From NCBI GenBank assembly GCA_015523125.1, contig WAKX01000037.1, forward strand, positions 1 to 39,819: a DNA stretch of 39,819 nt. Direction: 5' to 3'. This document shows, one piece after another, positions 1 through 39,819 of the stretch. The translations under genes and the position numbers were made by a program. Numbering within the stretch: the stretch's first letter is position 1; each line of letters opens with the position of its first letter. The notes beneath the pieces are model-generated. The model saw only the letters and a list, made by a program, of their open reading frames with translations. It made no database searches and was not told where the DNA came from. The DNA comes from DHVE2 group archaeon. Its GTDB lineage: Archaea > Thermoplasmatota > Thermoplasmata > Thermoplasmatales > Aciduliprofundaceae.

Positions 1-2
1 GA

Positions 3-161
3 AAGGTAATAATTCCCGAGGGATACCTGCAAATTCTGGAGCACGACAACGGCACGGAAAGCGGACAACCAAATATAGTTCCGTGGCTCATAGGGCTCTC
101 CACGGTTATCGTGGGCGGGGCAATTGCAGCGGTGATTGTCTGGAAGAAAAACAAATCGTAA
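3..161 (+). CDS. C-terminal fragment of a membrane-anchored protein (5' end outside window)
   Basis: An open frame enters from the left edge and stops at TAA 159-161, leaving 52 residues. The last third is a single hydrophobic, glycine-rich helix that begins Pro-Trp-Leu-Ile-Gly and is followed by a short basic tail (WKKNKS). This is the usual C-terminal anchor of an archaeal surface protein, with the bulk outside and the basic end in the cytoplasm. The residues before it look like an ordinary extracellular domain end, so the function cannot be told. The beta-propeller protein at 34976-36316 ends with a similar anchor. The gene converges on rad50 with only 11 bp between the two stop codons. 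Confidence 0.7.
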   Translation, partial: KVIIPEGYLQILEHDNGTESGQPNIVPWLIGLSTVIVGGAIAAVIVWKKNKS

Positions 162-177
162 TCTTCTTTTTATTATT
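162..177 (+). terminator. T-rich tract after the partial anchored-protein gene
   Basis: Directly after the TAA comes a pyrimidine-rich stretch with a five-T run (167-171), typical of intrinsic archaeal termination. On the opposite strand the 3' flank of rad50 reads into a second T-rich tract at about 143-156, so the convergent genes appear to have facing U-tract terminators. This is inferred from composition only. Confidence 0.4.
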
Positions 178-2581
178 TGATTTCGGAAATTTTCGAAACC
201 CCGTTCTCCTTTTCCACCACGAAAATCTCATCTGCCAAATTTCTCAGCTCTTTCTCGTGGCTCACTATGATTATCTGGTCCGTGTCCATCTTCTCCAATA
301 TGTCCTTCACCTTGTAAAGCTGGTCTTTGCTGAACCCGTCCGTGGGCTCGTCTAATATGAGAAGATTGCTTTTGAGTCCCAGCGCCTTTTTTACCATGGT
401 GTTGAGCGCTAATCTATAGGCGAGAGCAACCGAAGTTCTCTCTCCTCCGCTGAGCGTGCCGAGGGGCATGTCGTATTTTTCGTACCTTATTATCGGCTTG
501 AAGTTCTCATCGATGGTGGCGTCGTAGTCGCTCTCTCCGAGAAGCTCGTGGAACCACTCTTCGAATAGCATTCGAAACTCTTCGTTTATCACGGATAGCC
601 GCATCTTCTCGATGTCTTCCAGCGCGGGCTTGAATTTCTCGTAGAGCCAGTTCACCATATCCCCCTTCTTTTTCCCCTCTTCTATTTTATCCCTTAGCTC
701 TTTCACTTTTTCTCTTTTCACATTAATCTCTTCCTCTTTTCTTTTTATCTCCTCGTGGATTCCGCGAATCCTCTCACGAACCTTCGCGTGCTCTTCCCTC
801 ACCTCACTCAACTTCTTTCTCTCTTTTTCGTGCTCTTCTTCATCGTATCCAATTTTTTCCAGCTCTTCCTTAATTTTCTCCCGCTCCTCCTTTTTCTCAT
901 TTAGCTCTTTCTCCAGCGATTTCATTCTGCTTTCAACCGAACTTTTTCTCTCCACGGAGGATTTTAACTTCATATACCGAATGAAGAATTTTTCCAGTTC
1001 TCTCATCCTTCTCTTGTTTTCTTCGTACTTCTCCATGAAGGGCTTTAGCTCATCCACCTTCTTCCCTATTTCTTCCCTCTTCTCCTCCAATTCCTCCACA
1101 CTTTTCTCCTTCTCCTCTTTTTCCAATTCCCTCTTTTCCATCTCCTCTCTCTCTTGCATGAGTTTTGCGATGCTTATTTCCAACTCTCTTCCACGCTTCT
1201 CCTCATTTTCTTTTTCCCGCTTTTCTTCCTTAATTTTGCTTATCTTCGCCCTCAGCGATTTTATGTTATTCTTGTGATCTTCGATTTCCTTCTCTGCCTT
1301 TTCGATTATTTCCCTCTTCTTTTCTTCGCTCAGGGGCCTCATGCACGTCGGGCACTTTGCTCCGCTCTTCTCCAACTCTCTTATTGCCTTTTCTTTCTCC
1401 TCTATCTTCTCCTCATTGCGCTTTAGCGCCACATTTAAAGCGTTGAGCATCTCGTCCAACTCGCTTATCTTTTTCTCGATATCTCCGTATTTTTCCTTCT
1501 CCTTTTTCATTTCTTCGATTCTTTTTTCTATATCTCTTTTCCTCATCAAATGCTTCTCGGCCCTTTCTATTTCCTGCGACAGATTCTTTATCTCCCCCTC
1601 AACCCTAGCTAATTGATTTTCCAGAGCTCCCAGCTCCTTTATCTTTTCCTCCAGCTCTTCGCTCTCTTTTTTCACTCTCTCGTATTCCTTCGCTTGCCCC
1701 TCGATTTGTAGCAGCTCCTTCTCGCTGGATTCAATATCCTTCATCTCTTCTTTCATCCTCTCCAAATTCTTCTCCGCGCTCTCTATGTGTGAGCTTATTT
1801 CGATTAATTTTTCCCTCAATTTCTCGTATCTTCCGCGCTTTTCTTCCATTCCCTCTAACGCTCTCTCCAATTCGTCCCTCTTTTTCTCCAACTCTTCTTT
1901 CTTTTTTTCTAATTCTTCCAGCGGCTTTTTCCTCTCATCTATGTAATCTTCCGCGTCTTTTATCTCGCCCTCGATTCTCTCGATTTCTTCGTTCCAGAAA
2001 GATACCTTGTCCAGCTCCCTTTCCAGAGAATCCACCACAATATCCACGTTGTCCCTCGCAACCCTGTACTCGTCTAACTTGAATATCTTCCTTATCACTT
2101 CCAATCGTTCCTCGTCTTTCCCCTCCAGTATGCTCTTCATTGTCTCCTGAGGGGTGTAAATCGCATAGGTTACTATGGGCAAACTCTTTCTCTTCTTCGT
2201 GGATACATTCAGACCAATTAGATTCAGCACGTAGGTTCTTATTTCTTCGCTGGTGAGCATCTTCTTGCCCTGCGGAGTTAGCACATATGATTCGTTGTTG
2301 CTTATCCTCTTTCCCTTCTTCTCCAATGAGCGATATATTTCGTAATCCTCGCCGCCCACTTCGAATTTTATCCTCACATGCCCCTCCGTGGCTCCCTTTC
2401 TTAGTAGGTTCTGATAAAAATTGGACGTGGAATTTCCGAACAATGCAAATTCTATTGCCATGAGTATGCTCGTTTTCCCGCTTCCGATGTCTCCCTCGAA
2501 AAGCACGGTGCCCTTCGGAAATCTCACCACGGTTTTCCTGTGGCTACGAATATTTTCCAGCTCAATCTCCTTTATAATCAT
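173..2581 (-). CDS. rad50: Rad50 ATPase of the Mre11-Rad50 DNA repair complex
   Basis: SMC-like ABC ATPase that works with Mre11 to tether and process DNA double-strand ends. It has an N-terminal Walker A (GDIGSGKTS) and long Glu/Lys-rich coiled coils on both sides of a zinc hook Cys-Pro-Thr-Cys (about residues 410-413). The C-terminal half-site has the ABC signature LSGGERTS and Walker B LLILDEPTDG. A GTG at 2590 overlaps the mre11 stop, but the ATG at 2581 sits 5 nt after GGTGA, the SD seen throughout this window, so I start there (802 residues; the GTG would add three). The length is slightly short for archaeal Rad50, from shorter coils. It is translationally coupled to mre11. Identity is very secure. 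Confidence 0.97.
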   Translation of the reverse strand: MIIKEIELENIRSHRKTVVRFPKGTVLFEGDIGSGKTSILMAIEFALFGNSTSNFYQNLLRKGATEGHVRIKFEVGGEDYEIYRSLEKKGKRISNNESYVLTPQGKKMLTSEEIRTYVLNLIGLNVSTKKRKSLPIVTYAIYTPQETMKSILEGKDEERLEVIRKIFKLDEYRVARDNVDIVVDSLERELDKVSFWNEEIERIEGEIKDAEDYIDERKKPLEELEKKKEELEKKRDELERALEGMEEKRGRYEKLREKLIEISSHIESAEKNLERMKEEMKDIESSEKELLQIEGQAKEYERVKKESEELEEKIKELGALENQLARVEGEIKNLSQEIERAEKHLMRKRDIEKRIEEMKKEKEKYGDIEKKISELDEMLNALNVALKRNEEKIEEKEKAIRELEKSGAKCPTCMRPLSEEKKREIIEKAEKEIEDHKNNIKSLRAKISKIKEEKREKENEEKRGRELEISIAKLMQEREEMEKRELEKEEKEKSVEELEEKREEIGKKVDELKPFMEKYEENKRRMRELEKFFIRYMKLKSSVERKSSVESRMKSLEKELNEKKEEREKIKEELEKIGYDEEEHEKERKKLSEVREEHAKVRERIRGIHEEIKRKEEEINVKREKVKELRDKIEEGKKKGDMVNWLYEKFKPALEDIEKMRLSVINEEFRMLFEEWFHELLGESDYDATIDENFKPIIRYEKYDMPLGTLSGGERTSVALAYRLALNTMVKKALGLKSNLLILDEPTDGFSKDQLYKVKDILEKMDTDQIIIVSHEKELRNLADEIFVVEKENGVSKISEIK

Positions 2582-2586
2582 TAGAA

Positions 2587-3852
2587 TCACCCGAAATCGA
2601 ACAGACTCACGGGCTTTTTCTCCTTCCCTTCGGGTTTGGGTTTATTTTTCTCGATTTTCTTTTTCAGAGCTTCGTCTATGAGGGGCTTGGCGGTGCTCCA
2701 AATTCTCTCGGCGAAGTCCCTTTTGTTCTCGCCCTCCATCTTCTCGCTCTTCAGCACGTGAAATAAGCTTTTAGTGAAATCCACTCCAAAATCAGAAATT
2801 TCCTCGAATACCCTGTTTTCTATGTCTTCCTGAGTCTCGCCGGGAACGGAAATGCTCTTTCTCTCCTTCGTCGTCAATGCGTATGTGTTGAGGAGAACAT
2901 CCAGCGCGGTCTTCTCCATTTCTTCCCTTATCTTCCTGAAATTTATGTCTGCAATCTTTCCAGAACTCAGCTCGCCGCGGACTTTCAATATTACCACTCT
3001 GTTTCCGTGGTCTTTCTTTCCATACTCCAAAAGCTCTTCTTCCACCCTGCTTGCACTCTTGCCCGTGGCATCGTATATCTTTTTCTCGAATTCGCACACT
3101 TTTATCGGTATGAATCTGGGCTTGAAATCTTCAACGATGTAGAACCCTTTTTCCTTCTCTCCGATCACGTCCAAATCGTTGTAAGTGGCCCCAAAGAGAG
3201 CGCCCGTGTATCTCAAAGGAGAACCATTAAAATCGTACTCGATTCTCTCGTGCAGGTGCCCGCCGGCGTAGTAATCGAAGCCCTTGGGGAACTTAGATAT
3301 GGGCACAGCATTTTTGTCCGCTAAATAATCGGGTTTCAACTCGTAAATTGTTGTGTGAAATATGAAGATTTTCGGATTCGGAATCTCTTCTAAAAATTCC
3401 ATGTCCAGCGCATCCTCGGTGAAGTAGCGAACTTCCATGGCTGAGGTCATGCCCGGCATGCCCACCAAGCGCACTCCCGTTTCATCTTCGGTAGGAAGCA
3501 ATCGAATCTTTCCATCGTGCATCTCGTATCTTACTACCTTCTGGAAGAGTCCAGTCTCTGCCAGAACATCCAAAAGGGAAGTTGTGCCAGCGGAGAAGTC
3601 GTGGGAGCCGTAAACGACGTAAATCCTTATCCCTTCCTCCTTCGCTCTTTTCATTATCTCCACGGACCTCTTAACGATGTCCATGTCCGGCAGGGGATTG
3701 TGATAAAGATCCCCGGCGATTATGATGAAATCCACACCCTCGCTTATGCTCTTCTCTATCGCCTCCTCGAATGCTTTGAGATTCAACTCTCTTAGTGTTT
3801 TGCTCTTGCTGAACGCGCCCAAATGTGCGTCTGCTATGTGCGAGAATTTCAT
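2587..3852 (-). CDS. mre11: Mre11 nuclease
   Basis: Calcineurin-like Mn-dependent nuclease of 421 residues, partner of Rad50 in end processing and recombination. Phosphoesterase motifs are in order: DAHLG (D8, H10), GDLYH (D48), GSHD (82-85), a His in the FHTTIYEL stretch and GGHLHER. In characterised Mre11 proteins the third motif is GNHD, whose Asn binds metal; here it is Ser83, while the catalytic His84 is kept. The C-terminal third is Lys/Glu-rich, as expected for the Rad50-binding region. It is the first gene of the mre11-rad50 operon. Neither HerA nor NurA, often linked to this pair in archaea, is present. A TATA element 27 nt upstream suggests a leaderless message. Confidence 0.96.
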   Translation of the reverse strand: MKFSHIADAHLGAFSKSKTLRELNLKAFEEAIEKSISEGVDFIIIAGDLYHNPLPDMDIVKRSVEIMKRAKEEGIRIYVVYGSHDFSAGTTSLLDVLAETGLFQKVVRYEMHDGKIRLLPTEDETGVRLVGMPGMTSAMEVRYFTEDALDMEFLEEIPNPKIFIFHTTIYELKPDYLADKNAVPISKFPKGFDYYAGGHLHERIEYDFNGSPLRYTGALFGATYNDLDVIGEKEKGFYIVEDFKPRFIPIKVCEFEKKIYDATGKSASRVEEELLEYGKKDHGNRVVILKVRGELSSGKIADINFRKIREEMEKTALDVLLNTYALTTKERKSISVPGETQEDIENRVFEEISDFGVDFTKSLFHVLKSEKMEGENKRDFAERIWSTAKPLIDEALKKKIEKNKPKPEGKEKKPVSLFDFG

Positions 3853-3875
3853 CGGGTAATCTTATCCCCTTTCAG

Positions 3876-3883
3876 TATTTAAC
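3876..3883 (-). promoter_or_regulatory. TATA box of mre11-rad50
   Basis: GTTAAATA on the minus strand is centred about 27 nt before the mre11 ATG, so transcription should begin at or next to the start codon. No SD lies between them. It forms a divergent promoter pair with the PRC-barrel gene. Confidence 0.55.
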
Positions 3884-3919
3884 ATTAATCATGAATGTTC
3901 GGCGTGAGAGCCGGTAACA

Positions 3920-3927
3920 TTTAAATA
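3920..3927 (+). promoter_or_regulatory. TATA box of the PRC-barrel gene
   Basis: TTTAAATA is centred 34 nt before the ATG, giving an inferred leader of about 8 nt that carries a GGGG element ahead of the start. Confidence 0.55.
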
Positions 3928-3957
3928 ATAGTAAAGTAATTCACCACGGGGATTAAA

Positions 3958-4209
3958 ATGATGACCGAATCAACAGAACTCATAGGACTTGAAGTGTATA
4001 CGGATAAGGGCTATTTGCTTGGCACGGTAGAGGATATATTGATGGATATCGAAGAGCATAAAATTTACGGGCTGTACATAGAGCGCTCCAATCCGCTTTT
4101 GGTGGAAGATGGCGTGCCCGTCTCAGTGCCGTATCGCTGGGTTAAGGCTGTAGGCGATGTGATTCTCCTGAAGAAGTTCCCATCCTACGTGGGAGTATCT
4201 TCAGTGTGA
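3958..4209 (+). CDS. PRC-barrel domain protein
   Basis: Small 83-residue protein consisting of one PRC-barrel fold. It opens with an 'ELIGLEVYTDKGYLLGTVED' type first strand-turn-strand and continues with a hydrophobic strand containing 'YGLYIE' and a 'VPYRWVKAVGDVILL' region. Archaea carry many free-standing PRC-barrel proteins of about this length. Their roles are poorly known; some are linked to RNA metabolism and the CdvA-type cell-division protein contains the fold. Two consecutive ATGs (3958, 3961) could start it. It stands alone, divergent from mre11 and convergent with gltX, so context gives no specific role. Confidence 0.85.
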   Translation: MMTESTELIGLEVYTDKGYLLGTVEDILMDIEEHKIYGLYIERSNPLLVEDGVPVSVPYRWVKAVGDVILLKKFPSYVGVSSV

Positions 4210-4227
4210 TTTTTTCACGATATTTTT
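4210..4227 (+). terminator. Oligo-T terminator after the PRC-barrel gene
   Basis: Two T runs (six at 4210-4215, five at 4223-4227) start right after the stop codon and reach into the gltX stop. This fits U-tract-driven archaeal termination. Confidence 0.45.
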
Positions 4228-5902
4228 ACCTGTGGGTGAAGTACCCCACTATTTTTCCCGCTTCTCTGTAAATTTTGCAGAATCCGAAGCGCTCGAACTG
4301 AACCACTTTTCCTATGCTCTCTTCCACCAAAGGTTCTGCTACGCCATTCATAAGGGTTCCGTCTGGCATTCTGATCTCAGCGGCCATGGAATTTTCCGGG
4401 CACCAGTGAATGATTTTCGCACCTCTTTTTATGATGGACACATCGTTTCCAGCGTATATCCCATCATCTCCTTTCTTTTCCACGTTGCACAGGTCCTTGA
4501 GGCGAATGATTTGGCCATCTTTCAATGAATCCCATTCTTCCTTCACAACGAAAACGCGCACCGGCTTTTCCAGTTTGTATTCTCTAAACCCCATGTCCTC
4601 GCTTGGATGATAGGGCGCCTTCGCTTCCAATCTTTCAACTCCCTTGATTTCAATTTTTTTCGGGTTCCAGACGAAGAAATAGCGCTTTGCAATCGGGTCA
4701 ACGATTTCGCGATTGTACGCGTAGAGATTGTCCCACGAGAACTCGATATCCACGGATTTCAATCCGACTTCGATCCAGTATTTCCTTATCGCTTCCGGCT
4801 GTATTCCTCTCTTTGCAAGGGCGCGGAGAGTTCCGAGGCGAGGGTCGTCCCAGCCAGTGAACTCACCTTTCTTTATTCCCTCTTTTATCAGCGAAGTCTT
4901 GAGTATAGTGTCCTTCATGGTGACCCAGCCGTAATGAATGTACACCGGCTTCTTCCATCCGAAGTAATCGAACATGTACTCTTGGCGGTACGTGTTATTC
5001 AGGTGATCTTTGCCACGCAGCACATGCGTCAATCCTAATTCGTGATCATCCACCGCCACCGAGAAATTCATGAGCGGGTAAACGATGTACTTGTTTCCGA
5101 CGCGGGGATGCTCCACCTCTTTGACAATTCGGAACGCTGCCCAGTCTCTAATTGCAGGATTCGGATGATTCAAATCGGTCTTGACGACATAAACCGCCTC
5201 TCCCTCCTCATAATCTCCGTTGAGCATCTTGTCCCAGCGCTCCAATTGCTCCTCCACCGGCAATTCTCGATCCACCGTGGGCTTTCCCTCGTTCTTCAAC
5301 TTCCGCCATTCATCCGCGGGCACGGTGGTGATGTACGCTTTGCCCATCTCCAACAATTTGCGGGCATAATCATAGTAAATTTCGAACCTGTCCGTTTGAA
5401 TAACGATTTCGTGAACCTTCACGCCCAACCATTCCAAATCCTCGGGGATCATGTCGTACGCTTCCGGCAAGATGTTGTGCGGATTCGTGTCTTCGATCCT
5501 CAAAAACAATTTTCCGCCGTATCTCTTCACGTATTCATCGTTCAGAATTGCCATACGGGACTGACCTAAATGCATGGGCCCCGATGGGCTCGGAGCGAGG
5601 CGCATGCGCACTTCTCCGTGCACATCCGGCAAATCTTCCAGCTCTTTCTTTTCCTCTTTCTTCTTTCGCTCTAAAAGTTCCGGGGCGATTTTTTCCAATT
5701 CTTCCCGCTGCTTCTCAGCGCTCATCGAATTGATTTCTTCCACAATCTTTTTCACCTCGGGAATAAGCTCCTTTGCTCTTTTCCTGTATTCCGGGTTCTC
5801 AGCCATTATTTTTCCCATAACCGCCTTGTAGTTTGCCTTGCTGTCGTGCAGGAGCGCGTTCTGGAGGGCGTACTTGAGAATGATTTCGCGAAGCTCGTCC
5901 AT
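4226..5902 (-). CDS. gltX: Glutamyl-tRNA synthetase, archaeal type
   Basis: Class Ib synthetase of 558 residues that charges tRNA with glutamate. It has the archaeal/eukaryal layout: an N-terminal helical extension of about 95 residues rich in Lys/Glu, then the catalytic Rossmann fold with the HIGH-equivalent PSGPMHLGQ (about 106-114) and LFLRIEDTNP, a GWDDPRLGTL segment typical of GlnRS/GluRS, and a C-terminal beta-barrel anticodon-binding region. The KMSKS equivalent is the degenerate KTSLIKEG. The second HIGH histidine is Gln here, within the variability of the archaeal branch. A weak TATA-like element (5924-5933, minus strand) is centred about 26 nt before the ATG. It is probably monocistronic. 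Confidence 0.96.
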   Translation of the reverse strand: MDELREIILKYALQNALLHDSKANYKAVMGKIMAENPEYRKRAKELIPEVKKIVEEINSMSAEKQREELEKIAPELLERKKKEEKKELEDLPDVHGEVRMRLAPSPSGPMHLGQSRMAILNDEYVKRYGGKLFLRIEDTNPHNILPEAYDMIPEDLEWLGVKVHEIVIQTDRFEIYYDYARKLLEMGKAYITTVPADEWRKLKNEGKPTVDRELPVEEQLERWDKMLNGDYEEGEAVYVVKTDLNHPNPAIRDWAAFRIVKEVEHPRVGNKYIVYPLMNFSVAVDDHELGLTHVLRGKDHLNNTYRQEYMFDYFGWKKPVYIHYGWVTMKDTILKTSLIKEGIKKGEFTGWDDPRLGTLRALAKRGIQPEAIRKYWIEVGLKSVDIEFSWDNLYAYNREIVDPIAKRYFFVWNPKKIEIKGVERLEAKAPYHPSEDMGFREYKLEKPVRVFVVKEEWDSLKDGQIIRLKDLCNVEKKGDDGIYAGNDVSIIKRGAKIIHWCPENSMAAEIRMPDGTLMNGVAEPLVEESIGKVVQFERFGFCKIYREAGKIVGYFTHR

Positions 5903-5955
5903 GCGCGGGGATATATGATTCTATTCATAAATGTGTTGGTCGTATAAACCAAATA

Positions 5956-5965
5956 TTTTTATATG
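5956..5965 (+). promoter_or_regulatory. TATA box of the GHKL/DUF3883 gene
   Basis: TTTTTATATG is centred about 25 nt before the ATG at 5986 and no SD precedes that ATG, so the transcript should be leaderless. This gives the AT-rich gene its own promoter. Confidence 0.5.
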
Positions 5966-5985
5966 TTTTAATTATTTTCTCGCAG

Positions 5986-8610
5986 ATGAACTCTGGAGAA
6001 GATTGCAAAATGTATATGGATGATCCGATTAAGCATATAGAATGTATCAAAAATGAATATATGAGTAGTCCTAAACGCACATTAGATGCCCTATCTTCTT
6101 CTTTAAAGAACATAGAACGAAATTTTCCCAAATATAATAGTTATTTGGCAGAATTTATCCAAAATGCCGATGATGTTGGCAGTCGTAATATAGTTATACG
6201 ATTATATGAAGATAGGTTAGAAATCTATAATGATGGGAGAGAATTCTCATTTGAGGATGTAGAGAGTATATGTAGTATTGGTAACTCCTATAAAAACAAG
6301 GAGCACCATATAGGATACATGGGTGTGGGATTTAAGTCAGTATTTTTAATATCTAATGCACCGGAGATACATTCTGGAGAATATCACTTTAAATTTGATA
6401 AAAGTGAGTTTCCTGATGAAAATAAAGTTCCATGGCAAATAATACCCATATGGGTGAATGATAAAGTAGATCTTGGGGGCTACTCTACTCTTTTTATAAT
6501 ACCTTTTAAAATTAAAGGGCTCTCTAAAAAAATTTCTGAAGAAATAAAAAATGACATATCATCAAGATTGCTCTTATTTGTAAATAATATAGAAAAAATA
6601 GAAATACAAGATGAGATAAAAAAAACCTCTTTGATTTTTTCAAAGGAAAACTTAGAGAAAAAGGATGAATTCTCTATTTATAGATTGAAAGAACCAATTA
6701 GTGAAGATAATAAGGAAGATCATACAAATTGGGTTGTTTTTGGTATGGAATACGAGATTCCAGAGCATGTTAAAAATGATTACAATACAAAACTATGGGA
6801 TAGATCAGACATCAAAAAAAGAGAGATTCGGGTGGCATTTAAATTGGATGATGATTTTAATTTAGTTCCAGAAGAATCGGGAACAGCGCACATGGGTGTA
6901 TTTAGTTTTTTACCTCTAAAAGAAGTAGAAAGTGGTCTCAATTTTTTAGTTCATGGTGATTTCTTGACAAATGAAGGAAGAAGTGACATCAACAGAGATG
7001 CAGAGTGGAATAAGTACATAATAAAGAAAATAGAAGAGTTGATAAAAAATGTTGTTATTCCTAATTTTAAAACCAATGAAAAGTGGATAAAAAAATGCAC
7101 GAAAGTATTATGCTCTAATGCGCAGGGGCATATCTTATTCAATGAATTGCGAGATAAGATAAATGAATATGTAAAAACAGAGCGGTGTATGGTGGTCTAT
7201 ACCCAACATGACGGGAAAATAAGTTATGAATTTGCAAATCCAGAAGATGTAGTTGGGATTAGTTATAGTGAAAAACTTAATAGATGGGAGGAAATTTTTG
7301 AAGTTAAGGATTTAGTTGATTATGTGTCCACACTTGATGAAATAAAAAAACTCTTACTATTTGATATTGAAATAGGTGATTGCATAAATATGGAGGTAAT
7401 TTCTATGGGTTTCAATGCTCAACAAATATATGATGGACTTTTAAATTACATGAAATTTGAGGCAAATAGAAAAAATATTGATTTTTTTAAGAGAATTTAT
7501 AAAGCAATGTATAACATATTGGATGGATATAAAACCAAAAATGGGATACCTAATAAGTACAAGAACAAAAGGCATGAGTTTGTTCTCACCTCAGAATGGG
7601 AACTAGTTAAGCATAGCGAGGTATATATTGATTGTGATAATATAATCTCAAAATACAACCAGAGCGAGTTAGTAAATGTGATCAAATCTAATATAAAAGT
7701 CATACATACTGGTTTGTGCGGAGATAGTGATATTATAAGTTTGTTTAAAGATCTGTTTGAAATCGAAAATTTAACAGAAGAAGAAATAGAGAATATTGTG
7801 AGAACTAAGAAAAATGAGGATTGGCTTAAGCAAATCACCAAAGAGGTTAAGCAAATCACCAAAGAGGACTGGGAAAACTTCGAAGAAAACAAAAAAATTG
7901 AAACAACAAGAAAAATTTTTAATTTGATGTGTGAAAACAAGCTAAATTTAGATTTAGATATTGTTAAAAATTATATCACCTTAAAAGCGAATGATGGAAA
8001 ATGGCATAAACCTGAATACCTCGTCCTTCCAAAACGGTATAATCCGGATCATAACTTAGAGGAAATTTATAAGGCGGGATTATACGATGGTGATTTGCAA
8101 TTTCTATCTGAGGAATATTTATCACTTTCTGAGGAAGTTAAAAAAATCAGCAATTTCATGAAAAAACTGGGCGTGGACTCACTAACTCAAGAAAGGAGTG
8201 TGAGTGAGAGGATAGGAATCCTTACAACTCTAAAATATGAAAAAGAAAATAAAAGAGATGCCCACGAAATAGGCCATTCTGAAGAAAAAACAAAGAAACA
8301 TTATGATGTGGAGTCCAAAGATCATAGTGGAACTGAAAAGAGATGCATAGAGGTAAAATCCTCAAAGAATGATGCACCTATCACTTTTCACAAAAAAGAG
8401 TTTGATTTTTTATTTGGTGATGATGGAAATAGCAATTGTGTAAAATACATATATGTTGTTTTCGAGCCTTTGAAGAATCCTACATTATATATCTTCCCAA
8501 TTAGTCATGTAAAAGAGGGTATAAATATAAAGGATATATCTATCTCCTTTAAGGATTTGAAAAAAAGTAAAAATGTGGATGTGTGGTACCCTTTACATTA
8601 TAAGAGATAA
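5986..8610 (+). CDS. GHKL (sacsin/Hsp90-like) ATPase with C-terminal DUF3883 nuclease-like domain
   Basis: Protein of 874 residues. The N terminus has GHKL ATPase motifs: N-box E56-xxx-N60-AD-D63, then N82-D83-G84, then an IGYMGVGFKSVF lid (about 109-120). This form is typical of the sacsin/NO VEIN branch. About 500 residues in the middle match nothing I recognise. The C terminus reads HYDVES (D774) and CIEVKSSK (E789, K791), the D...ExK signature of DUF3883, a PD-(D/E)XK-related domain. GHKL ATPases joined to nuclease domains are known in restriction-like and antiviral contexts, so self/non-self DNA sensing and cleavage is the likely role, by inference. Base composition is far more AT-rich than the flanks (sampled lines 22-27% GC against about 55% in gltX) and the gene stands alone, so recent transfer is likely. 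A 21-bp perfect tandem duplication lies inside it. Confidence 0.85.
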   Translation: MNSGEDCKMYMDDPIKHIECIKNEYMSSPKRTLDALSSSLKNIERNFPKYNSYLAEFIQNADDVGSRNIVIRLYEDRLEIYNDGREFSFEDVESICSIGNSYKNKEHHIGYMGVGFKSVFLISNAPEIHSGEYHFKFDKSEFPDENKVPWQIIPIWVNDKVDLGGYSTLFIIPFKIKGLSKKISEEIKNDISSRLLLFVNNIEKIEIQDEIKKTSLIFSKENLEKKDEFSIYRLKEPISEDNKEDHTNWVVFGMEYEIPEHVKNDYNTKLWDRSDIKKREIRVAFKLDDDFNLVPEESGTAHMGVFSFLPLKEVESGLNFLVHGDFLTNEGRSDINRDAEWNKYIIKKIEELIKNVVIPNFKTNEKWIKKCTKVLCSNAQGHILFNELRDKINEYVKTERCMVVYTQHDGKISYEFANPEDVVGISYSEKLNRWEEIFEVKDLVDYVSTLDEIKKLLLFDIEIGDCINMEVISMGFNAQQIYDGLLNYMKFEANRKNIDFFKRIYKAMYNILDGYKTKNGIPNKYKNKRHEFVLTSEWELVKHSEVYIDCDNIISKYNQSELVNVIKSNIKVIHTGLCGDSDIISLFKDLFEIENLTEEEIENIVRTKKNEDWLKQITKEVKQITKEDWENFEENKKIETTRKIFNLMCENKLNLDLDIVKNYITLKANDGKWHKPEYLVLPKRYNPDHNLEEIYKAGLYDGDLQFLSEEYLSLSEEVKKISNFMKKLGVDSLTQERSVSERIGILTTLKYEKENKRDAHEIGHSEEKTKKHYDVESKDHSGTEKRCIEVKSSKNDAPITFHKKEFDFLFGDDGNSNCVKYIYVVFEPLKNPTLYIFPISHVKEGINIKDISISFKDLKKSKNVDVWYPLHYKR
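7826..7867 (+). repeat. Perfect 2 x 21-bp tandem duplication in the GHKL/DUF3883 gene
   Basis: Positions 7826-7846 and 7847-7867 are identical and adjacent. The 21-bp unit keeps the reading frame and doubles a seven-residue peptide (KQITKE plus one). The exact identity implies a recent event or a variable copy number. The doubled heptad lies in a charged helical stretch. Confidence 0.95.
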
Positions 8611-8690
8611 TTCTTGAAGCATGATTGGCGTTGATAAAGTTTTTTGAAATTCTTTCGCAACCCTTATCCCCTTCATTTCCATGCATTCCT

Positions 8691-9299
8691 ATGAGATGCT
8701 GGATATTCGACGTGGATGACACCTTAGTGGAGTATGTGGATTTCGATTTCGAAGAGTGGTATATGTTCATAGCGGAGCCCGTGGCGATGGAGATGAACAT
8801 TCCTTTGAATTTGGAGACATGGCGCGCCATGTTAGATGGAAGAATATCGAGAAAATACCCGGGAAAATGGGGAGACTGGAAAAAATTCTGGAGAGAAGTG
8901 GATAAGAGAAATCTGGAATACAGGAAAATGATGTTCTCGCAGGGGCGGTTGAAGAAGAATCGCGGAGTTGAAAAGATTTCCGAGCTTCGAGGGATAAAGA
9001 TAGCTTGGAGCGCATCATCGAAGGAATGCGTGGAATTTGTGCTGGAGAACTTGGGAATTGCAAATTTATTCAACGCGATATTCGGCAAAGACTACATGGA
9101 TTACAAATTCATCGAAGATATCAAGCCCCGACCCGGACTTCTCAAAGAGATAAGGAGAATTTACGGGTGCGAAGAATGCTATGTAATTGGCGATTCCGAG
9201 AAAGATATGAAAGCGGCCGAGGGGGCGAATTGCGAGGGGATAAGGGTTGAAAATGGAAATATAGAATCGATAATTAATTCTTTGATTTCGAGGCGATGA
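8691..9299 (+). CDS. HAD-superfamily hydrolase
   Basis: Haloacid dehalogenase-type phosphatase, 202 residues from the ATG at 8691. The frame stays open to a TTG at 8625, but the nucleophile motif FDVDDTL (D7, D9) should sit at the very N terminus, so the ATG is preferred. Motif II is the serine of AWSASS, motif III the lysine of IKPRPG, and motif IV is GDSEKDMKAA. A helical C1-type cap lies between motifs I and II. The phosphoglycolate phosphatase/beta-phosphoglucomutase branch is closest in layout, but the substrate cannot be assigned. The 3' end overlaps convergent speB by 26 bp. Composition returns to that of the host here, so the AT-rich gene ends before it. Confidence 0.85.
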   Translation: MRCWIFDVDDTLVEYVDFDFEEWYMFIAEPVAMEMNIPLNLETWRAMLDGRISRKYPGKWGDWKKFWREVDKRNLEYRKMMFSQGRLKKNRGVEKISELRGIKIAWSASSKECVEFVLENLGIANLFNAIFGKDYMDYKFIEDIKPRPGLLKEIRRIYGCEECYVIGDSEKDMKAAEGANCEGIRVENGNIESIINSLISRR

Positions 9300-10128
9300 T
9301 TTCCTGAACCAATCGAGCAGCCAATATTGATGTTTGCCCGTTGTCGTACTCGGGATTAACTTCCACGATGTCCGCACCTATCAATTTCGGAGCTAAAATG
9401 TTTATTATTTTTTTCACATCCATTGGGCTCAATCCGAAAAATTCAGGGGTTCCCGTGCCCGGGGCGAACTCTGCGCTTATACCATCGATGTCAATGCTCA
9501 GATAGACCTTATCCACGTTTAATTTTTTCAAAGTGATCTCGATGGCTTTTTCCACGCCCATCTCCATAATTTGATACGATGTCAGGAATTCATAGCCCAG
9601 GCGCTTCGCATCTTCCACCTCTTCTTCCGATATTGATCTTATTCCCAGTGCGAAAATTTTCCCGTTTAAAATTTTAAAGGCCCTGCGGGCCCAAGCGGCG
9701 TGGCTCCACTTCGTTCCTAAGTATTGGTCTCTGAAATCTCCGTGTGCGTCTATGAATATTATTCCCGTATTCTCCGGAAGAGCCATGGCCACTCCCGCGG
9801 ATATGGAGTGCTCCCCACCCAACATTATTGGGAATTTTCCCTCGGAGAAGAATTTGTCCGCGTAGAATTTCACCGCATCTATGACTTCTTCCACCCCGCA
9901 GTCCTCATCCAAAGAGATAATATGGCCGAAGTCGTGAATTCCTATTTCACCTAACGATAAATTATGCTCCACTAAGTAATTTTCCAGATTGTAAGAAGCC
10001 TTCCGGATTTCATCGGGGCCGAATTTGGAGCCATGGCGAAATGAGGATGTGGAATCGAACGGCACGGAAAAAATAACAAAGCGGGAATTTTCGTAGTCTT
10101 CCGTTGCGTCGGAAAAATGGAGAAGCAT
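9274..10128 (-). CDS. speB: Agmatinase (arginase/ureohydrolase family)
   Basis: Binuclear Mn ureohydrolase of 284 residues that would convert agmatine to putrescine and urea for polyamine synthesis. Metal ligands are present: GGEHS (H107), DAHGD (D127, H129, D131) and DIDG (D213, D215), followed by FAPGTGTPE. The segment between the last two usually reads DxLDPAFAPG; here it is DGISAEFAPG, a local change near the active site that leaves the ligands intact. The C-terminal VEVNPEYD is also conserved. The start lies 2 nt past the aIF5A stop, so the two form an operon, and polyamine supply and aIF5A (de)oxyhypusine modification are metabolically linked. Archaeal relatives may act on aminopropylagmatine instead. 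Confidence 0.9.
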   Translation of the reverse strand: MLLHFSDATEDYENSRFVIFSVPFDSTSSFRHGSKFGPDEIRKASYNLENYLVEHNLSLGEIGIHDFGHIISLDEDCGVEEVIDAVKFYADKFFSEGKFPIMLGGEHSISAGVAMALPENTGIIFIDAHGDFRDQYLGTKWSHAAWARRAFKILNGKIFALGIRSISEEEVEDAKRLGYEFLTSYQIMEMGVEKAIEITLKKLNVDKVYLSIDIDGISAEFAPGTGTPEFFGLSPMDVKKIINILAPKLIGADIVEVNPEYDNGQTSILAARLVQEIIASKSKN

Positions 10129-10129
10129 T

Positions 10130-10519
10130 TCAGGATACCTTCATGAGCTTTCTCTTGCCCATTGCTTCCCAGTACTGCGCGTTCTTTCCCGGCTCCACTT
10201 GGTCCTTTAATTCTTCAGGCACTGGAATTTCGAATGTCTCGAATGTTTCCGAGTCCATAAGCTGAACCTCATCGCCCATCACCGCTAAAATCTGAGCGTC
10301 CCTCTTCTCTATGATTGGAACCTTGACCTTGTGCTTTACCGGATATACAACGCTCCTCTTCTGCCCGTCGAAGACGCCTATCGCCACGATCCTCGCCTTC
10401 GCTTCTCCGTGCTTCCCCGGCTTGCTGGTTGTCATCTCCACGATCTTGCACGGCTCGTCATCTATCACCATGTATCCGCCAACTTTGAGATTTCTAACTT
10501 CCGTATCCTTCCACGACAT
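10130..10519 (-). CDS. eif5A: Translation factor aIF5A (hypusine-containing)
   Basis: Archaeal IF5A, 129 residues from the ATG at 10519. The frame extends upstream but [16 protein letters not shown] is the conserved N terminus, and GTGGTG precedes this ATG by 5 nt. The first SH3-like domain carries the modification loop [12 protein letters not shown], in which Lys36 (PGK-HG) is the expected deoxyhypusine/hypusine site. The C-terminal OB-fold includes '[15 protein letters not shown]'. The factor relieves ribosome stalling at difficult peptide bonds. It is first in an operon with agmatinase. A TATA box at 10551-10558 implies a leader of about 10 nt. Confidence 0.97.
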
Positions 10520-10550
10520 ATTGCACCACTCAATGGTTAATAGCATCCTA

Positions 10551-10558
10551 TTTATATA
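10551..10558 (-). promoter_or_regulatory. TATA box of the eif5A-speB operon
   Basis: TATATAAA on the minus strand is centred about 35 nt before the aIF5A ATG and about 25 nt before the inferred start of a short SD-containing leader. It stands back to back with the rpl3 promoter. Confidence 0.6.
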
Positions 10559-10608
10559 GATTTTGCAGCGCACTATGGGAAAACTTAAATCCCCGGCAAT
10601 CCGAATTC

Positions 10609-10616
10609 TTTATATA
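10609..10616 (+). promoter_or_regulatory. TATA box of the ribosomal (rpl3) operon
   Basis: TTTATATA is centred at 10612.5. Using the spacing that fits the other promoters here (about 25.5 nt), transcription should start near 10638, four nucleotides before the first paired base of the leader described next. Confidence 0.65.
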
Positions 10617-10637
10617 CAAAATGCCATTACACTCCAA

Positions 10638-10746
10638 AAAAGTTAGCCAGACGCATTGGGCAACTGGATAAGGCCCAGCACCCGCAGCCAAGCGGCGTTT
10701 TGGCTCGCGGAAACAGGCGTCACGGCTAATGGCGAGGTGAATCGAA
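10638..10746 (+). promoter_or_regulatory. Structured 5' leader of the rpl3 operon: predicted three-way junction RNA
   Basis: The leader of about 109 nt folds by hand into three stems. P1: 10642-10648 with 10724-10730, then, after a small 1x2 internal loop, 10650-10654 with 10717-10721. P2: 10656-10661 with 10673-10678, with an 11-nt loop. P3: 10682-10685 with 10707-10710 plus 10686-10691 with 10700-10705, with one bulged C at 10706 and an 8-nt loop. The junction strands are 10655, 10679-10681 and 10711-10716. P1 closes four nt before the SD GAGGTGA (10734-10740), so folding or protein binding could control access. Autoregulatory r-protein leaders (for example L4 on the E. coli S10 operon) are known; an RNA of this shape is not one I recognise. 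Function is inferred. Confidence 0.6.
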
Positions 10747-11754
10747 ATGGGAAGTGCACATCATCCGAGACGTGGCTCTATGGCATATTATCCGCGCAAG
10801 CGAGCGAAGAGTATAGTTCCGAGAATAAGGACTTGGCCTGAGATTGAGGACGGCCCGAGAATACAGGGCTTCGCAGGCTACAAAGCGGGAATGACACACG
10901 TGATGACTGTTGACTGGAGAAAGAAAACAACCACCGCAGGTCAGGAGATTTGGACTCCGGTGACCGTTATTGAGGTTCCACCCATGAAGGTGGCCGCCGT
11001 GCGTTTTTATCTTCGAGACATGTACGGCCTGAAGAGCGTGGGGGAGATATGGGCCGAGAATTTGGATGAGGAGTTGAAGAGAAGGATACCCATGCCCAAG
11101 GAGAGCAGGGGCAGGGTTCCAAAGGAATTCGACGAAGTTAGGATTGTTGCTTACACCCAGCCCAAGATGGTTAGCGGTGTGCCCAAGAAGGCTCCGGATC
11201 TCATGGAGATAAGGGTCGGAGGGGGCACCGTGGAGGAGCGCAAAGATTACGCCATGAACCTTTTGGGCAAGGAAATCAAGTTTTCGGATTTCAAGACCAA
11301 TGGTAAATTTGTGGATGTTATCGGCATAACCAAGGGCAAGGGGTTCCAAGGCCATGTTAAGAGGTTCGGCGTGAAGCTCCTGAGCCATAAGAACAGTAAG
11401 CATCGCAGGATGATAGGTACCCTTGGTCCGTGGCATCCCGACTGGGTTCGCTACACCGTCCCGCAAGCGGGCCAAACGGGTTTCCATCAGAGGACCGAGT
11501 ACAACAAGAGGATAATCAAGTTCGTGGACTTAGTGGATAAAGAGGGAGAAAAGAAATTGGAGAGCGAAATCACTCCCGAAGGCGGATTTCTGCATTATGG
11601 AGAAGTGAAGAACCCATACGTTCTCGTTCACGGCTCGGTGCCCGGGCCCGCAAAGCGCTTGGTTCGCTTCAGGGATCCTGTGAGGCAGACTCTGGAGGAT
11701 GTTGACGATATCGAAGTTACTTATGTTTCCAGAGAATCCAAGCAGGGGGTGTGA
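10747..11754 (+). CDS. rpl3: Large-subunit ribosomal protein uL3
   Basis: Archaeal uL3, 335 residues, beginning with the conserved HHPRRGSMAYYPRKRA block and containing a central 'HKNSKHRRMIGTLGPWHPDW' region that reaches toward the peptidyl transferase centre. It is the first gene of the long ribosomal operon. Its start is fixed by GAGGTGA six nt upstream. Translation initiation is the step most likely to be affected by the structured leader. L3 is an early assembly protein, which makes it, along with L4, a candidate regulator of its own operon (inference). Confidence 0.98.
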   Translation: MGSAHHPRRGSMAYYPRKRAKSIVPRIRTWPEIEDGPRIQGFAGYKAGMTHVMTVDWRKKTTTAGQEIWTPVTVIEVPPMKVAAVRFYLRDMYGLKSVGEIWAENLDEELKRRIPMPKESRGRVPKEFDEVRIVAYTQPKMVSGVPKKAPDLMEIRVGGGTVEERKDYAMNLLGKEIKFSDFKTNGKFVDVIGITKGKGFQGHVKRFGVKLLSHKNSKHRRMIGTLGPWHPDWVRYTVPQAGQTGFHQRTEYNKRIIKFVDLVDKEGEKKLESEITPEGGFLHYGEVKNPYVLVHGSVPGPAKRLVRFRDPVRQTLEDVDDIEVTYVSRESKQGV

Positions 11755-11757
11755 TAA

Positions 11758-12519
11758 ATGAAGGTCAATGTTTACACAATTGATGGCGGAATAAAGGGTC
11801 AGGTGGAACTTCCCGAGCAGTTCAATTATCCATATCGCCCTGACCTGATAAGGATGGCAGTTCGCGTGTTCCAATTGAATAGGGTTCAGCCCCATGGAAT
11901 CAAAGAAGGCGCCGGGATGAAGGTTGCCTCCTCGTGGGGCCCTGGACACGGAATTTCCAAGATGGTTCCCCGCATAGGGAGTTCTTCCAGGGGAGCAAAT
12001 CTCCCCAACGTGCGCGGCGGACGCGCGGGCCATCCTCCAACAACGGAGAAGATATGGAAGAGGAAGATGAACAAGAAGATGAGGAGAATGGCGAAGTACA
12101 GCGCATTATCTATGACGGCCAACAAGGTTATGGTTATTAAGAGAGGTCACAAGTTCAACGAGGAGCTCACGCTTCCAGTTGTTGTCGAGGATAAGTTCGA
12201 AGAGATTAACAGGGTTAAGAACGCCATTGAAGTTCTTAAGAAGATGGGTCTGTACGATGATGTGCTTCGCGCAAGCGTCAAGAGGGTGCGCGCGGGCAAG
12301 GGAAAGATGCGCGGAAGAAGGTACAAGAAAAAGAAGAGTCTGCTATTGGTAGTCAAGAACAAGGAGAATGTGAAGAAGGGCTTCGGAAATCTGCCCGGCG
12401 TGGACATAGTGACGCCCGCGGAGCTCAACGCGGAGATTTTGGCTCCAGGAACTCATGCAGGAAGGCTGACCGTGTTCACAGAGGGTGCAATCGAGGAATT
12501 AAGGGGGTGGACTGAATGA
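11758..12519 (+). CDS. rpl4: Large-subunit ribosomal protein uL4
   Basis: Archaeal/eukaryal-type uL4, 253 residues. It has the RVFQLNRVQPHG-like N-terminal segment, the flexible loop that lines the exit tunnel (SSRGANLPNVRGGRAGHPP), and a basic C-terminal region ending GWTE. The start lies 3 nt after the rpl3 stop, with a GGTGTGA element as SD. Bacterial L4 doubles as a repressor of its operon by binding the mRNA leader, so it is a reasonable candidate ligand for the upstream RNA structure. That is untested. Confidence 0.98.
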   Translation: MKVNVYTIDGGIKGQVELPEQFNYPYRPDLIRMAVRVFQLNRVQPHGIKEGAGMKVASSWGPGHGISKMVPRIGSSSRGANLPNVRGGRAGHPPTTEKIWKRKMNKKMRRMAKYSALSMTANKVMVIKRGHKFNEELTLPVVVEDKFEEINRVKNAIEVLKKMGLYDDVLRASVKRVRAGKGKMRGRRYKKKKSLLLVVKNKENVKKGFGNLPGVDIVTPAELNAEILAPGTHAGRLTVFTEGAIEELRGWTE

Positions 12520-12779
12520 CTTTCCATCCAACGAAGGTTCTTCTCAAGCCTTACGTGACTGAAAAAACATTATTGATGATAGAGAAGGAAAACAAGCTTA
12601 CTTTCATAATTGCGAAGGATGCAACGAAATCGCAGGTGAAGCACGCCGTGGAGAATCTATTCGATGTGAAGGTGGACAAGGTGAACATAACAATATCTCG
12701 TTACGGAAAGAAGGCAATAATAAAGCTCAAGAAGGAGTACAGCGCCGAGGAACTCGGCATGCGCTTGGGCATATTCTGA
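12516..12779 (+). CDS. rpl23: Large-subunit ribosomal protein uL23
   Basis: An 87-residue uL23 of the short archaeal form. It has the conserved PYVTEKT start, the 'LTFIIAKDATKSQVKHAVE' strand-helix, and 'FDVKVDKVNI'. It sits at the tunnel exit, where SRP and nascent-chain factors dock. It overlaps the rpl4 stop by four bases (ATGA), giving translational coupling. Confidence 0.98.
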   Translation: MTFHPTKVLLKPYVTEKTLLMIEKENKLTFIIAKDATKSQVKHAVENLFDVKVDKVNITISRYGKKAIIKLKKEYSAEELGMRLGIF

Positions 12780-12789
12780 GGTGGTGTGA

Positions 12790-13494
12790 ATGGGTAAGAG
12801 GATAATACCACAGAGAAGAGGTCGCGGAACATCCCGCTACAGGGCGCCTAGCCACAGGTACGCTGGTAGGCCAAGGATACCTAACGTGGATTCGGGTAAG
12901 GGCTATGTGAAGAGAATATTCCATGACCCGGGTCATACTACTCCTCTCGCGGAAATAGTGTTAGATAACGGTGAGAAATTTTTAATGCTCGCTCATTTGG
13001 GTATGTACGAAGGTCAGGAGATAGAGATCGGATCCAACGCCAAGGTTGTTCAGGGAAACATACTCCCTCTCGGTTCCATACCTGAGGGTGTGCCCATATA
13101 CAACATAGAGAAGAACTGGGGAGACGGCGGCAAGTTTGTGAGAAGCGGCGGTGCGTCCGCGCAGGTCGTGACGCATGGTGAGAAAACAACGGTGCAGATG
13201 CCCTCTGGTGAGTTTAAGATGTTTGACCCCAGAAGCAGAGCGGTTGTTGGTATAATAGCCGGCGGAGGTAGGAAAGATAAGCCAATGCTCAAGGCAGGTA
13301 AAGTTTATCACGCTTGGAGATCAAAGGCCCGCAAGCATGTGCAGGTTCGCGGAGTTGCTATGAACGCCGTTAATCACCCGCATGGTGGCGGCAATCATCA
13401 GCATGTTGGCAGACCTAGCACCGTGTCGAGGCACGCGCCTCCGGGCAGGAAGGTAGGAAGATTGTCCCCCAAGAAGAAAAAGAAGAAGAGGTGA
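12790..13494 (+). CDS. rpl2: Large-subunit ribosomal protein uL2
   Basis: uL2 of 234 residues, needed for subunit association and peptidyl transferase assembly. It begins MGKRIIPQRRGRGTS and carries the highly conserved 'VNHPHGGGNHQHVGRPSTVSR' block with the functionally important histidine cluster. The C terminus is a run of lysines. SD GAGGTG lies before the ATG, 10 nt after rpl23. Confidence 0.98.
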   Translation: MGKRIIPQRRGRGTSRYRAPSHRYAGRPRIPNVDSGKGYVKRIFHDPGHTTPLAEIVLDNGEKFLMLAHLGMYEGQEIEIGSNAKVVQGNILPLGSIPEGVPIYNIEKNWGDGGKFVRSGGASAQVVTHGEKTTVQMPSGEFKMFDPRSRAVVGIIAGGGRKDKPMLKAGKVYHAWRSKARKHVQVRGVAMNAVNHPHGGGNHQHVGRPSTVSRHAPPGRKVGRLSPKKKKKKR

Positions 13495-13499
13495 ATTAG

Positions 13500-13961
13500 A
13501 TGGCTAAAAAGCTGATTACCAATGCAAAGGCCGCAAGGAGGAAAAAGAGGAAGAGGCACACAGTAGCCATGGGTCGCATGAAGGAGTTCTCCTATCGCGG
13601 CTACTCGTTGGAAGAATTAGAAAAGATGAATTTCGACGAATTCGCAGCACTGCTTCCCGCGAGGGGAAGGAGAACGCTCAAAAGGGGCTGGGACGAAGAG
13701 CGCATGAAGGTGGTTCGGAAGATAATCGCCTCCGACGGGAGCAAGCCTGTTAGGACGCACAGGAGAGATATAATAATCCTTCCTCAGTTTGTGGGAAAGA
13801 GGGTTGCAGTTTACAACGGCAAGGAATTCGTTGAAGTGGACATCAAGCCTGAGATGATTGGTCACTATTTGGGTGAATTCGCTCTAACACGCAAAGAGGT
13901 GAAGCATAGCGGTCCTGGTGTGGGTGCAACCCGCAGCAGTAAGTTCGTGCCGCTGAAGTGA
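13500..13961 (+). CDS. rps19: Small-subunit ribosomal protein uS19
   Basis: uS19 of 153 residues, longer than the bacterial form because of the archaeal N-terminal extension ([22 protein letters not shown]). The conserved core follows with '[30 protein letters not shown]' and a '[18 protein letters not shown]' end that reaches the decoding region. The L2 stop codon forms part of its SD (GAGGTGA). Confidence 0.98.
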
Positions 13962-13970
13962 GGTGATTAA

Positions 13971-14426
13971 ATGCCATACAGCATAAAGGTTGAAGGAGAT
14001 AAATATGCGAAGGCCTTCGGGAGAAATCTTCCAATCTCCCTGAAGGATTCCGTGAACCTTTGCCGCGCTCTGAAGGGAATGCGCCTCGAGGACGCGAAGG
14101 ATTACTTGGAAGACGTGATAAAGAAGAAGAGGGCGGTTCCTTATTTCAGATATCTGGATTCGGTGTCACACAGGAAAGGAATGGGTTCAGGGAAATACCC
14201 AGTGAAAGAAGCAAAGCACATACTCAAAGTTCTAGAGAACGCTGAGGCTAATGCGGAGGATAAAGAGTTAGACACGGACAACGTGTACATAATGCACATA
14301 GCTGCTCACAAGGGAGAGGTGTACAAGAGATACATGCCCAGAGCGCAGGGAAGATCCACAGAAATAAGAAGGGATATGGTTCACATCGAAGTGATTCTGG
14401 AGGAGAGAGAGGAGAAGGAGGAATGA
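13971..14426 (+). CDS. rpl22: Large-subunit ribosomal protein uL22
   Basis: uL22 of 151 residues; its beta-hairpin lines the exit tunnel. Recognised by 'SLKDSVNLCRALKGMRLEDAKDYLEDV' and the C-terminal 'HIAAHKGEVYKRYMPRAQGRSTEIRR' block. The SD is GAGGTGAT, with the ATG 9 nt after the rps19 stop. The tail is Glu-rich and its end overlaps the rps3 start by four bases. Confidence 0.98.
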   Translation: MPYSIKVEGDKYAKAFGRNLPISLKDSVNLCRALKGMRLEDAKDYLEDVIKKKRAVPYFRYLDSVSHRKGMGSGKYPVKEAKHILKVLENAEANAEDKELDTDNVYIMHIAAHKGEVYKRYMPRAQGRSTEIRRDMVHIEVILEEREEKEE

Positions 14427-15253
14427 GCATGGATGAGAGAAAGTTTGTCAAGGAAAACCTCAATCGTATGCTAATAAAAGAATTTGTTATGCAAGAGGTA
14501 AGGAGCGCAGGATTCGGTGGAATGGAGATTCAGAGAACTCCTCTCGGGACGCGCATTATTCTCGAAGTGGAGCGCCCGGGCCTCGTGATTGGAAGAAAAG
14601 GCTCGAAGATAAAGGAATTGACTGATGTTCTACAATCAAAGTTCGGCGTGGAAAATCCTATGATTGAGGTTAAAGAGAGTGAGAATCCCTATCTGAACGC
14701 TCAAATAATGGCTGAGAAGTTAGCTTCCGCTCTTGAGAGAGGATGGCATTTCAGGCGCGCCGGGCATTCCACGCTTAGAAGAATCATGGAGAATGGTGCC
14801 AAGGGTGCCCAAATCATAATCTCTGGAAAATTAACGGGGGATAGATCAAGGACTGAAAAATTTACCAAGGGTACCGTGAAATACTGCGGTCATACGGCGG
14901 AGATGGTTCGCGTTGGATACGCTACCGCGAAGACCAAGCCGGGTATAATTGGGGTCACAGTGAAAATCATGCCTCCAGAAGTCAAGCTTCCCGATGAGAT
15001 AAACATCCTCGGGCCCAGGTCAAAGGGAGAGGAGAAGGGGGAAAAAGAGGAAAAAGGGGAAGTGAAAGAAGAAGTGAAAGAGGAAAAGAAAGAAAAAAAG
15101 AAACCCGAGAATGAAGAGAAGAAGCCCGAGGCAAAGGAGAAAAAAGAGGATAAGGAGCAAAAGAAAGAAGAGGTGAATAAAGATGCCGAAGGAATTGAAG
15201 GCAAAGCAGATAAGGGAAATGAGCCACGAGGAAAGGCTGAAGAAGCTCAGTGA
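14423..15253 (+). CDS. rps3: Small-subunit ribosomal protein uS3 with Lys/Glu-rich tail
   Basis: uS3, mRNA-entry-site protein, 276 residues. The KH domain holds RPGLVIGRKGSKIKEL and the C-terminal S3 domain runs to 'VTVKIMPPEVKLPDEINI'. Beyond about residue 195 it continues as some 80 residues of almost pure Lys/Glu low-complexity sequence. The frame runs 71 nt into rpl29, far past the SD of that gene. Another frame has TGA at 15174-15176, exactly where a normal stop-within-SD would lie, so an ancestral frame slip in the A/G-rich tract is likely. The ATG at 14423 overlaps rpl22; an in-frame ATG at 14429 is an alternative start. Confidence 0.96.
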   Translation: MSMDERKFVKENLNRMLIKEFVMQEVRSAGFGGMEIQRTPLGTRIILEVERPGLVIGRKGSKIKELTDVLQSKFGVENPMIEVKESENPYLNAQIMAEKLASALERGWHFRRAGHSTLRRIMENGAKGAQIIISGKLTGDRSRTEKFTKGTVKYCGHTAEMVRVGYATAKTKPGIIGVTVKIMPPEVKLPDEINILGPRSKGEEKGEKEEKGEVKEEVKEEKKEKKKPENEEKKPEAKEKKEDKEQKKEEVNKDAEGIEGKADKGNEPRGKAEEAQ

Positions 15254-15389
15254 CCTGCGAGAAGAGCTCATGCACGAGATGGGCGTCAGCGCCATGGGTG
15301 GTGCGCCGGTGAGCCCGGGTAAGATAAGGAGTTTAAAGAGACAGATTGCAAGGCTGCTCACCGTGATGAACGAAGAAGGTGCAGAATGA
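15183..15389 (+). CDS. rpl29: Large-subunit ribosomal protein uL29
   Basis: Short helical uL29 (68 residues): MPKELKAKQIREMSHEER, then 'LREELMHEMG' and 'IRSLKRQIARLLTVMNE'. It binds near the tunnel exit beside L23. The first 71 bases are shared with the rps3 tail in another frame. GAGGTGA seven nt upstream supports the start. The stop overlaps the next gene. Confidence 0.96.
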   Translation: MPKELKAKQIREMSHEERLKKLSDLREELMHEMGVSAMGGAPVSPGKIRSLKRQIARLLTVMNEEGAE

Positions 15390-15670
15390 TGAATTTCAGA
15401 TATCTGGAGACACATGAACTAATCGGACTCAAATGCGAGGTTGTTGATTCGACCAATTATTTGCAGGTGGGAATCGAAGGTATAGTGGTTGATGAAACGA
15501 AAAACATGCTCGTGATCGAAACTCCCAATGGGAGAAAGATGATACAGAAAAGGGGAGCAAAGTTCATGTTCAAAGAGGGTGAAAAATCCAGGATAATAAT
15601 TGGCGATAAAATAAATTACAGACCGCATGAAAGGACCAAGAAGGTAATATGGAGGCGAAGAAAATGGTGA
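15386..15670 (+). CDS. rnp1: RNase P protein component 1 (Rpp29/Pop4 homologue)
   Basis: A 94-residue Sm-like barrel protein of archaeal RNase P, which trims tRNA 5' ends. Diagnostic features are 'HELIGLKCEVVDSTN', 'GIEGIVVDETKNMLVIETPNG' and the basic '[16 protein letters not shown]' tail. It starts within the rpl29 stop (two successive ATGs, 15386 and 15389). Placement between L29 and S17 is the usual euryarchaeal order; the SUI1/aIF1 gene often found here is absent. Confidence 0.95.
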   Translation: MMNFRYLETHELIGLKCEVVDSTNYLQVGIEGIVVDETKNMLVIETPNGRKMIQKRGAKFMFKEGEKSRIIIGDKINYRPHERTKKVIWRRRKW

Positions 15671-15984
15671 GAGATATTGGAATCGACGCGAAACCGCCGG
15701 AGAAAGAATGCGATGATCCAAATTGCCCGTGGCATGGTAATTTGAAGGTGCGTGGGCAGATAATGGAAGGAATAGTGATTTCCGATAAGATGGATAAGAC
15801 CATAGTTGTGGAGAGGGAATATTTGAGATACAACAAGAAGTACGAAAGATATGAGAAGAAAAGGTCGAGGTACCATGTTCACAATCCTCCGTGCATAGAT
15901 GCGAAGGTTGGTGATCATGTTCGATTTATGGAATGTAGGCCTCTGGCCAAGAGCGTCAGTTTCGTTGTGGTTGAAAAGAGGTGA
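15664..15984 (+). CDS. rps17: Small-subunit ribosomal protein uS17
   Basis: Archaeal uS17, 106 residues from the ATG at 15664, which has GGAGG eight nt upstream and overlaps the rnp1 end. An upstream in-frame ATG (15649) would add five residues and is less well placed. The N-terminal '[23 protein letters not shown]' block with CxxxxC is archaeal-specific. The OB-fold contains '[17 protein letters not shown]' and '[22 protein letters not shown]'. Confidence 0.97.
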
Positions 15985-15989
15985 ATGAG

Positions 15990-16388
15990 ATGAAGGGAAT
16001 TGCAGGTAATCAGAGTCGCGGACTTCCGACGGGCGCCCAATTGGTGTGTGCGGACAATACGGGTGCCAAGGTAGTGGAGATTATTCAGGTTCTGAATTTC
16101 CACACTACTGCTAGGCAGTACCCCACAGCGGGCGTTGGTGACATGGTCATAGTTAGCGTTAAGAAAGGCTCTCCGGACATGAGGAAGAAGGTGTTTCCGG
16201 CAGTGATCATAAGGCAGAAAATGCCATTCAAGAGGGCAGATGGGACAGTTGTTCAATTCGAAGACAACGCATGCGTAATAACCACAAAGACAGGAGAGAC
16301 GAAGGGAAGCGAGATAAAGGGGCCGGTGGCAAGAGAAGCCACGGAGAGATGGCCCAGAATAGCTGCAATTTCCAGCATAATTGTGTGA
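15990..16388 (+). CDS. rpl14: Large-subunit ribosomal protein uL14
   Basis: uL14, 132 residues, an intersubunit-face protein. It has '[21 protein letters not shown]', '[21 protein letters not shown]' and '[23 protein letters not shown]'. The ATG at 15990 follows GAGGTGA by five nt; an in-frame GTG at 15981 lies inside that SD and is rejected. Confidence 0.98.
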
Positions 16389-16398
16389 GGTGATGGTT

Positions 16399-16926
16399 AT
16401 GGTTTCACATCAGCCAAGGAAGCAAAGAAAAATGATTTACGAGGCTCCGAAGCACAGGAGACAGAAGATGATGAAGGCGCATCTTTCGCAGAATCTTTAC
16501 GAAAAATACGGGATGAGAAATTTAGTCGTAAGGAAGGGAGACATAGTGCGCGTTATGCGCGGCAAATTTAAGGGGCATGAGGGAAAGGTAGTGGAGGTGA
16601 ATCTCAAGAACATGAAGATTGCCGTCGAGGGTGTCACTATTAGAAGGACGGATAACAAGAGCGTTCAGTTCTGGTTGGACCCGTCCAACGTGGAAATAAT
16701 CAAGCTGGAGCTCAGCGATCGCAAGAGGAAGGAAAAGATATACTCCATCGCAGAGGAAAGAAGAGGAACAATAGTGGAGGAGGAAGAGGAAATCGAAGAA
16801 AATGAGGAAGGAAATGAAGAAGAGGCCGAGGAAAATGAAAAAGGCGAGGGAGAAGTTGAGAATGGTGAAGAAGAGATAGAGGATAAAATTGAGGAAAATG
16901 AAGAAGAGGTGAGCGATAATGAGTAA
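16399..16926 (+). CDS. rpl24: Large-subunit ribosomal protein uL24 with long acidic tail
   Basis: uL24 with the KOW motif ([24 protein letters not shown]) after an archaeal N-terminal '[26 protein letters not shown]'. The ATG at 16399 lies five nt after GAGGTGA; frames starting at 16381 or 16393 overlap the SD. Archaeal L24 is usually about 120 residues. Here 175 are encoded because some 55 residues of near-pure Glu/Asn/Gly follow 'EERRGTIV'. L24 sits next to the tunnel exit, so the acidic arm would project there (inference). It overlaps the rps4e start by 8 bases. Confidence 0.97.
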
Positions 16927-17623
16927 CCACATAAAGCGCCTTGCAGCTCCGAAGATGTGGAAGATACCTAGGAAGGAATATCCATTCGTTATTAAACCGT
17001 CTCCGGGGCCACATGCGGCGGAGCAATCGTTGCCGCTGTTAATCGTCCTAAGGGATATATTGAATGTTGCGGACAACAGGAGAGAGGCCAAAAAAATAGT
17101 GGCGTCGAGGGCAGTTAAAATTGACGGGAGGGTCGTAACCGATCTCAAGTTCCCGGTTGGATTCATGGATGTCATATCTCTGGGCGGAAAGAATTATCGT
17201 GCAATGTACGATGTTCGCGGCAATATCAGGGTTTTAGAGATTCCTGAGGATCACGCGGAGTGGAAGCTCGTGAGGATAGAGAACAAAACCGCGGTAAAGG
17301 GCGGAAAAATCGCATTGAATCTCCACGATGGGAGGAATATTGTGCTCGATAAGAACCAGTACAAGACGGGGGATGTACTGAAGATAAAGGTACCAACTCA
17401 AGAAATCATCGGGCATTATCCCCTAAAAGAAGGAAGTGTGGCCATGATTATAAGCGGCTCGCATCGCGGTCAGGTTGCGCATATAAAGGAATATCGCGTT
17501 ACCAAGAGCGCATCGGATAACATAGTGGAATTCGAAGAGGGATTCGAGACAATCAAGAAGAACGTGTTCGTGGTGGGCGTGGGCAAGCCTGAAGTGGCAA
17601 TACCTGAGGTGAGTGCCCTATGA
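16919..17623 (+). CDS. rps4e: Small-subunit ribosomal protein eS4
   Basis: Archaeal/eukaryal-specific eS4, 234 residues. It shows an S4-type RNA-binding segment ('[34 protein letters not shown]' region) and a C-terminal KOW-like domain ('[22 protein letters not shown]'). GAGGTGA eight nt upstream gives the start at 16919. It ends within the rpl5 start. Confidence 0.98.
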
Positions 17624-18153
17624 AGGAAGAGAAGATGAATAATCCCATGAGGAAGATTCAGATAGACAAAGTGGTGGTGAACATAGGCGTGGGAGAAGCC
17701 GGGGAGAAATTAAGGAGGGCGGAGAAGGTCATAGATATTCTCACCGGAGCAAAGCCCGTCCACCTCAAAGCAAGGAAAACCATCAGGGATTTCAACATAC
17801 GCAAGGGTTTGCCCATTGGAATCAAAGTCACGCTCAGGGGTAAAAAAGCTGAGGAATTCTTGAAGAAAGCACTGTGGGTTCGGGACTACAAGGTTCCCAA
17901 TTACTCGTTCGATGCGCAGGGCAATCTGAATTTCGGGATTTCCGATTACACTGAGTTTGAAGGGGTGAAATACGACCCCGACATAGGTATATTCGGTATG
18001 GACATAAGCGTGGTGTTCAAGCGCCCCGGCTACAGGGTGTCCAGAAGAAGGATAAAGAGAGCCAAGGTGCCCATGAGGCACAGAGTGCAGAGGGAAGAGG
18101 CCATGCAGTACATGCGTGAGAACTTTAACCTCAACATACTGGAGGTGGAATAA
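17620..18153 (+). CDS. rpl5: Large-subunit ribosomal protein uL5
   Basis: uL5 of 177 residues, which contacts 5S rRNA and the P-site tRNA. It has '[22 protein letters not shown]', '[17 protein letters not shown]' and '[22 protein letters not shown]'. The ATG overlaps the rps4e stop (ATGA) with GAGGTGAG upstream. A second in-frame ATG (17635) is possible but has a weaker SD. Confidence 0.98.
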
Positions 18154-18314
18154 TGGTGCGAGTGGTTCTCAGGCCAAAGAAGAAGTTCGGCAGAAGCGAA
18201 GGATGCGTGAGATGTGGTAGAAAGAGAGGAGTCATAAGGAGATACGGACTCAGGCTCTGCAGGCAATGCTTCCGAGAGGTTGCCTACGAGTTAGGATTCA
18301 GAAAATATTCGTGA
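18153..18314 (+). CDS. rps14: Small-subunit ribosomal protein uS14, zinc-binding form
   Basis: Small gene of 53 residues. The product starts [17 protein letters not shown] and carries two Cys pairs, C18-x2-C21 and C36-x2-C39, the zinc ribbon of archaeal S14, ending FRKYS. It starts on the last base of the rpl5 stop codon (TAATG), with GGAGGTGG seven nt before. Confidence 0.97.
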
Positions 18315-18325
18315 GGTGGTAAAAA

Positions 18326-18715
18326 ATGCAGAATGATCCACTTGGAGATGCTCTTTCGAAGATGAACAACGCCGCCATGGCGGGAAGGAGGGAAATAGAG
18401 ATAAGGCCTGCTTCGAAGCTCATAGGCAGGATACTGAAGATAATGGAAGAGCACGGTTACGTTGAAGAGTTTGAATATGTGGAAGACGGAAGAGGCGGCA
18501 CGTTCAGGGTGAAATTAAGCGCAACTATAAACAAGTGCGGAGCTATAAAGCCCAGATTCTCCGTGAAGAAGGACCAGATGGAAAAGTTCGAATCAAGGTA
18601 CCTTCCGGCTCAAGACTTCGGAATATTGATAATTACAACGAATCGCGGAGTAATGACCCACAGCGAGGCTAAGAAGATGGGTGTGGGTGGAAAGCTCTTA
18701 GCGTATGTGTACTGA
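18326..18715 (+). CDS. rps8: Small-subunit ribosomal protein uS8
   Basis: uS8, 129 residues, a primary 16S binder of the platform. It begins '[14 protein letters not shown]' and ends with '[33 protein letters not shown]', as usual for archaea. GAGGTGG lies upstream, 11 nt after rps14. Confidence 0.98.
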
Positions 18716-18726
18716 GGTGATTGAGA

Positions 18727-19263
18727 ATGCCGGTAGCACATGAAATCAAACATAAAATCAAAATCCCCGATGGAGTTAACGTGACATACGAGAATTTCAT
18801 CTTGAAGGTGAAGGGCCCCAAAGGCGAGCTTGAAAGGGAATTCAAGCATGATCGCGTTGATTTAAATATTGAAGATGGGAAGATAGTGATATACTGCGCG
18901 CTTCCGAAGAAGAAAGACTATGCGTTGGCGGGCACGTGGAAAGCGCATGTAAACAATATGTTGAAGGGAGTCACCGAGGGATTCGAGTACCATCTGAAGA
19001 TTTTGTACGCGCACTTCCCTATGAAGGTTAGCGTGAAGGGAGATAAGGTGGTAATCGAGAATTTCTTAGGAGAGAGAGCTCCTAGGTATGCGAAGATATT
19101 TGGAGATGCTAAAGTGGAAATCAAAGGAGACACAGTGGTGGTAAAGAGCGCAAACAAAGAGCATGCTGGACAGACCGCCGCGAATATTGAAAGGGCTACT
19201 AAAATTAAGGATAGAGACCCGCGTGTATTCCAGGACGGAATATACATAGTTAAAAAGGGGTGA
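18727..19263 (+). CDS. rpl6: Large-subunit ribosomal protein uL6
   Basis: uL6, 178 residues, two repeated alpha/beta domains. Recognised by 'VKGPKGELEREF' and the C-terminal 'KDRDPRVFQDGIYIVKKG'. The ATG at 18727 lies five nt after GAGGTGA formed at the rps8 stop; the TTG at 18721 is within the SD spacing and is rejected. Confidence 0.97.
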   Translation: MPVAHEIKHKIKIPDGVNVTYENFILKVKGPKGELEREFKHDRVDLNIEDGKIVIYCALPKKKDYALAGTWKAHVNNMLKGVTEGFEYHLKILYAHFPMKVSVKGDKVVIENFLGERAPRYAKIFGDAKVEIKGDTVVVKSANKEHAGQTAANIERATKIKDRDPRVFQDGIYIVKKG

Positions 19264-19268
19264 AATAA

Positions 19269-19694
19269 ATGGTAAAAGCAAAGCCAAAACTTACCGATGA
19301 GGAAAAGAGGCTCCTGAGGCTCCGCAACGAGATGAATCGCAGAAGACCTAAATTTAGAAGGCAGGAATGGTTCCGCTACAAGAGATTGGGCGACTCTTGG
19401 AGAAAGCCCAAGGGCAAGCATTCCAAGTTGGGAAATCACAAGGGCTACCGTCCGCCCGTGGTGGATTCAGGATACAGGAATCCGAAAAAGGTGCGCGGTT
19501 TGCATCCTTCCGGGTTCAAGGAAGTGCTGGTTCACAATCCTGCTGAGGTTGAAAAGGTCAATCCAGAGAGGGAAGCCATAAGAATCGCGAGCAGAGTCGG
19601 GATGAAAAAGAGATTGGAGATCGAGAAGAAAGCTAAGGAATTAGGGATAAGGGTTCTCAATCCGCATCTCACTGAGCAAGGGGGTGAGGAATGA
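19269..19694 (+). CDS. rpl32e: Large-subunit ribosomal protein eL32
   Basis: eL32 of 141 residues, archaeal/eukaryal only. It has 'RRPKFRRQEWFRYKRLGDSWRKPKG', 'RPPVVDSGYRNPKKVRGLHPSGF' and a helical C terminus ending 'LNPHLTEQGGEE'. It overlaps rpl19e by four bases. Confidence 0.97.
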   Translation: MVKAKPKLTDEEKRLLRLRNEMNRRRPKFRRQEWFRYKRLGDSWRKPKGKHSKLGNHKGYRPPVVDSGYRNPKKVRGLHPSGFKEVLVHNPAEVEKVNPEREAIRIASRVGMKKRLEIEKKAKELGIRVLNPHLTEQGGEE

Positions 19695-20146
19695 TGGACG
19701 TGAGGTTCCAGAGAAGGTTAGCAGCGGACATATTCAAATGCGGTGAAGATAGAGTTTGGCTGGATCCTAATGCCCTCGATGAAATAAAAGAGGCGGTGAC
19801 TCGAGAAGATGTGAAGATGCTCATAAAGAGAGGTCTCATAAAGAAGAAGCAGGTGAAGGGTACCTCAAGAGTGAGGGCTAATTACATAAAGAGGCAGAAG
19901 GAGAAAGGTCTCAGGAGTGGGCACGGATCTAGAAAGGGCAAGAAGTACGCAAGGTACCCCCGCAAGCAGAGGTGGATGAAGAACATAAGGTCAATAAGGA
20001 GAACCCTCAGGGATTTGAGGGACAGCGGCAAGATTGATAAGCATACTTATCGCAGGTTCTACTTGCTTGCAAAGGGCGGCACGTTCAAAAATAAGAATCA
20101 TCTCCTCATGCACATGAAGGCAGAGGGTTATATTAAGGAGGAATGA
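19691..20146 (+). CDS. rpl19e: Large-subunit ribosomal protein eL19
   Basis: eL19, 151 residues. N-terminal 'RRLAADIFKCGEDRVWLDPNA', a central basic 'GSRKGKKYARYPRKQRWM' and a C-terminal long helix 'IDKHTYRRFYLLAKGGTFKNKNHL'. It forms an intersubunit bridge in archaea and eukaryotes. It is coupled to the genes on both sides by ATGA overlaps. Confidence 0.97.
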   Translation: MMDVRFQRRLAADIFKCGEDRVWLDPNALDEIKEAVTREDVKMLIKRGLIKKKQVKGTSRVRANYIKRQKEKGLRSGHGSRKGKKYARYPRKQRWMKNIRSIRRTLRDLRDSGKIDKHTYRRFYLLAKGGTFKNKNHLLMHMKAEGYIKEE

Positions 20147-20148
20147 AA

Positions 20149-20646
20149 ATGGCAGAGAATGCAATATACAGAGTGAAGATGAGGAGAAGAAGGGAAGGAA
20201 AAACTGATTACAGAAAGCGTCTGGCACTGCTCAAATCGGGAATACCGAGGGCAGTTGTTAGGAAGACCAATAGCAGGATAATAGTTCAAATTGTGGAGTA
20301 TCGTGAGGATGGAGATAGGATCCTCGTGAATGTTACATCGGATATGCTCAAAAAGCACGGGTGGAATCGTTCGTACAAGAGCATTCCTGCAGCTTATCTC
20401 ACGGGTTACCTTGCGGGAAAGGAAGCTTTGAAGAAGAACATAGATGAGGCAGTTCTCGATATCGGGCGCCATCCGGCAATTGAGGGTTCTAAGTTATTTG
20501 CGGCCCTCAAGGGCTTGGTGGATGCAGGAGTCGAAATTCCGCACAGTGAAGAGGTATATCCATCCGATGAGAGAATAGCGGGAAAGCACATTGGCGAGGA
20601 TGTGGAAAAAATGTTCAACGAAGTGAAATCTAAACTGGAGGTATGA
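20149..20646 (+). CDS. rpl18: Large-subunit ribosomal protein uL18
   Basis: uL18 (5S rRNA binder), 165 residues from the ATG at 20149, which has AAGGAGGA six nt upstream. The ATG at 20143 lies directly against that SD and is unlikely. Markers: '[20 protein letters not shown]', '[18 protein letters not shown]' and '[28 protein letters not shown]'. Confidence 0.97.
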
Positions 20647-20648
20647 AT

Positions 20649-21305
20649 ATGACCTGGGAACCCAAAACAATGTTAGGCAAACTGGTTGTCGAGGGAAAGA
20701 TAACCTCCATGTCGCAGGCTCTCAGGAGCAATTTGCCACTCAGGGAGCCGGAGATAGTGGACGCGCTTCTTGGCGACACGCTTCAAGATGAGGTTATTGA
20801 TGTTCGTATGGTTCAAAGAATGACCGATAGTGGTAGAAGGACGAAGTTCTCCGTGATGGTAGCGGTAGGCAATGGAGATGGATTTGTGGGAATTGGAACT
20901 GCAAAGGCCAAGGAAGTGGGAGCGGCCATAAGAAAAGCCATAGAAAACGCGAAATTAAATATCATAGAGATTAAGAGAGGCTGCGGCTCTTGGGAGTGCG
21001 GTTGTGGTATGCCGCACTCTGTGCCATTCAAAGTGACCGGTAAATGTGGTTCTGTTCGTGTGACTCTCAAGCCAGCGCCCAAGGGTGTGGGTCTTGCGGT
21101 AGGAGATGTGGCAAAAATAATCTTGCGCCTCGCGGGAGTTAAGGATGTTTGGGGTTTCACCCAAGGCCACACCAAGACCACGGTCAATTACGCCGCAGCA
21201 ACCTTCGATGCTCTTAGGCAAACGACAATCGTTAGGATCAACAACAGGTTAATTATGCCAATTTACAAAGGAGGTGTAGAGGATGTTCGCAGTGATCAGA
21301 GTTAG
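20649..21305 (+). CDS. rps5: Small-subunit ribosomal protein uS5
   Basis: uS5, 218 residues, which shapes the mRNA entry and helps decoding accuracy. It has the S5 core '[31 protein letters not shown]', the archaeal '[18 protein letters not shown]' insertion and '[19 protein letters not shown]'. GGAGGT six nt before supports the ATG at 20649 over the one at 20643. The last 23 nt overlap rpl30. Confidence 0.97.
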
Positions 21306-21774
21306 AGGCAGAACTGGAATAAGATGGGATATTGAGGACACTTTGAAGATGCTTAATCTAACGAGGATCAATCATTGCGTTTTGATTCCAGATAACCCAT
21401 CGTATCGGGGAATGCTTCAGAAGGTGAAAGATTACGTTACATGGGGAGAAATAAACGAAGAAGTTGCAGTGAAATTGATTAGAAAGAGAGGGCGCTTGAT
21501 GGGAGACAAGGAGATCACGGATGAGTACATTAAGGAGAATTTGGGTTATGAGAGCGTGGAAGAATTTGCGAAAGCTCTTGTTTCTGGAAAAGCTCTCTAC
21601 AAGGATATACCCAACGTGAAGCCAATTTTCCGCTTACATCCCCCGTTGAAGGGTTGGGAAAAAACCAAGAGGCATTTCATAGAAGGCGGTGCTCTTGGAT
21701 ACCGCGGGGATAAAATCAACGATTTGATACTTAGAATGCTGGGACCCGGAGGTGAAGGAAATGGCGAAAACTAA
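21283..21774 (+). CDS. rpl30: Large-subunit ribosomal protein uL30
   Basis: Long archaeal-type uL30, 163 residues: '[26 protein letters not shown]', '[27 protein letters not shown]' and a C-terminal '[27 protein letters not shown]'. It starts inside rps5 with AGGAGGTG upstream and ends 14 nt inside rpl15. Confidence 0.97.
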
Positions 21775-22186
21775 ATCTAGAAAGATGAGAGGCTCAAACA
21801 CTTACGGTCATGGAAGAAAGGGTAGAAGAGGAAAAGGTAGGAAGGGTGGAAAGGGACTTCCAGGAATTGGTAAGCACCACTGGAGCTATGCAATAAAGCA
21901 TCCCGAGTATCTCTGGGGAAATCACGGATTTACATCTCATCATCCTAAAGAAGAGATAAATGCGATAAACGCGGGAGTATTGAACGAAAACATTGAGGAA
22001 ATGGTGGAAAAGAAGCTTGCCTTGTACGATGGAGATAAATACGAAGTTGACCTGAGCATACTTGGCATCAACAAACTTCTTGGCAAGGGAAAAGTGGACA
22101 AGAAGATGATAGTTAAGGTTAAATATGCCAGTAAGATTGCGGTAGAGAAAATCCAGGAGGCAGGTGGTGAAGTAATCAATGCCTGA
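21761..22186 (+). CDS. rpl15: Large-subunit ribosomal protein uL15
   Basis: uL15, 141 residues: '[14 protein letters not shown]' followed by a Gly/Lys/Arg loop, then '[20 protein letters not shown]'. The ATG at 21761 is five nt after GGAGGTGA; the GTG at 21752 lies within that SD. It overlaps secY by 8 nt. Confidence 0.97.
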
Positions 22187-23981
22187 GGAAGATATCCCTA
22201 GGAAGAAGGGTGTGGCCCTTCCAGTCGCTATCTCTTGGTTCATCTTTGCGTACCTTTATTTCTCTATTGCGGAGTGGAAACTCTTAGGATTCATGGATTT
22301 CATAAACAAGGTAATCGTGGGTCGCTGGCTCGATTTCCTCATATTCTCTCTTTGGAGTGTTCCTCTATTTGCACTGACCTATTTGATGCTCTCTTACGGC
22401 GGTGAGAAAAGCAAACTGTACGGATTGGAGCCGGTAATAAATTATCTCCCAATAATTAAAAAACCGAAGGGCCACGTGCATTTCAAGCAGAAACTCACAT
22501 GGACAATCCTTACCCTTCTTCTCTATTTCTCCCTCACCAATATTTATATATATGGCGTGGATCAACAGAAAGTAGTTGATCTTTTCGCATCTTTCAGAGC
22601 TATAATGGCCGGAGCATCCGGCTCGCTCATGCACCTCGGAATAGGACCAATCGTGACTGCGAGCATAATAATGCAGTTATTCGTGGGTGCGAAGATATTT
22701 AACATAGATCTCACGGATGAGAAGGACAAAGCCATATATCAGGGAACACAAAAGCTTCTGGTCATAATAATGATATTCGTGGAAGCTATCCCTCAAGTAT
22801 TTGGCTATTTGCAGCCATCAAACTCTTTCGTTTCTGGCTTGAACTCTTTTGCGCCTGGATACGGAGATTTCTTGGCGAAGTTCATAATAGTAATACAACT
22901 ATTCTTTGGCTCGTACATAGTGTTTCTGATGGATGAACTCGTATCCAAATGGGGCATCGGTTCGGGAATATCTCTTTTCATTGCAGCCGGTGTTTCTCAG
23001 GCCATATTCACCGGTACAGTGAACTGGATTCCTTCTAATGAAAACATGCCTGTTAGCATCGCAAATCCCCCCAGTGGGTGCATTCCCAAAACGATTTACA
23101 TCTTGCAGAATTCTTCCGCCGGCCAATTGTTTGCAGGGGGAATTGAGAGGATACTCTTTGCTCCACCTAACCCCATAATCGCACTCTTGGGAACGACTAT
23201 AATCTTCTTCCTGGTGGCTTACGCTGAGAGTACCAAGATTGAATTACCTCTAGCGCACGAGCGCGCCCGCGGTGCTCGCGGAAGATATCCAATAAAACTG
23301 ATGTACTCTTCGAACATTCCTGTCATTTTAACCTCCGCGCTTCTAGCGAATGTGGCGATGTGGTCAATGCTCTTCTGGTCAAATCCAACGCTGAGCAAGG
23401 TTCCAGTTCTGGGTCATAATCCTTGGATAGGCGAGTATCCAACGCCGGAGCAGGCACAACAGTGGGGAATACAGACAACCACACCCATAGGTGGCCTTGC
23501 GTATTATCTGAACCGTGTCCGTGGTTTGTCTTACTGGCTTTTGCCATTAATGAACCCCCAGCGTTACTATCAGGTGTTCACATACCAAACTTATTGGGAA
23601 CTCGTTTTGCATGTGATAGTCTATGTTACCTTTATGATTGGCATGAGCATTCTGTTCGCAAAATTCTGGATTGAAACAGCGAACATGAACGCGAAGGCCA
23701 TTGCGAAGCAGATTCAATCCAGCGGGATGCAAATTCCTGGATTCAGGAGGAGTCCGGCTGTGCTTGAGAAGATATTAAACAAGTATATTCCCGCTGTGAC
23801 CATTCTCAGCGGAGCTCTGGTTGGTGCCCTTGCTGCTTTTGCGGATCTCATAGGTACGGTCGGTAATACTTCTGGTACCGGAGTTCTGCTTACGGTGGGT
23901 ATCATGATTCAGTTCTACGAAGCCATGGGTAAGGAGCAGCTGATGGAGATGCATCCTGTCATAAGGCAGTTCTTCGAGTGA
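22179..23981 (+). CDS. secY: Protein translocase subunit SecY with extra N-terminal membrane segments
   Basis: Channel subunit of the Sec translocon (Sec61 alpha homologue). Canonical SecY features start near residue 83 with 'LEPVINYLPIIKKPKGHVHFKQKL', followed by 'GIGPIVTASIIMQLFVG', 'DELVSKWGIGSGISLFIAAG', the 'HERARGARGRYPIKLMYSSNIPVI' cytosolic loop and a last TM near 'LLTVGIMIQFYEAMGKEQL'. The product is 600 residues, against about 436 for Methanocaldococcus SecY. The first 80 residues add two hydrophobic segments (about 12-30 and 51-72), and external loops are also enlarged. Codon and base use match the neighbours. It overlaps rpl15 and is coupled to adk. Confidence 0.95.
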   Translation: MPEEDIPRKKGVALPVAISWFIFAYLYFSIAEWKLLGFMDFINKVIVGRWLDFLIFSLWSVPLFALTYLMLSYGGEKSKLYGLEPVINYLPIIKKPKGHVHFKQKLTWTILTLLLYFSLTNIYIYGVDQQKVVDLFASFRAIMAGASGSLMHLGIGPIVTASIIMQLFVGAKIFNIDLTDEKDKAIYQGTQKLLVIIMIFVEAIPQVFGYLQPSNSFVSGLNSFAPGYGDFLAKFIIVIQLFFGSYIVFLMDELVSKWGIGSGISLFIAAGVSQAIFTGTVNWIPSNENMPVSIANPPSGCIPKTIYILQNSSAGQLFAGGIERILFAPPNPIIALLGTTIIFFLVAYAESTKIELPLAHERARGARGRYPIKLMYSSNIPVILTSALLANVAMWSMLFWSNPTLSKVPVLGHNPWIGEYPTPEQAQQWGIQTTTPIGGLAYYLNRVRGLSYWLLPLMNPQRYYQVFTYQTYWELVLHVIVYVTFMIGMSILFAKFWIETANMNAKAIAKQIQSSGMQIPGFRRSPAVLEKILNKYIPAVTILSGALVGALAAFADLIGTVGNTSGTGVLLTVGIMIQFYEAMGKEQLMEMHPVIRQFFE

Positions 23982-23986
23982 TGGCT

Positions 23987-24532
23987 ATGCGTGTGATAGT
24001 TGCAGGAGTTCCAGGAGCAGGAAAGACGAGTATAATGGAAGCGGTAGCTAAAAAAACGAATCATAAGATTGTGAACTATGGTACCGTGATGTTGGAAATT
24101 GCCAAAGAAAAAGGTCTTGTGGAGCACAGAGATGAGATGAGAAAATTACCCATTTCAGAGCAAAAGGAGATTCAAAGGGAAGCTGCCAGAAAAATTGGGG
24201 GAATGAAAGATATAATTGTGGATACTCATCTCACCATTAAAACACCTAGTGGGTACTTCCCTGGGCTTCCTGTATGGGTTCTTGAAGAGATAAAGCCCGA
24301 TTTGATAGTTGTTGTTGAAGCCAATCCATACGAAATAATAAGGAGGAGAAAGGCAGATACAACTAGGCTTCGAGATTTTGAAACCCAGGACGATATTAAG
24401 GAGCACTTAGACGCCAACAGGTACGCGGCATTTACTTGCTCAGTTCTAACTGGTGCACCGGTGATGATTCTTATTAATAGGGATGGTATGCTGGAGCAAT
24501 CGGTGGAGAGATTCATGGGGGCTTTTAAGTGA
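23987..24532 (+). CDS. adkA: Adenylate kinase, archaeal AdkA type
   Basis: Archaeal adenylate kinase (ATP + AMP to 2 ADP), 181 residues, with P-loop GVPGAGKT near the N terminus, 'VNYGTVMLEIAKEKG', 'DTHLTIKTPSGYFPGLP' and 'RRKADTTRLRDFET'. This lineage differs from bacterial Adk and typically follows secY in euryarchaea. Three in-frame starts exist (GTG 23978, ATG 23981, ATG 23987); I choose 23987 because a GTGAT element lies just before it and the P-loop should be close to the N terminus. Confidence 0.95.
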   Translation: MRVIVAGVPGAGKTSIMEAVAKKTNHKIVNYGTVMLEIAKEKGLVEHRDEMRKLPISEQKEIQREAARKIGGMKDIIVDTHLTIKTPSGYFPGLPVWVLEEIKPDLIVVVEANPYEIIRRRKADTTRLRDFETQDDIKEHLDANRYAAFTCSVLTGAPVMILINRDGMLEQSVERFMGAFK

Positions 24533-25212
24533 CCGAGGAAAATGATGCTGTTGAAAGGACACCGCAGCAGAATTCTTCGAGTATGTACTTTATGATTTTC
24601 TTCCTATTGATGATGGTTCTCTTTATCCCCGGGTTGAGAACCGCTCTGGGCGTGGCTGCGGGATTCGTTTTAAATCCTCTTTTCTCTTTTGGAGGAAAAT
24701 ACCCAATTTACACCATTTTGGCATCTGGATTCGTGCTCACGCTCATCAACGTCTGGGCCAGGCATCATTACACCGACTGGATAAAAATGGCCAGGGTTCA
24801 GGCGAAGATGAAGGCATTCAACAAAGTGTACAGAGAGGCGATGATGAAGCAGGACATGGCGAAGATGGAAAAGCTGAAAAAATTGCAGACGCAATACATG
24901 GCGGAGAGCATGGAATCTCAATCTCAGATGATGAAAGCCACCACAATCACTTTCCTGATTGTCATTGCCATATTCTCATGGCTCTGGATATTCATGCAGG
25001 GCATTGCATCCTACACTCTAATGGCTGTGCCTTGGAGCTTTGCCGTTGATATGAATCAATCACTGATTTTTCCTTACTGGCTCTGGATTTACTCGGCTGT
25101 AACTATGCCTCTAGCTTGGGTGGTGCAATACATATTCAAGTATTTTGAGTTCCGCAAAAAGTTGGAAGAAGAGTATCCTGAAGAGGTTGTGGAGGATGAG
25201 AATTACAATTAG
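24529..25212 (+). CDS. DUF106 membrane protein (archaeal YidC/EMC3-like insertase)
   Basis: A 227-residue protein with hydrophobic segments near residues 19-40, 53-75, 138-160 and 178-207. A charged, Met-rich coiled-coil-like segment (about 85-130) follows the second of these. This is the DUF106 layout, now seen as the archaeal member of the Oxa1/YidC/EMC3/TMCO1 insertases. It starts with GTG at 24529, overlapping the adk stop. The position after secY suggests a shared role in membrane-protein insertion. The start is less certain than the family. Confidence 0.9.
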   Translation: MTEENDAVERTPQQNSSSMYFMIFFLLMMVLFIPGLRTALGVAAGFVLNPLFSFGGKYPIYTILASGFVLTLINVWARHHYTDWIKMARVQAKMKAFNKVYREAMMKQDMAKMEKLKKLQTQYMAESMESQSQMMKATTITFLIVIAIFSWLWIFMQGIASYTLMAVPWSFAVDMNQSLIFPYWLWIYSAVTMPLAWVVQYIFKYFEFRKKLEEEYPEEVVEDENYN

Positions 25213-25726
25213 TGGCCCTCCAGGAAGCGGAAAGACCACGGTTGCAAAGCGTCTCTCGCAGAAAATCGGGTATCCTCTAATTTCCGGAGGTGAGATTTTC
25301 AGGGGTATGGCGAAGAAGATGAACATGAGCTTAGTGGAGTTCAGCAAATACGCCGAGGAGAATCCAGAGATAGATTACAAGATAGATGATGAGATAGCGA
25401 GAAGGGCCAAGGAGATGGAGAATGTAATCATCGATTCCCGGCTCTCCGGGTGGATTATGGTCAGAAATGGGATAAATGCTTTTAAAATATTCATCGACGC
25501 ATCCCGCGAGATAAGGGCTAAGAGAATTCAGGAGCGCGACGGGGGGAATTTTGAGGAAGTGATGCGCGACATGGTGTTTCGGGAAGAGAGCGAGAAGAAG
25601 AGATACAGGGAGCTTTACGGAATAGATTTTGACGACAAGAGCATATACGACTTAGTGGTTAATTCGGACACCATGAATCCCGAGGAAATCGTTTCTTACA
25701 TCATGGGGGAGTTGGGATGGAAGTAG
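25196..25726 (+). CDS. cmk: Cytidylate kinase, archaeal type
   Basis: CMP/dCMP kinase of 176 residues with P-loop GPPGSGKT at 7-14, 'GYPLISGGEIFRGMAKKMNMSL', 'DSRLSGWIM' and 'IFIDASREIRAKRIQERDG'. The frame is open upstream to a TTG (25145), but the P-loop position and GGAGG just before the ATG at 25196 fix the start. It overlaps the DUF106 gene by 17 nt. In many archaea rpl34e and rpl14e flank cmk; both are absent here. Confidence 0.94.
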   Translation: MRITISGPPGSGKTTVAKRLSQKIGYPLISGGEIFRGMAKKMNMSLVEFSKYAEENPEIDYKIDDEIARRAKEMENVIIDSRLSGWIMVRNGINAFKIFIDASREIRAKRIQERDGGNFEEVMRDMVFREESEKKRYRELYGIDFDDKSIYDLVVNSDTMNPEEIVSYIMGELGWK

Positions 25727-26565
25727 AAGAGCTATTGAATTTCGGGGTAGTTATTGTGGACAAGCCTCGGGGCCCAACGAGCCATCAGGTGAGCGCGTGG
25801 GTTCGTAAAATACTGAATGTGAACAAAACTGGCCATGCCGGAACCCTCGATCCGAAGGTCACCGGTGTGCTTCCGGTCGCGCTGAATCGCGCCACCAAAA
25901 TAATAAATGTTCTTCACTATCTTCCCAAGGAGTACATCGCCGTTATGCGTTTGCACTCCAATTTGGATGAATCGCTAATAAAGGAGAGGTTCGAGGAATT
26001 CACCGGAGAGATATATCAGATTCCTCCCGTTCGAAGCGCGGTGGCCAGAAGACTCAGAAAGAGAAAGGTTCACGAGCTGGAATTTATGGAAATGCTCGAC
26101 GATTTGGTTTTATTTCGTGCCAAGGTGGAATCCGGAACATATATCCGTTCTCTATGCAGGGATATTGGTGACTCTCTCTGCGTTGGAGCGCACATGGAAG
26201 ATTTGCGAAGAATATCCACAGGGCAATTCAGAGAGGAGGATGCCGTTTCTCTCACTGATCTATTGGATGCCTACGTGTTTTGGAAAGAGGACGGAGATGA
26301 ATCTCTACTCAAGAAATTCATAAAGCCCGGAGACGAGATTCTCTCATTTTTGCCCAAAATAGTGGTGAAAGAGAGTGCTTTTGAGAATTTGGCCAAGGGC
26401 GCACCCCTCTACAAGCCGGGCGTCGTGGAGATGCCCGAGCTAAATCCCGGGGAGCTCTGCACCGTTTACACTGAGGATGGCAAATTTATCTCTCTTTCCA
26501 AAGTGGTTTTAGAGGGCGAGGTGGTGGCCAAGCCCGAGCGGGTTATAGTGAGCGCCGAGAAATGA
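25717..26565 (+). CDS. cbf5: tRNA/rRNA pseudouridine synthase Cbf5/TruB
   Basis: Archaeal Cbf5 (dyskerin homologue), the catalytic protein of H/ACA RNPs, 282 residues. The catalytic Asp45 lies in GHAGTLDPKVTGVLP; 'GTYIRSLCRDIG' and a C-terminal PUA domain (about 205-282, with 'GAPLYKPGVVEMPELNPGELC') follow. It is a little shorter than many archaeal Cbf5 proteins but complete. It starts 10 nt inside cmk and is the last member of the ribosomal transcription unit by spacing. A new TATA box overlaps its stop region. Confidence 0.95.
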   Translation: MEVEELLNFGVVIVDKPRGPTSHQVSAWVRKILNVNKTGHAGTLDPKVTGVLPVALNRATKIINVLHYLPKEYIAVMRLHSNLDESLIKERFEEFTGEIYQIPPVRSAVARRLRKRKVHELEFMEMLDDLVLFRAKVESGTYIRSLCRDIGDSLCVGAHMEDLRRISTGQFREEDAVSLTDLLDAYVFWKEDGDESLLKKFIKPGDEILSFLPKIVVKESAFENLAKGAPLYKPGVVEMPELNPGELCTVYTEDGKFISLSKVVLEGEVVAKPERVIVSAEK

Positions 26566-26569
26566 AAGT

Positions 26570-26577
26570 TTTATCTT
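26570..26577 (+). promoter_or_regulatory. TATA box of the M20 hydrolase gene
   Basis: TTTATCTT begins four nt after the cbf5 stop codon and is centred 25 nt before the ATG at 26598, which has no SD. This supports an independent, leaderless message and the shorter start of that gene. Confidence 0.5.
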
Positions 26578-26597
26578 ATGCAATACCATGCACCCGT

Positions 26598-27815
26598 ATG
26601 ACCTCGATTATGAAAAAAATAGACGAGATGCAAGATGAGATAGTGAATTTTATGGTGGACATGATAAGAATCAAGGCCGTGAACCCAGTTTCCGGTGGGG
26701 AGGGAGAATTGAAAAGGGGCGAGTGGCTGGAGAAAAAATTGAAGGAGATATGCGACGAAGTTAAGAGGTACGATGCCATCGATGAACGGGGATTAAAAAG
26801 ACCAAACATTGTGGGCATAATATTCGGAGAAGATAGATCGAGGACCCTTTGGATCATATCACACATTGACACCGTGCCCGAAGGAGATCTATCCCTTTGG
26901 AGCCATGATCCATACGACCCGGTTGTGAAAGACGGAAAGATTTACGGTCGAGGTACTCTGGACGACGGGCAGGGGGTTGTGAGTTCCTACTTTGCGGCCA
27001 AGGCCATAGTAGAGAGCGGGAAAAGACCAAAAATCAATCTGGGCTTGGTATTCGTTTCTGACGAAGAAGCTGGAAGTAGGTATGGAGTTCATTTCCTCAT
27101 GGACAAAGACATATTCATGAAGGATGATCTCATAGTGGTTCCAGATTCGGGGAATTCAGATGGCTCTTTCGTGGAAATCGCCGAGAAGGGCTCGGTGTGG
27201 CTCAAAATAACCACGCAGGGAAAGCAGAGCCATGCGAGCATGCCTCACCTCGGTTTGAATGCACACCGCGTGGGTATGAGATTCGCTTTGAAAGTTGACG
27301 ATTACCTTCACAACACGTACAACGGGAAGAATCCTCTTTTTGAGCCACCTTATTCCACCTTCGAGATAACGAAGAAGGAGAAGAACGTGGATAACGTGAA
27401 CACCATTCCCGGCACCGACGTGTTTTATTTCGATTTCAGAATTCTACCTGAATACGAGGTGGATAAAATAATAGAGGATGTAAAGACAATCGCGGAAGAG
27501 GTAAGCTCCGAAACGGGAGCAAAGATAAATGTTGAGATAGTTCAGAAGGGCGAGCCTTCGCAGACTCCCAAGGACAGCGAAATTGTGAAAAAATTAGAAA
27601 GGGCGCTTAGAGAATTACGGGGAATTGAACCGAGAATCGGGGGAATCGGCGGGGGCACAGTTGCGGCAGCGTTCCGCAAAGTTGGAATTCCCGCGGTTGT
27701 TTGGATGACCGCCGACGACGTGGAGCACCAGCCCGACGAGTTCTGCAGGATAGAAAACTTAGTGAACGATGCGAAGGTATTCGCCTATTTGGCCATGGAC
27801 GGAGAAGTGGAGTAA
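26598..27815 (+). CDS. M20-family metallohydrolase (ArgE/DapE/peptidase-like)
   Basis: Zinc amidohydrolase of 405 residues. Metal and catalytic motifs: SHIDTVPEGD (H89, D91), GRGTLDDGQG (D122) and SDEEAGS (E156, E157), then a lid domain and 'ADDVEHQPDEFC' near the C terminus. Family members include acetylornithine deacetylase, succinyl-DAP desuccinylase and dipeptidases; the sequence alone does not choose between them. The frame is open to an ATG at 26562 overlapping cbf5, but the TATA spacing favours 26598. It is 11 nt upstream of an aspartate decarboxylase, so a peptide or amino-acid catabolic role is plausible (inference). Confidence 0.88.
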   Translation: MTSIMKKIDEMQDEIVNFMVDMIRIKAVNPVSGGEGELKRGEWLEKKLKEICDEVKRYDAIDERGLKRPNIVGIIFGEDRSRTLWIISHIDTVPEGDLSLWSHDPYDPVVKDGKIYGRGTLDDGQGVVSSYFAAKAIVESGKRPKINLGLVFVSDEEAGSRYGVHFLMDKDIFMKDDLIVVPDSGNSDGSFVEIAEKGSVWLKITTQGKQSHASMPHLGLNAHRVGMRFALKVDDYLHNTYNGKNPLFEPPYSTFEITKKEKNVDNVNTIPGTDVFYFDFRILPEYEVDKIIEDVKTIAEEVSSETGAKINVEIVQKGEPSQTPKDSEIVKKLERALRELRGIEPRIGGIGGGTVAAAFRKVGIPAVVWMTADDVEHQPDEFCRIENLVNDAKVFAYLAMDGEVE

Positions 27816-27826
27816 GGGTGTGAAAT

Positions 27827-29407
27827 ATGGATTTGAGGGAAATCGAATTCGAAAAGCTGAGTCCATTTGAAATAAAGGACTTGCTGATTAATATAGCCAG
27901 CAGAAAATCTCAGAAGATGATGCTCAACGCTGGCCGAGGTAATCCAAATTTTTTAGCGCTCATTCCCAGATATGGATTCTCTCAATTAGGCCTTTTCGCC
28001 TTGAGCGAGGCAGAAAGGCATTTTGGGTACATGGAAGGAATAGGAGGTCAGAGCGATCTCGAGGGCATAGAGGCGAGGTTCGAGTTATTTGTGCGAAGTC
28101 ACTGGGATGAGAAAGGTGCTCGATTTCTGAACGCTGCTGTGAGCTATGTGAAGGATCATCTTGGTTTTCCAGCGGATCGATTTCTTCACGAGATGGTTCA
28201 GGGATATTTGGGATGCGATTATCCTTCGCCGGTGAGAATGCTGAAAATAGGGGAGAAAATTGTGGCACGATACCTTCTTAAAGAAATGGGTGCCGGGCAT
28301 GATTTGATAGGAGAGACGCAACTTTTCGCGGTGGAGGGAGGAACCGCCGCCATGAGCTATCTCTTTGAATCTCTAAAAGCCAATTTCATTCTCAACGAGG
28401 GTGATAAAATTGCAATTGCCGTGCCTATTTTCAGTCCATATTTAGAGATTCCAAAACTTGATACTTATCGCTTGGTTGAGGTGGAAATCGCTGCGGATAA
28501 GGACAAGGGGTATCAAATTCCCGCGGGGGAACTGGAGAAGCTTTTGGACCCGGAGATAAAGGCATTTTTCCTCGTGAATCCCGGAAATCCTACGGCGGTA
28601 AAACTCAGCGCCGAAGTTTTGGAGAATTTGAAAAAAATCGTCGAGAAAAGGAAGGATTTGCTCATAATCACAGACGATGTTTACGCTACCTTCGTGGACA
28701 ATTTCAAATCCGTATATTCTGTTTTGCCTCACAACACCATATTAGTTTACTCTTTTTCCAAGTACTTCGGGGCCACTGGCTGGAGACTGGGTGTTATCGC
28801 CATGCACGAGGATAACATCGTGGACAAGAAAATTCAGAGTCTGAGGGAAGAGCAGCAAAAAGAACTGGAAAGCAGATACTCTTCGGTTACCATGAATCCT
28901 CGAGAGTTAAAATTCATAGATCGCTTGGTGGCGGACAGCCGAAACGTCGCTTTGAGACATACCGCCGGGCTTTCAACGCCCCAGCAGGTGCAGATGGTAC
29001 TCTTCGCCCTTTATGCTCTCATGGACGAAGAAGGGAAATACAAGAGGGCCGTTAAGAGAATTCTTAGAAGACGATACAAAGCTCTCTACCGGGGACTCGG
29101 ATTAGAGCAACCAACGGACGAAAATAATTCCTATTACTATACTCTCATAGATGCCGAGGCTATAGGTGAAAAATTGTACGGCAGGGAATTTGCAGAGTGG
29201 TTCACCGAGAAGATACCCACTGGTGAGTTTTTGACCCGACTCGCCGAGGAAGCGCAGGTTGTTCTCCTCCCTGGAAAAGGATTCGATGTGAAGCATCCTT
29301 CCGCTCGGGTTTCCCTTGCGAATCTTCGGGAGGTGGATTACCTTAAAATAGGGCAGACCGTTAGAAAGATTTTAGACGAGTACTACGAAGAATTCAAAAA
29401 TCGATGA
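27827..29407 (+). CDS. asdA: Aspartate 4-decarboxylase / aspartate aminotransferase (PLP)
   Basis: A 526-residue fold-type I PLP enzyme, much longer than ordinary AspAT (about 400). It has 'LSPFEIKDLLINIASRKSQ' and 'LNAGRGNPNF' at the N terminus, 'LFAVEGGTAAMSYLFESL', 'NPGNPTAVKL', DDVYATF, and the Schiff-base Lys312 in YSFSKYFGATGWRLG. These match bacterial L-aspartate beta-decarboxylase, which makes alanine and CO2 and also transaminates. Decarboxylation consumes a proton, and in some bacteria it drives an Asp/Ala antiporter to generate proton-motive force; no antiporter is in the window. Rare in archaea as far as I know, so transfer from bacteria is possible. SD: a GGGTGTGA-like element. 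Confidence 0.9.
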   Translation: MDLREIEFEKLSPFEIKDLLINIASRKSQKMMLNAGRGNPNFLALIPRYGFSQLGLFALSEAERHFGYMEGIGGQSDLEGIEARFELFVRSHWDEKGARFLNAAVSYVKDHLGFPADRFLHEMVQGYLGCDYPSPVRMLKIGEKIVARYLLKEMGAGHDLIGETQLFAVEGGTAAMSYLFESLKANFILNEGDKIAIAVPIFSPYLEIPKLDTYRLVEVEIAADKDKGYQIPAGELEKLLDPEIKAFFLVNPGNPTAVKLSAEVLENLKKIVEKRKDLLIITDDVYATFVDNFKSVYSVLPHNTILVYSFSKYFGATGWRLGVIAMHEDNIVDKKIQSLREEQQKELESRYSSVTMNPRELKFIDRLVADSRNVALRHTAGLSTPQQVQMVLFALYALMDEEGKYKRAVKRILRRRYKALYRGLGLEQPTDENNSYYYTLIDAEAIGEKLYGREFAEWFTEKIPTGEFLTRLAEEAQVVLLPGKGFDVKHPSARVSLANLREVDYLKIGQTVRKILDEYYEEFKNR

Positions 29408-30367
29408 TCAATTGAGGTATAAATCTCCCCGTATGCGAGGAATCATGGCCATCAACACAGCATGGGAGTTGAACTCGTCCCTGTTGATTATACCTTTGCT
29501 TAAGTATCCTATGGCGCCCATTTTTTTCTTTATTTCTTCAATGCCCGAAATTCTCTCCATGGCCTCTCCCACTTCCATCCCCTCTTTTACCATCTTTATG
29601 ACTTCCGGTGGGTACGAGAATCCGCCAGAGTGCCCGATGGTTAAACGGCCGTACTTGTCCAGCACGGCGCAGTACGCTCGATCCAAGTAATCTCCGATGC
29701 TTTCTTCGTAGAAAAGCCCCGCTTCGATACCCACCGAGTAATCCGCGCCGTTCATGATTTTTTTAGCTCTGTTTATCGCTCCTTTTATCGTTTCTTCTCC
29801 GAAGGGTTGCGGGGGAACGCCTGAATCAACGCCGTGAGGCACGTATTCTATCTCGAAGTTGAATATCTTTTCGAATATCATCTTCACTGCCCTAATCTTT
29901 GATGGATTTTCCGAGCCAATGTGAACGACCATCTTTTTCAATCTCTTTCCCTCTTCGTCTATCTCTCCCGCTCTGATTCTCCTTGATGAGATGGGCATCA
30001 GATCTTCGGCGAAGAACAGGGGAATGCTCACGATTTCCATCCTTTTCATATTTTTTTTCTCCCTCTCTTTGTTGATTATTTCAGCGTTTTTTTTCGATTC
30101 TGGAGAGACCACTATGACGTCGAAATCCTCCTCCAGCGTGGGTCCAAAAATGTCGTGGATTTTCACAATTTTGAAATTTTTCTCGAATCTCTTTACGTAT
30201 TCTTCCACCGCCCTTTTTCTCTCTTCAAATCCTTTTTTTACGCCCTTTTTGAATCCGTCGGCAGTTATTCCTATCGTTATCTCGTCGCCCATTTCAAACG
30301 CTTTATCCAACAACGCCCTATGCCCAACGTGGAGAAATTCGAAGGTTCCTCCGAGGACTACCTTCAT
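29408..30367 (-). CDS. Fusion: phosphopantetheine adenylyltransferase (CoaD-type) + inosine/xanthosine triphosphatase (YjjX-type)
   Basis: A 319-residue two-domain protein. Residues 1-145 are the archaeal/eukaryal nucleotidyltransferase PPAT: GGTFEFLHVGHRALL (HxGH), 'ITIGITADGF' and 'PISSRRIRAGEID'. It makes dephospho-CoA. Residues about 146-319 match the YjjX/NTPase family, which hydrolyses non-canonical purine triphosphates: 'GSENPSKIRAVKMIFEKIF', 'DSGVPPQPFGEETIKGAINRAK', 'VGIEAGL' and 'HSGGFSYPPEV'. Both sets of motifs look complete and the frame is continuous. It starts one nt after the zinc-ribbon gene and ends back to back with the aspartate decarboxylase gene (TGATCA shared across the two stops). 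Confidence 0.92.
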   Translation of the reverse strand: MKVVLGGTFEFLHVGHRALLDKAFEMGDEITIGITADGFKKGVKKGFEERKRAVEEYVKRFEKNFKIVKIHDIFGPTLEEDFDVIVVSPESKKNAEIINKEREKKNMKRMEIVSIPLFFAEDLMPISSRRIRAGEIDEEGKRLKKMVVHIGSENPSKIRAVKMIFEKIFNFEIEYVPHGVDSGVPPQPFGEETIKGAINRAKKIMNGADYSVGIEAGLFYEESIGDYLDRAYCAVLDKYGRLTIGHSGGFSYPPEVIKMVKEGMEVGEAMERISGIEEIKKKMGAIGYLSKGIINRDEFNSHAVLMAMIPRIRGDLYLN

Positions 30368-30368
30368 C

Positions 30369-30632
30369 TCAATGTCCTCCCATGGCGAAGAACAGAATTA
30401 CCAGCAGAACTACGAGAAATATCATCCACACGTACATGTTGATTTTCTTCTTTCTCAGCATTGCGTTCCATTCGTTCTCGCATTTTTTGGAGCAGAATGT
30501 CTTATCTGGAGGGATTGCAATTCCGCAGTTTAGGCAATGGCGGTGCGGCGGAATTTCGTCCTTTTTCTTCTTCAGGCGTTCCACATCTAATTTTAACAGC
30601 TCTACCTCTTCTTCCAATTTCTTTTCGTCCAT
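30369..30632 (-). CDS. Zinc-ribbon membrane protein (DUF2116-like)
   Basis: An 87-residue protein in three parts: an N-terminal charged coiled coil (about 1-30), a zinc ribbon 'HCLNCG...FCSKKCENEWN' with C-x2-C and C-x3-C pairs, and one C-terminal transmembrane helix ending at GGH. This fits the DUF2116 family of archaeal Zn-ribbon proteins; function is unknown. The ATG at 30632 lies 26 nt from a TATA box; a TTG at 30650 is less likely. It is first in an operon with the CoaD-YjjX fusion and divergent from rpoK. Confidence 0.8.
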   Translation of the reverse strand: MDEKKLEEEVELLKLDVERLKKKKDEIPPHRHCLNCGIAIPPDKTFCSKKCENEWNAMLRKKKINMYVWMIFLVVLLVILFFAMGGH

Positions 30633-30654
30633 GGGGGTGCATCTGCTCAAAGAA

Positions 30655-30662
30655 TTTATAAT
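30655..30662 (-). promoter_or_regulatory. TATA box of the zinc-ribbon/CoaD-YjjX operon
   Basis: ATTATAAA on the minus strand is centred 26 nt before the ATG at 30632. No SD is present, so a leaderless start is inferred. Confidence 0.5.
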
Positions 30663-30687
30663 TTGTCCGCCCGCGAAGATGGAAAAA

Positions 30688-30695
30688 TTTATATA
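30688..30695 (+). promoter_or_regulatory. TATA box of rpoK
   Basis: TTTATATA is followed about 25 nt later by a leader of roughly 14 nt with GGTGG (30722-30726) before the ATG. It forms a divergent pair with the promoter at 30655-30662. Confidence 0.6.
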
Positions 30696-30730
30696 GGCTC
30701 TCCTTTTAAACCTCTTTGCCCGGTGGTTTT

Positions 30731-30904
30731 ATGGAATACACAAGGTTTGAAAAGGCAAGAATAATCGGCGCCCGTGCGCTTCAGATAGCCCTAGGGGCAC
30801 CAATATTAATTCACGTTCCAGAGGAGCTGTACGATCCCCTCGATATCGCGCTATACGAGTACGAGAAGGGAGTCATTCCAATAACAGTTAAAAGGGCTAA
30901 ATAA
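30731..30904 (+). CDS. rpoK: DNA-directed RNA polymerase subunit K (Rpo6/Rpb6 homologue)
   Basis: A 57-residue RpoK: '[23 protein letters not shown]' and '[21 protein letters not shown]' are the classic Rpb6/omega core that clamps the largest subunit. The ATG at 30731 has GGTGG four nt upstream; the frame extends to 30716 but without homology. The last 8 nt overlap the convergent aCPSF2 gene. Confidence 0.96.
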
Positions 30905-32129
30905 CGAAATCCTCTCCGTTTTTAGGCGTGAGAACTTCGAAATCCCTTTTTCTCAGGTCTTTCGCCAACGCCTCTCTGTTGTCTCCGTGCATGAGAATTA
31001 TCTTCTCTGGATCGCATTTTTCCGCGAATTCTATGAGTTCGGAGTGCCCGGCGTGGGCCGAGAAGTCGAAGAAGGAAATCTCCGCATCTATTTTTTCCTT
31101 TATTCCGTAGAGGTCTAAGATGCCTTCGTCCATAAGCAGTCTTCCGTTGGTGCCTTCCACCTGATATCCTGTGAGGAGAATTGCACTCTTTGGATCGTTC
31201 TTCAGATAATTGATGTAGTGCAAAACGGGGCCGCCTTCCAGCATGCCGCCGGTGGTGATGATCACATCTCCTTCCAGAGCCTTTTTCCTATCTCTTCTCT
31301 TTTTGACGACGTTCATCTTGTTCCTCGCCCTCTTCAGTTTCTTTGCGGATCTCAGGTACATGGGGTATCGAAGATATATCGAGTTAACGAATCTCCCCAT
31401 TCCGTCTATCCATATTTCGAGGTCCATCTTTTCCAGTATGAGCATTATTTCCTGAGTTCTTCCAACCGCGAAGGCGGGAACAATTACCTTGCCCCCGCGG
31501 TCAACGACCTCTTCAACCTTCGCCTTGAAATTCTTCTCCACCTCTTCCCTCGGTGGGTGCTCGCGGCCAGCATAAGTGCTCTCCATTGCCAAAATTTCAG
31601 TCTTCACGGGCTTCGCTCCCCAGACAAGATGGGTGTTCACCGTTTGAATATCCCCAGTGAAAAGAATTCTTCTCTCTCCGTGAACCTCGTACATTGCACT
31701 TCCTGGAATGTGTCCTGCGCTGTGGGGAATAACCTCAATCTCGCCCAATTCCACTCTATCCCCGTATTTCAGGGGTACGATGCTCTCCATGAGGTTCTCT
31801 ATTTCTTCCTTTACGTATGGTATGGGAAAGCCCTCAATAGTAGCGACCTTTATGGTGTCGTTGAGGAGTAGGGGGAGAACTGCCATCGTTGCCTCTGTCA
31901 TGTATATGTTCGCGTCGTAAGAGCTCGAAATTTTCGGGAGCATTCCGGAATGGTCCAAATGAGCGTGGGTTACGAATACCGCATCCATCGGTGGTGGAAG
32001 AGGGGGATATGAAGGGGGTTTCGATGGAGTTAATCCGTAATCGAACATGAGCCTAATTCCATTCATTTCGGCCAAGAACGCCAAACTGCCGACCTCTTCC
32101 GCGCCGCCTAGAAATTTGCCATTAATCAT
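30897..32129 (-). CDS. Beta-CASP metallo-beta-lactamase RNase, aCPSF2-type (no KH domains)
   Basis: A 410-residue RNA-processing nuclease. The metallo-beta-lactamase half holds HAHLDH (H55, H57, D59, H60), '[11 protein letters not shown]' and 'FTGDIQ'. The inserted beta-CASP part carries '[12 protein letters not shown]', '[15 protein letters not shown]' and '[10 protein letters not shown]', and the C terminus has MHGD. There are no N-terminal KH domains, unlike aCPSF1/FttA, so it belongs with aCPSF2 or related exo/endonucleases; RNase J would differ in the C terminus. The TATA box at 32151-32158 is 25-26 nt before the ATG, indicating a leaderless mRNA. Confidence 0.92.
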
Positions 32130-32150
32130 AGTTCTCGCTATCGGTGATTG

Positions 32151-32158
32151 TATTTAAA
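32151..32158 (-). promoter_or_regulatory. TATA box of the aCPSF2 gene
   Basis: TTTAAATA on the minus strand is centred 25.5 nt from the first base of the ATG (32129). This is the clearest leaderless arrangement in the window and calibrates the spacing used elsewhere. Confidence 0.6.
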
Positions 32159-32212
32159 CATTCCTCACGTTAATATTATACCCTGCGATGAAATTACCCG
32201 TCCGGTGATTGT

Positions 32213-33220
32213 ATGAAGATAAATGTGGGTAACGAGGCCAAGGAGATGCGCGCTGTGTGGTTTGAAGATGGTGTGGTGAAATTAATAGACCAGAGGAAAT
32301 TGCCAGTGAAGTTCGAAATATTTGAAGCGAAGAGCACGGAAGATGTGGCCTACGCGATAAAGGAGATGGTGGTTCGTGGCGCCCCGGCGATTGGGATAAC
32401 TGCGGCGTACGGCATGGCTCAGGCTACTTTGCAAAAAAGAAACGTGGAGGAAGCATTCCAAATGTTGAAAAACACTCGCCCAACCGCCCACGATCTCTTT
32501 TTTGCGCTCAAACTGATGAAGGAAAAAATTGAAAATGGAGAGGATGCCATAAGCGCCGCTGAAAATTACGCCAACGACATAATTGGGAGATGCGAGAAGA
32601 TTGGTGAATACGGGGAAAAACTGATTCTCGAGGGATACCGTATACTCACGCATTGCAACGCAGGAGCCCTAGCGGTTGGGGATTGGGGAACGGCGACTGC
32701 TCCAATTCGCAAAGCGCACCGCAACGGAAAGAAGATTTTCGTGTGGGTCGATGAAACCCGCCCGAGGCTGCAGGGCGCTCGCCTTACTGCATGGGAGATG
32801 GTTCAAGAGGGAATTGAGCATGCGGTCATCGCGGATAACGCCGCCGGTTATTTCATGCGCAAGGGCGAAGTGGATATGGTTATCGTGGGTGCGGATAGAA
32901 TCACGAAGAATGGAGATGTGGCAAACAAGATAGGAACGTATGAGAAAGCTGTGGTGGCTCACGAGAACGGCATACCATTCTACGTTGCTGCTCCCATAAG
33001 CACCTTCGATTTCTCTCTGGAGAATGGAGATGAAATTCCAATAGAAGAGAGAAGAGAGGAAGAAGTTCTTTACTGCAGGGAATGTCGCATCGCACCGCAG
33101 GAAAGCAGGGCGAGGAATCCAGCCTTCGATGTAACGCCAGCGAAGTACATAACGGGGATAATAACTGAGAAGGGAGTTTTTAAGCCCGAGGAGGTGCATC
33201 GCCTCATGGGTGTGGATTGA
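32213..33220 (+). CDS. mtnA: S-methyl-5-thioribose-1-phosphate isomerase (MtnA / eIF2B-like)
   Basis: Sugar-phosphate aldose-ketose isomerase of 335 residues, a methionine-salvage enzyme acting after methylthioadenosine breakdown. It shows 'VRGAPAIGITAAYGMA', 'ILTHCNAGALA' with catalytic Cys148, 'DETRPRLQGARLTAWEM' and 'VGADRI' with Asp228. These motifs separate MtnA from eIF2B regulatory subunits and from ribose-1,5-bisphosphate isomerase, although some archaeal relatives act on other 5-modified ribose 1-phosphates. GGTGA (32204-32208) precedes the ATG and a TATA-like stretch lies at about 32170-32181. It is monocistronic. Confidence 0.93.
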   Translation: MKINVGNEAKEMRAVWFEDGVVKLIDQRKLPVKFEIFEAKSTEDVAYAIKEMVVRGAPAIGITAAYGMAQATLQKRNVEEAFQMLKNTRPTAHDLFFALKLMKEKIENGEDAISAAENYANDIIGRCEKIGEYGEKLILEGYRILTHCNAGALAVGDWGTATAPIRKAHRNGKKIFVWVDETRPRLQGARLTAWEMVQEGIEHAVIADNAAGYFMRKGEVDMVIVGADRITKNGDVANKIGTYEKAVVAHENGIPFYVAAPISTFDFSLENGDEIPIEERREEEVLYCRECRIAPQESRARNPAFDVTPAKYITGIITEKGVFKPEEVHRLMGVD

Positions 33221-33268
33221 ACGAAATTATTATATTCCACAACCCATATCCCGCCCCAGTGATTCTCC

Positions 33269-34153
33269 ATGGCTGAACTTTTAGGTGATTTGGAAGCACG
33301 ATATGAGAAGCGCAAGAGAGAGATGGATTTGCACAGAATGCTTAGAGACAAGCATAACAAAGAGGCTAGAGAATGGGCTAACAGAAGGGACGAGCTGAAC
33401 AAGCAAGTTCGGGACATAGTGAACGAAGCGAAGGAGCACAAGGCCAAGAGGGATGAGTTGAATCAGAAGGTCAAGGAGCTGAAAGAGAAGAGGAAAGAGT
33501 GGAACGACAAGGTGCAGGAACTCTCCAATAAATTGAGAGAGGAGAGAAAGCGCCTGATGCCCAGAAAGGATATGCCGAACGTTGCGCGTCTCAAGAAAAA
33601 ATTGAGGGAATTGGAGTTCAAGCAGCAGACAACCGTGCTTCCTCCGGATAAAGAGCGGGAATTGGTGGAGATTATCGATTCTCTCTACAAACAAATTGCA
33701 GAGTACGAGAAGATGATGGAAGATGAGATGAAGAAGAACGACGAGCTCAAAAAGATTCAGGATGAGTTAAATGCTGCAAAGGAGGAGGCGGAGAAGTACC
33801 ACAAGGAGATAGAGGAATTAGTTAAAGAGGCGCAGGAGCACCACAACAAAATGCTCGAGCTCTTTGAGAAAGCGGACGAGATAAGGAAAGAAGCGGACGA
33901 AGCACATCGTCTTTACTTAGAGAACAAGAAGACGGCGGACGAGGAGCACGAGAAGTTCGTTCAGGCGGCTCGCGATGTGCGCGATTTCGAGAAGATAATC
34001 ACAGGATTGAAGCAGAAGCAGGCCACCAGCAAGAAGAAGAAGGAGAAAGTGGAAGTGAAAAAGAAGGCAGAGGACATATACGAGAAGTTCAAGCGCGGCG
34101 AGCCTCTGACAACCGAGGATATTTTAATCCTTCAGAAAGCTGGTCTGCTATGA
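33269..34153 (+). CDS. Archaeal coiled-coil protein (COG1340-like)
   Basis: A 294-residue protein that is almost entirely charged coiled coil, with no membrane segment. It resembles the uncharacterised archaeal coiled-coil family COG1340, often mislabelled as a phosphatase. The helix is broken near residue 110 by 'RLMPRKDMPNVARLKKKLRELEF' and near 125 by 'TVLPPDKER', suggesting a hairpin. The conserved end is 'FKRGEPLTTEDILILQKAGLL'. A TATA-like element lies at 33226-33236 and GTGA lies before the ATG. It is coupled by ATGA overlap to a UPF0282 protein. Function is unknown. Confidence 0.82.
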   Translation: MAELLGDLEARYEKRKREMDLHRMLRDKHNKEAREWANRRDELNKQVRDIVNEAKEHKAKRDELNQKVKELKEKRKEWNDKVQELSNKLREERKRLMPRKDMPNVARLKKKLRELEFKQQTTVLPPDKERELVEIIDSLYKQIAEYEKMMEDEMKKNDELKKIQDELNAAKEEAEKYHKEIEELVKEAQEHHNKMLELFEKADEIRKEADEAHRLYLENKKTADEEHEKFVQAARDVRDFEKIITGLKQKQATSKKKKEKVEVKKKAEDIYEKFKRGEPLTTEDILILQKAGLL

Positions 34154-34971
34154 AGATTTACCCAGTTGCATCGGACTCCCTTGGAGTTCGCTCTCTCTCT
34201 GTTTTTATTGAATCTTCTGTGAATGTTTTCATAGATCCCTCGGCGGCGCTGGGCCCCAAGCGTTACGGTCTTCCTCCAAAGCCACAGGAGTTTGAAGCTT
34301 TGGAAAAATATAAGAGAGAGATTCGAGAACTCGCGAAGAAGACGGATATTTTTGTAATTTCACATTATCATTACGACCATTACGACCCCGATGAAGAATT
34401 TTACATCGGGAAGAAGGTTTATGCGAAGCACTGGAAGGAGAAAATCAATTACAGCCAGAAGAAGAGGGCTTACGTTTTCAACGAGAAGTTCAGGGACAAA
34501 TGCGAAATAAGGTATGTTGATGGGGAGCGCTTGGAAGAAAACGGTGTGCAGATAGAATTCTCCAATCCATTCCCTCACGGAAACGAGAAAACCCGTTTAG
34601 GATTTGTGATAATGACCACAATCGACGACGGAAAATCCCGAGTTCTACACGCATCGGATGTGGAAGGGCCCATAGTGGAAGAGGCGGCAGAGTACATAAT
34701 ATCTCAGAATCCGGATGTGGCAATAATAGACGGTCCGGCCACTTATTTCTTAGGATATCGATTTTCCCAGGAGGATTTGAATCGGAGCATCAGAAATCTT
34801 GTTAATATCGCCGAGAATGTGGATAGAGTAATCCTTGATCATCATCTTCTGCGGGATCTGAAGTACAGGGAGAGATTGAGCGAGGTATACGAGAGGGACA
34901 ACGTTCTCACATTCGCCGAGTTCAAGGGGGAGAAAATAAACATGTTAGAGGCGCACAGAAAGGAGCTGTGA
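34150..34971 (+). CDS. UPF0282 metallo-beta-lactamase-fold hydrolase
   Basis: A 273-residue predicted metallohydrolase of the UPF0282/COG2248 family. The metal site HYHYDH (H72, H74, D76, H77) follows 'DIFVIS', with a second-site 'ASDVEGP' and a late 'LDHHLLRD'. The N-terminal 'SLGVRSLSVFIESSVNVFIDPSAALGPKRYGLPP' is the family hallmark. The substrate is unknown. It overlaps the COG1340 gene by four bases, so the two are made together. Confidence 0.87.
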   Translation: MKIYPVASDSLGVRSLSVFIESSVNVFIDPSAALGPKRYGLPPKPQEFEALEKYKREIRELAKKTDIFVISHYHYDHYDPDEEFYIGKKVYAKHWKEKINYSQKKRAYVFNEKFRDKCEIRYVDGERLEENGVQIEFSNPFPHGNEKTRLGFVIMTTIDDGKSRVLHASDVEGPIVEEAAEYIISQNPDVAIIDGPATYFLGYRFSQEDLNRSIRNLVNIAENVDRVILDHHLLRDLKYRERLSEVYERDNVLTFAEFKGEKINMLEAHRKEL

Positions 34972-34975
34972 TTTC

Positions 34976-36316
34976 TTATTCTTCGATATTCTCTTTTTCC
35001 TTCCCTTTGCGCTTTTTCAAGAGTATTGCAGCTACTATTATTATCGTCGTTGCTCCGAGCCCCGTGCCGATCCAGAGCCAAGGGATGTTCTCTTCTTCTC
35101 TGGGTGAGTTAAATGTGGAATTTGCAGAACCCACATGGAGAGCGTAAACGTAGCCAGAGGAATCCCCCACATAAATAGTGTTGTTCGCACCTATGGTTGG
35201 CGTCGCTATTATGTATTTTTCCGCGGAAAAATTCCAAATCTCCGAGCCATCCTTAACCGCGTGAACGATTCCGTTGGAATCTCCGAAAACTATTGTTCCA
35301 TCATTTGAAATGGAGGAAGAGGATCCTTCTCCTTTCCCTGCGAATCTCCAGAGCAGTTGACCCTTCGGGCTTAATGCGAAGAGGTAGTAGGTGGTGGTTC
35401 CATTATCATCCGGCGAGGTCTCGTAGATTCCGTAGAGATTTCCGTTTTTATCGAGCGATATATCCGAGTCCATCAGTGCGGAATCTTTAGGAGTGAATTT
35501 CCATTCCACTTTTCCATCTTTATTCAGCGCGTAAACCGAGTTATCGCATGGAATATAAATTGTTCCGTCTTCGCCGATGGTTGGAGAGGCAGATACATCT
35601 TCTCCCGCTTGGAACTCCCATTTCTCAGAGTCATCGGGATTAATTGCGTAAATGATTCCGTAATCAGTGCCGATGTAAATGGTTCCATCGTCGCCTATTG
35701 CGGGCGAGGACCAATCCGGATTTCCCATCACATTGAATTTCCACTTCACCGTGCCATTCGTGTCGATTGCGCATAGCCACCCATTGGATGTTCCTATTTT
35801 ATAGGAATTTGCCCCGATGTATATTGTTCCGTCTTTTCCTATCACGGGGGAAGAAAGCACGGCGTCTCCGATTTGAGCCTTCCAGAGTATTACACCATGT
35901 GTATTTAGCGCGTACAAATATTTGTAAGCGCCCACGTATATAGTTCCATCTTTTCCAATTGCGGGGGAAGACACAACGGAATCTTTCAGGTATATCTTCC
36001 ATTTGAGAGTTCCATCGGGATTAAGTGCGTAGAAGTTCTTATCCCACGAGCCAAAATACAGGGTTCCATCCTCGCCTATAGATATGGATGAGACCACGCC
36101 GTCCTGCGCTTTGAATTTCCAGAGTAGGTTTGTGGTGTTTCCTTCGAGGCTCTTATCGCTTAAAGAAGTGTGATGCTCGTTGTTTCTGTACATAGACCAT
36201 TCATTTCCTCCCCTCAATTTTTCAACCATGCCCATGTGCATGGGGACCACAGTGAGAAGAATCACCAAAATTGCGGCGCACGTAATGCTCGCGAAGCCTT
36301 TTGCGGAAGATTTCAT
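34976..36316 (-). CDS. Secreted, membrane-anchored PQQ-type beta-propeller protein
   Basis: A 446-residue surface protein. An N-terminal hydrophobic segment (about 8-28) acts as signal or anchor. About seven repeats follow, of the form 'SSPAIGKDGTIYVGA...YALN..G...WK', the PQQ-like (YncE/BamB-like) blade. A C-terminal TM helix beginning PWLWIGTG is followed by a KKRKGK tail. Propellers of this kind usually bind partners or ligands; no catalytic site is evident, and the protein need not bind PQQ. The TATA (ATATAA core, 36340-36345) is 26 nt from the ATG, so it is probably leaderless. Confidence 0.88.
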   Translation of the reverse strand: MKSSAKGFASITCAAILVILLTVVPMHMGMVEKLRGGNEWSMYRNNEHHTSLSDKSLEGNTTNLLWKFKAQDGVVSSISIGEDGTLYFGSWDKNFYALNPDGTLKWKIYLKDSVVSSPAIGKDGTIYVGAYKYLYALNTHGVILWKAQIGDAVLSSPVIGKDGTIYIGANSYKIGTSNGWLCAIDTNGTVKWKFNVMGNPDWSSPAIGDDGTIYIGTDYGIIYAINPDDSEKWEFQAGEDVSASPTIGEDGTIYIPCDNSVYALNKDGKVEWKFTPKDSALMDSDISLDKNGNLYGIYETSPDDNGTTTYYLFALSPKGQLLWRFAGKGEGSSSSISNDGTIVFGDSNGIVHAVKDGSEIWNFSAEKYIIATPTIGANNTIYVGDSSGYVYALHVGSANSTFNSPREEENIPWLWIGTGLGATTIIIVAAILLKKRKGKEKENIEE

Positions 36317-36339
36317 GCGTTATGGTATGAAGGTATGGC

Positions 36340-36345
36340 ATATAA
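36340..36345 (-). promoter_or_regulatory. TATA box of the beta-propeller gene
   Basis: TTATAT (minus strand) lies inside GGTTATATGCC, centred 26 nt before the ATG. There is no SD. Confidence 0.5.
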
Positions 36346-36410
36346 CCATTTTTAATGGAGTATGCGGCAAATCATAAATATGCACTGCGTTTACCCATGC
36401 AGGTGAGAAG

Positions 36411-37229
36411 ATGAAGAACCTCATACTCACTTCTCAGGATGACCTTGCGTCGTTGAATATCCGAGAAAAATTGCTGAGCATGGACTCATGGAAGAAGATA
36501 GACGTGTTCAACTCTTTTCCAGTTTATGAGAACGAGAAGTTTTACATGGTTCACATCAAAGGTCCGAAGATTCATGCGGAGCATATCGATGAGGAGATAA
36601 GAAAAAAGTTAGGTGTGAAGTTCGATACCATAATCGTGGCTTCGAAGCATAGAAGCGCCTCGAACATGAAGAGTCTCACGGTTCATCCCATAGGAAACTG
36701 GGGGGTGGCTGAAGCCGGAGGGATGAGTGGTAAAGTTGTGCTTACGAATCCCTATTTGATGACCGAATCTCTTCGCTTACTGAAAAAGTATGGGTTTGGA
36801 GAATATAATGTTTCGTTCGAGGCCACGCATCACGGCCCGTACTTAGAGACGAAAACCTTCTTCATCGAGATTGGCAGCACGGAGGAAGAGTGGAAGGACG
36901 ACAAGGCAGGTGAGGTCATTGCGAGGGTAATCATGGAAGCGGAAGAGAAGAGGTACAGGGAAATAATCGGGTTCGGGGGCGGACATTACATGTCGAGGCT
37001 CACGGACATCGCACTTAAATATAAAGTATCCATAGGTCATATGATTCCAAAATACGCGGTGGATAAAATCGATGAAAATATCGTGAAAGAAGCCTGCGAG
37101 AAGAGCTTTTGCAAAGGCGCGTATATCCACAAAAAGGGGTTGAAAGGTCCAGAAAGAGCTAAAGTGAGGGAAATACTTGAAAAAGCGGGAATAGAAGTTT
37201 ACGATAGCAAAGATTTTGAAGAGTTATGA
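36411..37229 (+). CDS. dtdA: D-aminoacyl-tRNA deacylase (DTD2/GEK1 type)
   Basis: Archaeal/plant-type D-aminoacyl-tRNA deacylase, 272 residues, which removes D-amino acids mischarged on tRNA. Diagnostic stretches: 'VASKHRSASNMKSLTVHPIGNWGVAEAGG', 'SFEATHHGPYLETKTFFIEIGSTEEEW', 'GFGGGHYMSRLTDIALKYKVSIGHMIPKYA'. AGGTGA five nt before supports the ATG. A TATA-like ATAAATAT lies at 36374-36381. The last six bases overlap the convergent TPR gene. Confidence 0.94.
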   Translation: MKNLILTSQDDLASLNIREKLLSMDSWKKIDVFNSFPVYENEKFYMVHIKGPKIHAEHIDEEIRKKLGVKFDTIIVASKHRSASNMKSLTVHPIGNWGVAEAGGMSGKVVLTNPYLMTESLRLLKKYGFGEYNVSFEATHHGPYLETKTFFIEIGSTEEEWKDDKAGEVIARVIMEAEEKRYREIIGFGGGHYMSRLTDIALKYKVSIGHMIPKYAVDKIDENIVKEACEKSFCKGAYIHKKGLKGPERAKVREILEKAGIEVYDSKDFEEL

Positions 37230-38957
37230 GGTTATCTTCTTAAACCACTCTTTGTCTCTGTATTTTTCTAAGAAGGGGTCATTCTTTGCCTCTTCTTTAA
37301 GCTCCGGGTTGAACTTTGTTGCCATCATGAGGAAATTGCGCGCGCCCATGTCGTTGCCCTTGATGCTCTGAATACGGGCCTTAAGGTAAAGTGCTTTTCC
37401 GTTCTTCATGTTTTTCTTAACTATGTCGTTCAGAATGCTCTCTGCTTCGTCCATCTGTCCCATATCTATTAGGAGTCTGGACTTTTCGAGCTTGTTCTCC
37501 TCTGTATCCTCTTTCTCGATAATCTTGTCTATGAATTTCAGAGCGAGTTCCCTTCTTCCTTGTTTAACTAAGTTCTCGTAAACGAATTTAAGTATTTTTA
37601 CATTCTCGCTAAGTAGCTTCATTATATCTTCGTCACGCATTCCTTCCAGGAGTTTGGCTGAATCATCAAACCTACCAATCTCATAATCCTGGAGGAACAT
37701 CTCTTCAGGAGGGATTATTATCTCTTTCTTCTCGGGCACTATTTCTTCGCCCATTTTCATCTCTTCCAACTTCTCCTCTTTTGGTTCTTCTGGAGGCGCT
37801 TCTATTTTTTCTTCTGGCTCAGCAGGTGGTGCAATCTCTTCTTCCTCTTTTATAGGCTCTTCTTTCTCAGGGACTTCCTGCTCTTTTATCTCCGGCGTTT
37901 CTATCTTCTTTTCCTCCATAGCTGAGCCAACGGCCCCACTCGTCACAGCCCCCCCTATGGTAGGAATCTCAGGAAGATTTTCTTTTTCCCCCTCTTCTGA
38001 GCCCGCTATCTGCATGGTGCCCTCATCTTCAAAGCTGGTTTCGGGAGCTTCCCCTAAGGATATATCCTCGAACAATTCGCCGACTTCAACCGAGGGTACT
38101 TCCTCCTCCACGGACGCTTCCTCTTCTTTGGGATTGAGCTCATCGTAAAGCATACTTATATCGGCATCGTCGGGATACATTTCTTTTAATTTATTCACAA
38201 TTTCCTTTGCTTCATCTACTTTCTCCTCCTTCAGCAGAATTCTGGCTTTGTTCATGAGGAGGTCTTTGTTTTCTGGGTCAAATTGCAGTCCCTTCTCCAA
38301 ATAATCTCTGTCTCCTGTGATGGTTACCATTCTGTTGTACGCCTTAATTAATTCTTCTTTATCCCCCTTTGCTTCCAGAACTTTGATGTATTTCTCCAAG
38401 ATGTCGATGTTTTCCGGCTGTATTTTCAGAACTTTTTGGAGTGCATCTTCGTTCTCTGGGTCCACCTTCAACGCCTTCTGATATGCAGCTAAAGCTTTAT
38501 CAAGCTGGCCTTGAATTCTGTAAGCGTCCCCTAAAAGCAAGTGCGCTTCTATGTTTTCCGGCTCAAGCTTGGCTGCCTCCCTTAAGCACACCAGCGCATA
38601 TGGGACCTGGGTGTTCCTTTGAAGTAAATCTTTGCCTATGTCCATCCAAGCCCTGAAGTTCTTCGGGTCAATTGTTTTTGCCTTCTCCAGAAGCTTTATT
38701 GCTGCGTCGAATTCCTTTAAGTTAATCATCTCTTCCCCTGCAGATGTTAGGAGCTCGGATAGTTTTTTCTTGTCGCTGTCGGATAATTTCGACACTTTGT
38801 CTATATCTTCGGAAACCCACCTTAAAACCTTCCTGAAATTAAATACTGCCTTCTCGGCATCGCCCCTCTGTGAGGCTTCGAAACCCTCATTTATCACTTT
38901 TTCGTAATTTTTTAATATTCCTGAACTTTTATCTTTCTTCTTACCAAATAGTGGCAC
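37224..38957 (-). CDS. TPR-repeat protein with Pro/Glu-rich linker
   Basis: A 577-residue cytoplasmic protein. After a basic start (PLFGKKKDKSSG) come several TPR units (about 20-270), for example 'AWMDIGKDLLQRNTQ', 'AHLLLGDAYRIQGQLDKALAAYQKALKVDPEN' and 'LLMNKARILLKEEKVDEAKEI'. A low-complexity acidic Pro/Glu linker (about 280-420) leads to a second helical TPR-like block. It is a scaffold or adaptor; the partner is unknown. The start is probably the GTG at 38957, six nt after AGGTG; GTGs at 38960 and 38966 are in frame. A TATA-like CTTATAAA (38992-38999) lies upstream. Confidence 0.85.
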   Translation of the reverse strand: MPLFGKKKDKSSGILKNYEKVINEGFEASQRGDAEKAVFNFRKVLRWVSEDIDKVSKLSDSDKKKLSELLTSAGEEMINLKEFDAAIKLLEKAKTIDPKNFRAWMDIGKDLLQRNTQVPYALVCLREAAKLEPENIEAHLLLGDAYRIQGQLDKALAAYQKALKVDPENEDALQKVLKIQPENIDILEKYIKVLEAKGDKEELIKAYNRMVTITGDRDYLEKGLQFDPENKDLLMNKARILLKEEKVDEAKEIVNKLKEMYPDDADISMLYDELNPKEEEASVEEEVPSVEVGELFEDISLGEAPETSFEDEGTMQIAGSEEGEKENLPEIPTIGGAVTSGAVGSAMEEKKIETPEIKEQEVPEKEEPIKEEEEIAPPAEPEEKIEAPPEEPKEEKLEEMKMGEEIVPEKKEIIIPPEEMFLQDYEIGRFDDSAKLLEGMRDEDIMKLLSENVKILKFVYENLVKQGRRELALKFIDKIIEKEDTEENKLEKSRLLIDMGQMDEAESILNDIVKKNMKNGKALYLKARIQSIKGNDMGARNFLMMATKFNPELKEEAKNDPFLEKYRDKEWFKKITS

Positions 38958-39009
38958 CACAACCACCTGCTAAGGTATAATATGCATATCTCTTATAAAA
39001 CCTTCGCTT

Positions 39010-39660
39010 CTATTCTTCAGAGTTATCGATGTATTTTTTATATAAGTCATCAAACAATATTGGTGCAACATCGTGTGCTAAGCGAAGCATCTCCTTTGCC
39101 ATCTCCCTTATTTCCCATTGAGCGCTTTTATCGCATCTCAAGGTGATGAAATGCCGCAGTTCTCTTGCGTTCATGGTTATAACTATCTTCGTCTCCACCC
39201 CCTGCGGAAGGACGAACCGGGCGTCTTCCTTTCTTATTCCACCCTCTACCATTTTGCGGTATAGCTCAGAAGCCCTCTCCAGAAGCTCTAAGTATTCCTC
39301 CGAGAACTCGCTTTCCATAATTTCGTTCGGAACGATAAATTTTGGATTTTTTAATTTTACGTACCTCTGCGATTGCTGGGTGTAACTCGCGAGACGATGC
39401 CTTACTAATTGGTGAGTGCAAATCCTTGAAATTCCTTCCACGCGGAAGGTGAAGCAGGCGTGCTCGAACACACTCTCGTGCCCCAATTTTTTCAACAATT
39501 CTATCAGATTTTTCACCCTCTCCTCGTTTAATTCTTTAAAATGGGGCGCATGCGAGATTGCGCCGCTCTCCGCCACGAGCTTGTCCACATCTCCCTCTCG
39601 GGGGAGAGAATAAGCAATTAGTTCCACTTTCAAACACTCCGAGCCCTTGCAGACTTCCAT
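39010..39660 (-). CDS. thyX: FAD-dependent thymidylate synthase ThyX
   Basis: Flavin-dependent dTMP synthase using methylene-THF-type folate and NAD(P)H. The ThyX signature RHRLASYTQQSQRY (87-100; RHRxxSxxxxSxR) is complete. 'HESVFEHACFTFRV', 'ARFVLPQG' and 'NARELRHFITLRCDKSAQWEIRE' (flavin and dUMP contacts) also fit. The start at 39660 gives 216 residues; an ATG at 39675 is also in frame, but it lies only about 9 nt from the TATA element, whose spacing predicts a transcript start near 39658-39660. Confidence 0.94.
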   Translation of the reverse strand: MEVCKGSECLKVELIAYSLPREGDVDKLVAESGAISHAPHFKELNEERVKNLIELLKKLGHESVFEHACFTFRVEGISRICTHQLVRHRLASYTQQSQRYVKLKNPKFIVPNEIMESEFSEEYLELLERASELYRKMVEGGIRKEDARFVLPQGVETKIVITMNARELRHFITLRCDKSAQWEIREMAKEMLRLAHDVAPILFDDLYKKYIDNSEE

Positions 39661-39678
39661 GGCGGGGAATTCCATTAA

Positions 39679-39688
39679 TGATATAACC
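39679..39688 (-). promoter_or_regulatory. TATA box of thyX
   Basis: GGTTATATCA on the minus strand (ATATAA core at 39681-39686 as written on plus) is centred about 24 nt before the inner ATG at 39660, near the leaderless spacing. It sits between the upstream gene's stop and thyX. Confidence 0.45.
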
Positions 39689-39699
39689 TTTTTCCGAAT

Positions 39700-39819
39700 T
39701 CATTCGAGGGCTTTTTCTACTTCCAAAATTAATTTTTTCGTTTTCTCCAAATTGCTCATTTTAACGCCCATAATCGATACTTGTGCGAACTCTTTCTGGT
39801 CGGCGCGGTTGGAGACGAA
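39700..39819 (-). CDS. C-terminal fragment of an unrecognised protein (5' end outside window)
   Basis: A frame open from the right edge runs 39 codons to TGA (39702-39700). The peptide contains 'QKEFAQVSIMGVKMSNL' and ends in an amphipathic charged helix, 'KTKKLILEVEKALE'. There is no membrane segment. The fragment is too short to assign a family. It lies upstream of thyX on the same strand; a TATA element between them suggests separate transcription. Confidence 0.6.
   Translation of the reverse strand, partial: FVSNRADQKEFAQVSIMGVKMSNLEKTKKLILEVEKALE

Follow-up and report, generated by a model that had tools for sequence, protein, structure and literature searches.

A structured leader RNA before the rpl3 operon across Thermoplasmatota, probably an autogenous ribosomal-protein leader

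The ribosomal-protein operon that opens with rpl3 (uL3) in the window studied here, the whole 39,819-nucleotide stretch of DHVE2 group archaeon contig WAKX01000037.1, is preceded by a structured leader RNA that recurs across the phylum Thermoplasmatota, and comparative evidence from aligned leaders makes it almost certain that this RNA is real. It is probably best explained as an autogenous ribosomal-protein leader (r-leader) for the rpl3 operon, with putative protein binding and repression. The element occupies positions 10642-10730, in a non-coding region bounded by a TATA box and by the start codon of rpl3 at 10747, and the TATA box places the inferred transcript start near 10638. By inspection of its translation, the upstream neighbor (10130-10573, minus strand) reads as aIF5A, and as it lies on the opposite strand the aIF5A and rpl3 promoters would diverge. 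The features of the locus are as follows.

10609..10616, plus strand: TATA box TTTATATA in the promoter of the rpl3 operon, from sequence; a similar motif and spacing occur in family f1 leaders
10642..10648, plus strand: P1a 5' strand GUUAGCC, from the fold and covariation
10649..10649, plus strand: conserved A of the P1 internal loop, invariant within the core CCAKAC
10650..10654, plus strand: P1b 5' strand GACGC, from the fold; the loop-adjacent pair changes from G-C to U-A in family f6
10656..10678, plus strand: P2 hairpin UUGGGC AA CU..AG GCCCAG, from the fold; phylum consensus GGG-CAA-UGC..GCA-W-CCC
10682..10710, plus strand: P3 hairpin of 4+7 bp with one bulged C, from the fold and covariation; stem kept and sequence variable across the phylum
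10717..10721, plus strand: P1b 3' strand GCGUC, from the fold and covariation
10722..10723, plus strand: conserved AC of the P1 internal loop, part of the conserved core
10724..10730, plus strand: P1a 3' strand GGCUAAU, from the fold and covariation
10734..10740, plus strand: Shine-Dalgarno GAGGUGA, from sequence; kept in family f1
10747..11754, plus strand: rpl3 (uL3), first gene of the operon, from translation and the gene order in 20 leader loci
11758..12519, plus strand: rpl4 (uL4), second gene of the operon, from translation; candidate ligand by precedent only

The minimum free energy (MFE) fold of 10638-10746 is a three-way junction of -41.2 kcal/mol with an identical centroid structure, bearing out the junction and the P1 of 7+5 bp that the first-pass annotation had described. 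P1 is interrupted by a one-by-two internal loop, A10649 / A10722-C10723. The 6 bp previously given for P2 were recovered along with two further inner base pairs, and for P3 the outer 4 bp and the bulged C stood, with the inner stem, previously counted as 6 bp, extended to 7 bp including a G-U pair. The end of P1, previously placed four nucleotides before the Shine-Dalgarno sequence, is actually 3 nt from it. As 2 of 200 dinucleotide shuffles folded equally well (z -2.3), fold energy alone provides only modest evidence for the structure, and it is the comparative evidence that decides.

In a DNA search of relatives, 16 of the 17 other genomes of family f1 (families are given here as f-numbers and loci as L-numbers) yielded the leader or flanking sequence, and more distant families yielded the start of rpl3. 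P2 and P3 vary widely in length among the f1 leaders, and the stems are retained. Two-sided changes were observed in 12 of 21 pairs in an alignment of 17 leaders (A2, 93% of cells paired), in 16 of 21 pairs in an alignment of 49 sequences (A3), and in 19 of 23 pairs, including all five P3 pairs, in an alignment of 90 leaders from across the phylum (A5, 91% of cells paired). The covariation score of A5 was 0.470; shuffles scored 0.157 +/- 0.008, and sliding the partners gave 0.097 at most. The larger alignments (A3 and A5) were fitted to the structure, and the test was repeated on a structure-blind MAFFT alignment, where the eight strongest covarying column pairs all corresponded to P1 or P2 pairs and four of these exceeded every value in 20 tree-aware simulations. 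The covariation and stem conservation in relatives, on which the first-pass annotation had staked its claim of a folded leader, are thus strongly in evidence.

The distribution of the element was followed with two covariance models, R1 and then a second model, R2. R1 had a single match in each of 47 genomes out of 117 in the order, and likewise in 189 out of 400 in the class, and R2 matched 291 of 390 Thermoplasmatota genomes sampled, covering 108 of 155 genera. Family f6 leaders missed by R1 were recovered with R2. With both models, virtually every genome matched carried a single match, and no solo copies were found. At all loci checked whose contig extends far enough, rpl3 lies directly downstream (L067 and L069 end at contig borders), and the element was also seen at named rpl3 loci of Poseidoniales/MGII. 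Family f3 leaders (L202-L205, L208, L211) have a diverged form, CCACACGUC..GACGCAACGG, in which C.A and A.C jointly replace the two pairs flanking the P1 loop. There was no match in the one family f2 genome checked, and the element was absent from the eight family f15 genomes checked (L222-L229), in which the TATA box of rpl3 is about 50 nt from the ATG and the leader is only about 25 nt long. Outside the phylum, R1 and R2 with default filters found nothing, and R2 yielded nothing better than E 0.42 in 14 genomes.

Across the phylum, conservation is concentrated in two places. The internal-loop core of P1 reads CC-A-KAC / GUM-AC-GG, its K-M pair being mostly G-C and U-A in family f6, and the core of P2 reads GGG-CAA-UGC / GCA-W-CCC. 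The outer part of P1 varies freely in Thermoplasmatota, and P3 keeps its stem but is free in sequence apart from a 3' side that in many leaders is UUYUGG-like. Two conserved internal loops carried on a junction suggest a recognition surface.

The gene order L3-L4-L23-L2-S19-L22-S3 is constant in 20 of 20 leader loci as far as each contig extends, and the uL3-uL4-uL23-uL2-uS19-uL22-uS3 cluster contains the only genes found under the leader. This exclusive place fits an autoregulatory r-protein leader and argues against a metabolite riboswitch. The element shows two of the characteristics by which the r-leader class is recognized, namely a covarying conserved structure and a constant place in the 5' UTR, as set by the predicted transcript start, before r-protein genes. 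Of the two readings offered by the first-pass annotation, the autoregulatory r-protein site is therefore the one supported, by covariation and by exclusive location 5' of the rpl3 operon; the lineages without the element (f15 and the f2 genome checked) count against it. Mechanistically, a protein of the rpl3 operon in excess over rRNA would bind the RNA domain in the 5' UTR and, seated at the core, would hold P1 closed, keeping the ribosome off the rpl3 start and thereby shutting down the translationally coupled operon, with P3 serving as a structural arm only. Because only 3 nt separate P1 from the Shine-Dalgarno sequence here, and the two overlap in family f6, a protein that stabilizes P1 would be expected to hinder initiation.

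The invariance of the operon order means that gene context cannot single out the ligand. By analogy with precedent, uL4 is a tentative first candidate, possible though well short of probable; uL3 comes next as a rather less likely one, and otherwise the ligand would be another protein of the rpl3 cluster. The precedent rule of the published survey of r-leaders gives uL4 as the first guess (PMC7247131), and we rate both this rule and the downstream-gene rule as weak. Using simple sequence and loop patterns together with R2, we looked for rRNA look-alikes of the element. A literal sequence search found the core motifs absent inside the 23S and 16S rRNAs of relatives, R2 had no match at rRNA loci, and a scan of rRNA for A/AC and CAA/W internal loops yielded no loop of the C-A..AC-G type at homologous positions of the two genomes, an A/AC-like site being common to G011 (2282/2307) and G025 (2249/2270) without the flanking core. 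This negative outcome counts against an r-leader, although most r-leaders reported in the survey are also without an rRNA look-alike (Eckert and Weinberg 2020, PMC7247131).

Downstream of the core, the architecture of the translation start differs among lineages. Throughout the element's own order, the gap from the end of the P1 core to the ATG is 13-35 nt and P1 stands against or over the Shine-Dalgarno sequence. In family f6, the 3' strand of P1 overlaps the Shine-Dalgarno GGUGAU. In many other orders the P1-to-ATG gap is 64-90 nt, with extra elements or hairpins near the Shine-Dalgarno sequence, and this variation in distance indicates that simple occlusion by P1 is not the whole mechanism everywhere. 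In one group with a long gap, a CUCUCU segment has two possible partners, an upstream GAGAG and the Shine-Dalgarno GAGAGGG; another has a GCGAG..CUCGC hairpin with one covarying pair; and in Poseidoniales (L158-L168, L185) a second conserved hairpin, CUCUGUAUGCCCC UUAU CGGGGGGCCAAUGCAGAG, sits between P1 and the ATG, before the Shine-Dalgarno sequence. The picture suggests a single sensing core that is coupled to different outputs among lineages.

Two arrangements were noted around the core. Leaders of the f24 type (L080, L081, L098, L109, L113, L114, L116) carry four segments between P1 and the ATG, CACUCU / GAGAGUG / CUCUCUC / GAGAGGG, the last being the Shine-Dalgarno sequence, which would be hidden by pairing of segments 1-2 plus 3-4 and free with pairing of 2-3, an arrangement that could act as a switch-like expression platform. 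In family f11 (L076, L078, L094, L107, L110, L118-L120), a small hairpin lies directly 5' of the leader (e.g., GGACAU..AUGUCC), with a sequence that appears to covary between species. Its 3' arm doubles as the outer 5' strand of P1, so that this hairpin and P1 would be mutually exclusive.

Several other explanations were weighed against an r-leader. The one that survives best, though we consider it improbable, is a ligand-free structural 5' element, such as a stability cap, a ribosome standby site or an RNase or processing signal for the long operon message. The element does start nearly at the inferred 5' end of the transcript, and the strong closure of P1 in isolation would suit a protective role, but a simple cap needs no internal-loop nucleotides that are invariant across a phylum. 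Unlikelier again is a riboswitch that senses a metabolite or an ion and would match the ribosomal operon to the nutrient state. The combination of a compact junction, a strongly conserved core and a variable arm is aptamer-like, and in some lineages a segment further downstream offers the Shine-Dalgarno sequence an alternative pairing partner; however, the element was always found before the rpl3 operon in the loci checked and never before metabolic or transport genes, is present in one copy per genome, and has no match to any Rfam riboswitch, which disfavors the second suggestion of the first-pass annotation, an unrecognized riboswitch-like element. More broadly, no Rfam 15 family matched the window, the element alone or 11 related loci, and a tRNA scan found none. 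The element is also a compact, stable domain of the kind that might be released as a small RNA, either processed or acting in trans, control of rpl3 then being a secondary effect; we regard this as very unlikely, as the element is always in cis to rpl3 where checked, adjoins the Shine-Dalgarno sequence in its own order, and has no solo copies. A chance fold or a promoter or coding constraint, for which the energy z-score of only -2.3 might speak, is refuted by the A5 covariation and the tree-aware null, with compensatory changes far above shuffles, slides and that null in a region that is non-coding, and its probability is next to nil.

The nearest described element is RF03135 (L4-Archaeoglobi), found before rplC, rplD, rplW and rplB and rated borderline as a predicted r-leader (Eckert and Weinberg 2020, PMC7247131), and the Thermoplasmatota leader appears to be a distant relative of it and not a member. 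The leader does not reach the gathering score of that family, 34.5 bits: the RF03135 model found nothing near it in the window, and the 11 related loci and 22 Thermoplasmatota genomes scanned likewise gave no match to the leader. RF03135 did match an Archaeoglobi rpl3 locus, and it was present in a Haloferax volcanii control and in 168 of 295 Halobacteriota genomes, a range within that phylum far wider than its name. The two elements are alike in lying 5' of the rpl3 operon as three-way junctions with a variable P3, a likeness to a published predicted r-leader that also speaks for the r-leader reading. The P1 of RF03135 is likewise interrupted by an asymmetric loop with an A-rich 3' side (A/AC in L305, G/AC in L300, GA or AA in others), and its P2 likewise starts with GGG(Y) and has an NRA/N loop (L301, GGGC-CAA-CGC..GCG-C-GCCC). 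In contrast, RF03135 has an outer P1 of CUGA..UCAG, which was not found here, where the fixed core is CCAKAC..GUMACGG. Whereas the Thermoplasmatota leader is directly at the rpl3 start, RF03135 is set back from rpl3 by 216-391 nt in the 20 loci measured and by about 410-470 nt in haloarchaea, and often falls in an upstream ORF.

An RF03135 match inside the upstream ORF was seen in many Halobacteriota genomes (L280-L299, L308, L318; e.g., L137:1056-1140), where RNA and protein would share sequence. By eye, this ORF resembles the barrel portion of a SPOUT-type methyltransferase (..RVWVNCG..GERVTIRV..). In L301, L303, L305, L306 and L313, RF03135 lies in no open frame.

Searching 27 Halobacteriota loci with R2 without filters gave 25 weak matches. 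The seven that were 76 nt or longer, together with one shorter match, all fell on the site and strand of RF03135 (L289 at 16.4 bits and E 0.056, L290, L288, L291, L294, L298, L286 and L297). As these matches are individually weak (7-16 bits), it is their coincidence in place that constitutes the evidence, although R2 might, with lower probability, simply favor closed three-way junctions in general. The pattern came from R2 on Halobacteriota only, the reciprocal test of the RF03135 model on Thermoplasmatota leaders having given no useful score. On balance, we favor common descent of the two elements. Somewhat short of an even chance, in our estimation, is the fuller proposal that a single rpl3-operon control RNA existed in the ancestor of Thermoplasmatota and Halobacteriota, that the Halobacteriota branch became embedded in a protein-coding gene, and that, while the protein-binding core stayed fixed, the expression platform next to it was exchanged several times. 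If true, this would place the rpl3-operon control RNA among the oldest r-leaders traceable by descent.

In bacteria, feedback control of ribosomal proteins is a textbook subject; in archaea it is, to our knowledge, barely known. The E. coli S10-operon leader is bound by L4 and also acts by transcription termination. It resembles the proposed r-leader in heading an operon of L3, L4, L23, L2, S19, L22 and S3 and in feedback by an operon protein, and no shared structure was noted in the comparison, which was by Rfam scan. Other archaeal r-leaders include eL15 (Euryarchaeota) and S15 (Halobacteria, Methanomicrobia), cis RNAs before r-protein genes (PMC7247131), which concern different genes and had no Rfam match here. 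The 2020 survey added four predicted archaeal leaders, of which the rpl3-operon one was borderline (PMC7247131). The Thermoplasmatota leader, a much broader variant than RF03135 of a known kind, the r-leader, is phylum-wide, strongly covarying and located before the largest r-protein operon, with obvious mutants to test. Taken together with RF03135, it would open up the questions of the age of r-protein leaders and of the ways in which a fixed binding core is re-wired to different translation-start architectures.
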